DNA from: Criblamydia sequanensis CRIB-18
GTDB taxonomy: Bacteria > Chlamydiota > Chlamydiia > Chlamydiales > Criblamydiaceae
DNA length: 64,000 bases
Assembly: GCF_000750955.1 (NCBI RefSeq)
Contig: NZ_CCEJ010000010.1
Location: 1 to 64,000, forward strand
Direction: 5' to 3'
The notes under the pieces: model-generated
What the model saw: the letters and a program-made list of their open reading frames with translations, nothing else
Database searches by the model: none
What the model was told of the DNA's origin: nothing
Position numbers and translations under genes: made by a program
Part shown: positions 1 to 64,000 of the stretch, piece after piece
How the letters are laid out: every line of letters starts with the position of its first letter
How positions within the stretch are numbered: the stretch's first letter is position 1

Positions 1-324
1 GCTAATATTTAATTAAGCCTGTCGTACGCTAATTGTGGTTTTCTTAAAGTTCTTTCAAAACTTGCTTAGGCTCTTGTAGCCTTGGAGTTTTCTACTTGTT
101 ACGGAAGGTAGACAACATTCAACCTAAAGAAAAAAAAGAAGTGATAGAGGTGCCTTAAGGTGTAGTAGCTACGTCCGCATTTTTTTAAGAAGTCATCTAT
201 CTTGGCTAATATTTAATTAAGCCTGTCGTACGCTAATTGTGGTTTTCTTAAAGTTCTTTCAAAACTTGCTTAGGCTCTTGTAGCCTTGGAGTTTTCTACT
301 TGTTACGGAAGTTAGACATCATTC
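1..324. repeat. 120-bp direct repeat, two copies 204 bp apart
   Basis: Bases 1-120 recur at 205-324 with two mismatches (108 against 312, 115 against 319). Both copies start with gctaatatttaattaagc and end near gacaacattc or gacatcattc. The 84 bases between them (121-204) occur once, so the unit looks like a 204-bp tandem duplication whose first copy may begin outside the window. No open reading frame spans the unit, and I recognise neither an IS end nor a tRNA in it. Confidence 0.9.
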
Positions 325-880
325 TCTTGGGTGTGTGTGCAAGTTCCGGCCAACATTCCACGGTTTGATTAAATCATTTATTTTAGTTGAGTTTGATATC
401 ATTAATAGTATGAACAAGTTCGAAAAATTAATAAAAATAATTCTTGAAGGTAGAGAAACTTCTAAGAGTACTACATCATTAAAGAAATGAATTACCAGTT
501 GTCTGTACTGATGCAGAAAGCTTAGATGAGGACAAAGAAAGCTTTATTCCCGCCTTGAGTTGTGCACTACTGGTGCAGTGAAAGGCATATTCTGCAGTAA
601 ATTCCAGTAGCAATTTATACGGAAAGTCTTTAATATCATACCTATAGCAGTTTGAAAGAGCTGGTTAAGTCTGTTTTTCCCCTCACTCATAACCATTTTG
701 GTTCCTGGTTCGAGTTCGGATTACCCCACTTCTTTAAGCTCGTGTAATCACAAGCAATTATTTGACTTAAGATCTACACCATTTTTTTCATTAATATTTT
801 TTTTGAAATCAAAATATGTGCCCGGAAATTAAACCAAAATCTCCCTTTTGATACTTTTTCTTGAGCCTATTCATTATACT
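325..880. other. Gene-free stretch, probably decayed DNA
   Basis: No convincing gene. A short frame starts with ATG at 410 (MNKFEKLIKI...) and stops after 26 codons; it could be the head of a broken gene. All other frames are interrupted. AT content rises toward 780-850, just ahead of the HNH gene, where its promoter should lie. No tRNA or riboswitch fold was recognised. Confidence 0.5.
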
Positions 881-2026
881 ATGATCAATAAAGTGTCCCC
901 TCCCATTTTAGTAGAAAATAGCCAAAAACGAGTTCTAGATAATACAATATACTATTTAGAACACTATCTTAAACCGGATAGAAAATGGGGCAAAAACACC
1001 ACTCCAAAACAGAGAATTGATCTTATAAGGAATGCCGATGTCAATTGGCAAACCGTTTGCTGTCATATCAGATCCATGCCCTACTACGACTTCTTAAATA
1101 CGCCTTATTGGAAAGCGATAGCGGATCATACTAAATATAAAGCCGGCTATAGATGCCAACTTTGCAACAGCAATCATAAGTTGGCTACCCATCACAGGAA
1201 TTACAGAATCCACGGATTTGAGCATGCTAACATGCAGGAATTAATAGTAATTTGCGAGCGTTGCCATAACAAATTTCATGACCGATTGCCAAAAGCGAAA
1301 CCCGATTTGGAACTGCATCGCAGAAATTCCAAAATCCACCATTACGAATTGACTCCTGCCCCAAAATCAACGGCTATTAGGAAAATTAGCCAAAGCAAAT
1401 TTCATTTTCGACTGCTCAAAAAAAAAATTTTTAAGATTATTATTATTTTAATGATTTCATTTGTCATTTTCGCGAGTTTACTTTCTTCGAATAACTCTGC
1501 TTTGGAGAAAATTACACCTGCAAAACCTATAGATTATAAAGAATTTGTTTTTTCAAAATTAAATGAAACCGGAAAAAGCTCATCATTAAATCAAGAGAAT
1601 AAGGAAAGTAAAGCTGTCGACAATCTTCTGGCAGCACAACAATTCGCTATCAGTATTCGGTCCAAAAAAGACGGCTTTCCTTATCTTGCAGAAGCTTTAA
1701 GAAAATTTGGAATCACAAGAAACATTTGGAATCTCCCTTCATGTAAAAATATTTATTTAACCAAATATGGTTCTGTTGTATGTCAGGGAACCCCTATTGA
1801 TATAACAACGGTTAATATTCCCCCTTTTAATAGAGAGGCTCTTATAAAAGTCATAGGAAATGACCAAGCCATTCAAAGGACTTTTCCGGAATTCTTAAAA
1901 GCTTTGTGGGAGGCAGGGGTTGTAAGGTACGAGGTAGATTTTGAAAAGCGCAAAGTCACTTATTATGGACTTTCCGATCAAATCTATTCAGTTACCTATC
2001 CGGCTGTAGAGATAAACTCAGACTGA
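881..2026 (+). CDS. HNH-type zinc/nuclease domain - membrane segment - DUF1398 fusion protein
   Basis: Three parts are visible. Residues about 88-135 form an HNH-like domain: C92xxC95, HH at 104-105, then C125xxC128H and FH at 132-133, the layout of an HNH endonuclease with a structural zinc. Residues about 185-203 are one hydrophobic membrane segment (FKIIIILMISFVIFASLL) next to a lysine-rich stretch. Residues about 245-381 match the DUF1398 (YbcV-like) family and are closely similar to the stand-alone protein at 38161-38589. I use ATG at 881; an in-frame TTG at 848 would add 11 residues but has no better ribosome site. Function is unknown: the HNH part suggests DNA cleavage, the membrane anchor argues for an envelope location. 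It sits beside repeats and decayed DNA, which suggests acquisition. Confidence 0.8.
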   Translation: MINKVSPPILVENSQKRVLDNTIYYLEHYLKPDRKWGKNTTPKQRIDLIRNADVNWQTVCCHIRSMPYYDFLNTPYWKAIADHTKYKAGYRCQLCNSNHKLATHHRNYRIHGFEHANMQELIVICERCHNKFHDRLPKAKPDLELHRRNSKIHHYELTPAPKSTAIRKISQSKFHFRLLKKKIFKIIIILMISFVIFASLLSSNNSALEKITPAKPIDYKEFVFSKLNETGKSSSLNQENKESKAVDNLLAAQQFAISIRSKKDGFPYLAEALRKFGITRNIWNLPSCKNIYLTKYGSVVCQGTPIDITTVNIPPFNREALIKVIGNDQAIQRTFPEFLKALWEAGVVRYEVDFEKRKVTYYGLSDQIYSVTYPAVEINSD

Positions 2027-2197
2027 AACTGAACCTTGGTTTACTTTAGAGTTCTCTATTTGATAGATTATTAACTATTTCAGCCACCTAATTTGAACCG
2101 AACACGATTCTTCGATACAGCGAGAGCTGTCAGAACCTGATTGAATTGCGGCGCAACCTTCTTGTTAACTCTCCAATTTTTCAATTTTGTTTTAACC

Positions 2198-3049
2198 CTA
2201 CATGCCGGGGGCTAATTTTTTTAAAAGAAAGTCCTCCAAGCTTTGGAGGCATTCATTTTTATCGGTTTGCTTTAAGAGAGAAACGTGAATATCAGGCAGT
2301 GAAGGAAGAAAATCTTCCTGGATGACTTCTAAGGTGTCCGGAATCATTGTTCTTGGCAAGACTGTGATTCCCATACCCGCATTAACGGCGGCAATAACTC
2401 CTGCATAACTTGGGCTTATAAATACTATTTTCCACCTAATTCCATTCTGTTCGAGCGATTGAAGAGCGCTTGCTCTATAAACGCAAGGCTCCGGTGAAAG
2501 TACAAGCGGTACCGGATTATTTTTATCTGAAGACAGCCGATAATCGTTTTTGCCTATCCACTCCAAAGGTTCAGACCAAACCTCAACCCCGTTTGGAAAA
2601 TCTTCAGGACGACTCATTTTAACCAAAACCATATCAAAAGCGCCTTTCTTAAAGCGGTCAAATAGATTTAAAGTTAAGTCGCATTCCACATTAAGTAATA
2701 TTCGAGGATGGAGTCTTGAAAAATCTGTGAGAACATCGGAGAGGAACATGGCGGCAAAATCTTCAGGAAGCCCAAATCGTATCTCTCCTTCAAGCTCAGG
2801 ATGCTTAAAGCGATCCAACACTTCCAAATGCAAAGCAAATATCTTATTTGCATACGGTAGAAATATTTCTCCGTCTTTGGTCAGCCTTATTTGCTTTCCT
2901 CTATCAAAAAGTCTCTTTCCAAGACTTTTCTCTAAACTGCTCATCTGCTGGGTAATAGCGGACTGCGTTCGGTTTACCATTTGCGCGGCCCTTGTAAAGC
3001 TGCCTGTTTCTGCAACGGCTAAAAAACATCTAAGAGTAAACTCATTCAT
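2198..3049 (-). CDS. LysR-family transcriptional regulator, divergent from dabBA
   Basis: A 283-residue LysR-type regulator of normal length. Residues 1-60 form the winged helix-turn-helix, with the family signature AVAETGSFTRAAQ at 11-23 and an LGKRLFDR wing at about 43-50. Residues from about 88 form the periplasmic-binding-protein-like effector domain. It is transcribed away from dabB across a gap of 97 bp that holds a dyad typical of LysR operators (3096-3109). LysR genes are common neighbours of dabB-dabA in other genomes, so control of carbon uptake is the natural inference. The effector cannot be read from the sequence. Confidence 0.85.
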   Translation of the reverse strand: MNEFTLRCFLAVAETGSFTRAAQMVNRTQSAITQQMSSLEKSLGKRLFDRGKQIRLTKDGEIFLPYANKIFALHLEVLDRFKHPELEGEIRFGLPEDFAAMFLSDVLTDFSRLHPRILLNVECDLTLNLFDRFKKGAFDMVLVKMSRPEDFPNGVEVWSEPLEWIGKNDYRLSSDKNNPVPLVLSPEPCVYRASALQSLEQNGIRWKIVFISPSYAGVIAAVNAGMGITVLPRTMIPDTLEVIQEDFLPSLPDIHVSLLKQTDKNECLQSLEDFLLKKLAPGM

Positions 3050-3095
3050 TAGAAAACCTTATCGAATCTAAAAGAATTATGAATTTCTCTTATTT

Positions 3096-3109
3096 TAACA
3101 AAATTGTTA
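3096..3109. promoter_or_regulatory. Candidate LysR operator upstream of dabB
   Basis: Arms TAACAA and TTGTTA flank a 2-base centre, lying 38 bp before the dabB start and 47 bp before the regulator start. A -10-like TATGAT at 3108-3113 overlaps its right edge. Dyads of this size with a T-N11-A spacing are usual for LysR proteins. Binding is inferred. Confidence 0.4.
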
Positions 3110-3146
3110 TGATCCTTCAATAGAAAAAATCACCTAGGGTGGCCCC

Positions 3147-4673
3147 ATGGTCGTAGCCGAAAATACAACTTACTACTTTCTGATGATCATTTTGACTCCC
3201 CTGCTGGGGTTGCTCATCAACCTGTTGTTCTTTAAAAAAAATCCCTCCTTGGGATCACGCATTGCATCTCTTGGGATTTGGATAGGATTTATTAATACCT
3301 TGGGCGCCTGGTTTATAGGTTTGCCCTTTTATGAAAAGAATGAATCCGCAGGATTCATAGCGAATGAAATTTCTTGGCTGATGGCTACACTTATTTTATT
3401 CATCAGCGGGGTGGTGCATCATTTTTCGCTCCGCTATATGGCAGGTGATAGAAATTATCGCAGATATTTTCTTTTTCTTGGCTTGATCACTATCAGCACA
3501 CTGCTGCTTGCTGCCTCCGATAATATTGTCATTTTGATCCTGTTTTGGTCACTAAGCAACCTGTTACTTGTCCTTCTTATGATGCATAAATTTGAATGGG
3601 AAGCGGCTAAAAATTCCGGTGTTTTAGCAATTAAAACATTTGCACTAGGTCTAGTTTTTTTAAGTATCGGCACAGGTTTATTAGCCTACGAGTCAGGGAC
3701 CCTGTCTTTACATCTTATTATGGAAAAGAGTGAAAGTCTAACGGCTTCAATAAGAATGACAACTCTTTTTTTTATCATCCTGGCAGCTTTTTCTCAATCC
3801 GGCGGCTGGCCCTTTCATAGTTGGCTAATTAGCTCTCTTAATTCACCCACACCGGTTTCAGCCTTTATGCATGCCGGATTAGTTAACGGCGGCGGTCTTT
3901 TAATCGCACGTTTTGCCCCTATCTTTTTTCAAGAGAGCCTTCTTGCAAATGTTTTGTTTATATTAGCTTTAATCACCCTTATTTTGGGGGGGATTTGGAA
4001 GCTTATCCAAAGCGATATCAAGAGAATGCTTGCTTGTTCTACTATGACTCAAATGGGATTTATGATGATGCAATGCGGCCTTGGACTTTTTCCAGCTGCT
4101 TTAGCCCATCTATTTTGGCACGGCCTATTCAAAGCTTTTCTCTTCCTTAGATCCGGATCAACGATTGCAGAAGATCGATTCCAAAATGAAGAAAAAGAGA
4201 GCACCGTCCCTGCATTTATCTTATCCTCTCTTTGTGGGCTTTTAGGGGCTTTCGGATTTATTATTGGAAGCGGCCTTTCGTTTACTCTTATCGATACAAC
4301 AGCAGTTCTTATTTTCTTTTGCTGGATGGCATCCACTCAGTTAGCTCACACCCTCCTTCAAAAGAAACAGTCTCTCTTTTTTGTTTTGATTACAAGTGTC
4401 TTCAGCTTATCTACAGGCCTCATTTATGGACTTACCGTTTATCTAATCGAATCTGCTGTAGCGCCGCTCCAAATCTCGCAACCACAGATGCTAAGTTCCA
4501 TCCACATCACTGCCGTTGCCTTGATATTTTTTATTTGGATAGGGCTCAACTTAAAGCCCTTGACAAATCACGAAGGATCTCTTTGGTGGAGACGTTTTTA
4601 TGTGAAAATGCTTAATGCCAGCCAACCTGATCCAAAAGCCATTACATCAATTAGAAGCGGATACAAATTTTAG
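3147..4673 (+). CDS. dabB: DabB-type membrane subunit (NuoL/MrpA-like) of an inorganic-carbon transporter
   Basis: A 508-residue polytopic membrane protein of the proton-pumping NADH dehydrogenase subunit family. It is hydrophobic throughout, with about a dozen helices. The family core WPFHSWL is at 221-227 and SPTPVSAFMHAGLVNGGG at 233-250; a charged IQSDIKRMLACSTMTQMG stretch lies at about 287-304. It is followed after 11 bp by dabA and no other complex I subunit is nearby, so it is DabB rather than a respiratory subunit. In characterised DAB systems the NuoL-like subunit couples cation flow to CO2 capture by DabA. ATG at 3147 is preceded by AGGGTGG. Confidence 0.88.
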   Translation: MVVAENTTYYFLMIILTPLLGLLINLLFFKKNPSLGSRIASLGIWIGFINTLGAWFIGLPFYEKNESAGFIANEISWLMATLILFISGVVHHFSLRYMAGDRNYRRYFLFLGLITISTLLLAASDNIVILILFWSLSNLLLVLLMMHKFEWEAAKNSGVLAIKTFALGLVFLSIGTGLLAYESGTLSLHLIMEKSESLTASIRMTTLFFIILAAFSQSGGWPFHSWLISSLNSPTPVSAFMHAGLVNGGGLLIARFAPIFFQESLLANVLFILALITLILGGIWKLIQSDIKRMLACSTMTQMGFMMMQCGLGLFPAALAHLFWHGLFKAFLFLRSGSTIAEDRFQNEEKESTVPAFILSSLCGLLGAFGFIIGSGLSFTLIDTTAVLIFFCWMASTQLAHTLLQKKQSLFFVLITSVFSLSTGLIYGLTVYLIESAVAPLQISQPQMLSSIHITAVALIFFIWIGLNLKPLTNHEGSLWWRRFYVKMLNASQPDPKAITSIRSGYKF

Positions 4674-4684
4674 GACTTAAGATC

Positions 4685-7600
4685 ATGAAAGCAATTGATG
4701 TGAACATCAAAACCTTTATTGCAAACGCGGCAGAAATCATTGCCCCTCTTTGGCCCATGCAAACCATCATTGCCAGAAATCCGCTTCAATGCTTTGAATC
4801 GTTGAACTTTGAAGATGCGATTGCAATGGAGGAAATTTTTTTAGCCGGAAGCTCTGATAAGATGGACAACGCATCTTGTGAAGTCAATCGAGAATTGGTC
4901 AAGTGGTGCCAGGTTTTTTTAGATGAAGGACAAGCCGCAATCACAATGCCCGAAAGAGAAAAAGGGTTTTACCGTGCTTTTTCATTGCTTGCCCCTTTTG
5001 ATAATAAATTAGGATCTTATAAAAAAAATAAGTGGCTTGGGTCTCTTCCTTCCGAAGCTCTGGAGGCTATTTCTTTATGTCTTAATAAGTTAGAAATTCC
5101 AACTGACCAAATAGAAGATTATTTTAAAAGGTTACTAAGAGAGCTTCCCGGATGGGCAGGGTACATTAAATGGCGGTGTGAGTGGCAAAATAAAGAGGCT
5201 TCTCTAAAAAATCCTATCTCGCTAACCGATTTTTTAGCTGTCAGACTTGTCATCACCTCTGCGATTGGCGGAGATTGTCAAAAAAAGGACTTTAAAAAAG
5301 AGGTTTTTCCTTCAAAGGTCTTAAAAAAAGAGTTTTTAAATGAATTAAAGAAAAAAGAAGAAAAATATCTGAAAGATCTTTTGAAATTAATAGTCCCGGA
5401 GGTTGTGAAGCTAAATAAGACAAAAGAACCTGTTTCTAAACCGGATGCTCAAATTGTGTTTTGCATTGATGTCCGCTCTGAGCCGTTCCGCATGAGAATC
5501 GAGCGAGAAGGCAATTATGAAACCTTTGGCTTTGCCGGTTTTTTTGGATTGCCGGTCTCTGTTCATAACTACAACGGAGATCATTTCAAAGATTGTTGTC
5601 CTGTTCTTATAAAACCCCAATATAAAGTTGTTGAAGAGCCGATCCTAGATGAGATAGGGAGAATTTCCCATCACCAAAAAGGACGAAGTTTGATCAATAT
5701 ATTCCGCAGGTTTTATCAAGATTTAAAATATAATTTTGCAACACCTTTTGCTCTTGTGGAAACCCTTGGCCTTTGGTGTGGTTTTTGGATGGCAATGCGT
5801 ACCCTTATGCCTGCAAGCAGCGTTAAATTTAAAAAAGCCATTCAAGAGATGTTGAAGCCAACCCTTGCCACCCTACCAAAAATTGATATACCGCTGACAA
5901 ATCAAATTACCTTTGGAGAATCAGCTCTAAGAATGATGGGGTTGACGAATAACTTTAGCCCAATCGTTGTATTATGCGGACATGGAAGTCAAACAGAAAA
6001 CAACCCTTATGCTTCAGCTCTTGATTGCGGCGCATGCGGCGGCAATCATGGCGGACCAAACGGAAAAATTCTAGCGGCGATTCTTAATTCTAATGAGGTG
6101 AGGGCGGCTCTTCAGGAAAAAGGGATTGCAATTCCTGATGATACCTTATTCATCGGAGCCCAGCATAATACCACAACTGACGAGGTTGTTCTCGAGGATC
6201 ATGTTGCTCTAAACAATACCCATAAAGAAATAGCTCAGAGGCTAAAAGAAGATTTTAGAAAAGCCGGAATCGCAAATAGTCAATACCGGTGCAGAACATT
6301 CGGTTTGGACCCATCCCCTATTAATGCCAAAAAGCATGTTTTGAAGCGCAGCTCCGACTGGTCTGAGCTCCGCCCCGAGTGGGGTCTTGCACGTAATGCA
6401 GCTTTCATTATTGGGCCGAGAAGTCTTACAAAGAATTTGGATTTAGAGGCGAGATGTTTTTTGCATTCCTATGAATGGGGAGAAGATGAAGATGGAAAGT
6501 CATTAGAGACCATACTAACAGCGCCTTTGATCGTCGCAGAATGGATTAATACGCAATACTTCTTTTCTACTTTGAATAATACTGCCTACGGCAGCGGCAG
6601 TAAGATTACCCATAACGTCACAGGCAAGTTTGGCATTATGCAAGGAAATAGCAGTGACTTGATGCAAGGGCTTCCCATACAATCTGTCAACATCAACGAT
6701 GACCAATCTTATCATGAGCCTATGCGTTTGCAAGTCGTTGTTTATGCGCCGCGTTCAAGGTTAGAATCGATTATTGAAAAACATGCAATTTTGCAAACTT
6801 TACTATTTAATCATTGGATTATTTTGGCAGCAATAGACCCCAAAGACAGCAAAGCTTATCAATTAATCGGGAAGGCAGAATGGCTAGAGATTAAATCCTG
6901 TAATGATAAAAATTCGTCATTTAAAAAAAATCCCCTCAACTTTAGGACTTTAGAAAAAAAAGCAAAAACGCATTTATATAACGATAAAACCTGTGTTATT
7001 GCGACGATGCATGAAAAAGAAAAAGTGATTGCACCGGCTTTTTTGGATTTAACAGGTCTAAAAATGATCAAAACAAAAATTGATACCGATCAGCTAGGGA
7101 CATTCACCGGAGAAGTAGAAAGGAAAGGCACTCCCTTGATGTGTGTTAGTCAAAAGTGTGAACTTGCGATGAAAGAAAGTAAAGTTAATATCGGCATTGC
7201 GAGCGAGGGAAGCTTTGGGCCGCATCCTTTCATACCATTTTTGAGCTGTGACCAGGAGATTTTATATTTCATGGATCAAGAAAGAGGTTTTTCACTTCAC
7301 CAGTCGTTGCTCAGTACAAAAACAAATTATCGCGCCGAAGCATTTTCTGATCCTAAGCAATTAAAGACATTTTGCGATCAAGCGCTTTTTCCATCTCACG
7401 GTTTAATCGTCAGACCCAATAAATCTCATAAACAAAATTTCATTATCAAGGGTATACAGGCATATGATGAGCTTGAAGACGCGTTTTTAAAGAGCTGCCG
7501 CCTTTCAGACGATGGTAAAGCCTTAATAGAAACAGACATGAGGGCCCACATGAACCCGACCCGGATGGATGTGATTAAAGAATTGGCTAATTCTTTTGCC

Positions 7601-7816
7601 AAGAGACTTGCCACCCCTTGTCCAATATGCTATAACCCGGGCTTCGGATTAGTGGATACCCATTTGGGTTTAGAGTGCGAGATGTGTGGATCAGAAACTG
7701 AAATGGTCAAATCTGAAGTTTTTGGATGTCCAAAATGCCACCACAAAGAAATCCGAGCCAGGGAAGATGGATTAACCGTTGCCGGCCCTGAGTTTTGCGG
7801 TTTTTGCAACCCATAA
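4685..7816 (+). CDS. dabA: DabA (DUF2309) carbonic-anhydrase-like subunit fused to a C-terminal DUF6671-like domain
   Basis: 1043 residues, longer than DabA proteins I know (about 800-870). Residues 1 to about 735 are DabA. C260, D262 and R264 sit in the CIDVRSE motif, and H433 and C448 in a CGHGS...LDCGACGG block. The 2- and 15-residue spacings match the zinc ligands and catalytic Asp of the characterised DabA (C351, D353, H524, C539). Residues about 765-1043 are a second domain with a DTDQLGTFTGEVER motif (800-813), ASEGSFGPHP (839-848), a TDMRAHMNPTRM block (950-961) and four CxxC pairs (979, 998, 1015, 1038). I recognise this as the family called DUF6671, normally a separate protein. Coupled to dabB. 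The product should hydrate CO2 to bicarbonate at the inner membrane. Confidence 0.9.
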   Translation: MKAIDVNIKTFIANAAEIIAPLWPMQTIIARNPLQCFESLNFEDAIAMEEIFLAGSSDKMDNASCEVNRELVKWCQVFLDEGQAAITMPEREKGFYRAFSLLAPFDNKLGSYKKNKWLGSLPSEALEAISLCLNKLEIPTDQIEDYFKRLLRELPGWAGYIKWRCEWQNKEASLKNPISLTDFLAVRLVITSAIGGDCQKKDFKKEVFPSKVLKKEFLNELKKKEEKYLKDLLKLIVPEVVKLNKTKEPVSKPDAQIVFCIDVRSEPFRMRIEREGNYETFGFAGFFGLPVSVHNYNGDHFKDCCPVLIKPQYKVVEEPILDEIGRISHHQKGRSLINIFRRFYQDLKYNFATPFALVETLGLWCGFWMAMRTLMPASSVKFKKAIQEMLKPTLATLPKIDIPLTNQITFGESALRMMGLTNNFSPIVVLCGHGSQTENNPYASALDCGACGGNHGGPNGKILAAILNSNEVRAALQEKGIAIPDDTLFIGAQHNTTTDEVVLEDHVALNNTHKEIAQRLKEDFRKAGIANSQYRCRTFGLDPSPINAKKHVLKRSSDWSELRPEWGLARNAAFIIGPRSLTKNLDLEARCFLHSYEWGEDEDGKSLETILTAPLIVAEWINTQYFFSTLNNTAYGSGSKITHNVTGKFGIMQGNSSDLMQGLPIQSVNINDDQSYHEPMRLQVVVYAPRSRLESIIEKHAILQTLLFNHWIILAAIDPKDSKAYQLIGKAEWLEIKSCNDKNSSFKKNPLNFRTLEKKAKTHLYNDKTCVIATMHEKEKVIAPAFLDLTGLKMIKTKIDTDQLGTFTGEVERKGTPLMCVSQKCELAMKESKVNIGIASEGSFGPHPFIPFLSCDQEILYFMDQERGFSLHQSLLSTKTNYRAEAFSDPKQLKTFCDQALFPSHGLIVRPNKSHKQNFIIKGIQAYDELEDAFLKSCRLSDDGKALIETDMRAHMNPTRMDVIKELANSFAKRLATPCPICYNPGFGLVDTHLGLECEMCGSETEMVKSEVFGCPKCHHKEIRAREDGLTVAGPEFCGFCNP

Positions 7817-7858
7817 AGTTGCAACACCTATTTTGAACTTAAATAAAGGTATTCACTC

Positions 7859-8512
7859 GTGAAACTATTAATAGTCCTATTGGTTGGAATTATAATTTTA
7901 GCAACACTTCCTGGGAGCATTATGAGTCATGTTGAAGAGCCGGATTACAAGCTTGTGGCAAAACATGGAAATATCGAAATTCGAGACTATGCGCCCATGA
8001 TCTTAGCTGAAGTTGAAGCATCAGGTGAAAGAAAACAAGCTATTAGCAACGGCTTCAAAATCCTTGCGGATTATATCTTTGGGAATAATACCTCCAAAAC
8101 AAAAATGGATATGACAAAACCGGTTTCGAATGAACTAAGCGAAAAAATGGCGATGACCGCACCAGTGATTCAGGAAAAGCATTTAGATAAGTGGAAAGTC
8201 AGATTTGTGATGCCAAAAAAATATAGCTTTGAAACGCTTCCAAAACCCAATTCTAAAGACGTGGTTTTGATACCATTGCCTGCAAGGCGTTTTGCCGTTA
8301 TTCGATTTTCAGGTCTTGCGGACAATGAAGCTATTAAACTCAATAAAGACAAACTTGAAGCCTATATTGCAGATCAAAAACTAAAGCCCATTGGAGGGAC
8401 TGTCTTAGCCTTTTACAATCCGCCTTGGACAATACCTTTTTTACGTCGAAATGAGGTAATGATAGAACTTGACTCGACAGTTGATTCTAACTCATTAGAA
8501 ACTCATCCATAA
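7859..8512 (+). CDS. SOUL-family heme-binding protein
   Basis: 217 residues. An N-terminal hydrophobic segment (about 1-20) acts as signal or anchor. The SOUL/HBP fold follows, with YKLVAKHGNIEIRDYAPMI at about 30-48, a KMDMTKPV and KMAMTAPV pair at about 82-104, and a VLAFYNPPWTIPF motif near the end. SOUL proteins bind heme or other tetrapyrroles; the role in bacteria is poorly defined. I keep the GTG start at 7859 (AAAGGT upstream). It follows dabA by 42 bp on the same strand and may be cotranscribed, but no functional link is established. Confidence 0.85.
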   Translation: MKLLIVLLVGIIILATLPGSIMSHVEEPDYKLVAKHGNIEIRDYAPMILAEVEASGERKQAISNGFKILADYIFGNNTSKTKMDMTKPVSNELSEKMAMTAPVIQEKHLDKWKVRFVMPKKYSFETLPKPNSKDVVLIPLPARRFAVIRFSGLADNEAIKLNKDKLEAYIADQKLKPIGGTVLAFYNPPWTIPFLRRNEVMIELDSTVDSNSLETHP

Positions 8513-8523
8513 GGACATCTTTT

Positions 8524-8640
8524 TTAACCATCCTCGATGATCTCGATTCGATTCCTCGGATTTTCTTTCACAGCCGACGGAAGTTTTACTTTTAGAATCG
8601 CCTCAAATACCAAAAATTTTGCTACTTTTGCAGGTATATG
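8524..8640 (-). pseudogene. Possible C-terminal remnant of an Hsp20 small heat-shock protein
   Basis: On the minus strand a frame without a start ends with ILKVKLPSAVKENPRNRIEI followed by IEDG and a stop at 8524. This resembles the last beta strand and IxI tail of alpha-crystallin-type chaperones. Only about 28 residues are convincing, and no upstream part is present between here and crcB. It is probably a fossil, and chance similarity is possible. Confidence 0.3.
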
Positions 8641-8771
8641 GCAAATTTCAATTCCTTCCCCCCTGCATTAAAAAAAATAATAATAATCATTAAAAAATAT
8701 ATTTAAAGGAAACAAATAGTTTGGAAAAGGGAACTGTTATCGATTATAAGAAATAAAAAAGGATCTTATAG

Positions 8772-9149
8772 ATGACTGCATTAATATCGATTGGGATTGG
8801 AGCGACTCTTGGCGCATGGCTTCGTTGGGCTTTCGGAATAACGCTGAATCATATCTTCCCCACAATTCCACTCGGAACATTGACTGCTAACATTGTGGGA
8901 GGATTTCTCATAGGCCTATTCATGGCAATCACGAGAAATCATGCTTTTATCCCTGAATCTGCAAGACTTGCCATTACTACCGGCTTTCTTGGCGGACTTA
9001 CAACGTTTTCGACGTTTTCAGCAGAAACTGTGACCTTGATTACCCACCAAGAATATGCATGGACAGCCGCCATCATGATCGCTCATGTAGGAGGAAGCAT
9101 CCTTGCAACCCTATTTGGTATTTATGTCTTTAAACTATTAACAGTCTAG
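8772..9149 (+). CDS. crcB: CrcB/Fluc fluoride ion channel
   Basis: 125 residues with four membrane helices, the normal length. The conserved N40 and the GGLTTFSTFS signature (74-83) place it in the CrcB family, which exports fluoride as a dual-topology dimer. The following DUF190 gene starts 9 bp downstream with its ribosome site overlapping the crcB stop, a pairing frequent in other genomes. I found no fluoride riboswitch in the upstream 250 bp. Confidence 0.92.
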   Translation: MTALISIGIGATLGAWLRWAFGITLNHIFPTIPLGTLTANIVGGFLIGLFMAITRNHAFIPESARLAITTGFLGGLTTFSTFSAETVTLITHQEYAWTAAIMIAHVGGSILATLFGIYVFKLLTV

Positions 9150-9157
9150 GAGAAGGT

Positions 9158-9493
9158 GTGGAAGGAGTTTGCCTACGATTTTATACCTACGAGCAAAAAA
9201 AACATCATTGCGGAATGCTTTTATACGAATGGCTTCTTGAGTTTGCCAAAAAAAATAAAATTCATGGAGGATCCGCCTTCCGAGGAATAGCAGGGTTTGG
9301 AAGGCATGGGATTTTGCACGAAGAGCATTTTTTTGAGCTAGCCTCTAACGTACCTATAGAGATTGTCTTTATCATGAGTGCAAAAGAAGCTGAGGAATTT
9401 CTCATTCGTTTAAAAGAAACTGAAAAACTCGATCTTTTTTATGTGAAAACACACATCGAGTATGGAACCTTGGATAATAACAACCACTCTTGA
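9158..9493 (+). CDS. DUF190 family protein
   Basis: 111 residues, the usual size. The GGSAFRGIAGFGRHG block at about 37-51 and the ferredoxin-like pattern of DUF190 are clear. Members often sit next to crcB and are thought to have a PII-like fold; function is unproven. It starts with GTG at 9158 just after AGGAGAAGG, which overlaps the crcB stop codon, so the two are translationally coupled. Confidence 0.85.
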   Translation: MEGVCLRFYTYEQKKHHCGMLLYEWLLEFAKKNKIHGGSAFRGIAGFGRHGILHEEHFFELASNVPIEIVFIMSAKEAEEFLIRLKETEKLDLFYVKTHIEYGTLDNNNHS

Positions 9494-9543
9494 ACTAAAG
9501 TTTTTTATTTACATGGATAACAATGTAAACCGCAGGAAGTATC

Positions 9544-11955
9544 ATGAAAAAAAAAGATCGTTCAAAATCTTTCATCTTGTGGTTTGATGAAATTGGCATT
9601 GAAGATATTCCTCTAGTGGGCGGAAAAAATGCTTCTCTTGGTGAGATGAGAAAAAAAACAAAGATCAAGATTCCTCAAGGATTTGCAATTACAGCTTTTG
9701 CCTATAGATACATTCTCGAAAAAGCCGGCATTCTTAATAAGCTTAAAGATGTTTTACAGACTTTGGACATCCACGATTCCAAAGCTTTAAATAAAGCGAG
9801 TGATAAAGCCCGAAAACTAATCATGGGCTGTGAATTTCCCCTCGAATTCCAGGAGGCCATTTCTCACGCCTATCACAAATTATCCTCAATGTACAAAACC
9901 CAAAATTTAGATGTTGCCGTGCGTTCTTCTGCGACGGCCGAAGACTTGCCTAATGCTAGTTTTGCCGGACAGCAGCAGTCCTTTCTCAATGTCTCCGGCT
10001 TGCCGCAATTGCTAGCTGCATGTAAAAAATGCTTTGCATCCCTATTCACAAGCCGCGCCATTGTCTACAGACACGAGAACAATTTTGATCATTTCAAAGT
10101 TTATCTATCCATTGGAATTCAGAAAATGATCCGCTCAGATTTAGCATCCGCAGGGGTTATTTTTACCCTGGATACGGAAAGCGGCTTTAGAAATGTCGTA
10201 TTCGTTACGGGAAGTTATGGACTTGGGGAAAGTGTTGTGCAAGGCGCTGTTAATCCCGATGAGTTTTATGTGTTTAAACCTACCTTAAAGCAAGGTTATA
10301 AACCTTTGATCGATAAGCGGCTTGGCGATAAAGCAACGAAGATGGTCTATACAAAAAACCCCCGATATCCAATTAAAAAAGTCAGCACATCAAAAGCAGA
10401 TAGGCAAAAGTTTTGTTTAACAGATAAGGAGGTCTTGAAGCTTTCGAATTGGGCGATCGCAGTTGAAGACCATTATAGTTCTAAATACGGAAAATCGACC
10501 CCTATGGATATAGAATGGGCAAAAGATGGTCTAACGCAAGAGCTCTATGTAGTGCAAGCACGCCCCGAAACAGTCCAATCGCAACGATCAAGAAATATCA
10601 TCGAAGAATACAAGTTACTTCAAAAAGGAAAAATTCTCGTAGAAGGCAAGAGTGTCGGAAATAAGATTGCTCAAGGTGTGACGCATGTTATTAAAGATGT
10701 TAAAGACATAGGGAAATTTAAGCCTGGCGAAATATTGGTAACCGAAATTACAGATCCCGACTGGGTACCTATCATGCGTATGGCCAAAGCTATTGTAACA
10801 GATCGAGGAGGTCGGACATCGCATGCAGCCATTGTAAGCCGTGAGCTTGGACTGCCATGCATTGTCGGAACCAATCATGCAACAAAAGTCATTAAGACAG
10901 GAAAAAACATCACGGTTAACTGTGCTGAAGGGGAAAAAGGATTAGTTTATGAAGGCTTTCTCAAGTATAAAATCGAAAAGATTGATGTTCGAAAAGTTCC
11001 AAAACCAAAAACAAAAGTGATGATGAATGTCGGTTATCCGGATGTTGCCTACGAACTCAGCTTTTTACCAAGCGATGGGGTGGGTCTTGCCCGTGAGGAA
11101 TTTATTGTTACAGAATATATTCGCATCCACCCGATGGCACTCATACGGTTTAAAGAACTTAAAGATAAAAAAACAATACGTAAAATAAATGAACTTACTA
11201 TCGGATATAAAGATAAGAAACAATATTTTGTCGATAAGCTTTCCATGGGTATTGCAACTATTGCCGCAGCTTTTTACCCCCATGATGTAATTTTACGTTT
11301 CAGTGATTTCAAAACAAATGAATATGTAAATCTGATTGGCGGAGAATATTTCGAACCGAAAGAAGAAAATCCTATGATCGGTTGGCGTGGCGCTTCCAGG
11401 TACTACAGTCCAGGCTACAAGGAAGGATTTGCGTTGGAGTGTAAAGCCATCAAAAAAGTTAGAGAAGAATTTGGCCTTCTCAATTTAAAAGTCATGATCC
11501 CCGTATGCCGCACCATAGAAGAAGGCAAAAAAGTTTTGAAGGTCATGAAAGAAAATGGTCTTACTCAAGGTAAAAATGGGTTGGAAGTTTATGTTATGTG
11601 CGAGATCCCGAGCAATGTCGTTTTAATCGACAAATTTTGTGATATTTTTGATGGATTTAGTATCGGAAGCAACGATTTGACCCAAATGACTTTGGGAGTT
11701 GATCGCGATAGCCAATTAGTTGCAGATATTTTCGATGAGCGAAATGATGCTGTAACACGAATGATCAAACATGTCATCAGTGTTGCAAAAAAGCGCAAGC
11801 GGAAGATTGGCATTTGCGGAGATGCTCCATCGACTTATCCGGAATTTGCTAAATTTTTAGTTGATTGTGGAATTGATAGCATCAGTCTAAGCCCGGATGC
11901 GCTTTTAAAGACGCTTGTTATTATTGCCAAACACGAAAAAAAACAAGGAAAATAG
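9544..11955 (+). CDS. ppsA: Phosphoenolpyruvate synthase (pyruvate, water dikinase)
   Basis: 803 residues, full length. The N-terminal ATP-grasp domain has GGKNASLGEM at about 22-31 and RSSATAEDLPNASFAGQQ at about 128-145. The swivelling domain carries the phosphorylated His427 in GGRTSHAAI. The C-terminal TIM barrel has the general acid Cys758 in GICGDAP. It converts pyruvate, ATP and water to PEP, AMP and phosphate, the first step of gluconeogenesis from pyruvate. It is preceded by a GCAGGAAG ribosome site and followed after 8 bp by the phosphoribosyltransferase gene. Confidence 0.94.
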   Translation: MKKKDRSKSFILWFDEIGIEDIPLVGGKNASLGEMRKKTKIKIPQGFAITAFAYRYILEKAGILNKLKDVLQTLDIHDSKALNKASDKARKLIMGCEFPLEFQEAISHAYHKLSSMYKTQNLDVAVRSSATAEDLPNASFAGQQQSFLNVSGLPQLLAACKKCFASLFTSRAIVYRHENNFDHFKVYLSIGIQKMIRSDLASAGVIFTLDTESGFRNVVFVTGSYGLGESVVQGAVNPDEFYVFKPTLKQGYKPLIDKRLGDKATKMVYTKNPRYPIKKVSTSKADRQKFCLTDKEVLKLSNWAIAVEDHYSSKYGKSTPMDIEWAKDGLTQELYVVQARPETVQSQRSRNIIEEYKLLQKGKILVEGKSVGNKIAQGVTHVIKDVKDIGKFKPGEILVTEITDPDWVPIMRMAKAIVTDRGGRTSHAAIVSRELGLPCIVGTNHATKVIKTGKNITVNCAEGEKGLVYEGFLKYKIEKIDVRKVPKPKTKVMMNVGYPDVAYELSFLPSDGVGLAREEFIVTEYIRIHPMALIRFKELKDKKTIRKINELTIGYKDKKQYFVDKLSMGIATIAAAFYPHDVILRFSDFKTNEYVNLIGGEYFEPKEENPMIGWRGASRYYSPGYKEGFALECKAIKKVREEFGLLNLKVMIPVCRTIEEGKKVLKVMKENGLTQGKNGLEVYVMCEIPSNVVLIDKFCDIFDGFSIGSNDLTQMTLGVDRDSQLVADIFDERNDAVTRMIKHVISVAKKRKRKIGICGDAPSTYPEFAKFLVDCGIDSISLSPDALLKTLVIIAKHEKKQGK

Positions 11956-11963
11956 GCTGATTC

Positions 11964-12617
11964 ATGTTTTTCGAGAATCGCGAAGATGCTGGAAGTCAGC
12001 TCTCACAACTATTGAAGAAATATAAGAATATGCCAGTTGTTGTCTATGCTCTCCCTCGAGGGGGTGTTCCTGTAGCCGCGGAAATCGCCAGATTTTTAGA
12101 AGCTCCTATAGACCTCATATTTGCCCATAAAATTGGACACCCATACCAACCGGAATATGCGATTGCGGCTATTTCGGAAAGCGGTCATATGATCGGACCT
12201 TCTTTAGAAATATCGGAATCAATCGGAAATGATTGGCTGGAGATGCAAAAAACAGATCAACTCAATGAGATAAAAAGAAAAAGAGAAAAGTATTTGAATG
12301 GACGAAAAAATATTTCCGTAGAGAATAAAATTGCCATCCTTGTTGATGATGGAATAGCTACAGGGCTTACAATGATAGTCGGAATTAATGAGTTAAAAGA
12401 TCGCCATCCTAAAAAAATTGTAGTCGCAGTTCCTGTTGCCCCTAGAAGAACATCAAATCTGATAAAAACAATGGTTGACGATTTTGTGGGAATTGAAGTT
12501 GATGATTATGATTTTTTGGGAGCTGTGGGTGCTTACTATAAAGAGTTTAATCAAGTGGAAGACGATGAGGTAATCGAGATTTTAAACTCAGAGTATAAGC
12601 GCAACCTAGACAAATAA
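11964..12617 (+). CDS. Phosphoribosyltransferase-family protein
   Basis: 217 residues, type I PRTase fold. PRGGVPVAAEIA is at 31-42 and the PRPP-binding loop VDDGIATGLT at 127-136. The substrate is not identifiable. Genes of this subfamily are typically adjacent or fused to a dienelactone-hydrolase-like protein, exactly as seen here, where the next gene starts 1 bp after the stop. The pair may act together in a small salvage or stress role; this is not established. Confidence 0.85.
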   Translation: MFFENREDAGSQLSQLLKKYKNMPVVVYALPRGGVPVAAEIARFLEAPIDLIFAHKIGHPYQPEYAIAAISESGHMIGPSLEISESIGNDWLEMQKTDQLNEIKRKREKYLNGRKNISVENKIAILVDDGIATGLTMIVGINELKDRHPKKIVVAVPVAPRRTSNLIKTMVDDFVGIEVDDYDFLGAVGAYYKEFNQVEDDEVIEILNSEYKRNLDK

Positions 12618-12618
12618 G

Positions 12619-13278
12619 ATGAATAAAAAAATTATAGAAAAATTAATTCGGATAAAACATCAAGATGTCTTATTAGAAGGAATGCTTAAAATACCACATT
12701 CTTCTCAAGGAATTGTGCTTTTTGCTCACGGAAGCGGGAGCAGTAGATTATCCCCTCGCAATAATTACGTTGCCGATGTTTTAAATAACGCAGGACTTGC
12801 CACGCTACTGATTGACTTGCTCTCAGAAAAAGAAGATGAAACTTATCAAAAAAGATTTGATATTGATCTTCTCACAGATCGGCTACTTGTTGTGATTCAG
12901 TGGCTGGAAAAACAACCCCACACTCAAAATCTTATTTTAGGAATTTTTGGCTCCAGTACGGGAGCTGCAGCCGCACTTCAAGCAGCTTCAGAGAAAGGTA
13001 ACGAAATTCAGGCTGTTGTTTCGCGAGGAGGCCGCCCTGATCTCGCCATGAATACACTAGACAGAGTGACCTCTCCAACTCTATTTATTGTTGGAGAAAA
13101 TGATTTTGGGGTCATCGAATTAAATCAAGAAGCTTTTGCACGATTAACTTGCCAAAAAAAATTCGAAATCATTTCTAATGCGACACACCTTTTTGAAGAG
13201 CCTGGCTGTTTAGAAGAAGTCGCAAGGCTTGCTACAGAATGGTTCTCTAGATATCTTAATCTGAATGACAGAAAATAA
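12619..13278 (+). CDS. Dienelactone-hydrolase-like alpha/beta hydrolase
   Basis: 219 residues. The oxyanion region FAHGSGSS is at 35-42 and the nucleophile elbow GSSTGA at 111-116, with Ser113 as the nucleophile. A late Asp in GENDFG (about 159) and His in NATHLFEEPG (about 192) complete the triad. It is tightly coupled to the phosphoribosyltransferase gene upstream, its usual partner. The natural substrate is unknown. Confidence 0.85.
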   Translation: MNKKIIEKLIRIKHQDVLLEGMLKIPHSSQGIVLFAHGSGSSRLSPRNNYVADVLNNAGLATLLIDLLSEKEDETYQKRFDIDLLTDRLLVVIQWLEKQPHTQNLILGIFGSSTGAAAALQAASEKGNEIQAVVSRGGRPDLAMNTLDRVTSPTLFIVGENDFGVIELNQEAFARLTCQKKFEIISNATHLFEEPGCLEEVARLATEWFSRYLNLNDRK

Positions 13279-13421
13279 TAGATGCTGGCGCCGATCTTAT
13301 TTTAGGTACTTCACTTATTTTTTTAGAGTACCGAAGTTTATAAGAACCACACCAGCATTAGCTACTTCATTGAATAATCCAGGACACAGCAGGTAAAAGA
13401 TTAAGCAATAGATGCTCTAAA

Positions 13422-13841
13422 CTATTCTGTCGTCTCTCCATCAAAATGTTCCTCATCTTTTTCAGCCTCAGCTTTTGTTTTATGAATTGTGCCATCAAGA
13501 TGGTTTGGCGGCGCATACAAAGTGTAGATTTTGAGAGGTTCATGAGAAGAGGTGTTAATGAGGTTGTGCCTTGTACCAGCCGGTACGATAATGCTAAACC
13601 CATCCCCTATCTTATGAGAAGTTCCATTCAATATAGCTTTGCCTTCGCCGGATTCGATACGGAAAAATTGATCCAATTGATGTATTTCTTCTCCTATGTC
13701 TTCTCCCGGTTTTAAACTCATTAAAACAAGCTGTATGTTTTCTGCTGTATAGAGAACTTTTCTAAAATAATTGTTTTCGATCGTAGCTTTTTCTATATTT
13801 ACGACATGACCTTTCTTAGACTTTTTTTCTTTAGATAACAT
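13422..13841 (-). CDS. Cupin-domain protein
   Basis: 139 residues forming one cupin barrel. The metal motif GEDIGEEIHQLDQFFRIESG is at about 47-66, with the second motif VPAGTRHNLINTS near residues 91-103. The C-terminal tail is acidic. It lies 34 bp downstream of the formate dehydrogenase gene on the same strand and is probably cotranscribed. Its closest relatives, as I remember them, are small mannose-6-phosphate-isomerase-like cupins without assigned activity. Confidence 0.8.
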   Translation of the reverse strand: MLSKEKKSKKGHVVNIEKATIENNYFRKVLYTAENIQLVLMSLKPGEDIGEEIHQLDQFFRIESGEGKAILNGTSHKIGDGFSIIVPAGTRHNLINTSSHEPLKIYTLYAPPNHLDGTIHKTKAEAEKDEEHFDGETTE

Positions 13842-13875
13842 TTGAACACCTAGAGTTGTAAGTTAAAAATAGGCT

Positions 13876-15072
13876 CTAACTATTGAAACGTGTTGCTTCT
13901 TCAGAGCCTCTTGTTGTATCTCCTGCTATATACGAATGCGCACCAATACCCGCCAATTTACCTCCATCGACAATTAGGTACTCATCACGAATCGGTCTTC
14001 TTTCAAACCAACATTCAAGTATTTCACGAACACCTGCGGCATAACGAGTTTGGGCCGGCAAGCTTGTGCCTGCAATATGCGGGGTCATCCCATGATGCGG
14101 CATCGTTCTCCAAGGGTGGTCTTTTGGAGGAGGCTGCGGAAACCAAACATCACCCGCATAACCCGCAAGCTGCCCGCTCTCAAGCGCACGGACAATAGCC
14201 TCTCGATCGCATATTTTTCCTCGCGCTGTATTGATGATGTATGAACCGCGCTTCATTTTACTTATGAGGGCATCATTGAACATATGTTCGGTTTCTGCAT
14301 GAAGCGGACAGTTGATTGTAATCACATCGCATACACGAACCATGGATTCAACATCAGGATGGTAAGTTAGGTTTAGGTCTTTTTCAATATTTTCCGGAAG
14401 ACGATGACGTTCTGTATAGTGTAACTTGACATCAAAAGGCTTCAGTCTCCTAAGAACTGCCAATCCAATGTGTCCGGCTGCGACGGTTCCGACATGCATC
14501 CCCTCAAGATCATAGGATCTTTCAGCACAATCGGCGATGTTCCATCCCTGATCAATAACCCACTGATAAGAGGGGATATAATTTCGGATAAGCGCTAATA
14601 TCATCATCACAATATGCTCAGCTACGCCTATGCTGTTGCAATAGGTAATTTCAGTGACCGTAATACCCCGATCTATCGCAGCTTGAAGATCGACATGGTC
14701 CGAGCCTATGCCAGCTGTTATCGCTAACTTAAGCTTGCGTGCTTTAGCGATTCTTTCTTTTGTGAGATAGGCAGGCCAAAATGGCTGAGAAATAACGATA
14801 TCAGCATCAGGCAGCTCTCTTTCAAACACTGAATTTGCTCCATCTTTGTCAGAGGTGACAATGAGCGTATGGCCAAGGTCTTCAAGAAATTTACGCAAAC
14901 CCAATTCACCCGATACACAACCTAATAGCTGTCCCGGCTTAAAATCTATTTTTTTTGGAGTCGGTACAGTTTGCCCATCGGGATATCGTTCAATCTTCGG
15001 AATGCCATCCCGTGCATAGGTTTTTGGATACCCGTTCACCGGATCATCGTAAAGAACTGCAATAATTTTCAT
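13876..15072 (-). CDS. fdh: NAD-dependent formate dehydrogenase (D-2-hydroxyacid dehydrogenase family)
   Basis: 398 residues, the length of the bacterial enzyme. Numbering coincides with Pseudomonas FDH: N146, R284 (NTARG), Q313 (FPQPPP) and H332 (TPHIAGTS) are the formate-binding and catalytic residues and all are present. Two cofactor-site positions differ: residue 221, normally Asp for NAD specificity, is Glu (YTERHRLP), and the dinucleotide loop reads GHIG where GRIG is usual. It oxidises formate to CO2 with NAD. ATG follows AGGGGTGTG. The product CO2 could feed the dab system at 3-8 kb, though the two are separately transcribed. Confidence 0.92.
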   Translation of the reverse strand: MKIIAVLYDDPVNGYPKTYARDGIPKIERYPDGQTVPTPKKIDFKPGQLLGCVSGELGLRKFLEDLGHTLIVTSDKDGANSVFERELPDADIVISQPFWPAYLTKERIAKARKLKLAITAGIGSDHVDLQAAIDRGITVTEITYCNSIGVAEHIVMMILALIRNYIPSYQWVIDQGWNIADCAERSYDLEGMHVGTVAAGHIGLAVLRRLKPFDVKLHYTERHRLPENIEKDLNLTYHPDVESMVRVCDVITINCPLHAETEHMFNDALISKMKRGSYIINTARGKICDREAIVRALESGQLAGYAGDVWFPQPPPKDHPWRTMPHHGMTPHIAGTSLPAQTRYAAGVREILECWFERRPIRDEYLIVDGGKLAGIGAHSYIAGDTTRGSEEATRFNS

Positions 15073-15250
15073 AACTGCACACCCCTAGTACAAATTTTCG
15101 AGGTGATAATGTGAAAACTAGCCTCTCAAATTACTTGCCTCTACTATTCATGAAGTAACAAAAATTTCATTTATGATGAATAATTTTTTTGCCTCAGAAA
15201 CTTGTAAATAAATTTCGTATCTTTTAATAAGGAGAAATAAAGGGGCTTAA

Positions 15251-15457
15251 ATGTTCTCACTAAAAAATGTCTTGATTTTTTTGGCAGGTGCCTCATTTTT
15301 TCACACTCTGTCTCATATTTTTTTGCCTTATTTTGTAGCATTGCCTCTTGAAACCAAGGTAATTTATCTCACTCCCGCTCTCAACTTTTGGGCAATCATC
15401 ATCAATGCAATTATTACAGTATTTTTATTGTGGTGGGCTAAAAAGCTGAAACCTTAA
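15251..15457 (+). CDS. Small two-helix membrane protein
   Basis: 68 residues with hydrophobic segments at about 5-25 and 40-62, ending in WWAKKLKP. ATG at 15251 has AAGGGGC ten bases upstream. It lies alone between divergent fdh and convergent upp. I do not recognise a family with certainty; the length, ribosome site and clean topology argue that it is real. Confidence 0.65.
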   Translation: MFSLKNVLIFLAGASFFHTLSHIFLPYFVALPLETKVIYLTPALNFWAIIINAIITVFLLWWAKKLKP

Positions 15458-15502
15458 AAATTAACTTCAAATATAGCGTGTTTCTTATTTCCAAATTCGA
15501 AA

Positions 15503-16105
15503 TTATAGCGTGCCAAAATAACGATCACCAAAATCGCCAAGACCCGGGACGATCCATTTTTGGTCATTTAGTCCTTCATCGACTTGCGCAACGACAAGTC
15601 CAAGGTCCGGGCATTCCTTTTGCAAGCGGGCAATACCCTCTCTGGAACCGATAAATGAAATCAAAGTGATTTGTTTTTCTATTGCGCCGGCTGATTTCAA
15701 AATTTTAATAGCCAATGCCGCACTTCCGCCTGTTGCAATCATAGGGTCTAACAAGAGGATGGGATTATCATGATTAAAGGGTGGCAATTTTGAATAATAT
15801 AGTTCAGGGATTGCAGTTTTTTCATCCCGCCGAGTGCCGATGAAGCCGATGGCCGCCGCTGGATGGAATCGCATAAAGGGCGGTAAAAGAACAAGACCTG
15901 ACCTTAAAATAGGCACTAAGACGGGCTTTTGTTTATAACCTACCCCTTGAGTACGTGTTATCGGGGTATCAACATCAAATGTAGTTTTTTGAAAAAGAGC
16001 GTCGCACTCGATAGCCAATACTGTGGCAAGCTGATCTGCCGCTATCCTATATTGCTCAACAGATGTGTTTCGATTACGCAAGACCGTGATAAGCGTTTTT
16101 TTCAT
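15503..16105 (-). CDS. upp: Uracil phosphoribosyltransferase
   Basis: 200 residues, near the usual 208. The PRPP loop reads DPMIATGGSA (120-129), and the C-terminal VPGLGDFGDRYFGT matches the uracil-binding flap. It converts uracil and PRPP to UMP and pyrophosphate. It lies 53 bp downstream of the P-type ATPase gene on the same strand. Confidence 0.93.
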   Translation of the reverse strand: MKKTLITVLRNRNTSVEQYRIAADQLATVLAIECDALFQKTTFDVDTPITRTQGVGYKQKPVLVPILRSGLVLLPPFMRFHPAAAIGFIGTRRDEKTAIPELYYSKLPPFNHDNPILLLDPMIATGGSAALAIKILKSAGAIEKQITLISFIGSREGIARLQKECPDLGLVVAQVDEGLNDQKWIVPGLGDFGDRYFGTL

Positions 16106-16158
16106 ATCTCTCCCGAAAAAAGGAGCCTAATGGCTACTTGACTTTTCTATACCTTACT

Positions 16159-18900
16159 TTAGACAGTCAATTCTACTTTTTTTGATTCATCGTTTGCTTT
16201 TTTGAAAGCCCGATTAATCAAATTACATATAAACCACACTATCATTGTTATAGCCAAGATTATTCCCCATTCCCTTGAGTTTAATGGCACAGTTTTAAAC
16301 ACGCTCTGCAGAAAAGGAGTATAAACAATGAATAACTGCAAGAGAAAGGATAATGCCATTGCCGAAATGATGAAAGGATTTGAAAAAATGCCTAGGTTGT
16401 AGGGCGATCTTATGATTTGCACTGCTACAAGCTCTAATACAACAAGGGTTGTAAACGCCATCGTTTGAGCAAGTTCTCCGCTTTCCTGCATGCCTAAATA
16501 ACAAGCTAATAAAGTCCCGAAGGCTATGACTAGGCTGATCAAAAACAAATGACATCCTTGTTTGAAAGAAATGATAGGGTCTGAAGGTTTTCGAGGAGTG
16601 CGTTTCATGGCGATTGGATCGATAGGATCAGCCACAAGCGCCATGGCAGGTAATCCATCCGAAGCTAAATTTATCCATAGAATTTGCAAAGCTGAAAGAG
16701 GAACAAATGGATTGCCGGCAAAATCTGTAAAACCGATTAGCATCCCTAGAAAAACTACAATGATCTCTGCAATATTTGATGAAGCCAGGTAGCAGACAAA
16801 TTTAGTAATATTATCATAAATTCCACGTCCTTCTTCGACAGCATTCACAATAGAGGCAAAATTATCGTCGGTAATGACCATATCTGCTGCTTCTTTTGTT
16901 ACGTCGGTTCCTGTCATGCCCATGGCAATACCAATATCAGCTTCTTTAAGGGCCGGAGCGTCATTGACACCATCACCTGTCATCGCTACAATCTCTCCAA
17001 GAGACTTCCAAGCTCGAACAATTCTTAACTTATGCAACGCTGATATTCTTGCATAAATAGCCACCTTTTTTAAGGATTTTTTCAGGTGATGATCATCCAT
17101 TTGATCCAACTCAGCCCCTGTCAAAATAATGGAATCTCTATCCAATAAGTTAAGCTCTTTTCCTACTGCAGTAGCGGTTGCTTTATGATCCCCTGTAATC
17201 ATTACTGCCGTAATGCCTGCATTTTCACAAGTTTCGATGGATTTCTTAACCTCAGGTCTTGGCGGATCCATCATCGCTATAAGTCCTACCAAAATCAGTT
17301 TATCCTCTAGTAAATGATTAATTTTAGCCTCTTTTGGAATAGGACGATACCCAAGAGCTAGCACTCTAAGGGCCTGACTTGAAAGATAAGTATTTGCATC
17401 GACAATATTTTTTTTACGTTCTTTATTAAGAGATTCGATTTTACCATTAATGAGGATAGCGTCTGCATGTTCTAATATAGTTTCGACCGCGCCTTTAATA
17501 AAGAGAACTAATCCCTCACTTGTTTGCCGAACCATGCTCATTCTTTTTCTTTCAGAGTCAAAAGGAACTTCTGATATGAGAGGGTTTTCAGATTCCAAAT
17601 CCTTTTTAAATAAATTTGCCTTTCCTGCCACTACAAGAAGTGCCCCTTCCGTGGGGTCCCCTGTAATATTCCAACTTTTTATAGGATCCTGCGTTTCATG
17701 CAAGCCGGCACTATTGCATAAAGCTCCAATTTTAAGTGCTAAAAGGAGCTCAGGACTATTTTTAGGATCGGCTATGATATGATTAATTTCAAAATGCCCA
17801 TCAGGATTGTAACCAATTCCGGTTACATCAATAAAAGTATTATTTACCCAAATCGAGCGGACAGTCATCTCATTTTGGGTAAGTGTTCCTGTTTTATCCG
17901 TGCAAATAACTGTCGCACATCCCAAAGTTTCGACAGAAGGGAGATGACGCACTAGCGCACCGCGCTTTGCCATATTATGAACACCGATGGATAAAGCAAT
18001 CGTTACTATAGCCGGAAGACCTTCAGGAATAGCAGCAACAGCGAGGCTTATAGAAATAAGAAAATTTTCTATTAAGGGAGTTCCTCTCAAATATCCGAGA
18101 GCGAAAACAAGAGAAACAATACCAAGGCAAAGCCAAACAAGGCGAAGCCCTAATTCATGCAAGCGCTTTTGAAGAGGGGTCTTGTCATCATTGCCCTGTT
18201 GCAAAAGAGAGGCTATTTTGCCAAGTTCTGTCTGAATACCGGTTTCTGTGACGATCATATAACCCTTTCCGCTCAAAGCAACCGTACCTAAGAACCCCAT
18301 GTTCTTCTTATCGCCTAAAGATAAACTCTGTCCTTTCAAAGCCTCTGCTGTTTTATGTATGGGTATGGATTCACCTGTTAGAGCAGCTTCCTGAGTTGAC
18401 AGTCCAAAAGTTTGGATGAATCTTCCATCAGCCGGGATATGATCGCCAGCTTCTACTAAAATGAGATCACCGGGAACTATTTCTCTTGCCGAAATTTTTC
18501 TTAATTTTCCATCCCGAATAACCTTAGAAGAAGAAACTATCATTTTGCGTAAAGCTGTCAGGGACTTCTCAGCCCTATACTCCTGATAGAATCCAAGCAG
18601 GCCATTAAGAACAACAATTGTAAAAATCGCAAAAGCATCTATCCACTCTTTTAAAGCTCCGGCAATAAGGGCTGCAACTATCAAAATCCATACGATAAGA
18701 CTGGAAAACTGAAGAAAAAATAAATGCAATAACGACTTTTTTTGTGTTGCAAGCAGTTGATTATGACCAAATTCTTGCAATCGTTTTTTAGCTTCACTTT
18801 GAGTTAATCCATGATTTAAATCGGTTGCAAGATCGAGACTTACCTCCTGCTGAGGTTTAAGCCACCAATTTTTGAGTATGCGCTTTTTTTTGTATGTCAT
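16159..18900 (-). CDS. Calcium-type (P2A) cation-transporting P-type ATPase
   Basis: About 913 residues from ATG at 18900; an in-frame GTG at 18927 would add nine. The N-terminal cation-ATPase domain is at about 10-75 and the TGES actuator loop at about 180. PEGLPAIVTIALSIG marks the M4 ion site, the phosphorylated Asp335 is in TDKTGTLT, and the hinge TGDGVNDAPAL lies near 595. Ten helices are visible. The overall pattern is that of bacterial SERCA-like Ca2+ exporters; Mg2+ or Mn2+ cannot be excluded. No accessory subunit is nearby. Confidence 0.9.
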   Translation of the reverse strand: MTYKKKRILKNWWLKPQQEVSLDLATDLNHGLTQSEAKKRLQEFGHNQLLATQKKSLLHLFFLQFSSLIVWILIVAALIAGALKEWIDAFAIFTIVVLNGLLGFYQEYRAEKSLTALRKMIVSSSKVIRDGKLRKISAREIVPGDLILVEAGDHIPADGRFIQTFGLSTQEAALTGESIPIHKTAEALKGQSLSLGDKKNMGFLGTVALSGKGYMIVTETGIQTELGKIASLLQQGNDDKTPLQKRLHELGLRLVWLCLGIVSLVFALGYLRGTPLIENFLISISLAVAAIPEGLPAIVTIALSIGVHNMAKRGALVRHLPSVETLGCATVICTDKTGTLTQNEMTVRSIWVNNTFIDVTGIGYNPDGHFEINHIIADPKNSPELLLALKIGALCNSAGLHETQDPIKSWNITGDPTEGALLVVAGKANLFKKDLESENPLISEVPFDSERKRMSMVRQTSEGLVLFIKGAVETILEHADAILINGKIESLNKERKKNIVDANTYLSSQALRVLALGYRPIPKEAKINHLLEDKLILVGLIAMMDPPRPEVKKSIETCENAGITAVMITGDHKATATAVGKELNLLDRDSIILTGAELDQMDDHHLKKSLKKVAIYARISALHKLRIVRAWKSLGEIVAMTGDGVNDAPALKEADIGIAMGMTGTDVTKEAADMVITDDNFASIVNAVEEGRGIYDNITKFVCYLASSNIAEIIVVFLGMLIGFTDFAGNPFVPLSALQILWINLASDGLPAMALVADPIDPIAMKRTPRKPSDPIISFKQGCHLFLISLVIAFGTLLACYLGMQESGELAQTMAFTTLVVLELVAVQIIRSPYNLGIFSNPFIISAMALSFLLQLFIVYTPFLQSVFKTVPLNSREWGIILAITMIVWFICNLINRAFKKANDESKKVELTV

Positions 18901-19143
18901 TAATTGTGAAGCCCTAACCGTTACCACCTACCCGTATGCGGAGAGAAAATAATTTTAAGTAAGCCACTTTTTTCGCATTTAGAGGCTACTTTTTTTTAGC
19001 ACAATCAAATGGATTTGAAAATAAATTTAGCAAGGTTTGTTCCCCTTGCGAAATGCTTATTTTTTTTAAAAGGATGCTTAAAACACCCTCTCCTCCTATT
19101 GCTTTTAAATGAATATTTTCTTAACAAGGAAGTTAAAAGCTAG

Positions 19144-37126: not shown

Positions 37127-37642
37127 ATGAGTGATTCAAAAAAAATTAACATTAGACAAGCAACCTTAAACGATGCCAATACTATTCTTAAGGAAGAACG
37201 CGCCATAGCTGAAATTCCGGGCTATTTTTGTTCTTCGCCTTCAGAATTGTCCCTTGATAGTATCATCAATGCAATTTCGGTCTTAAAAGATAAAAGCGGG
37301 GTATTTCTTGTTGCTGAATGCAATGAAGTGCTCGTAGGCCACGCTTTTTTAGAGATTCCACATGTTAAGTCATTACAACATGTGGCTGAATTAAATATGG
37401 CTGTACATCTAGGTTGGCAAAATCAAGGTATAGGGACAATGCTACTCCATCGCATCATTGATTGGGCCCAAGAGTCAAAATTTATACGAAAGATTCAACT
37501 AAATGTTCGTGCAACGAACTTGCCTGCCATCTCATTGTATAAAAAAATGGGTTTTGAAGAAGAAGGACGATTAAAAAATCGAGTCAGAGTCAATGACAGC
37601 TACGTTGACGATATCATCATGGGTTTAAGTTTAGTTGCATAG
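37127..37642 (+). CDS. GNAT-family N-acetyltransferase
   Basis: 171 residues. The acetyl-CoA loop is LGWQNQGIGTMLLHRIIDWA at about 103-122, and RATNLPAISLYKKMGFEEEGR follows, the usual RimJ/RimL- or Pat-like layout. ATG abuts the stop of the NadD/DUF6624 gene, so expression should be coupled. The acceptor is unknown. Confidence 0.88.
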   Translation: MSDSKKINIRQATLNDANTILKEERAIAEIPGYFCSSPSELSLDSIINAISVLKDKSGVFLVAECNEVLVGHAFLEIPHVKSLQHVAELNMAVHLGWQNQGIGTMLLHRIIDWAQESKFIRKIQLNVRATNLPAISLYKKMGFEEEGRLKNRVRVNDSYVDDIIMGLSLVA

Positions 37643-37680
37643 TAGACTTCTTTTGATTTAAGAGAGACTTTGAGGAAAAT

Positions 37681-38112
37681 ATGATTCAAATAAGACAAGC
37701 CCTTCAATCGGAAATTGATTGGGTCAATGCCTGCTATGAAGAGGTGGATTTTCGACCCTCGTCCTTTGACAAAGAAATCATAGCTATTGCCGAGTACAAA
37801 GGTCAAAAGGCAGGTTTAGGGAGGCTAGTCTCTGTTGACTCTAAAACTCTAGAACTTGGTGGAATGTATGTTTTTGAAGCTTTTAGAAAAAAAGGGATAG
37901 CCGGAAAAATAGTTGAATTTCTTATGAAGTTGTCCTCTAAGCAAAATATCTATTGCATCCCTTTCGAGCCACTTATCCCTTTTTACTCTAAATTCGGGTT
38001 TATCAAAGGGTTTAATCATGAAGAGGTTCCCTACTCAATTTTACAAAAATATTTATGGTGCAAAGAAAAGTATCCGACTGAGGTAAGCCTCTTATTTAAA
38101 AAAGCAACCTAA
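37681..38112 (+). CDS. GNAT-family acetyltransferase, short form
   Basis: 143 residues. The acetyl-CoA region GGMYVFEAFRKKGIAGKIVEF lies at about 60-80, and a short C-terminal half carries YSKFGFIKGF. It is less typical than its upstream neighbour, from which it is not closely derived. It begins 38 bp after that gene. A TAGACTTCTTTTGA motif resembling the MITE terminus lies in the gap (37643-37656). Confidence 0.8.
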   Translation: MIQIRQALQSEIDWVNACYEEVDFRPSSFDKEIIAIAEYKGQKAGLGRLVSVDSKTLELGGMYVFEAFRKKGIAGKIVEFLMKLSSKQNIYCIPFEPLIPFYSKFGFIKGFNHEEVPYSILQKYLWCKEKYPTEVSLLFKKAT

Positions 38113-38160
38113 ATGATATAACTCTAAATAATACAATATTAAAGAAGTTAGGAGACATAA

Positions 38161-38589
38161 ATGAGTCAAGCTACCCAAAATCTGCAAGAAGCGTTTGCAT
38201 ACGCTATGAGCATTCGTCCGGAAATTGGAGGCTTCCCCACTCTTGCCGAGGCATTAAGAAAAGCTGGAATCACTAAAAATATTTGGAATCTTCCCTCTTG
38301 CCAAAGCATTTACATCACTAAATTTGGCCCTGTTGTAACCCAAGGCATTTCTCTTGTTAATGCTACAGTTGACATTCCGCCTTTTAATAAAGAAGCGCTC
38401 ATAAAAGCTTTAAGGGTAGATCAAGCGGGTCAAAGCTCTTTTCCGGAATTTTTAAAAGCTTCTTGGGAAGCGGGAGTTGTAAGTTACGTGGTAGATTTTG
38501 AAAAACGCCAAGTAACCTACTATGGAGTTTTGGATGAATTCTATTCTGAAGAATACCCTGCAGTAGAGATAGCACTTAAATCTCGATGA
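38161..38589 (+). CDS. DUF1398 (YbcV-like) family protein
   Basis: 142 residues, the full length of the family. It shares GFP-LAEALRK-GIT-NIWNLPSC, IPPFN-EALIK and FPEFLKA-WEAGVV with the C-terminal part of the HNH fusion at 881-2026; I estimate about two thirds identity. It lacks the nuclease and membrane parts. The function of DUF1398 is unknown. It ends 14 bp inside the convergent beta-CASP gene. GTTAGGAG precedes the ATG. Confidence 0.87.
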   Translation: MSQATQNLQEAFAYAMSIRPEIGGFPTLAEALRKAGITKNIWNLPSCQSIYITKFGPVVTQGISLVNATVDIPPFNKEALIKALRVDQAGQSSFPEFLKASWEAGVVSYVVDFEKRQVTYYGVLDEFYSEEYPAVEIALKSR

Positions 38590-39961
38590 CTTGATTAAGT
38601 TCCGGAAGCATAGGCTTTAAGCCGTAATCTTTCACTATTTGAGAGGCCAAAGCTTCCCTTTCTAGATTTTCTCCATGGGTCAATAGAACTTTGGGTTTAG
38701 CTGCAGCAAGCGTGCTAAACCATTTCAATAAATCGTTTTGCCCCGCATGAGCGCTAAAGCCATTTAAGGTATGCACCTTGGCTCTAACTTGTATCTTTTC
38801 GCCGTGGATTTTAACTTCTCTAGCTCCATCTACAAGCAGCCTTCCAAGCGATCCGTAGCCCTGATACCCGACGATAAGCACCTGAGTTGAGGTGTTAGGC
38901 AAGTTGAATTTTAAATGATGTTGAATGCGGCCGCCATTGCACATTCCAGCTCCCGCTAGAATGGCGCAAGGCCCTTTAAGATCGTTAAGTTGCTTTGATT
39001 CCTCAACAGAAGTTGTGAATTTAAACCAGGTGCGATCCAAAGGAAAAACCCCTTGCTTTCTCAAGCTAACCGTCTCCTCATCAAAAAGATCAGGGTGGTG
39101 GACAAAAACTTTTCCGGCTTCGATGGCCATTGGGCTATCCACAATTACAGGAAAAGGAGGCACCTTATTTTGGAAAAAGAGAATAGCTAATTGATAAAGG
39201 ATGTGTTGAGTTCGACCGATTGCGAAAGCCGGAATAAGTATTTTCCCTTTTTTTTCAAAAGCTTGATATATGATCTCCTCAAACTCTTTTATTGTCTCGG
39301 AATAAGAGCGATGGTTTCTATTGCCGTAAGTAGATTCTAAAAAAACAACGTCTGCATCTTTTAGCAATTCAAAAGGGCGAACAATGGGTTGTTCATAAGG
39401 CCCAAGATCACCGGAAAAAACAATAACAGCAGTTCTTCCTTTCTCCTCGACTGTCAATTCAATACTCGCCGATCCTAGCATATGTCCAGCCTCATAAAAT
39501 TTTGCTGAAATACCCTCTGCTACGTCAAACCGCTCATGGAGATCAACGATTTTACTCTGCGATCGGAAATTCTTAAGATCTTCCGGGACATAAAGCGCTT
39601 CAAAATGTTGCTCAGGATGATAGCGGTTTTTACGCTCTGTATCTTGCAACTGAATTCTAGCGGAATCTTGAAGAACAATTTCTGCTAAATCAAGCGTTGC
39701 CGATGTGGCATAAATGCTGTTTTTAAAGCCATATTTTAATAAAAGAGGAACTCTTCCTGTATGGTCAAGATGAGCATGAGTTAATAGCAAAGCATCCAAG
39801 CTTCTTGGATCAACCCCCTCCGGCAACTTATTTTTTTCCTCGGTACGTTTGCCGCCTTGAAACATGCCGGCATCGATCATTACTTTGGCATTTGCCGTTT
39901 CGATTAAGTAAGCTGAGCCTGTGACCTCTCCCCCGGCAGCTCCAAAAACTTTGATTTTCAT
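38576..39961 (-). CDS. Metallo-beta-lactamase/beta-CASP RNA-processing nuclease
   Basis: 461 residues. Zinc motif LLTHAHLDHTGRVP at about 59-72, the beta-CASP domain in the middle (IPAFAIGRTQHIL), and the C-terminal RMMBL motif FSAHAGQND with LLTHGE. This is the bacterial YSH1/CPSF-73-like group of exonucleases, found in many bacteria with unassigned RNA targets. Length and all metal ligands are normal. It overlaps the DUF1398 gene at its end. Confidence 0.9.
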   Translation of the reverse strand: MKIKVFGAAGGEVTGSAYLIETANAKVMIDAGMFQGGKRTEEKNKLPEGVDPRSLDALLLTHAHLDHTGRVPLLLKYGFKNSIYATSATLDLAEIVLQDSARIQLQDTERKNRYHPEQHFEALYVPEDLKNFRSQSKIVDLHERFDVAEGISAKFYEAGHMLGSASIELTVEEKGRTAVIVFSGDLGPYEQPIVRPFELLKDADVVFLESTYGNRNHRSYSETIKEFEEIIYQAFEKKGKILIPAFAIGRTQHILYQLAILFFQNKVPPFPVIVDSPMAIEAGKVFVHHPDLFDEETVSLRKQGVFPLDRTWFKFTTSVEESKQLNDLKGPCAILAGAGMCNGGRIQHHLKFNLPNTSTQVLIVGYQGYGSLGRLLVDGAREVKIHGEKIQVRAKVHTLNGFSAHAGQNDLLKWFSTLAAAKPKVLLTHGENLEREALASQIVKDYGLKPMLPELNQVIEI

Positions 39962-40127
39962 TTAAACAAAAACCTTCTTCAAGCCATTTTTATAATTTGA
40001 ATAATGCTAAACGTCTAAAATATATCATGGCTTCTCCATGTTAAAAAGCCCATCAAAATCCTTATCCGATAATACCATGCTTTAGGCTATGGGAAATAGG
40101 GTCTAGTTTTAAGCCATAATTTTAAGA

Positions 40128-40808
40128 TCAAGCGGGCGCTTTTTGATTTTCCTTAAAACTTCTTTCCAACATTTTCTTAGCTAACATTTCTAAAGGGTCT
40201 ATCACCTTCTTGGTACTTGAAGCAAGCTCTCCTGAAAAAAGTGAAAGCTCAGTACAGCCTAAGATAACCGCTTCTGCTTTCCCTCTCTCTATAACCCATA
40301 ATAAATCTCTTGCTATTGAACGTGATTCACCTTGCAGGATACGATCAATAATCCCATCCACTTTTTCTTGAAGAGAGAGCTCGGGATAACGGCACTCGAA
40401 GAACTTCTTATGCAACTTGTTTTCTCTTGAAGTTCTTGTGCAAAGAACTAAGGGTACTTCGTCTAATCGAAGCTCTTCGCCAAGCAAGTTGGGAAGGTGG
40501 ATCAGATCTTCTTGCTCCTGATCTTCTTCTAAAAAGTTATGCAACGTATTACAAGCAATCGCTAAAACTTCAGCACCTTGCGCACGCAGCTGATTTAAAC
40601 TTAAAGTAAGTTCAGTTTTCAAAAGCTTTGGGTTTTTCTTATCAGTCAACATGTCTGAAAAAGGAAAGCTATTTAACAAAACTTGCGGGTAATCCCCATC
40701 TTTATAGCATCCATATTGTCTGCTTGATAGAAATAATAGGCGCTCAAAAAGCCGTAACCCCGCAAAAGGGCCTGCACCGCCGACGATGCCAATAATTTTT
40801 GGTTTCAT
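40128..40808 (-). CDS. Aspartate/glutamate racemase family protein
   Basis: 226 residues. Both catalytic cysteines are present: Cys86 in AIACNT and Cys185 in LGCTEL. IGIVGGAGPFAG at the N-terminus matches the AspR branch. It should interconvert L- and D-aspartate or glutamate, which could serve peptidoglycan precursors or amino acid supply. Single gene. Confidence 0.85.
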   Translation of the reverse strand: MKPKIIGIVGGAGPFAGLRLFERLLFLSSRQYGCYKDGDYPQVLLNSFPFSDMLTDKKNPKLLKTELTLSLNQLRAQGAEVLAIACNTLHNFLEEDQEQEDLIHLPNLLGEELRLDEVPLVLCTRTSRENKLHKKFFECRYPELSLQEKVDGIIDRILQGESRSIARDLLWVIERGKAEAVILGCTELSLFSGELASSTKKVIDPLEMLAKKMLERSFKENQKAPA

Positions 40809-41141
40809 AAAAATTTTCCATAGTTATTTATATAAAGTAATTCTGAAAAACAAATAGAAACCAAAAACAATTAGGCCAAGCTAATGCTTAAAGACATCTA
40901 TAAACTTTCAGATCAAAAAAAAGTAAAAATTGAGAAATTATTGAGCGGAATGCTCGTGATGAGGACGATGGGAGGAAAAATTGATTAGACAGTTTGTTGG
41001 CATGAGCCTTGATCTTTCAATTAAAGTAAAAAAAAATTTTATATTCATACTAACCTCTTTATTTGCTTAATTTATTAAGCTATCTAATTATAAGGAAAAT
41101 CAAATTCTAGAACAATAACTTAAATAATCTAAATCTATTGC
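40809..41141. other. 333-bp gene-free stretch
   Basis: AT-rich. A 34-codon frame (ATG at 40884, stop at 40986) is lysine-rich with no ribosome site and no recognisable family; I do not call it a gene. The last 100 bp is the 3' flank of the winged-helix gene. No repeat or RNA fold was recognised. Confidence 0.5.
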
Positions 41142-41933
41142 TTACGAATAATAGTAATCGATTTCCTCATTTTTCTTAGGACCGATAACCCTCCAGCTTA
41201 GACGCAGACTATGATTATCAAAGTGAATTTGACCAAAATAAATATCTCCTCCGCAGAGATGAGAATCGACAGACGATAGAGAGTTCCGCCCAATTGGGGC
41301 TAGATGAAAAAGAAATACAGGATGGTCAGGCCCCCTTCTTAAATGCTCTAAGGAAATCACGTTGGCTTGGCGATCTAAGGTCCATCTAAACACGTTGCTA
41401 AAACTGACTTCTCCTCCGAGCTTCCCTTGCCAAATCCCCTTTTCATTAAAAATGAGTGCATTCGTACCCTCCTTTGAAACCAATACTTCTCCTTCCCCTT
41501 TGCCGTTCCATCCTTTTTCTTCCTTTGAGTTTGTCTTTGCATGAAACCTTAGCTGATTAATCTCAATAAGTCTCTGCCAAAAAGCTTGTAAGGTTTGAGC
41601 TTTAGTTTTGAAAGAGGTGGTTTCTTTGGGGTCTTCTTTTACGACATAGTAATCTTTTTTTATATGATTAGGAAGCAAGGTATATGCTTTTTTAAGAAGC
41701 TGCTCTAATTCATTTAATAAGGGATAAGCAGGATTAAACTGGTACAGCCTCGTTTTTCCTTCATAATAGCTTGTGATAAGGCCTCCTTTTTCCAAGCGAT
41801 TTAAAGCTTTTTGAAGGGGTGTGAGCGAGGTATCAAGAGATCGATGCAATTGAGTTCCATAGCATTTGCCATTGACAAACAAGAAGATAAGAATTTTCTG
41901 CACATTTTTATTTCCGCATAGAGCTTCTAGCAT
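41142..41933 (-). CDS. Winged-helix regulator with C-terminal DUF6314-like domain, divergent from the biotin operon
   Basis: 263 residues from ATG 41933; a GTG at 41990 would add 19 residues but runs through a repeated 22-bp motif, and the helical domain begins with MLEALCGNKNVQKILIFLF. Residues about 1-80 are an ArsR/PadR-like winged helix: YGTQLHRSLDTSLTPLQKALNRLEKGG. From about 110 a beta-rich domain with WNGKGEGE, WQGKLGGEV and LSWRVIGPKK resembles DUF6314, a small-molecule-binding-type barrel. It faces bioB across 202 bp, so it is a candidate biotin-operon regulator. Ligand unknown. Confidence 0.72.
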   Translation of the reverse strand: MLEALCGNKNVQKILIFLFVNGKCYGTQLHRSLDTSLTPLQKALNRLEKGGLITSYYEGKTRLYQFNPAYPLLNELEQLLKKAYTLLPNHIKKDYYVVKEDPKETTSFKTKAQTLQAFWQRLIEINQLRFHAKTNSKEEKGWNGKGEGEVLVSKEGTNALIFNEKGIWQGKLGGEVSFSNVFRWTLDRQANVISLEHLRRGPDHPVFLFHLAPIGRNSLSSVDSHLCGGDIYFGQIHFDNHSLRLSWRVIGPKKNEEIDYYYS

Positions 41934-41964
41934 AAAAAAAATCAAACCTCGATCTAAATCTTTT

Positions 41965-41986
41965 AAACTATTTTTTGGGTTCAAAC
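41965..41986. promoter_or_regulatory. 22-bp direct repeat copy 1, candidate operator
   Basis: AAACTATTTTTTGGGTTCAAAC differs from the copy at 42031 at three positions. It lies 32 bp before the preferred start of the winged-helix gene. Two near-identical sites 66 bp apart in a divergent gap suggest cooperative binding of a regulator. Confidence 0.45.
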
Positions 41987-42030
41987 ACACTACGTATTCC
42001 CTATTTTTTAAACTTTTTTATATTTTTTAT

Positions 42031-42052
42031 AAACTACTTTTTAGTTTCAAAC
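42031..42052. promoter_or_regulatory. 22-bp direct repeat copy 2, candidate operator before bioB
   Basis: AAACTACTTTTTAGTTTCAAAC also contains a small dyad, AAACTA-CTTTT-TAGTTT. It ends 83 bp upstream of the bioB ATG and is a likely place for control of the bio operon. Confidence 0.45.
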
Positions 42053-42135
42053 GACCTTAAATGAAGGATGTTTTCATTGAAATATCAAAAAAATCGTCCT
42101 AAAATTCCTTTATCAGTAATAAAAATGGTGATTTT

Positions 42136-43107
42136 ATGTCGATCAGACATGATTGGACACTTGAAGAGCTTCAAGTTTTGTATGATTTACCTTTCATTGA
42201 ACTTGTTTCAAAAGCCAATCAAATTCATAGCCGATTTCATGAGCTTTCAGAAATTCAGGTCTGCAGTTTGATTTCCATTAAAACAGGAGGTTGCCAAGAA
42301 GACTGCAAATACTGCGCCCAATCCTCACGTTATCAAACCTCTATTAAAGCTCAGCCGATGATGACTTTTGAAGCAGTGCTAAGAGATGCCAAAAGTGCCA
42401 TAAAACAAGGAGCTACGAGGGTTTGTTTGGGGGCCGCTTGGCGAGAAGTGCGTGAGGGCAAGCCTTTTGAAGAAATACTTAAAATAATTGAAGCCATTAC
42501 AAGCTTAGGTGTAGAAGTTTGCTGTACTTTAGGCATGCTCAACGCATCTCAAGCAAAGAGGCTAAAAGAAGCTGGTCTCTATGCTTACAACCACAATTTA
42601 GATACTTCGGAAAAATTCTACAAAACCATCATAACGACAAGAACCTATCAAGACCGTTTGGACACACTTAGTCATTTAGAAAATTCGAAACTAAGTATTT
42701 GCTGCGGAGGTATCTTAGGGATGGGAGAAGACTATATGGACCGGCTAGAACTTCTGCTTCTCTTGGGAACAAGAAACCCGCATCCTGAATCAGTCCCCAT
42801 CAATAGACTAAGCCAAATTCCAGGTACCCCTCTAGAAGGTCAATCAAAAGTTTCAGTATGGGAACTGATACGAATCGTTGCCATAGCTCGGATAGTCCTG
42901 CCTAAAAGTATGATCCGGTTAGCTTGCGGAAGAATCGGGATGTCTTATGAAGAACAAGCCTTATGTTTCCTATCGGGAGCAAATTCTATATTTGCCGGCG
43001 AGAAACTTTTAACCGTTGCAAATACTCCTATCGACAAAGATGAAGAGATGTTTCAACTTCTTGGTCTTAAGAAAAAAACAGCGTTTAAAAAGGCTTCAAA
43101 ATCATGA
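42136..43107 (+). CDS. bioB: Biotin synthase
   Basis: 323 residues. A radical-SAM enzyme with Cys53, Cys57 and Cys60 in GGCQEDCKYC binding the 4Fe-4S cluster. Later conserved residues include YNHNLDTSEKFY at about 154-165, CCGGILGMGE near 190 and RLACGR near 258 (the Arg and Cys around the 2Fe-2S site). It inserts sulfur into dethiobiotin. First gene of a five-gene run; its TGA overlaps the bioF ATG. Confidence 0.96.
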   Translation: MSIRHDWTLEELQVLYDLPFIELVSKANQIHSRFHELSEIQVCSLISIKTGGCQEDCKYCAQSSRYQTSIKAQPMMTFEAVLRDAKSAIKQGATRVCLGAAWREVREGKPFEEILKIIEAITSLGVEVCCTLGMLNASQAKRLKEAGLYAYNHNLDTSEKFYKTIITTRTYQDRLDTLSHLENSKLSICCGGILGMGEDYMDRLELLLLLGTRNPHPESVPINRLSQIPGTPLEGQSKVSVWELIRIVAIARIVLPKSMIRLACGRIGMSYEEQALCFLSGANSIFAGEKLLTVANTPIDKDEEMFQLLGLKKKTAFKKASKS

Positions 43108-44225
43108 TCTCTCACTTAGAAAATAAATTATTGATACGAAGAAAGTTTGGTCATTTAAGACAATTGAAGATTAACGAAAACTTAATTGATTTTTCATCCA
43201 ATGATTATTTAGGTCTTGCAAGATCTGCAGACCTCGCAAAAGCATTTCTTCAAGAATGGGAAAATCACTTGAACCCTTTTATTGGATCAACAGGGTCCCG
43301 CTTACTTACGGGTAATTCAAATTACGCTCAAGATTTAGAGGAGAGAATTTCAAAATTCCATGGCTTTGACGCGGGCCTTCTTTTCAATACCGGCTACATG
43401 GCAAATCTAGGCTTACTTTCTGCTATTGGAAACGAGGAAAGTGTGTTTTTTTACGACTTAGGTGTGCACGCTTCCACCCATGATGGCATTCTCTTAAGTA
43501 AAGCTAAAGCTGTTCCCTTCAAACATAACGATCTTCAACATCTAGAAGAGAGGCTTAAAAAAAGTTATCTTTCCAAAAATCGCTTTATTTGCATCGAATC
43601 CATTTACTCAACAGACGGTTCCATGGCGCCAGTGCTTGAAATTTGCAAGCTTTCTCAAAAATATAATGCTCATATGATTGTTGATGAAGCTCATTCGGCG
43701 GGCATCTATGGACCTCAAGGAAGAGGCTTAATTTCAGAATACGGTCTTACCGATAAAGTCTTTGCTATAATAGTCACTTTTGGTAAAGCGCTAGGAACTT
43801 TTGGCGCCATTGTGCTTGGCAGTTCCCTTTTAAAAGAAACTCTTATAAATTTTGCTAAATCTTTTATCTTTACAACAGCCCTCCCTTTTCAAGCGCTGGC
43901 TTCTATCAAATGCTGCTACGACTTATTTCCGAAATTAGAAAAAGAAAGACAAAACCTTAAAAATTTAATCAACCGTTTTAGAAATAGTTTACCTAGTTCT
44001 TCAATCACCCCTATTCAACCAATACTTATTTCCGGAAATGAACAAGCTAACTTAGCAGCTCAACATTTACAGGATTTAGGCTTTGATGTAAGAGCGCTTT
44101 TGAGTCCTACAGTGAAACGTGGGAATGAAGTTCTTCGTATTTGCTTGCATAGTTTCAATACTGAGCATGAGTTGTCTCTTTTACTGAACCGCATTCCAGT
44201 TATAAGGGAGCCTCTTTATGCATAA
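43104..44225 (+). CDS. bioF: 8-amino-7-oxononanoate synthase
   Basis: 373 residues, PLP fold type I. Asp194 in VDEAHSAG and the Schiff-base Lys228 in TFGKALG are present, as are GSTGSRLLTGN and NTGYMANLG. It condenses pimeloyl-ACP or -CoA with alanine. ATGA overlap with bioB, 8-bp overlap with bioD. At 373 residues it is slightly short but complete. Confidence 0.95.
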   Translation: MISHLENKLLIRRKFGHLRQLKINENLIDFSSNDYLGLARSADLAKAFLQEWENHLNPFIGSTGSRLLTGNSNYAQDLEERISKFHGFDAGLLFNTGYMANLGLLSAIGNEESVFFYDLGVHASTHDGILLSKAKAVPFKHNDLQHLEERLKKSYLSKNRFICIESIYSTDGSMAPVLEICKLSQKYNAHMIVDEAHSAGIYGPQGRGLISEYGLTDKVFAIIVTFGKALGTFGAIVLGSSLLKETLINFAKSFIFTTALPFQALASIKCCYDLFPKLEKERQNLKNLINRFRNSLPSSSITPIQPILISGNEQANLAAQHLQDLGFDVRALLSPTVKRGNEVLRICLHSFNTEHELSLLLNRIPVIREPLYA

Positions 44226-44847
44226 TATTATGGTGTCAGGAATAGGAACAGGGGTTGGTAAAACGATTGTAAGCACTATTCTTACAATTCTTTTTGATGG
44301 AGATTATTGGAAACCGATTCAATGCGGAAATAAAGAAAATTCAGATACAGTACAGGTAAAAAAGTGGCTAAACCCCTCTAGACATGTTATTCATCCTCCC
44401 GCTTATTCTTTTAAGGCTCCCTTATCCCCTCATCATGCCGCACGTTTAGAGAAAATCTCTATCAATCTAAAAAAGGTTTTTCCTCCCACAACAGATCGTT
44501 CCTTGATCATTGAAGGTGTCGGCGGGATTTTGGTTCCAGTAACTACTCAATGTGTAAGCTTGGAATTATTCAAATCATGGAATTGCAAGTGGATTCTTGT
44601 TTCAAATCATTACTTGGGGAGTATAAATCATACCTTGCTCACCCTTGAAGTTTTAAAACAACACCAAATTCCACTTCTTGGAATCATTTTTAATGGACCC
44701 CCTAATCCTGATAGTGAAAGTGCCGTCTTAGCCATCTCAAAAGTTCCTTTTTTAGGAAGATTGCTAAAAGAACCTTATGTAACAAAAACAACCCTTCAAA
44801 AGTATGTAAAACAATGGCAACCACATTTTTCGAAAATACTTCTTTAG
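44218..44847 (+). CDS. bioD: Dethiobiotin synthetase
   Basis: 209 residues. P-loop GIGTGVGKTIVS at about 7-18, KPIQCG near 39, and the switch-like EGVGGILVPV near 99. It carboxylates 7,8-diaminopelargonate with ATP. Overlaps bioF and bioA at both ends, so the operon is tightly packed. Confidence 0.93.
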   Translation: MHNIMVSGIGTGVGKTIVSTILTILFDGDYWKPIQCGNKENSDTVQVKKWLNPSRHVIHPPAYSFKAPLSPHHAARLEKISINLKKVFPPTTDRSLIIEGVGGILVPVTTQCVSLELFKSWNCKWILVSNHYLGSINHTLLTLEVLKQHQIPLLGIIFNGPPNPDSESAVLAISKVPFLGRLLKEPYVTKTTLQKYVKQWQPHFSKILL

Positions 44848-46109
44848 TTGATAAAGATAGAGCTTGCATTTGGCACCCTTTTACCCAAATGCAAACCGCA
44901 AAACCTCCTATTCCGATTGTCCGTGCAAAAGGAGTCTATCTCTATGACGCTTCCGGGAATTGCTATTTGGATGCCATTTCCTCTTGGTGGGTGAACCTCC
45001 ATGGGCATACTCATCCCTATATTGCTCAAAAAATCAAATCTCAATCGGAAATATTAGAGCATGTTATTTTTGCTGACTTCACCCATGCGCCAGCAATTGA
45101 TTTAGCATCCAGGCTGATTTCTCTTCTACCGGGTAAAATGTCTAAAGTTTTCTACTCCGATAATGGTTCCACTTCAGTTGAAGCGGCTTTAAAAATAGCG
45201 ATACAGTTTTGGCATAACCAAAATGTCAATAAAAAAAAGATTATCTGTTTTAAAAATAGTTATCATGGCGACACTTTTGGGGCTATGTCAGCATCCGGAA
45301 AAAATCCGTTTAATAGACCCTTCTGGACGCACCTTTTTGAAGTAACAGCCATTGATCCACCCTTAAAAGGTCAAGAAAAAACTTCCCTGCAGCAACTTGA
45401 ATCTCTTTTGGAGTTAGAGGACACGGCTTGCTTTATTTTTGAACCACTTGTTTTAGGTTCTGGGGGGATGATTATTTATCCCCCAAATGGTTTGGACCTT
45501 TTAATTCAAAGCTGCAAGAAGCATCAAGTTTTAACCATAGCAGATGAAGTCATGACAGGATTTGGCCGAACAGGAACCCTCTTTGCATGCGATCAACTTC
45601 AGGAAGAACCCGATATTATCTGCTTATCCAAAGGTCTAACAGGCGGATTTTTACCTCTTGGGGCAACGATTTGTACGGAAAATATTTTTAACGCATTTTT
45701 AGGAAATCATTTGCATCAAGCGTTCCTACATGGCCATTCGTATACCGCAAATCCCCTTGCTTGCAGCAGCGCTCTTGCAAGCCTTGATCTTTTATTAGAA
45801 GATAAATGCACGCATCAAAGAAAACTGATTGAAAATTCGCATCATTCTTTTTGTCAAAAATGGAAATTCCACCCTAAACTAAAAAGATGTGAAGTACAAG
45901 GCACGATTTTAGTTTTAGAATATCATACAAATACACCTTCTTATTTTGATTCTCTTCGCGATCAACTGTACGGCTTTTTTTTAGAAAAAAAAATTTTACT
46001 TCGTCCTTTAGGGAACGTTCTCTATCTTTTGCCTCCCTACTGTATTCAAGAGGAAGAACTTCAATTTATCTACGATCAAATTATTCTTACTTTGGAAGGC
46101 GGCTTATGA
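44814..46109 (+). CDS. bioA: Adenosylmethionine-8-amino-7-oxononanoate aminotransferase
   Basis: 431 residues. HPFTQM at 21-26 is the KAPA/SAM pocket signature; SSWWVNLHGH, Asp244 (ADEVMTGFGRTG) and the Schiff-base Lys273 (LSKGLTGGFLPLG) follow. It converts KAPA to DAPA using SAM as amino donor. The ATG at 44814 lies 34 bp inside bioD; a TTG near 44848 is an alternative that would lose a few residues. Confidence 0.95.
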   Translation: MATTFFENTSLVDKDRACIWHPFTQMQTAKPPIPIVRAKGVYLYDASGNCYLDAISSWWVNLHGHTHPYIAQKIKSQSEILEHVIFADFTHAPAIDLASRLISLLPGKMSKVFYSDNGSTSVEAALKIAIQFWHNQNVNKKKIICFKNSYHGDTFGAMSASGKNPFNRPFWTHLFEVTAIDPPLKGQEKTSLQQLESLLELEDTACFIFEPLVLGSGGMIIYPPNGLDLLIQSCKKHQVLTIADEVMTGFGRTGTLFACDQLQEEPDIICLSKGLTGGFLPLGATICTENIFNAFLGNHLHQAFLHGHSYTANPLACSSALASLDLLLEDKCTHQRKLIENSHHSFCQKWKFHPKLKRCEVQGTILVLEYHTNTPSYFDSLRDQLYGFFLEKKILLRPLGNVLYLLPPYCIQEEELQFIYDQIILTLEGGL

Positions 46110-46732
46110 CTTCATTTATTTCTTTTTCAAAACAAATCAAAGAAATTCTAAGCACTATCGTTTTGTCTGAAAAATTACATGCCAGATGGCTTAATACTCT
46201 TTCATTTCTTGAAAATTGCGGCGCAAGACAAATTGCTGCTTGTGAGCATCCCACCTTAGTTAAAGAAGAAATGCTAAAACACGCTGCTGAAGAATTTCGA
46301 CATGCCCACTATCTAAAACGTCAAATTGGAAGAGTATCTTCTGAATCAATAGAAACCTATTCCCGCTCTAATATACTTGGGGAAACATCCACTCTTCATT
46401 ATTTAGGGGCCTTGAATATAAAAACTTCTCGCTACCTTAAATCTTTAGGGTTATCGCATAACTTAATCAAAGAAGGTGCCTATTTACTTGTCACCTATGC
46501 CATAGAGTTGCGAGCCGAAGAATTATACCCTCTCTACGAAGAAATACTACGGAAAGCAAGCTCAAGGGTCACTGTTAAATCTATTTTATTGGAGGAAAAA
46601 GAACATCTTCTAGAGATGAAAGAAGGGCTTGAAAAATTCCCTTCAGGGCTTCACTATGCGGAGAAAATCCTTTCTATAGAAAGCAAGCTTTGTAAATCTT
46701 GGTTAGATGGCTTATCAAAGAGTATAGAATGA
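46106..46732 (+). CDS. Ferritin-like diiron protein, last gene of the biotin operon
   Basis: 208 residues, nearly all helical. Candidate metal ligands follow the ferritin/rubrerythrin order: E36, E63xxH66 (EEFRH), E134 or E138, then E164xxH167 (EEKEH). Spacing between the paired ligands is about 27-30 residues in each half, as in ferritin-like oxygenases. The ATG overlaps the bioA stop (ATGA), so it is translated with the bio enzymes. bioC, bioH, bioW, bioI and bioZ are not in the window, so a role in making the pimeloyl precursor is tempting but unproven. It is not CADD/TenA-like in motif order as far as I can see. Confidence 0.8.
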   Translation: MTSFISFSKQIKEILSTIVLSEKLHARWLNTLSFLENCGARQIAACEHPTLVKEEMLKHAAEEFRHAHYLKRQIGRVSSESIETYSRSNILGETSTLHYLGALNIKTSRYLKSLGLSHNLIKEGAYLLVTYAIELRAEELYPLYEEILRKASSRVTVKSILLEEKEHLLEMKEGLEKFPSGLHYAEKILSIESKLCKSWLDGLSKSIE

Positions 46733-46880
46733 CATAAAGGTTATAAACTCTTTTTACATCAAATTACTATTTACATTTTGTTTATTTAACGGATAAAGAT
46801 GACTTTGACTAATTTTTCAAAAAAAAGCTCACTGTTGTAGATATTGAAGAATTTCAATACTTAAAAGTTTTGAGAGTAAC

Positions 46881-47825
46881 TTAAGAAATTGAAGAAAAGA
46901 CGCACTCTGCTATTTGTAAATCTTGAATGGCGATGCCTGTCAAGTCGCAAACAGTTATTTGCTCCTCTGACGTCCTGCCAAGAGAAGGATCGACTAAGAC
47001 ATCACCTAATTCCACTAATTTTTCGAAGTTAATTGAGCCTTTTTTGATCGCATGGGAAGCATCGCCAAATAAAGCACACTGGCTTTTGCTATCTACTACG
47101 ACTCTATCCGCTTTTACAAAGATATTTTCATCCAGTTCTTGTTTGTGGGTATCGTCTGCCCCAACAGCGGTAATGTGTGTGCCTGGCATGATAAAGTCAG
47201 CGAAGATAATAGGCTGAGTGGAAGCGGTTGTTGTGATAATCAAATTACTTTTAGAAGCAAGCTCTACAAGATCTTTTATCGGCTGTATCTCCCATTCCTT
47301 TAAATCATGGTGCATAGATAGTTTTTTTGCTTTCTCAATATCTCTTCCCCAAACCATCACTTTACGGCACTTTGTGGCCTCCCTTAGAAATTTCAATTGG
47401 TAATAGGCTTGAGCGCCCGTTCCGACGATTCCAATGTTTGTAATATTTTTTGGAGCTAGGAGCTTTGCTGCCACATAACCTGCTGCGGCGGTTCGAATAT
47501 CTGTGAGATACCCTTCATCCAACAAGATTGAGACGCACCTTCCCGTTTGTTTATCAAATAATAGCATAAGGCCATTATTGGAGGATAAACCTAACTTTGG
47601 GTTCTCATAGAAGCCGGAAGCCACTTTTACGACATAATATTTTCCTTTCTTTAAGTACCCATATTTAATGTGGCAGTCTCCTGGAGGATCCTTAAAAGAT
47701 AGCGAGGCTACAGGAGGAATTACCGTTTGACCTTGGCTATAAGCGATAAAACCATCCTCAATGGCTTTCAAAACCTTAGGAATTGAAAGAGCCTTTTTGA
47801 TCACTTCGAGGCTTAGAATTTTCAT
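46881..47825 (-). CDS. Ornithine cyclodeaminase/mu-crystallin family NAD(P) enzyme
   Basis: 314 residues. The NAD(P) motif GIVGTGAQAYYQLKFL lies at about 133-148, followed by VWGRD. ITAVGADDTHKQELDE near 228 carries the family Asp. Members include ornithine cyclodeaminase, ketimine reductases, DauB-type arginine dehydrogenase and BhcD iminosuccinate reductase. It overlaps the dehydratase gene by 4 bp (ATGA). That partner favours an imine reductase acting on the dehydratase product. Confidence 0.88.
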   Translation of the reverse strand: MKILSLEVIKKALSIPKVLKAIEDGFIAYSQGQTVIPPVASLSFKDPPGDCHIKYGYLKKGKYYVVKVASGFYENPKLGLSSNNGLMLLFDKQTGRCVSILLDEGYLTDIRTAAAGYVAAKLLAPKNITNIGIVGTGAQAYYQLKFLREATKCRKVMVWGRDIEKAKKLSMHHDLKEWEIQPIKDLVELASKSNLIITTTASTQPIIFADFIMPGTHITAVGADDTHKQELDENIFVKADRVVVDSKSQCALFGDASHAIKKGSINFEKLVELGDVLVDPSLGRTSEEQITVCDLTGIAIQDLQIAECVFSSIS

Positions 47826-48769
47826 GATATCAACTTCTGAAGGGTGGAAAAGCTCACATTACGGCCTGTTAATACAAGGACGGTGGGCTCTTTTGGTTTG
47901 ATGTGTCCGAAAAGGCAACTTGCGAGAGAAACTGCAGCTGAAGGTTCAATAAGGTATTGATGATTTTTTAAAAGCCAAAGAAGAGCCTCTTTTAGCTCAT
48001 TTTCTTTAATTAAAGCGATCTCATCCACTCTTGTTTTTAAAATATCATAACACTTCGCCCCAAGCCCTCCTTCCAGTCCACCGGCCAATGTATCGATAGG
48101 AGGCAGGTAAGTGATGGGCTTACCTTGACTCAAAGATAATTTAAGAGCAGGAGACTCAAAAAGCTGACAAATAGTAATTTTGGCATGAGGACTTTTTTCT
48201 TTTATGTGCCAAGCAAACCCGGAAGACAACCCGCCTCCCCCCATGGGTAAAATAAAATGCTTAGCTTCGGGCATTTGTTCAAGAACTTCAGAGGCAAGAG
48301 TGCCTCCATTGGCAGCCATAATTTTTTCATCATCAAAAGCTGAGATAAGAGTCATGTCTAATTTCTTAGCCTCATTCGCAGCCCACTCTAAGGTTTCATC
48401 ATAACCAACAAATTCTGATTTTTTTACTTCGGCTCCAAGCTCTAATAATTTATTATATTTAGCTTGATCGACATTTTTGGGAACGAACACGATTGCGGGC
48501 ACCCCTAATTGCTTGCAAGCATAAGCAATCCCTAGGCCATGGTTGCCCGCAGAACAAGCTGCAACCCCTTTTTCTTTTTTCTTTTCATCTAAAGTCGATA
48601 GGTAGAAAAAACCTCCACGAACTTTGAAGGAACCGGTAATCTGCAAATTTTCAAGCTTTAAATAGATTGGTTGTCCAAAAAGATTCGAAAGCTTTGGTGA
48701 AAACTCAATCGGTGTCTTTCGAATTTTCCCTTTAAGGACATGCCGTGCTTGTTCAATAATGGAATTCAT
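47822..48769 (-). CDS. Threonine/serine/hydroxyaspartate dehydratase family (PLP fold II)
   Basis: 315 residues, lacking the C-terminal ACT regulatory domain of anabolic IlvA. The PLP Lys49 is in GSFKVRGG, the SAGNHGLG phosphate site near 79-86, and the GGGGLSSG glycine loop near 178. Catabolic threonine dehydratase, serine racemase and beta-hydroxyaspartate dehydratase (BhcB) share this form. Middle gene of a regulator-dehydratase-cyclodeaminase operon, 19 bp after the regulator gene. Confidence 0.88.
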   Translation of the reverse strand: MNSIIEQARHVLKGKIRKTPIEFSPKLSNLFGQPIYLKLENLQITGSFKVRGGFFYLSTLDEKKKEKGVAACSAGNHGLGIAYACKQLGVPAIVFVPKNVDQAKYNKLLELGAEVKKSEFVGYDETLEWAANEAKKLDMTLISAFDDEKIMAANGGTLASEVLEQMPEAKHFILPMGGGGLSSGFAWHIKEKSPHAKITICQLFESPALKLSLSQGKPITYLPPIDTLAGGLEGGLGAKCYDILKTRVDEIALIKENELKEALLWLLKNHQYLIEPSAAVSLASCLFGHIKPKEPTVLVLTGRNVSFSTLQKLIS

Positions 48770-48788
48770 AGCTTCTCTTTATGAAAGT

Positions 48789-49409
48789 TTATTTACTTAG
48801 GTAGTTATAAACTGTGGCTCTTGAAAGATCGAGAACGTCAGCTAAGTAAGCAGCCGCATTCTTAGCTTTGAATCCCCCTTCCCGATAAAGAGCTTGAATC
48901 AGATCGCGTTTATTTTCTTTGCTTAAAGCCTTTAGCGTTAACCCCTCTCTTTTTAGATAATCAGAAACATAGAGATTTATCTTTTCACGCCAGTCATCCT
49001 TGAAAAGGACCTCAGGCTTATTTTCGGTATCGACAACATTCGACCATTTATCTAAAAGATGCCGAAACTCCTCCCACTTTGAAACATCCAAGTTGATGCA
49101 CAAAAGACCGATAGGAACTTTATTTTTATCTCTAAGTGTCGCTGTGGTTGATTTTAGTTTAATGCCGTCCCAGTTTATCTTGGTGTAAACCGGAAAAACA
49201 TCGGGAAGGTTGGTATAATCCGGAAGATCCTCTATTAATGAGTCATCTCCAATTTTTCTTTTTGAAAAATTGTTGAAAATAGCCGCAATTTTTCCTGTCT
49301 TTAGATCGTGAATCACAACTTCTGCATGGGGATGTAATAAAACGGTAATAGCTTCGGCTACAGAATAATATTCGTTCAATTCAGACACCTTTCCTCTTTT
49401 TATATACAT
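48789..49409 (-). CDS. YheO-like PAS / DauR-type helix-turn-helix regulator
   Basis: 206 residues. The N-terminal YheO PAS-like domain (about 8-120) has PHAEVVIHDLKTGKIAAI and PIGLLCINLDVS. The C-terminal DauR-like HTH (about 145-206) ends AKNAAAYLADVLDLSRATVYNYL. DauR controls a D-arginine catabolic operon that includes a cyclodeaminase-family gene, so the linkage here is consistent. A perfect palindrome lies 3 bases upstream of the ATG, leaving no room for a ribosome site; leaderless or autorepressed translation is possible. Confidence 0.85.
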   Translation of the reverse strand: MYIKRGKVSELNEYYSVAEAITVLLHPHAEVVIHDLKTGKIAAIFNNFSKRKIGDDSLIEDLPDYTNLPDVFPVYTKINWDGIKLKSTTATLRDKNKVPIGLLCINLDVSKWEEFRHLLDKWSNVVDTENKPEVLFKDDWREKINLYVSDYLKREGLTLKALSKENKRDLIQALYREGGFKAKNAAAYLADVLDLSRATVYNYLSK

Positions 49410-49412
49410 TTT

Positions 49413-49427
49413 AGTCTAAATTAGACT
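49413..49427. promoter_or_regulatory. 15-bp palindrome before the PAS/HTH regulator
   Basis: AGTCTAA-A-TTAGACT is a perfect dyad three bases upstream of the regulator start and 91 bp from the divergent alcohol dehydrogenase start. A further GTCTA half-site follows at 49432-49436. It is probably the operator of the adjacent regulator. Confidence 0.5.
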
Positions 49428-49518
49428 TTTATGTCTACAACAGATTGTTTTTGCAAAATAAATGTTAAAGAATTATTTATCTTTTTAAACAACTTGTGTT
49501 CAGCAAAGGAGTCTTACC

Positions 49519-50529
49519 ATGTCAAAAATTCAAGCATGGGTGGCTTCCGCCCCAAAAAGTAAATTTACAAAGCAAGAAATTGATCTAGGACCTTTAGGAG
49601 AGGATGAGGTGGAAGTCGCAGTCGAGCATTGCGGAATTTGCCATTCCGATCTCTCATTCCTTAATAATGAGTGGGGCAATTCAAAATTTCCTGCTGTTCT
49701 AGGCCACGAAATTTCGGGTCGGGTGGCAGCCCTAGGTTCTGCTGTCAAAGGGCTTAAGGTGGGTCAGAAAGTTGGCATTGGCTGGACTTGCGGAAGTTGT
49801 ATGCATTGCCATCAATGTCTATCCGGAAACCAAAATTTTTGCCCGGAAGCTGTATCCACTATTATTGGCCATAAAGGCGGCTTTGCAAGCCGCGTAAGAG
49901 CCCATTGGGCTTGGACTATCCCTATTCCGGAAAATCTTCCTTTGGCAGATGCAGGCCCTTTACTTTGCGGCGGCATCACGGTTTTTAATCCGTTATCAAC
50001 TTATGGTAAACCGACGGATCATGTCGGGATTGTCGGGATTGGCGGACTTGGCCACATGGCAGTTAAATTCGCAGCAGCTATGGGCTTTGAAATCACAGCT
50101 TTTACTTCAAGCGAAAGCAAATTTAAAGAAGCAAAGGATTTTGGAGCCCAGAATGTGATTTCAAGTAAAGATTCTGCTGCGATTAAAAAACTTGCCGGAA
50201 AATTAGATCTCTTACTTGTCACTTTAAACGTTCCCTTGGATTGGCAAGCCTTGATCGCGACCCTAGCCCCAAAAGGACGGATTCATTTTCTTGGAGTTGT
50301 AACACAACCTATCCCCGTCTCTATTTTTTCTCTCCTTTTAGCTCAAAGGAGCCTTTCAAGCTCTCCTGTCGGTCCTCCGGTGGCCATAGCTGACATGCTG
50401 GATTTTTCAGCTTTGCATAATATCACGCCAACTACCGAACATTTTCCCATGAGTCAAATTAATGAGGCTTTTGAGCATCTTGAATCCGGAAAAGCGCGTT
50501 ATCGAATTGTTCTTGACGCTGATTTCTAA
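49519..50529 (+). CDS. NADP-type zinc alcohol/aldehyde reductase (Ahr/YahK-like)
   Basis: 336 residues. Catalytic zinc in CGICHSDL (about 39-46) and GHE; structural zinc cysteines in CGSCMHCHQC and C (about 94-111). The nucleotide motif GIGGLGHMAVK near 175 is followed by TSSESK, where Ser/Lys in place of Asp favours NADPH. This matches cinnamyl-alcohol-dehydrogenase-like aldehyde reductases. A strong AAAGGAG site precedes the ATG. Confidence 0.9.
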   Translation: MSKIQAWVASAPKSKFTKQEIDLGPLGEDEVEVAVEHCGICHSDLSFLNNEWGNSKFPAVLGHEISGRVAALGSAVKGLKVGQKVGIGWTCGSCMHCHQCLSGNQNFCPEAVSTIIGHKGGFASRVRAHWAWTIPIPENLPLADAGPLLCGGITVFNPLSTYGKPTDHVGIVGIGGLGHMAVKFAAAMGFEITAFTSSESKFKEAKDFGAQNVISSKDSAAIKKLAGKLDLLLVTLNVPLDWQALIATLAPKGRIHFLGVVTQPIPVSIFSLLLAQRSLSSSPVGPPVAIADMLDFSALHNITPTTEHFPMSQINEAFEHLESGKARYRIVLDADF

Positions 50530-50562
50530 ACGTTGGACAATATAGCTTGAATTGAAAAAATC

Positions 50563-50590
50563 ATTACTGTAAAAGTTATCAAACAGTAAT
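50563..50590 (+). terminator. Weak hairpin downstream of the NADP-type reductase
   Basis: Arms ATTACTGT and ACAGTAAT enclose a 12-base loop and are followed by a broken T-rich stretch (TTCTTTAATTCCTTTTTC). An AT-rich stem and imperfect U-tract make it a weak terminator at best. Confidence 0.4.
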
Positions 50591-50618
50591 TTCTTTAATT
50601 CCTTTTTCGCATTGCATT

Positions 50619-51497
50619 ATGACTGCATTAAAAGATAGAAATAAAACAAAGACAATCCTTATTACAGGCGGCTGTCAAGGGATTGGACAAGCTATTGCCT
50701 ATCGTTTCGGGGCTGAGGGATTTAATATTGTTCTAGCCTCTAAAGATACACCGGATAAAGTTAAAGAGACAGTTGATGGGGTTATTAAAGCAGGCGGCTA
50801 TGCTTTACCCTGTGATTCCGACGTTCGCGACTATCAAGAATTGGAGAATCTTGTTTTAAAAGCAGTAGAACAATTTGGCAGCCTAGATATATTGGTTAAT
50901 AATACAAGCGCTCCTTGCTTTAACGACACGCTTCATACATCACCCGAAGAATATGATCTTGCTCAATCAACAAGTGTGCGTGCAGCTTTTTTTCTTTCAA
51001 AACTTTGCTATCCCTATTTAAAAGAAGGAACAAACTCGCACATAATTAATATCTCTCCTCCCCTTAATCTTGAAGAAGAGTGGTTGAGAGACTACTTGCC
51101 ATTTGCGCTCGGAAAGTATGGAATGAGCCTATGCACAAAAGGCATGGCTGCAGAGTTTCGTGTTTCTGGCATCGCAGTCAACTCACTTTGGCCGCAAACT
51201 AATATTGCGACTCCAAGACTTAAAGAACACCTATCGCGAGATGTCTATGCAGGAAGCCGGTTGCCTTCGATCATGGCAGACGCAGCTTATGCCCTGTCTC
51301 AACGAACCTTTAAAGAAGCTTCAGGTCAATTTTTTATAGATGAAACTTTACTTCGGGAAACAGGCGTTACTGATTTCTCTCATTATGCTGTAGATCCCAA
51401 TCGCCCCTTAGTCCAAACGCTTTTTTTACCCCTTAAAGACGGGATGATGCCTATTTCACGCGAATTATTTCAGTGCAAAAAAATAAGCAGCACTTAG
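50619..51497 (+). CDS. SDR-family protein (HSDL2-like) lacking the catalytic Tyr
   Basis: 292 residues. TGGCQGIGQAIA at 16-27, NNTSAP at 94-99 and Ser146 follow the classical SDR order, with HSDL2-like features (HIINISPPL, GKYGMSLC). Where YxxxK is expected the sequence is FALGK: Phe162 replaces Tyr and Lys166 is kept; the codon is TTT. Reductase activity is therefore doubtful. The C-terminal part continues beyond the usual 250 residues, with FFIDETLLRETGVTDF. Single gene. Confidence 0.85.
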   Translation: MTALKDRNKTKTILITGGCQGIGQAIAYRFGAEGFNIVLASKDTPDKVKETVDGVIKAGGYALPCDSDVRDYQELENLVLKAVEQFGSLDILVNNTSAPCFNDTLHTSPEEYDLAQSTSVRAAFFLSKLCYPYLKEGTNSHIINISPPLNLEEEWLRDYLPFALGKYGMSLCTKGMAAEFRVSGIAVNSLWPQTNIATPRLKEHLSRDVYAGSRLPSIMADAAYALSQRTFKEASGQFFIDETLLRETGVTDFSHYAVDPNRPLVQTLFLPLKDGMMPISRELFQCKKISST

Positions 51498-51990
51498 AAA
51501 GTCCTACCTTCTTAGACTACATGATATTTTTTACCAAGTTCAAACTGGAAAATCAGGCACCTCAGCTTGACCGAATCAATACCGAAAATTGAGGGGCAAG
51601 CTCAAAATTATTGGAGGCTGCAGTAAAGCTTAAAGTGGCAGACTGCTCTAATTTGCTCCCAAACACTTATTTTTATATAATTTTTCAAAAAAAACTTGTA
51701 TAGAAATAGGCATAGGGTAAGATGAAGTCTAATATTTAGAATAGTCCCTTCTAAATTAACTTCATAAATGCATTGGCCTTGGATTGTAACGATTGTTGAG
51801 ATTGCCTGGGGAAGTTGCTTAGCCGGAACGGTAAGTGTGATTTCAACTTATTTGGTTCGGTATTTTTGGTAGCGAGCGAACTAAAACTATTCCAAAGAAA
51901 GACATCCTGTTTTCTCTTGGAATTAAAAAATTAAGACCAAATATTAGCATTGAAAATAAATAAGATATGAACGTTTAAGAGAAATATATC
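51498..51990. other. 490-bp stretch with no clear gene
   Basis: A 34-codon frame (ATG 51768, stop 51870-51872; MHWPWIVTIVEIAWGSCLAG...) would make a single-helix peptide but lacks a ribosome site. Otherwise all frames are interrupted. No repeat of the MITE type is present. Confidence 0.5.
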
Positions 51991-52368
51991 ATGCATTACA
52001 TCCTCATCTTACTTCAATTAATTGTAGCCTTTGGCTTGCTAAATGTTTGGTTAATACGAAGCGATAAAAAAACCGATTATCGGGGATGTAACAGTAGTTC
52101 TTTAAAAAATGAATTCGCAGCCTACGGTTTGCCTTTATGGTCTTTCTATGTTGTCGGATTTCTCAAAATCACCTCGGCTATCTTGCTTCTTTTAGGAATA
52201 TGGAAACCCTTCCTAGTTTTCCCGGCAGCGCTTGTCGTTTCTGTTTTGATGGCTGGAGCTTTAGTCTTGCACATAAAAGTTGAAGATCCATTTAAGAAGT
52301 GGGTTCCGGCGTTGATCATGCTAATTTTTAGCCTAATCATTTGCCTTGGGTCCTTTTATCAATTCTAA
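51991..52368 (+). CDS. DoxX-like membrane protein
   Basis: 125 residues, four helices. VVGFLKITSAILLLLGIW at about 54-71 is the DoxX-like core, followed by MAGALVLHIKVEDPFKKWVPA. The usual family length is 120-140. Members are integral membrane proteins with loosely defined oxidoreductase links. The gene is isolated, and a TspO remnant lies convergent to its end. Confidence 0.75.
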   Translation: MHYILILLQLIVAFGLLNVWLIRSDKKTDYRGCNSSSLKNEFAAYGLPLWSFYVVGFLKITSAILLLLGIWKPFLVFPAALVVSVLMAGALVLHIKVEDPFKKWVPALIMLIFSLIICLGSFYQF

Positions 52369-52380
52369 ATAAATTTTATT

Positions 52381-52542
52381 TTACCGATAGGGCAGCCATA
52401 TTCCGGCATTAAGCGATGCCGCATACATGACCCAAATTAAATAAGGAATCAATAAAAGACTTGCCATAGGTCGAACCGACCAAGCCTTAACGATTGTCAA
52501 ACTGATCAATAAGCATAGCAAAACGATATCGATTTGGTCCAT
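52381..52542 (-). pseudogene. C-terminal remnant of a TspO/MBR-family protein
   Basis: 53 codons on the minus strand ending MASLLLIPYLIWVMYAASLN then AGIWLPYR and stop. TspO proteins end with a very similar LL-PYL-WV-FA--LN block in helix 5. An in-frame TGA lies 30 bases upstream of the first ATG (52542) and the first three helices are absent, so only the tail survives. Confidence 0.55.
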
Positions 52543-52872
52543 GATCAATACCTTGAAAAAACTTCAATTCTCTTTCAGAAATAACTTCTAAAGGCCAATT
52601 TTCTCAAATTCAATAAGCCAGCTTCAATAATAGCCTCCTGCGATAAATGCCGAAGCCCCCTCTCCGGTCTTGACACGTGAAAAGATCTTTATTTGCGGGC
52701 AAAATGTGAAATTTTTGCCTGAAGATTAATTCTTAAATTTACTGTTAGGAGAGAGTCCTAACAGTTTTTAATTTTTAAATCCTTAGGCAGTTTCAATCTA
52801 GAAAATTTAATGAAAGAGATTAAGGATTTTGTTAAACTTGTTTAGTGTAAGATAACCTTTAAGGGCATAAAA
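52543..52872. other. 330-bp gene-free stretch upstream of an SDR gene
   Basis: Contains the strong hairpin at 52741-52770 and the promoter region of the SDR/serine-hydrolase operon. The left half was probably once the N-terminal part of the TspO gene but no residual match is readable. Confidence 0.5.
52741..52770 (+). terminator. Rho-independent terminator-like hairpin
   Basis: ACTGTTAGGA and TCCTAACAGT form a perfect 10-bp stem around a GAGAG loop, followed by TTTTTAATTTTT. It points along the + strand, but the last + gene ended 370 bp earlier. It stands 100 bp before the SDR start and could equally be an attenuator-like leader structure. Confidence 0.65.
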
Positions 52873-53595
52873 TTGAAAAAAGCAATTGTTATAGGCGCAT
52901 CTTCAGGAATAGGCAGAGAGCTTGCGATCACCCTTGCTAAAAAAGGCTATGAAGTCGGCTTAGTGGCAAGGCGGACCGATCTTCTTGAGTCTTTAAAAAA
53001 TGAAATTCAAACTAATAGTTTTACTGAACACCTAGACTTAAGAAGAGTTCCAGACGCTATTGAAAAAATACGAGCTTTGATCCAAAGGATGAAGGGTGTA
53101 GATCTTATCGTTTTTAATGCCGGAATCGGTTTTTTAAACCCGGAATTGGATTGGTCAAAGGAGGAACAAACCATCGATGTCAATGTTTCCGGTTTTTCCG
53201 CGGTTATGGGAGAAGTCTATAAATTTTTCTCTAAGCAAGGGCATGGGCAAATAGTTGGAATCTCCTCCATAGGCGCTCTTAGAGGCAATGCCATAGCGCC
53301 GGCTTATAATGCTTCCAAAGCTTTTATGTCTAATTATCTAGAAGGCTTAAGAAAAAAAGCATTTCAAGAAAATCTACCTATTGTCGTTACAGATATCAAA
53401 CCCGGCTTTGTGGATACTGAAATGGCAAAGGGCGAAGGTAAATTTTGGGTAGCCACAACTCAAGAAGCCGCTCATCAAATCTATTCTGCAATTAAAAAAA
53501 AGAAAAAACAAGCCTATATTACACATAGATGGCGGTTAATAGGCTGGGCACTTAAATGCATGCCTAATTGGCTTTATCAACGGATGGCTTTATGA
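52873..53595 (+). CDS. SDR-family oxidoreductase
   Basis: 240 residues from a TTG start with AAGGGC upstream. GASSGIGRELA at about 8-18, NAGIGF near 82, Ser near 135 and the intact YNASK catalytic motif near 149. Classical SDR with a long basic C-terminus. Its TGA overlaps the ATG of the serine hydrolase gene (ATGA). Confidence 0.88.
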   Translation: MKKAIVIGASSGIGRELAITLAKKGYEVGLVARRTDLLESLKNEIQTNSFTEHLDLRRVPDAIEKIRALIQRMKGVDLIVFNAGIGFLNPELDWSKEEQTIDVNVSGFSAVMGEVYKFFSKQGHGQIVGISSIGALRGNAIAPAYNASKAFMSNYLEGLRKKAFQENLPIVVTDIKPGFVDTEMAKGEGKFWVATTQEAAHQIYSAIKKKKKQAYITHRWRLIGWALKCMPNWLYQRMAL

Positions 53596-55511
53596 AATTC
53601 TTTTACACATTCCTATTTTCCATTCTAACGATAGTTTCCCATGCCACCCAAATCAAAGAAGGTCTCTCAAAAAAACATGAATTAACCCAAGAAGATCTTG
53701 ACTCATTTTTCGATACGCTCATTCCTTCTCAAATTGAAGAAGCCCATATCGCGGGAGCTGTCATTGCGGTGGTTAAGGACGGGGCTTTACTTTTTACAAA
53801 AGGGTATGGGTTTGCAGATGTTGCTAAAAAAGCCCCCATATCGCCTGAACAAACCTTATTTCGAACCGGTTCCATCTCAAAATTATTCGTTTGGACAGCC
53901 GTAATGCAGCTAGTTGAACAAGGCAAGTTAGAGTTAGATCGAAATATTAATGACTATTTAGATTTTAAAGTTCCTAATACTTTTGATAAGCCTATCACTC
54001 TCTCAGACATCATGACCCATAGAAGCGGTTTTGAAGAATCCTTTAAAGACTTGATGGTAAAATCGCCAGAAGACTTATATCCCTTATCGCAGTACTTGCC
54101 TTCTCACTTGCCAAATCGGATTTTTCCTCCGGGTTTAGTACCGGCCTACTCTAACTATGCGACAACTTTAGCCGCCTACATTGTAGAACGAATTTCCAAA
54201 CAGAATTTTTATGACTATATAGAGGAACATATTTTTAAACCTCTTACTATGAGTGACTCAACCTTTCTTCAGCCGCTTCCAGAAGCTTTTAAAGCCTCTA
54301 ATGGATACCTTCTAGCATCTGATGACTCCAAGCCATTTGAACTTCTTCAAGTAGGGCCTGCAGGGGCTCTTTCCACCTCTGCGATTGACATGTCCCGTTT
54401 TATGATCATGCATTTGCAAAAAGGACGATTTGGAAATGCAGAAATCTTAAAACCTGAAACGATCCAGCAAATGCATAAACGACAAGCAGGCTGGCCTTCA
54501 TCCATGAATGCGATGTGTCTTGGATTTTACGAGCAGTCTCGAAACGGGCATCGGATTATTGGACATGAGGGAAACACTAGTTTATTTCGGAGCAATATCT
54601 TCTTGATTATAGGGGCTAATACCGGCCTTTTTATCTCTTATAATAGTGCCGGTAAATTCACACTTGATCCAAGAGAGGTTCTCTTCGATAAATTTATGAA
54701 TCGCTATTTTCCTGATAAATCAATGATTTTAGAGCCTTTTGAAGAAACTTCAAATATACAAGATGTGGTGGGAAGTTATGAGCCTAGCCGACGCTCTGAA
54801 ACTACTTTTTTAAGGCTATTCAAACTTTTTCAAGAGCTTAAGGTAGCTGCCAATTTACAAGACAATATTCTTTCAGTTTCAGGACTTACAGGATTGAAAG
54901 GGTCGCCTCTTCACTTTCGTGAAATTGCTCCAATGGTTTTTCAAGAAATTGATGGCAAAGCCAAGATTGCTTTTAGTACGGATTACAATGGAAAAAAAAC
55001 AGCCCATATCACTTATGATACTTTTTATCCTACAGTTGTTTTTCAACAAATCCCTAACCTTCTTGATAAACAAATTTTTAATTATTCAGTTCTTGGATTT
55101 AGTTTGATCATCGTTCTACTGACACTCCTAACATGGCCGATTGTGGTATGGGTTAGAAAACATTACAACATCACCTCGCAGCCAAAAGAGAAGGGATTAA
55201 GAAAAATTTCCTATCTTGTCTGTCTTTGCATAGCAGGGTATGTTATCGGAATGTTTGTTTTTGCAAGCCAGCTCACTGATTTTTCAATGCTATCTAAAAG
55301 AAGTGATCTAGCCTTAAGGGTACTGCAAGGAATTGCTTTGACTGCTATTTTAGGCTCTCTTACGTTTAGTTATAACTGCTTTATAAGCTGGAATAATCAA
55401 AAGAAAGAATTTTTTGGAAAAATTTGGAATACCTTATTAGCTTGCGCTTTTATGGGATTTTCCTGGTTTCTTTTCCATTGGAATTTAATCGATTTTTGGT
55501 TGAGGTATTAA
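53592..55511 (+). CDS. Membrane-anchored serine hydrolase (class C beta-lactamase/PBP fold)
   Basis: 639 residues from ATG 53592, coupled to the SDR; a TTG further upstream would hide the signal peptide KFFYTFLFSILTIVSHA. Nucleophile Ser94 in S-I-S-K97, the YSN motif (PAYSNYATT) and HEGN (GHEGNTSLF) give the beta-lactamase/DD-peptidase triad. The C-terminal 150 residues hold about four helices (YSVLGFSLIIVLLTLLTWPI and others), anchoring it in the membrane. The substrate, peptide or ester, is unknown. Confidence 0.87.
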   Translation: MKFFYTFLFSILTIVSHATQIKEGLSKKHELTQEDLDSFFDTLIPSQIEEAHIAGAVIAVVKDGALLFTKGYGFADVAKKAPISPEQTLFRTGSISKLFVWTAVMQLVEQGKLELDRNINDYLDFKVPNTFDKPITLSDIMTHRSGFEESFKDLMVKSPEDLYPLSQYLPSHLPNRIFPPGLVPAYSNYATTLAAYIVERISKQNFYDYIEEHIFKPLTMSDSTFLQPLPEAFKASNGYLLASDDSKPFELLQVGPAGALSTSAIDMSRFMIMHLQKGRFGNAEILKPETIQQMHKRQAGWPSSMNAMCLGFYEQSRNGHRIIGHEGNTSLFRSNIFLIIGANTGLFISYNSAGKFTLDPREVLFDKFMNRYFPDKSMILEPFEETSNIQDVVGSYEPSRRSETTFLRLFKLFQELKVAANLQDNILSVSGLTGLKGSPLHFREIAPMVFQEIDGKAKIAFSTDYNGKKTAHITYDTFYPTVVFQQIPNLLDKQIFNYSVLGFSLIIVLLTLLTWPIVVWVRKHYNITSQPKEKGLRKISYLVCLCIAGYVIGMFVFASQLTDFSMLSKRSDLALRVLQGIALTAILGSLTFSYNCFISWNNQKKEFFGKIWNTLLACAFMGFSWFLFHWNLIDFWLRY

Positions 55512-56051
55512 AACATTTTTTAAGTCATCCATGTCTAGACGCATTTTGTAATGCGGCACCGGATGCCAGCTAGCAATAAACTCGCCGACGATCTTAAAAC
55601 CTGCTTTTTTATACACGTGAATGGCACGTAAATTAGTGGCTTCAGGATCGATTAATACTTCAGAAATGTCTGCAAAATGAGTTAGCAGGAAGGTTTGGAT
55701 CATTGGCACTGCAAGTCCTTTGCCCATATATTTAGGCTCGCAAATAAAGAGATCCAGCGTAATGGCACGGCCCTCTTTTTGACACCAGTTAATTAAATCA
55801 TCTTCCTCATCCTTTCTTACCTCGGAGGTGATCATATAGCCAAAAGGTTTATTATTTATATAAGCTATCCAATGTTCACATAAAGAAGGATGACCTTTAT
55901 AAAAAAGATCCAAGTCATTAAGGGTATTTTGCAAGCCTTGGCCGTGAAACCATTCTTTGATGTGCTCTTGTTTTAACCATTTTTCCAGGAAATCTTTTTG
56001 AGATTCCTTAACCCATGCAAAAGAAAAATCAGTTTTGCTAACCATGTCCAT
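55485..56051 (-). CDS. GNAT acetyltransferase, AAC(6')-like
   Basis: 188 residues. GRAITLDLFICEPKYMGKGL at about 100-119 is the acetyl-CoA site and IDPEATNLRAIHVYKKAGF at about 142-160 the C-terminal motif shared with AAC(6')-type and siderophore-type acetyltransferases. Resistance activity is not implied. It overlaps the serine hydrolase gene at their 3' ends by 27 bp. Confidence 0.83.
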   Translation of the reverse strand: MDMVSKTDFSFAWVKESQKDFLEKWLKQEHIKEWFHGQGLQNTLNDLDLFYKGHPSLCEHWIAYINNKPFGYMITSEVRKDEEDDLINWCQKEGRAITLDLFICEPKYMGKGLAVPMIQTFLLTHFADISEVLIDPEATNLRAIHVYKKAGFKIVGEFIASWHPVPHYKMRLDMDDLKNVLIPQPKID

Positions 56052-56350
56052 TTACCTATTTTAAGGAAGCTTAATTATACTTCGAATTTAAGGAAAAGTC
56101 ATCTGTTAAAGATAGAGTTTCTCTTAAAGCTGTTATTTCATTCATCGCTTAAGCATTGACTTTAAGACTTACGACAGTAACGAAGATCTTTTCAACTGAG
56201 GAAAGTTAAGATAAAGATTATTTTAAAGATTTATATTCCAAAAGGGAGCTTCAAAAATTATTTATTTACCTATAGAAGGCCGATCTTCTTCGGGTCTTTA
56301 CGGCTTGTAAAATAATTTGAAAATGGAGAGGGAATTCTTTCCATTGAAAA

Positions 56351-58129
56351 TTATAAGGGCCTTGGCATTAATTTAATGAGCCGCCCTAATTGCCCCTCGT
56401 AAAACATATCCCCATTATAATAAGGCTGTATCATAGTCCCTTGCGTCATTGCAGGAAGCAAGGGAGAGCGCGCTAACTCAACGCCTGTGGCCGCGTTTCT
56501 CCAAACAGCATAATCATTTAAGTTAGTGCCAGGAATTTCAGGACCCGGAATGTCTGTTCCGACAAGAACGCGATTATTAGATGGGCCAATAAGGGTGGTA
56601 AACTCAGTTGTCGTTTGGCTTGCTTTCCAAACGGTTTCAAGACCTTTGTTTGTAATCGTTATGGCAGCAATCTTGCCGGGCAATGCATCGCTTGCATAAA
56701 TCAAATTGTTATCCGAGTCTGATGAAACGGCCATGGGAGCCCAGCTGATAGCTTGGGAGGCATCAGGTCCGGCTGTTGCAAAAGCGGCTTCCACTAAGGG
56801 AGGAATCGGATCCCCTAAAAAGGGCTGAAGGCTATAATGAATGGAAGCATCCCCTTGATGGATTGCAATCACACTCAAAGCCGTAGAAGCAGGAAGTGTG
56901 TTTGTTTGAGCCACAACCCAATCATTCATTACAGAAAATGAGGTACAAAGCGTCTGTCCGTTTACTGTAATCATACCTGGATTCCAAGAATTATCTGGAA
57001 TAAATTTACCCTCTTTAACTTCGTAGCGAAAAGCTGTCGTTGGCGCAAGCAAGTAAACGTAATTTTTTCCCTGATAGGTCGTGATCGTTGGACGTGCACC
57101 GACAGCCGCCGGCAAAGTAATGTTGTCGACCACCTCCATCGTTTTTGGATCGACAGAAATTAAAATGGAAGGAGGCACATCTGTTGGGTCAGGGCAATTT
57201 AATAGGGCATCGGGACCTTGATAAGTACACCCGGCTTGCCTATAAACAGATTTCATTACGATATAGCCATCTGAGGTAGCATTAAAGCCATTAAAGGAGG
57301 TGTTTTCAGGAAGGGCAATTCCTCCTGTCGGGAGAATTTTTATTTTGACTATTTCTCCATCAGGTGTGATTTTAGCAAGTCTATAGCCATAACTAACGTA
57401 AATAAACCCGTCCTCTAATATTCCCATGGAGCCGGGATAGTCCCATTCTCCGTTTTCAGCTGTAATTATTAACTGTCTATGCCAAATGCGCTCAAGGGTG
57501 TTTGGATCCACCCTGTCAACATAGGCGCCAATCGAACCTGCGATATCGCCATAACCGCCCCCATAAATATAAGCATGATCGGCATCAAGATAACTCATGT
57601 TATACCCGGAAGGGTATAAAAGCGGCAAAGAATTCAAAGTGTCAACGACGTTTCCGAGAGTTAAAGAACCGCCAAAGGTCGCTTCCGGAAACACATGGGA
57701 GCGGCCTGAATTGTAGTGTTCAAAAGCTTGAAGCGAAGGGTACCAAGGAGGGTTAGGCGGGATAATTAAGAGGTTTGCAGCCAAGTTGTCACCGACTCTG
57801 AATAAATAATAACCATTTTTAAAGGGTGCAAGGCCAGCTATTCTATAGCCAGGCTTTTCAATTTTTATTCCTGCGAAATTGTAAATGTGATTTGGAACCG
57901 TTGTTGTAATGCTTAAATTTAGAGCGTTCACGAGATAGTTTTGAACTGTTACCGGGCCTATTCCATTAAGAGCAAGCTTAATGCGCAGCGGATCCGAAGT
58001 TCCGGTTTCAGCTACATTAAAAAATAAGCCTGTGCTTGCATAGCTAGGCCCAAGGGTTAAGAGAAGCGTTATAAGAAATAAACCCTTTAAAATACTAAAT
58101 GGAGATCGTAAAAAAGAGTGCATTAGCAT
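56351..58129 (-). CDS. Secreted beta-propeller-like protein
   Basis: 592 residues. Signal peptide (about 8-31, ending PSYA). The mature part has repeated strand units with HAYIYGGGYGDIAGSIGAYV, DGFIYVSYGYRLAKI, DGYIVMKSVYRQ, NYVYLLAPTT and NNLIYASDALPG, as in PQQ- or YVTN-type propellers. ATG at 58129 or 58123 starts inside the upstream barrel gene (35-bp overlap), so the two are cotranscribed. Function unknown; an envelope or exported location is likely. Confidence 0.72.
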   Translation of the reverse strand: MLMHSFLRSPFSILKGLFLITLLLTLGPSYASTGLFFNVAETGTSDPLRIKLALNGIGPVTVQNYLVNALNLSITTTVPNHIYNFAGIKIEKPGYRIAGLAPFKNGYYLFRVGDNLAANLLIIPPNPPWYPSLQAFEHYNSGRSHVFPEATFGGSLTLGNVVDTLNSLPLLYPSGYNMSYLDADHAYIYGGGYGDIAGSIGAYVDRVDPNTLERIWHRQLIITAENGEWDYPGSMGILEDGFIYVSYGYRLAKITPDGEIVKIKILPTGGIALPENTSFNGFNATSDGYIVMKSVYRQAGCTYQGPDALLNCPDPTDVPPSILISVDPKTMEVVDNITLPAAVGARPTITTYQGKNYVYLLAPTTAFRYEVKEGKFIPDNSWNPGMITVNGQTLCTSFSVMNDWVVAQTNTLPASTALSVIAIHQGDASIHYSLQPFLGDPIPPLVEAAFATAGPDASQAISWAPMAVSSDSDNNLIYASDALPGKIAAITITNKGLETVWKASQTTTEFTTLIGPSNNRVLVGTDIPGPEIPGTNLNDYAVWRNAATGVELARSPLLPAMTQGTMIQPYYNGDMFYEGQLGRLIKLMPRPL

Positions 58130-58814
58130 AGCTATTTCCTGTGCTTAAAGAATTTATTACCTGACTGTTAATGCGCTTTAGCTTTCCCTCGCCCAAATAA
58201 AAAAAACGATAGTCAATTTCAAGAGAGAAATTTCTAAATAAATGATTAAACCGCCACCCTAATCCTGCGGTAGCACTAAAAGCAGCCTTGGTTTTCCCGG
58301 AGAATATCTTATCACTTTCAGTGATTCCGCCATCGAGTGATCTCTCTTTAAAACCATGAGTGCTTGCAATATTAACACCTAAGCCTAAATCAAGAATCAA
58401 ATCATAACTAGAACAGCAGCCAATTAGAGCTCTTGTAGCTAAATAGATCGGATAGTTGGATCGATAATATTGATAAGAGAGGTTAGCAAAAAGATCTTCT
58501 TGAATGACTTTGCCTTTTACTTTAGTTGGAGCCAAATAAAAGGCATTTATTCCATATAAAATTCTTGTCTCTCTTATTCTGAGACCCTCTAAATAAGCCC
58601 CAAGCCCAAAAAGAAGATTTTGACCCGAGTGCTTATCGACAGTAAATTGATCCCCTATCAAATCTTCAATATCCACATGCTGGGACTTGCCTTGATGGGC
58701 TGAAAACACACCTAGCTGTATGAGCGTTTCAAAGCAGCAACTTGCTAAACTAACACTCGGAATTAAAAAGCTTACAATAATCGCTAATAGCTTAAGAGAT
58801 GATTTGTATCTCAT
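58095..58814 (-). CDS. Outer-membrane beta-barrel protein with N-terminal Cys pair
   Basis: 239 residues. A signal peptide ending SLAS is followed by CCFETLIQLG. Strands such as LLFGLGAYLEGLRI, LILDLGLGVNIAS, SATAGLGWRFNHLF and SLEIDYRFFYLGEG suggest a small barrel ending ALFFTISI. Coupled to the propeller gene. Confidence 0.68.
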   Translation of the reverse strand: MRYKSSLKLLAIIVSFLIPSVSLASCCFETLIQLGVFSAHQGKSQHVDIEDLIGDQFTVDKHSGQNLLFGLGAYLEGLRIRETRILYGINAFYLAPTKVKGKVIQEDLFANLSYQYYRSNYPIYLATRALIGCCSSYDLILDLGLGVNIASTHGFKERSLDGGITESDKIFSGKTKAAFSATAGLGWRFNHLFRNFSLEIDYRFFYLGEGKLKRINSQVINSLSTGNSYANALFFTISI

Positions 58815-58902
58815 GATAGGAAACCCGGGGCTTCGTAAAAGCCTCCTTCTTAGTCTAACTTAAAAAATCTGTCAATCTGAGAAAGCTATTATTTAGAGAC
58901 TT

Positions 58903-59361
58903 TTAATCATCTGATAGGGTTTCTTTAACTCGCTGAAGTTGAGGAAATTTTTCTACGAAAGAATCTAAAACTTCCAGGGCCTTTTCTCTACTTATGCCTA
59001 TACCTGATTCGCTTAAGGATTTTAAGGAGTGATTTGTCCATAGGGTATTAATTTCTAAAGCAAGACAGTCGAGTTGGTTTAACACCATATCTTTGCAAAG
59101 AGGGCTTTCGAAAGTTTTACCTATAAAATTCAAAATTTCTTGATATCTTTCAGTAATTTTTGCGGCTATCTCTTCTTTCATATTGTTTTCAGTTTCTTGA
59201 TTAAAATTTGAAGCTGGTTCTTTCAGCCTTATAGAATTTATAGCGGTAGTTTGAAGATTCAAAGTTTCTGGTCTTGTTGAAGGTTTTAGGGTGCTGCAAG
59301 AAACAATCCGATAAATGGCCAATGGAATTCCAAGCGTTAGTGAGTGGAATACCACATTCAT
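58903..59361 (-). CDS. Hypothetical protein
   Basis: 152 residues. A weak N-terminal hydrophobic stretch (VVFHSLTLGIPLAIYRIV) is followed by a helical, acidic region: MKEEIAAKITERYQEILNFI and EKALEVLDSFVEKFPQLQRV. No family recognised. It lies 125 bp after deoC on the same strand. Confidence 0.5.
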   Translation of the reverse strand: MNVVFHSLTLGIPLAIYRIVSCSTLKPSTRPETLNLQTTAINSIRLKEPASNFNQETENNMKEEIAAKITERYQEILNFIGKTFESPLCKDMVLNQLDCLALEINTLWTNHSLKSLSESGIGISREKALEVLDSFVEKFPQLQRVKETLSDD

Positions 59362-59486
59362 AATTCTATTTAAAAGCGACTGTCTTTCACAAAGAGGTTG
59401 GTCAAATAGATGATTAGCGTGGGAACAGATAGAAGGGGTTAGAGAGATACTACTAGCATTTTTACCTTATTAATTTTTATAGTATT

Positions 59487-60137
59487 TTATTTAGATTCCA
59501 TAATAATAACGCCGGCGCTTGTACCAAGCCTTGACGCTCCAGCTTCAATCATCGCAAGAGCTGTTTTTAGATCGCGTATTCCTCCTGAGGCTTTAACCCC
59601 AAAATTTGGACCAACCACTTTTCTCATTAAAGCGACATCGTGAATCGTAGCTCCGGATTTAGAAAAACCGGTAGACGTTTTAACAAAAGCTGCTCCCGCA
59701 TCCATTGATAAAAGACAGGCCGCTTCTTTTTCTTCATCCGTAAGCAAACAAGTTTCAATAATAACTTTAACAATCCTTGGGTCGGCAGACTTAACTACAG
59801 ACTCAATATCCTGACGAACTTTTTTGTAATCTTTAGATTTTAAAGCGCCGATATTGATCACCATGTCAATTTCATGGACGCCACCCTTTGAAAGCTCGCT
59901 TGCTTCTCTAGCTTTAGTATCTGTCGTGTTTGCACCTAAAGGGAAACCGACGACGCTGCAAAGTTTAACGTTAGATCCTTTTAAAAATTCATGCGCCTCT
60001 TTAACCCATGTAGGCTGAATACAAACTGCTGCAAATTGATAATCGATACTTTCTTGGCACAACTTTTTAATTTCTTCAAAGATGGCTTCCGGCTTAAGCA
60101 AAGTATGATCAATATATTGATTTAATGTTTGCAACAT
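59487..60137 (-). CDS. deoC: Deoxyribose-phosphate aldolase
   Basis: 216 residues. Schiff-base Lys153 in FVKTSTGF, proton-relay Lys182 in VKASGGIRD and Asp91 in EIDMVIN. It cleaves 2-deoxyribose-5-phosphate to glyceraldehyde-3-phosphate and acetaldehyde, the last step of deoxynucleoside catabolism; the alcohol dehydrogenases in the window could in principle reduce acetaldehyde. Full length. Confidence 0.94.
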
Positions 60138-60210
60138 AAGGCTTCGTTTTTGGTTAAGAGGCTATTATAACAAAGATTACATCAGATTGCAATGAAGGGG
60201 CTTCGAGAAT

Positions 60211-60242
60211 AAAAAAGGCAATGCATCCGCATTGCCTTTTTT
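60211..60242 (-). terminator. Bidirectional terminator between a beta-barrel gene and deoC
   Basis: AAAAAAGGCAATGC and GCATTGCCTTTTTT form a perfect 14-bp stem with an ATCC loop, including A and T tracts on both sides. It lies 27 bp after the stop of the 60269-61171 gene and should end that transcript. Confidence 0.85.
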
Positions 60243-60268
60243 AAATAGGATATTTGACATACTTTTAG

Positions 60269-61171
60269 TTATAAATCAAATTGAAGACCTAAAGCAAAAG
60301 CATTGTAATTTATGTTTTTAATGTTAACATTCCAAATCGTCGTTGGAGCATGAGTCGGGTAAATGGTCGATCCTAAAATATAGTTGCTTGAATCTACAAA
60401 AACATAGCGATACTCAGCAAAAACATGGAATCGGCAGAGAAAGTTATAGCGAACGCCCACTTTTGCTTGAGCTGCCACAGTCCATGTTGAATTGCTAGTA
60501 TTGGAGTTGAAGTGGTTGATGCCGGCTTCAAGAGGAGCTACTTGTAAAGAATCTGCATTTCGAATGGATATTCTAGCAGGGCCAAAACCACCGCCTATGT
60601 AAGGCGTAAAGTTTCCAAAGCAGCAATTATTTAGTGAAAGTGTGCCATTGAAAAGATAGAGGCCCATTCTCATTGGGAAGGTATCTAAAAAGTCATGTTC
60701 ATCTAGTCTATCAGTTGGGTTTAAAAGATCGCCCTTCTTAGTATGACGATACCAAAAAGCTTCAAATTCCACACCAGGCGTTAAACCCCAGCCTGAGCAC
60801 CCAAAATTACAAGGATTGGCTGCGAGTTCATATCCAAGCTGTATTCCGCCAAATCCTGCTGAATTTTTATCGGTTCTCCCCCTTGCATCTACAGCTAAAG
60901 GACCTCCTTGAGCTTCTAGAAATAACGCCGTTCCCATTTGTATAATTTCAACTGAGTTAGAGTAAAGGCCGCCACCAAAGGCACCGATATAAAATCGATT
61001 GCATTTAGTCTGACAGCTTGTTAGGCAACAGTCCTCTGCTGAAAAAGAATCGTCTGGATAAAAAGAATCATTAGGATAATAGTACTCTTCAGCGGTTAAT
61101 GAACTAGCCGTATTGAGCACTAAAAGCGCGAGAAGCGCAGAAAGATGTTTTTTATTGAATATTTTGAGCAT
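60269..61171 (-). CDS. Outer-membrane beta-barrel protein with Cys-rich N-terminus
   Basis: 300 residues. Signal peptide (about 1-27), then an acidic linker and EDCCLTSCQTKCNRFYIG. The barrel begins with FYIGAFGGGLYSNSVEI and ends ALGLQFDL, with FGGIQLGYELAANPC, FTPYIGGGFGPARI and FHVFAEYRYVFVDSS strands. It is the largest of the four Cys-pair barrels here and has its own terminator. It resembles porin-like surface proteins of environmental chlamydiae. Confidence 0.75.
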   Translation of the reverse strand: MLKIFNKKHLSALLALLVLNTASSLTAEEYYYPNDSFYPDDSFSAEDCCLTSCQTKCNRFYIGAFGGGLYSNSVEIIQMGTALFLEAQGGPLAVDARGRTDKNSAGFGGIQLGYELAANPCNFGCSGWGLTPGVEFEAFWYRHTKKGDLLNPTDRLDEHDFLDTFPMRMGLYLFNGTLSLNNCCFGNFTPYIGGGFGPARISIRNADSLQVAPLEAGINHFNSNTSNSTWTVAAQAKVGVRYNFLCRFHVFAEYRYVFVDSSNYILGSTIYPTHAPTTIWNVNIKNINYNAFALGLQFDL

Positions 61172-61491
61172 TTTTCTCCAGTTTTGTTAATCAGCCGCTA
61201 AGGTATGATATCAGTTTTAAGATCACGTTGTTTTATTTCAAAGACTCTCATAACACTAATCCTTTTTTTTATAATAGTTTTTTTTAGATATACTTAAGGA
61301 TAAGTTGAAAAATAGATGGCTCAAGGACTGCTGAAGCCTATTTGGTAACAAAAAATTAATAGAACTGCATGGTTGATTTATGTTATTCTTCTCGTTAAAT
61401 GATTTTATAAATAATTTTTCTTATAAAGGTTTCTAGTCGGAGCTCAAGCCCCTGTTCGATTTATTGCGATTATTTAACAAAAAGTGATCTT
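61172..61491. other. 320-bp divergent intergenic region
   Basis: Lies between a beta-barrel gene and a cupin gene read in opposite directions, so it should hold two promoters. It is AT-rich with no repeat, hairpin or small gene that I can support. Confidence 0.5.
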
Positions 61492-61851
61492 ATGGAAAAA
61501 ATCAATCTTAAGGAAAAATTTAGTAAATTTTCAGATTATTGGAATCCAAGAATTGTGGGAGAGCTAAATGGCCAGCATGTCAAGTTAGCCAAATTTCATG
61601 GGGACTTTGTATGGCATAGCCATGAACATGAAGATGAACTCTTTTTTGTCATCAAGGGGCGTCTTTTGATGAGGTTTCAGGATAAAGAGGTTTGGGTAGA
61701 AGAAGGTGAAATGATTATAGTTCCAGCCAAAGTGGAGCATCAGCCCGTGGCAAACGAAGAAGTTGAGGTAATGCTCTTTGAACCTAAATCGACTCTTAAT
61801 ACAGGGAATATAATTGAAGAAAGAACTAGAAATAATCTCGAAGAAATTTAA
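61492..61851 (+). CDS. Cupin-domain protein
   Basis: 119 residues. Metal-site motif WHSHEHEDELFFVIKGRLLM at about 40-59, with the second motif GEMIIVPAKVEHQP near 75-88. Small single-domain cupins of this type are common and unassigned. Followed 13 bp later by the DUF1653 gene. Confidence 0.85.
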   Translation: MEKINLKEKFSKFSDYWNPRIVGELNGQHVKLAKFHGDFVWHSHEHEDELFFVIKGRLLMRFQDKEVWVEEGEMIIVPAKVEHQPVANEEVEVMLFEPKSTLNTGNIIEERTRNNLEEI

Positions 61852-61864
61852 AAAAGGATAGCCC

Positions 61865-62116
61865 ATGAGTCAGGAAGTGCTGCCTTGTTTTTCTGAAAAA
61901 GCCAAATCCATTTTTGTTGGCAGCCGCTATGAACATTATAAAGGCAACCTATATAGGATTCTTGGGATTGCCAGGCATACTGAAACTTTGGAAGAGTTAG
62001 TGGTCTATCAAGGTTTGTATGGAGAGGGCGATATTTGGGTTCGCCCTCTCGATCATTTTCTTGAAACGGTTGCCATAAATGGACAAATTCGCCCTAGATT
62101 CAAATTAATTGAATAG
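61865..62116 (+). CDS. DUF1653 family protein
   Basis: 83 residues. YEHYKGNLYRILGIARHTET at about 18-37 and LVVYQGLYGEGDIWVRPLDHF at about 42-62 are the family signature. Function unknown. Probably cotranscribed with the cupin gene. It ends 2 bp from the convergent Gly-rich gene. Confidence 0.88.
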   Translation: MSQEVLPCFSEKAKSIFVGSRYEHYKGNLYRILGIARHTETLEELVVYQGLYGEGDIWVRPLDHFLETVAINGQIRPRFKLIE

Positions 62117-62118
62117 CT

Positions 62119-63330
62119 CTATTGCTTTAGGCGGACAAGTGTCCAAGTCTGTTCGGCGCCATCAGAAAAACGAACCGTAATCGGTGTTTGGTCTTGAGTT
62201 AGGTTGTAAATACCGGTGGAGGCCACAGGCGCCCCCGGTCTATTATCAAAAGACCAATAAGCCATTTGGGTTTCTTTATTTAAGATCCCGGCCAGATCTT
62301 GTGCGGAATCAGTTGATGAATTGTATAAGACCCCGGCAATTTCTCCGCTACGGCTGATAGCAAGTTGAATAAATCGATTGCTTTGAGCAGCAGTGTTAGC
62401 ATTATTCGACACGGCAAAAACGCCAAGCGGCATCCAATCCCCTTCTTCTTCGTTAGCTGCAATCTCAGAACTTTGAAGCGGATTTAAAGAAGGTGCTGTT
62501 TCTATCGGCTGCTGTTGAACAACCGTCTGAGCCGGTGCCGGAGCTGCTGTAGTTGTGGTTGTCGAGCCGCTAGAGGGATAGTTATCATAAGAATAGTCTG
62601 AGCTTGACACTGGGTAAGCATAGCCTCCATCATCATAGTAATAAGGAGTTCCCCACCCCCAATCACCCCAATTAGCTAAAGCTGCCCAACCAACCGGTCT
62701 CCACCAATTGTTGCCAAGTCTCCCATAATCATTATCAAGATTGTGTCTTTCAAAAAAATTTCTATTAAACCAATCTTTAGAATTAGGCTGAACTTGTTTT
62801 AAGCGTTGGCTTGCCCTATCTGAAGCTTGTCTATTTTGGGCTAACTGCTGGGGGCGGTTATTTGAAAAATTCTGAGCTTTTTGCTTAAAGTCAGGGCGAT
62901 TAGCCATATCTCTTGGCCTATTGGCTTCATACCGATTGACTTGGTTGCGTAATTCAGCACGGTTTGCAGCAGATGTCCTTTGCGTAGAAGGAGAACCGGG
63001 TCTTGTGGCAGGTCCTCTATTCTGTGCCATCGCAGGCCTCGTTGCTGGCCTTGCAGGTGTTGTCCTGGCAGGCGTTTGTCTTGCTGCTTGCTGTCTGCTG
63101 CGAGAATCAGAAGGCGTTCTTGAAGCCCGGCTCATCGTGGGTGTACGGTTCATAGTATGGCCTCCTTTATAGGAGCCCCCTCTTGAAGCCCCGCCTGCAC
63201 GTCCTCCTCCCCCTCGGCCGCCGCCGCCTCCTCTTCCGCCTCCCCCGCCTCTACCTTCCATATCAATAGGGGCGAGTATCAGGCTCATTCCTGTAACTAA
63301 AACCATAAAAACTGCTATTTTATTCCACAT
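62119..63330 (-). CDS. Secreted Gly/Arg- and Ala/Thr/Pro-rich protein
   Basis: 403 residues. After a signal peptide (about 1-25) comes a run of RGGGGG repeats (about 27-50), then a basic, low-complexity region rich in A, R, T, P, Q and N to about 190. An aromatic patch (WWRPVGWAALANWGDWGWG) follows, then a YYYDDGG segment, and a folded C-terminal domain (about 300-403) with DWMPLGVFAVS, GEIAGVLYNSST and TGIYNLTQDQTP. I do not know the family by name; similar layouts occur in Planctomycetes-Verrucomicrobia-Chlamydiae. It starts 3 bp after the upstream gene's stop. Confidence 0.7.
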   Translation of the reverse strand: MWNKIAVFMVLVTGMSLILAPIDMEGRGGGGGRGGGGGRGGGGRAGGASRGGSYKGGHTMNRTPTMSRASRTPSDSRSRQQAARQTPARTTPARPATRPAMAQNRGPATRPGSPSTQRTSAANRAELRNQVNRYEANRPRDMANRPDFKQKAQNFSNNRPQQLAQNRQASDRASQRLKQVQPNSKDWFNRNFFERHNLDNDYGRLGNNWWRPVGWAALANWGDWGWGTPYYYDDGGYAYPVSSSDYSYDNYPSSGSTTTTTAAPAPAQTVVQQQPIETAPSLNPLQSSEIAANEEEGDWMPLGVFAVSNNANTAAQSNRFIQLAISRSGEIAGVLYNSSTDSAQDLAGILNKETQMAYWSFDNRPGAPVASTGIYNLTQDQTPITVRFSDGAEQTWTLVRLKQ

Positions 63331-63333
63331 GGC

Positions 63334-64000
63334 CTACTCGACTTTTTCAACGGTAACAGGATTCATATCGGGTAGAACTTCTCCATCTACTTCTCTCTCA
63401 ACAGAAGAAAAGGTATAGCTTTTACCATCGATAGGAGTGTAAATATTTTTAGAGGTGGCAATGCGTCCATCACTTAAAATATAGCGCATAGTGGCATACC
63501 AACTATTATCTACTTTTTCCCAAGTCCCCTCTCCAAATTCGCCGTCGGAATCAAAGACCCAAGATCTGATAACTTGCTTTTCAGGATCCCAGGCAATGAT
63601 CTGTTTGCCTTCAAAATCATCCTGTCCATAAACTTTCATTTTAAAATTCTGAGTTATGAAATTCTTGAATTTGTCCCATTGATTGTCCGATAAAATTTCA
63701 ACGTTGTCATCAATATCCGACCACTTACCGATAAACCAAGACAACTCATTGAGATGTTCTGAATCATTTTTTATGGGAGATTCTAATTCAATCTCATTTA
63801 AGGCTTTTACAACCCACTTGTTGTTTTCTTTAGCGTATTCAGCTTGATAAGCGATATGCATCTCGGGACGATCATCAATTTTGATCTTCATCACCCCTTT
63901 TTCAATAGCCTCATCGCTGCTTGGAAATTGGATATCTTTTATCACAATTTCTAAGTGTCTTTTCTGGCTGTCGGCAAATTTTTCCTTGAATAGCTTTTCT
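63334..64000 (-). CDS. NTF2-like (SgcJ/DUF4440-type) protein, cut by the window edge
   Basis: At least 222 residues; the frame stays open to base 64000, so the start is outside the window (a GTG at 63945 would be an internal choice). The visible N-terminal piece (FADSQKRHLEIVIKDIQFP) and the later ELSWFIGKWSD and GKQIIAWDPEKQVIRSWVFD segments resemble SnoaL-like proteins with an added lipocalin-like SgcJ tail. It forms an operon with the Gly-rich gene downstream. Function unknown. Confidence 0.7.
   Translation of the reverse strand, partial: EKLFKEKFADSQKRHLEIVIKDIQFPSSDEAIEKGVMKIKIDDRPEMHIAYQAEYAKENNKWVVKALNEIELESPIKNDSEHLNELSWFIGKWSDIDDNVEILSDNQWDKFKNFITQNFKMKVYGQDDFEGKQIIAWDPEKQVIRSWVFDSDGEFGEGTWEKVDNSWYATMRYILSDGRIATSKNIYTPIDGKSYTFSSVEREVDGEVLPDMNPVTVEKVE

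Follow-up and report, generated by a model that had tools for sequence, protein, structure and literature searches.

Does a gene of Criblamydia sequanensis CRIB-18 that runs from DabA straight into a DUF6671-like domain encode a genuine two-domain protein, and what would such a domain do beside DabA? The gene lies in a window of 64,000 nucleotides (the whole stretch of DNA that we analysed), where one open frame at 4685-7816 on the plus strand covers both domains. The first-pass annotation had proposed a fusion of DabA with a DUF6671-like domain and suggested a Pfam check for both families. The proposal was borne out, since Pfam gave DabA (PF10070) and DUF6671 (PF20376) in a single open reading frame. 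The features of the locus are:

2198..3049, minus strand: LysR-type regulator, divergent (PF00126 and PF03466)
3147..4673, plus strand: DabB-like proton-conducting membrane subunit, 508 aa (PF00361 and PF00662)
4685..7816, plus strand: DabA-DUF6671 fusion protein, 1043 aa (PF10070 and PF20376; equivalent fusion in G166/L117 and G127/L021)
4685..6835, plus strand: DabA part, residues 1 to about 717, with active site C260-D262-R264, H433 and C448 (from PF10070 and motif positions)
6836..6979, plus strand: linker, about residues 718-765, of variable sequence and length and predicted to be disordered (from the three fused genomes and the model)
6980..7813, plus strand: DUF6671 domain, residues 766-1043, with a predicted ITPase/YjjX-like fold and then two Cys4 zinc-ribbon-like sites (from alignments, a model with pLDDT 95 and a PDB fold search)

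The N-terminal part has every mark of DabA. The PF10070 match spans residues 62-712 (767 bits, E 3e-230) and covers profile positions 103-747 of 747, with a separate N-terminal match to positions 1-37. In the structure of DabA2, the zinc ligands and the Asp-Arg dyad are C351, D353, R355, H524 and C539 (PMC13144422). C260-D262-R264, H433 and C448 of the fusion correspond to this active site with identical spacing (173 and 15), so that the Cys/His/Cys ligands and the dyad are all present and the earlier statement that the zinc and catalytic residues are intact stands. The DabB-like gene is directly upstream, as DabB adjoins DabA in the Chlamydiota dab loci that we read and in most other dab loci, and the divergent LysR gene is likewise found in L113-L118. 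The locus thus resembles the DAB/MpsAB energy-coupled CO2 hydration system in its active-site residues, its DabB-like partner and its LysR gene; it differs in that DabA carries a C-terminal DUF6671 domain and in that the host is a Chlamydiota bacterium rather than an autotroph.

Two other genes of the window deserve mention. Directly downstream of the fusion lies a SOUL heme-binding protein gene (PF04832; 7859-8512, plus strand). A cluster of similar-looking proteins occurs near DUF6671 in L026, L028, L040 and L096, with another in L114, and one member of that cluster reads as SOUL by eye. At 848-2026 (plus strand), an open reading frame has HNH-like Cys/His motifs (CQLCN...HH...CERCHNKFH), with a probable membrane segment after them.

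The C-terminal part was equally clear. PF20376 matched residues 824-1043 over its full length (model positions 1-217 of 217; 193.5 bits, E 5e-57, against a curated cut-off of 23.8 bits). Together with a conserved domain that begins at about residue 766, this supports the earlier assignment of residues 765-1043 to a separate family. The motifs on which that assignment relied could all be located, namely GTFTGEVER (805), SEGSFGPHP (840), NPTR (957) and four CxxC pairs (979/982, 998/1001, 1015/1018 and 1038/1041).

The junction contains two A8 runs, and a frame error that joins two neighbouring genes was therefore a reasonable suspicion. It was ruled out by in-frame fusions in two other Chlamydiota genomes. 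In G166/L117, whose DabA is 83% identical, the junction segment has the same length of 48 residues and no A8 runs; in G127/L021, at 68% identity, it is different and shorter, with 39 residues. At the junction, neither of the other two frames is open in any of the three fused genomes. DabA-DUF6671 is a natural fusion that recurs in three genomes. In a DabA tree the three fused proteins cluster beside the unfused DabA of G110 (100/100 for this four-row clade, 85/74 for the fused trio), which suggests that one fusion event lies behind them. G110 belongs to the same genus as G127 and has DabA without DUF6671, which shows that DabA can do without the domain. The G110 protein stops in a short tail at the point where the linker begins; loss of DUF6671 after the fusion is possible there but not shown. 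In G018 and G172, and in several relatives from other phyla (L026, L027, L030, L032, L036 and L040), dabA and DUF6671 are encoded separately, with an overlap of about 14-19 bases between the two genes; a fusion of this kind would start from just such a layout. A model of the full-length fusion had a well-folded DUF6671 domain and a disordered linker (pLDDT < 50 at 699-761). The DabA part was poor (overall mean pLDDT 69), and we therefore make no statement on contacts between the domains.

The conserved domain has about 278 residues in our alignments. The PF20376 model starts only at Lys824 and leaves out the first 58 or so conserved residues (766-823), with the segments ATxHxKE and DTDxxGTFTGExxR; the invariant His11, Lys13, Asp37 and Arg48 (domain numbering) lie outside the curated model. 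Across 69 DUF6671 sequences of many phyla, 28 columns were invariant: eight Cys and the residues H11, K13, T36, D37, G40, F42, R48, K59, E76, P83, E93, D186, R188, A189, N192, P193, R195, G221, N277 and P278. Both marks of a DUF6671 protein, the invariant polar residues and the four CxxC pairs, are present in the fusion. It shares all invariant residues with the stand-alone proteins (PF20376, about 280-300 aa), from which it differs in being joined to DabA.

An AlphaFold2 model of the domain reached pLDDT 95. Its top PDB matches in Foldseek were mostly human ITPase, E. coli YjjX, MJ0226 and PH1917, with Ham1 and Maf lower. The Foldseek probability was 0.99-1.00 for ITPase/YjjX/Ham1 entries, but the TM scores were modest (0.29-0.48, rmsd about 4 A over about 120 residues), and hhalign gave no significant profile-profile match to Ham1/RdgB or YjjX (probability below 1%). 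In the two short pieces that hhalign did align, ATxHxKE falls opposite ATTNPAK of YjjX, and the K59 region opposite the KA region of RdgB. For these reasons we call DUF6671 ITPase/YjjX-like in fold rather than a member of those families. The predicted core fold is its likeness to the ITPase/Ham1/RdgB and YjjX NTP pyrophosphatases; a different C-terminal motif and added zinc ribbons set it apart. The last 65 or so residues contain Cys4 zinc-ribbon-like sites, judged from weak Zn-ribbon matches, and a sequence search of the PDB with DUF6671 returned chance zinc-ribbon matches only. The first-pass description as a zinc domain thus holds for the C-terminal ribbons; it misses the larger N-terminal part, which is predicted to adopt the ITPase/YjjX-like fold.

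How the domain is placed in other genomes was examined next to these results. A genome scan with the window domain alone as query gave no matches. A profile built from the alignment succeeded and confirmed at least 578 DUF6671 places, of which the best 80 were kept; with 12 further loci from plasmids, 90 usable loci were analysed. As the best 80 are those most similar to the query, and related organisms recur among the loci (Methylocystis, Arthrobacter, Cyanobium), the percentages are not survey estimates. DUF6671 was not found in viral and phage collections, and a full-text search of 5.39 million papers, all of them open-access, found no mention of it. In L064, L073, L080, L082 and L093 the DUF6671 frame extends far upstream; these extensions had no family match and were rejected as probable high-GC open frames.

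All 234 Chlamydiota genomes returned for the phylum were searched. Each of the seven intact DUF6671 genes was fused to dabA (3), beside dabBA (2) or beside sbtA (2), and was accompanied by a divergent LysR gene. One further copy, in a MAG titled Chlamydia trachomatis whose species label appears wrong (L022/G209), is broken by an internal TAA and lies beside an apparent LysR remnant; it was excluded from the counts.

With families assigned by profile identification or plasmid annotation, an inorganic-carbon (Ci) transporter (DabA/DabB, SbtA or a CmpA-like ABC system) was nearby in 62 of the 90 other loci, and either such a transporter or a CO2/HCO3-/carboxy-lysine enzyme in 75. By family, the counts were 35 for DabA, 23 for SbtA and 8 for CmpA-like systems. 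DabA lay within 10 kb in its 35 loci, which come from several phyla, and within 3 kb in 30 of these; on plasmids, dab or sbtA was at most 8 kb away for 11 of the 12 copies. Proximity was tested in the 43 loci flanked by 9 kb or more on each side, by comparison with all other open reading frames (background 34.5%). Within 3 kb of DUF6671 lay 32/43 transporters (p = 1e-7) and 16/18 enzymes (p = 3e-6). Gene order and strand differ between phyla, so the neighbourhood is not one inherited block. Where no Dab or Sbt was adjacent, 16 of 21 genomes carried one elsewhere and five had neither DabA nor SbtA anywhere. SbtB was also present in several loci. The first-pass annotation had predicted that stand-alone DUF6671 genes would co-occur with dab genes. 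They do so in the 35 loci above, and the genome co-occurrence in Chlamydiota is significant (Fisher p = 2.7e-5); but the link is not to DAB alone, as it extends to SbtA, BCT1-like ABC transporters and CO2/HCO3--dependent enzymes.

The enzymes counted in the 90 loci were PyrC (11), a second dihydroorotase-like type (6), TsaC (9), IlvD (8), acyl-CoA carboxylase (7), PurK (5), FolC (3) and Mur ligase (3), a class that was defined only after the neighbours had been seen. TsaC, PurK and acyl-CoA carboxylases consume HCO3-, and FolC has a lysine that is carbamylated by CO2. The same modification is described for dihydroorotase (PMC8659124) and for the Mur ligase MurE (PMC3829189), while IlvD-family dehydratases have a carbamylated Lys in their CDK motif (PMC5770437). 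The carbamylation lysine was kept in 10/10 PyrC (KxYPA), 8/8 IlvD (CDK) and 3/3 FolC (KAGI/KVGI) neighbours tested. These neighbours are therefore ordinary CO2-requiring enzymes, and the possibility that they are CO2-independent paralogs without the lysine was ruled out. In five of eight genomes tested, the only other candidate besides the neighbour PyrC was a distant dihydroorotase-like protein elsewhere, so that the neighbour looks like an extra class of enzyme in those five. Genomic context ties DUF6671 both to Ci uptake and to CO2/HCO3--dependent enzymes.

A Desulforudis MAG (L075, 8693-10840) has PurK and DUF6671 in one open frame of 715 aa, an unconfirmed candidate for a second natural fusion, here with an HCO3--using enzyme. 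On plasmid pSDM007 of Pseudomonas hygromyciniae (L016), one island holds cysD, nhaR, terC, DUF6671, pyrC, ilvD, sbtA and sbtB, together with TsaC-like frames and split Mur-ligase/FolC-like frames; it reads as a portable low-CO2 kit.

Other recurrent neighbours were isocitrate dehydrogenase (IDH; 13), CysD (12) and TerC (10). A CysD-like sulfate adenylyltransferase subunit is beside or near DUF6671 in L010, L018, L024, L066, L067, L074, L086 and L096, and on the plasmids checked no cysN was annotated beside the CysD-like genes. An IDH-like protein (PF00180 and PF18324 in those tested) is close to DUF6671 in 12 loci (L033, L041, L042, L047, L048, L054, L056, L068, L077, L089, L090 and L095). TerC was not concentrated near DUF6671 (0/3 within 3 kb). 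The recurrence of these three does not fit a pure CO2/HCO3- theme.

What, then, could DUF6671 do? One explanation is that DUF6671 regulates or gates Ci transporters as its dedicated task, as a nucleotide-binding protein that would switch DabAB or SbtA through direct contact in the manner of SbtB, the PII-like regulator of SbtA. DUF6671 is indeed fused or adjacent to DabA and beside SbtA at many loci, its predicted fold is of a nucleotide type, and like SbtB it is encoded beside a Ci transporter. But this fold is unrelated to that of SbtB, and the transporters that it accompanies (Dab, SbtA and the ABC type) are unrelated to one another. Many copies adjoin soluble biosynthetic enzymes with no transporter near, SbtB is already present in several loci, and a role in binding only would not obviously require so many invariant polar residues. 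We regard such a gate as unlikely, though worth keeping in mind. With unrelated transporters and many soluble enzymes as partners, DUF6671 is more likely to play one shared cytosolic role in using HCO3- than to act as a transporter-specific gate.

The fold itself would agree with a house-cleaning role as an NTP pyrophosphatase of the ITPase/YjjX kind; the proximity to Ci genes would then reflect a side product of low-CO2 nucleotide metabolism and not carbon handling. Lys13 and Lys59 align with motif lysines of ITPase/YjjX in the short hhalign pieces; yet the profile match is not significant, neither the zinc ribbons nor the DMRAHxNPTR motif belongs to these families, and the genome already has a gene for a Ham1 pyrophosphatase, all of which leaves this explanation doubtful. 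The eight invariant Cys, and the finding that some copies have PyrC, TerC or, in one case, a carbonic anhydrase nearby, could instead point to a zinc-economy or metal-stress set in which DUF6671 is a zinc-binding accessory and these neighbours are metal-related paralogs. This is very improbable: IlvD (Fe-S/Mg), FolC, PurK and TsaC recur although none of them is a zinc enzyme, Ci transporters predominate, and none of the three TerC genes was within 3 kb.

We favour, with somewhat better than even confidence, a natural DabA-DUF6671 fusion in which DUF6671, encoded on its own in most bacteria, is a nucleotide-handling and zinc-ribbon component of the response to CO2/HCO3- limitation, tethered by the linker to a source of HCO3-. 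DabA, a cytosolic subunit that resembles beta-carbonic anhydrases, converts CO2 to HCO3- (energy-coupled hydration by the fusion itself is inferred), and the flexible linker would hold DUF6671 beside this site of HCO3- production, where it may serve CO2/HCO3- limitation as a cytosolic NTP-handling enzyme or sensor. That DUF6671 is an enzyme, with NTP and Mg2+ as ligands and HCO3- from DabA or SbtA as its substrate or signal, is inferred without biochemical data. Because the fold similarity is modest and no profile match is significant, NTP use has not been shown. A more specific version, which we offer only as a long shot, is that DUF6671 marks a so far unrecognised low-CO2 guild of bacteria as its NTP-using protein, activating HCO3- or sustaining CO2-dependent enzymes when CO2 is scarce. 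It might, for example, assist the loading of the carbamyl-lysine in PyrC, IlvD and FolC/Mur ligases, or provide carboxyphosphate-like donors. If this were true, the DabA and PurK fusions would couple DUF6671 to a source and to a user of HCO3-, respectively.

These results give the first strong functional lead for DUF6671, a broad bacterial family, and link it through fusion and operon context to inorganic carbon in both autotrophs and heterotrophs, which is relevant to the building of CO2-concentrating systems. Since its neighbours form a natural class that needs HCO3- or a CO2-derived carbamyl-lysine, they suggest that bacteria have, beyond uptake, an organised response protecting their CO2-dependent enzymes.

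What the first reader, a model, noticed from the sequence alone, without database searches (positions are those of the whole stretch)
46106..46732. Ferritin-like diiron protein as the fifth gene of a bioBFDA operon
It is translationally coupled to bioA and has the full E, ExxH, E, ExxH ligand order. Genes for pimeloyl synthesis (bioC/bioH, bioW, bioI, bioZ) are not in the window. A diiron oxygenase could cleave or oxidise a fatty-acyl-ACP to supply the pimeloyl chain, as the P450 BioI does. This would be a new entry route to biotin.
Basis: partly seen in the sequence, partly recalled or inferred. Interest (0 to 1): 0.72.

Follow-up and report, generated by a model that had tools for sequence, protein, structure and literature searches.

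The report
BioE biotin oxygenase in environmental chlamydia

Summary
ORF 46106-46732 overlaps bioA by ATGA, closes a bioB-F-D-A operon and has ligands E36, E63xxH66, E134, E164xxH167. All six ligands and 10 of 11 published channel residues match; the published carrier-face residues mostly do not, so ACP versus CoA preference is open. bioE follows bioA in 26 of 26 named loci; 69 of 85 bioB-bearing Chlamydiota genomes have it, and none with bioE has a strong BioC. The window's genome (99.7% complete) has no BioC, BioH or BioW over cut-off and no bio-linked P450 or KAS III.

New side result: the divergent gene upstream of bioB (41142-41990, minus) is an ArsR-type winged helix fused to a calycin-like barrel (DUF6314). 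A palindrome, ATAAACTA-N5-TAGTTTAT (42029-42049), lies between it and bioB. In chlamydiae without bio genes, the same gene and palindrome often sit beside bioY. This predicts an undescribed biotin regulator in chlamydiae outside Chlamydiaceae.

The parts
46106..46732 (+). bioE: ferritin-like diiron oxygenase, 208 aa; ligands E36, E63, H66, E134, E164, H167
   Evidence: published BioE, PMC12915131
42136..43107 (+). bioB, biotin synthase
   Evidence: TIGR00433 368 bits, cut-off 225
43104..44225 (+). bioF, 8-amino-7-oxononanoate synthase
   Evidence: best NCBIfam match TIGR00858, 321 bits, below its cut-off of 426; position in operon
44218..44847 (+). bioD, dethiobiotin synthase
   Evidence: TIGR00347 111 bits, cut-off 83
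44814..46109 (+). bioA, adenosylmethionine-8-amino-7-oxononanoate transaminase
   Evidence: TIGR00508 529 bits, cut-off 405
41142..41990 (-). divergent candidate regulator: ArsR-type winged helix plus DUF6314 calycin-like barrel; the conserved part begins at the ATG at 41933
42029..42049 (.). predicted operator ATAAACTACTTTTTAGTTTCA, consensus ATAAACTA-N5-TAGTTTAT
42077..42105 (+). sigma-70-like promoter match upstream of bioB, just downstream of the operator (number of matches in the region no higher than in shuffles)

Best explanation
The gene encodes BioE. It is a ferritin-like non-heme diiron oxygenase that takes a long-chain acyl thioester from the type II fatty-acid synthase, cleaves the C7-C8 bond using O2 and reductant, and leaves a pimeloyl thioester (probably pimeloyl-ACP). 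BioF, BioA, BioD and BioB, encoded just upstream in the same operon, then make biotin. Shown here: the gene, the operon, the ligand set, the channel residues, the predicted fold, the conserved linkage, and the lack of other recognisable pimeloyl routes in the genome. Shown in the literature for orthologues: the reaction, the iron content and the bypass of BioC-BioH. Inferred: that this particular protein does the same, which carrier it prefers, and its electron donor.
For: Six of six published iron ligands and 10 of 11 published channel residues at aligned positions (published list). Probable Chlamydia bioE genes carry 20-22 of 23 published C. psittaci letters at the published numbering, and the window protein aligns to them over its full length at 47-50% identity. 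bioE directly follows bioA in 26 of 26 named loci. 69 of 85 bioB genomes have bioE; strong BioC in 7 genomes, never with bioE. No BioC, BioH or BioW over cut-off in the own genome. Model pLDDT 94.3 with best structural alignment to an aldehyde-deformylating oxygenase, Z 17.8. Enzymology of orthologues.
Against: No activity was measured for this protein. Of six published carrier-face residues only F34 is kept, K46 is the conservative R41, and Q42, L97, H98 and G101 differ, although each was reported essential in the C. psittaci enzyme. bioF is below its curated cut-off. BioY is present, so biotin uptake is also possible.
Confidence: 0.94

Rival explanations
1. The diiron protein has another task in the operon (for example a CADD-like self-sacrificing oxygenase, or an accessory to BioB), and pimeloyl is scavenged or made elsewhere.
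For: CADD of Chlamydia has a related fold (Z 15.4), and BioY is present in the genome.
Against: Only 10% identity to CADD in the structural alignment, whereas the full published BioE ligand and channel set is kept. The orthologous C. psittaci protein makes pimeloyl-ACP. bioE and BioC exclude each other.
Confidence: 0.03
2. A weak BioC/BioH-like pair, or FabH acting like BioZ, supplies pimeloyl in this genome, and the diiron gene is a passenger.
For: Distant BioC-like (74.8 bits) and BioH-like (79.9 bits) proteins exist. A BioZ-like role for FabH and a BioC-like role for UbiE were suggested for Chlamydia in 2012 (PMC3459881).
Against: Both scores are far below the cut-offs of 185 and 207 bits. 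The best BioC-like protein fits trans-aconitate methyltransferase models better. FabH sits in a fab cluster beside fabD. A passenger would not stay fixed after bioA in 26 of 26 loci.
Confidence: 0.02
3. The genome's single P450 works like BioI and supplies pimeloyl.
For: A 481-aa P450 lies at C7:88636-89325 next to a FadL/OmpP1-like gene.
Against: It is not near bio genes. Its best solved relatives are P450 3A4 and BM3-type at E about 1e-6, and BioI is not among the 60 shown.
Confidence: 0.01

Closest known systems
BioE of Chlamydia psittaci and Elizabethkingia meningoseptica (PMC12915131)
   Same: Six iron ligands, 10 of 11 channel residues, place after the bio genes, chlamydial host, no BioC/BioH route found
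   Different: Four of six carrier-face residues are replaced, so the carrier is uncertain; bioE overlaps bioA by ATGA, whereas the probable Chlamydia loci leave about 35-70 bases between the tblastn matches; a DUF6314 regulator gene lies beside the operon, which those loci lack
Cytochrome P450 BioI (Bacillus subtilis)
   Same: Works alike: oxidative cleavage of acyl-ACP to pimeloyl-ACP
   Different: Unrelated heme enzyme; not a member
Aldehyde-deformylating oxygenase (cADO)
   Same: Best structural alignment (Z 17.8); long-chain fatty substrate in a diiron four-helix core
   Different: 16% identity; different reaction and no biotin linkage
CADD (CT610), chlamydial diiron oxygenase for p-aminobenzoate
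   Same: Related fold (Z 15.4) and found in the same phylum
   Different: 10% identity; different role
For the neighbour gene: biotin regulators BirA, BioR, BioQ and BioL
   Same: Same presumed job: control of biotin genes
   Different: Different architecture (ArsR-type winged helix plus DUF6314 barrel) and, from general knowledge, a different operator from those reported for BirA, BioR and BioQ

Membership tests
BioE | Six diiron ligands (E41, E68, H71, E140, E170, H173 in C. psittaci) | tested here: met
   E36, E63, H66, E134, E164, H167, invariant in 46 homologues
BioE | Hydrophobic acyl channel residues (11 published) | tested here: met
   10 of 11 identical; L205 is W199, as in 30 of 46 homologues
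BioE | Carrier-face residues (F39, K46, K47, K102, Y103, D106), held to set ACP preference | tested here: inconclusive
   F34 kept, R41 conservative, four replaced. These columns vary across the family, and D106 differs in all nine Chlamydia-type genes compared
BioE | Gene in a biotin cluster | tested here: met
   Directly after bioA in 26 of 26 named loci
BioE | Ferritin-like helical fold | tested here: met
   Seven helices, pLDDT 94.3; cADO, MiaE and CADD top the structural alignments, while Foldseek alone gave none below E 0.001
BioE | Cleavage of acyl-ACP or acyl-CoA to pimeloyl and rescue of E. coli bioC/bioH mutants | not testable with these tools
   Needs an experiment; shown for C. psittaci and Elizabethkingia
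BioE-BioL module | Linked MocR-type repressor BioL | tested here: not met
   The genes on either side are a winged-helix/DUF6314 gene and an ornithine-cyclodeaminase-like ORF; a BioL elsewhere in the genome was not searched for. Chlamydia lack BioL too
BioI (P450) | Cytochrome P450 fold with heme cysteine | tested here: not met
   All-helical ferritin-like protein; no P450 match in Pfam
CADD | Sequence and site of the p-aminobenzoate-forming diiron protein | tested here: inconclusive
   Same broad fold (Z 15.4) but 10% identity, and no sequence match to CADD in the PDB search

The most novel reading that the evidence does not exclude
The gene divergent from bioB (41142-41990, minus) is an undescribed biotin regulator of chlamydiae outside Chlamydiaceae. 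An ArsR-type winged helix is fused to a calycin-like beta-barrel that senses biotin or a pathway acyl intermediate and binds ATAAACTA-N5-TAGTTTAT, controlling bioBFDAE where synthesis exists and bioY (with a BPL_N gene) where it does not. It would fill the place that BioL holds in Elizabethkingia.
Probability: 0.6. Interest if true: 0.6.

Novelty: new member of a known kind. Interest (0 to 1): 0.45.

Why it matters
It answers, for environmental chlamydiae, how pimeloyl is probably made without BioC/BioH, a gap noted for Chlamydia in 2012 (PMC3459881). It extends BioE from Chlamydiaceae to much of the phylum Chlamydiota and shows that BioE and BioC occur as alternatives within one phylum. The neighbouring regulator, if confirmed, would be a new way of sensing biotin status, with a specific operator and two target sets that can be tested directly.

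Tried and rejected
A PF13649 scan of the own genome was uninformative, as many methyltransferases match. Pfam and NCBIfam gave no BioE model: only sub-threshold Rubrerythrin and COQ7 hits, none in NCBIfam. The PDB sequence search found no credible relative. Plasmid records hold no relative. The founding PNAS paper is not held. I considered a P450 BioI, a FabH/BioZ and a weak BioC/BioH pair, and rejected them. I first took the DUF6314 gene as specific to bio clusters; that was wrong, since 32 matches are in genomes without bioB, and in 9 of 17 such loci fetched it sits beside bioY. No N5 palindrome was found near the window genome's own bioY. I could not obtain a named C. psittaci or Elizabethkingia BioE sequence and used the published residue numbers instead.

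Full report
WHAT IS THERE. The window is C10:1-64000 of a 2.97-Mb, 99.7% complete genome whose nearest relatives by BioE are environmental chlamydiae. Genes bioB, bioF, bioD and bioA run from 42136 to 46109, and the reported ORF starts in the ATGA that ends bioA. The protein of 208 aa carries E36, E63-x2-H66, E134 and E164-x2-H167, all invariant in 46 aligned homologues.

WHAT IT IS. A full-text search found the answer: BioE, a ferritin-like diiron oxygenase (PMC12915131, December 2025, which credits the discovery to a PNAS 2025 paper that I could not read). That paper reports that C. psittaci BioE holds about two irons, needs O2 and reductant, converts C14-C18-ACP to pimeloyl-ACP with undecanoic acid as the other product from C18-ACP, and bypasses BioC-BioH in E. 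coli; alanine at any of its six ligands abolishes function.

LINK TO THE PUBLISHED ENZYME. Nine bioE genes there match 20-22 of 23 at the published numbering, and D106 differs in all nine; in others the numbering is shifted by length differences near the start. The window protein aligns to these genes over its full length at 47-50% identity, with 6 of 6 ligands and 10 of 11 channel residues. The six carrier-face residues are poorly kept, so strict acyl-ACP preference should not be assumed.

COMPARATIVE EVIDENCE. All 26 named loci have bioE directly after bioA, with the other bio genes in order as far as the contig reaches. In 234 Chlamydiota genomes, full-length or nearly full-length bioE occurs in 72 and bioB over cut-off in 85, with 69 in common. 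Strong BioC-like genes (132-173 bits) occur in 7 genomes and never with bioE; BioW was not found in the phylum sample. Most clusters with BioC have a different layout, with a BioG-like hydrolase and a bioF only 31-35% identical to the window's. 'BioG-like' is my reading from position and the HGWGF start; Pfam gave a general hydrolase match for one and none for another. Of the bioB genomes with neither gene by these criteria, several are cut by contig ends and two (L107, L113) carry BioG-like genes. These counts are not corrected for shared ancestry.

STRUCTURE. The AlphaFold2 model (mean pLDDT 94.3) has seven helices. Foldseek alone gave no match below E 0.001. The second aligner gave Z 17.8 (rmsd 2.4, 178 residues, 16% identity) to an aldehyde-deformylating oxygenase, Z 17.2 to MiaE and Z 15.4 to chlamydial CADD. 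For helical proteins a best Z near 14 can be background, so this supports the fold class, not the function.

OTHER ROUTES IN THIS GENOME. BioC-like best 74.8 bits against a cut-off of 185, BioH-like best 79.9 against 207, BioW none. The top BioC-like protein fits trans-aconitate methyltransferase models better. The KAS III proteins are FabH beside fabD and a chalcone-synthase-like protein. One P450 lies far from bio genes. BioY is present, so uptake is also possible.

A REGULATOR NEXT DOOR. The gene divergent from bioB has a winged-helix N-terminus like ArsR-type repressors (Z about 11 to BigR, HlyU and SqrR) and a C-terminal beta-barrel like nitrobindin and CpeS (Z about 11). Pfam calls the latter DUF6314, a name found in no held paper. 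It lies next to bioB in 45 of the 49 bioB genomes that hold a full-length copy; in the other four it is on another contig. It is absent from the fetched loci of family f4 and is not beside bioB in the BioC/BioG-type clusters fetched. Thirty-two further full-length matches are in genomes without bioB. In 9 of 17 such loci fetched it is divergent from bioY, where the next gene is BPL_N-like in the cases scanned, and in three more a bioB or bioE remnant lies beside it.

OPERATOR. Intergenic regions between this gene and bioB share ATAAACTA-N5-TAGTTTAT. Learned on random halves of 26 regions, the same motif and spacing were chosen each time, and the held-out halves scored 32-39 total mismatches against a null minimum of 65. 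As an independent test, 7 of 9 bioY-side intergenic regions have a site with at most 3 mismatches, against 0.06 expected. In the window it occurs once, at 42029-42049. On that count alone it would not be significant (0.75 expected at 3 mismatches), so the case rests on the comparison between genomes. That the site binds this protein, and that the protein responds to biotin or an acyl ligand, is inference.

VERDICT. What remains new is its spread in environmental chlamydiae, its mutual exclusion with BioC in that phylum, and the predicted regulator and operator.

Noticed in passing
window 41142-41990 (-) and 42029-42049; loci L009-L034, L098-L102, L110-L112, L128-L135: ArsR-type winged helix plus DUF6314 barrel gene divergent from bioB (or from bioY in bio-less genomes), with a shared palindrome ATAAACTA-N5-TAGTTTAT between the genes: a predicted biotin regulator of chlamydiae.
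   Followed up: partly
L107, L113, L117, L119, L120, L121: A second type of chlamydial biotin cluster with BioC-like and BioG-like genes (BioG-like only in some) and a divergent bioF; it never co-occurs with bioE in the 234 genomes searched.
   Followed up: partly
L097 3662-4848: A genome of family f4 (probably Chlamydia) keeps bioB and a fragment of bioE but has lost bioF, bioD and bioA: a biotin cluster caught in decay.
   Followed up: no
L091 3910-6694: Two tandem bioA-like genes in one f4 genome.
   Followed up: no
L141 3875-5157, L142 3002-4337, L137 5144-6244: bioB or bioE remnants next to an intact DUF6314 regulator gene, suggesting loss of biotin synthesis with retention of the regulator.
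   Followed up: no
L051 814-3417 (own genome C7 near 88.6-89.3 kb): A 481-aa cytochrome P450 next to a FadL/OmpP1-like gene.
   Followed up: partly
L126 1477-2643 (own genome C1 near 357.6 kb): A chalcone-synthase-like (type III polyketide synthase) protein next to a UbiG-like methyltransferase.
   Followed up: no
L127 737-2058 (own genome C4): bioY followed by a stand-alone BPL_N (biotin-protein ligase N-terminal-like) gene, a pairing also seen beside the regulator in bio-less chlamydiae.
   Followed up: partly
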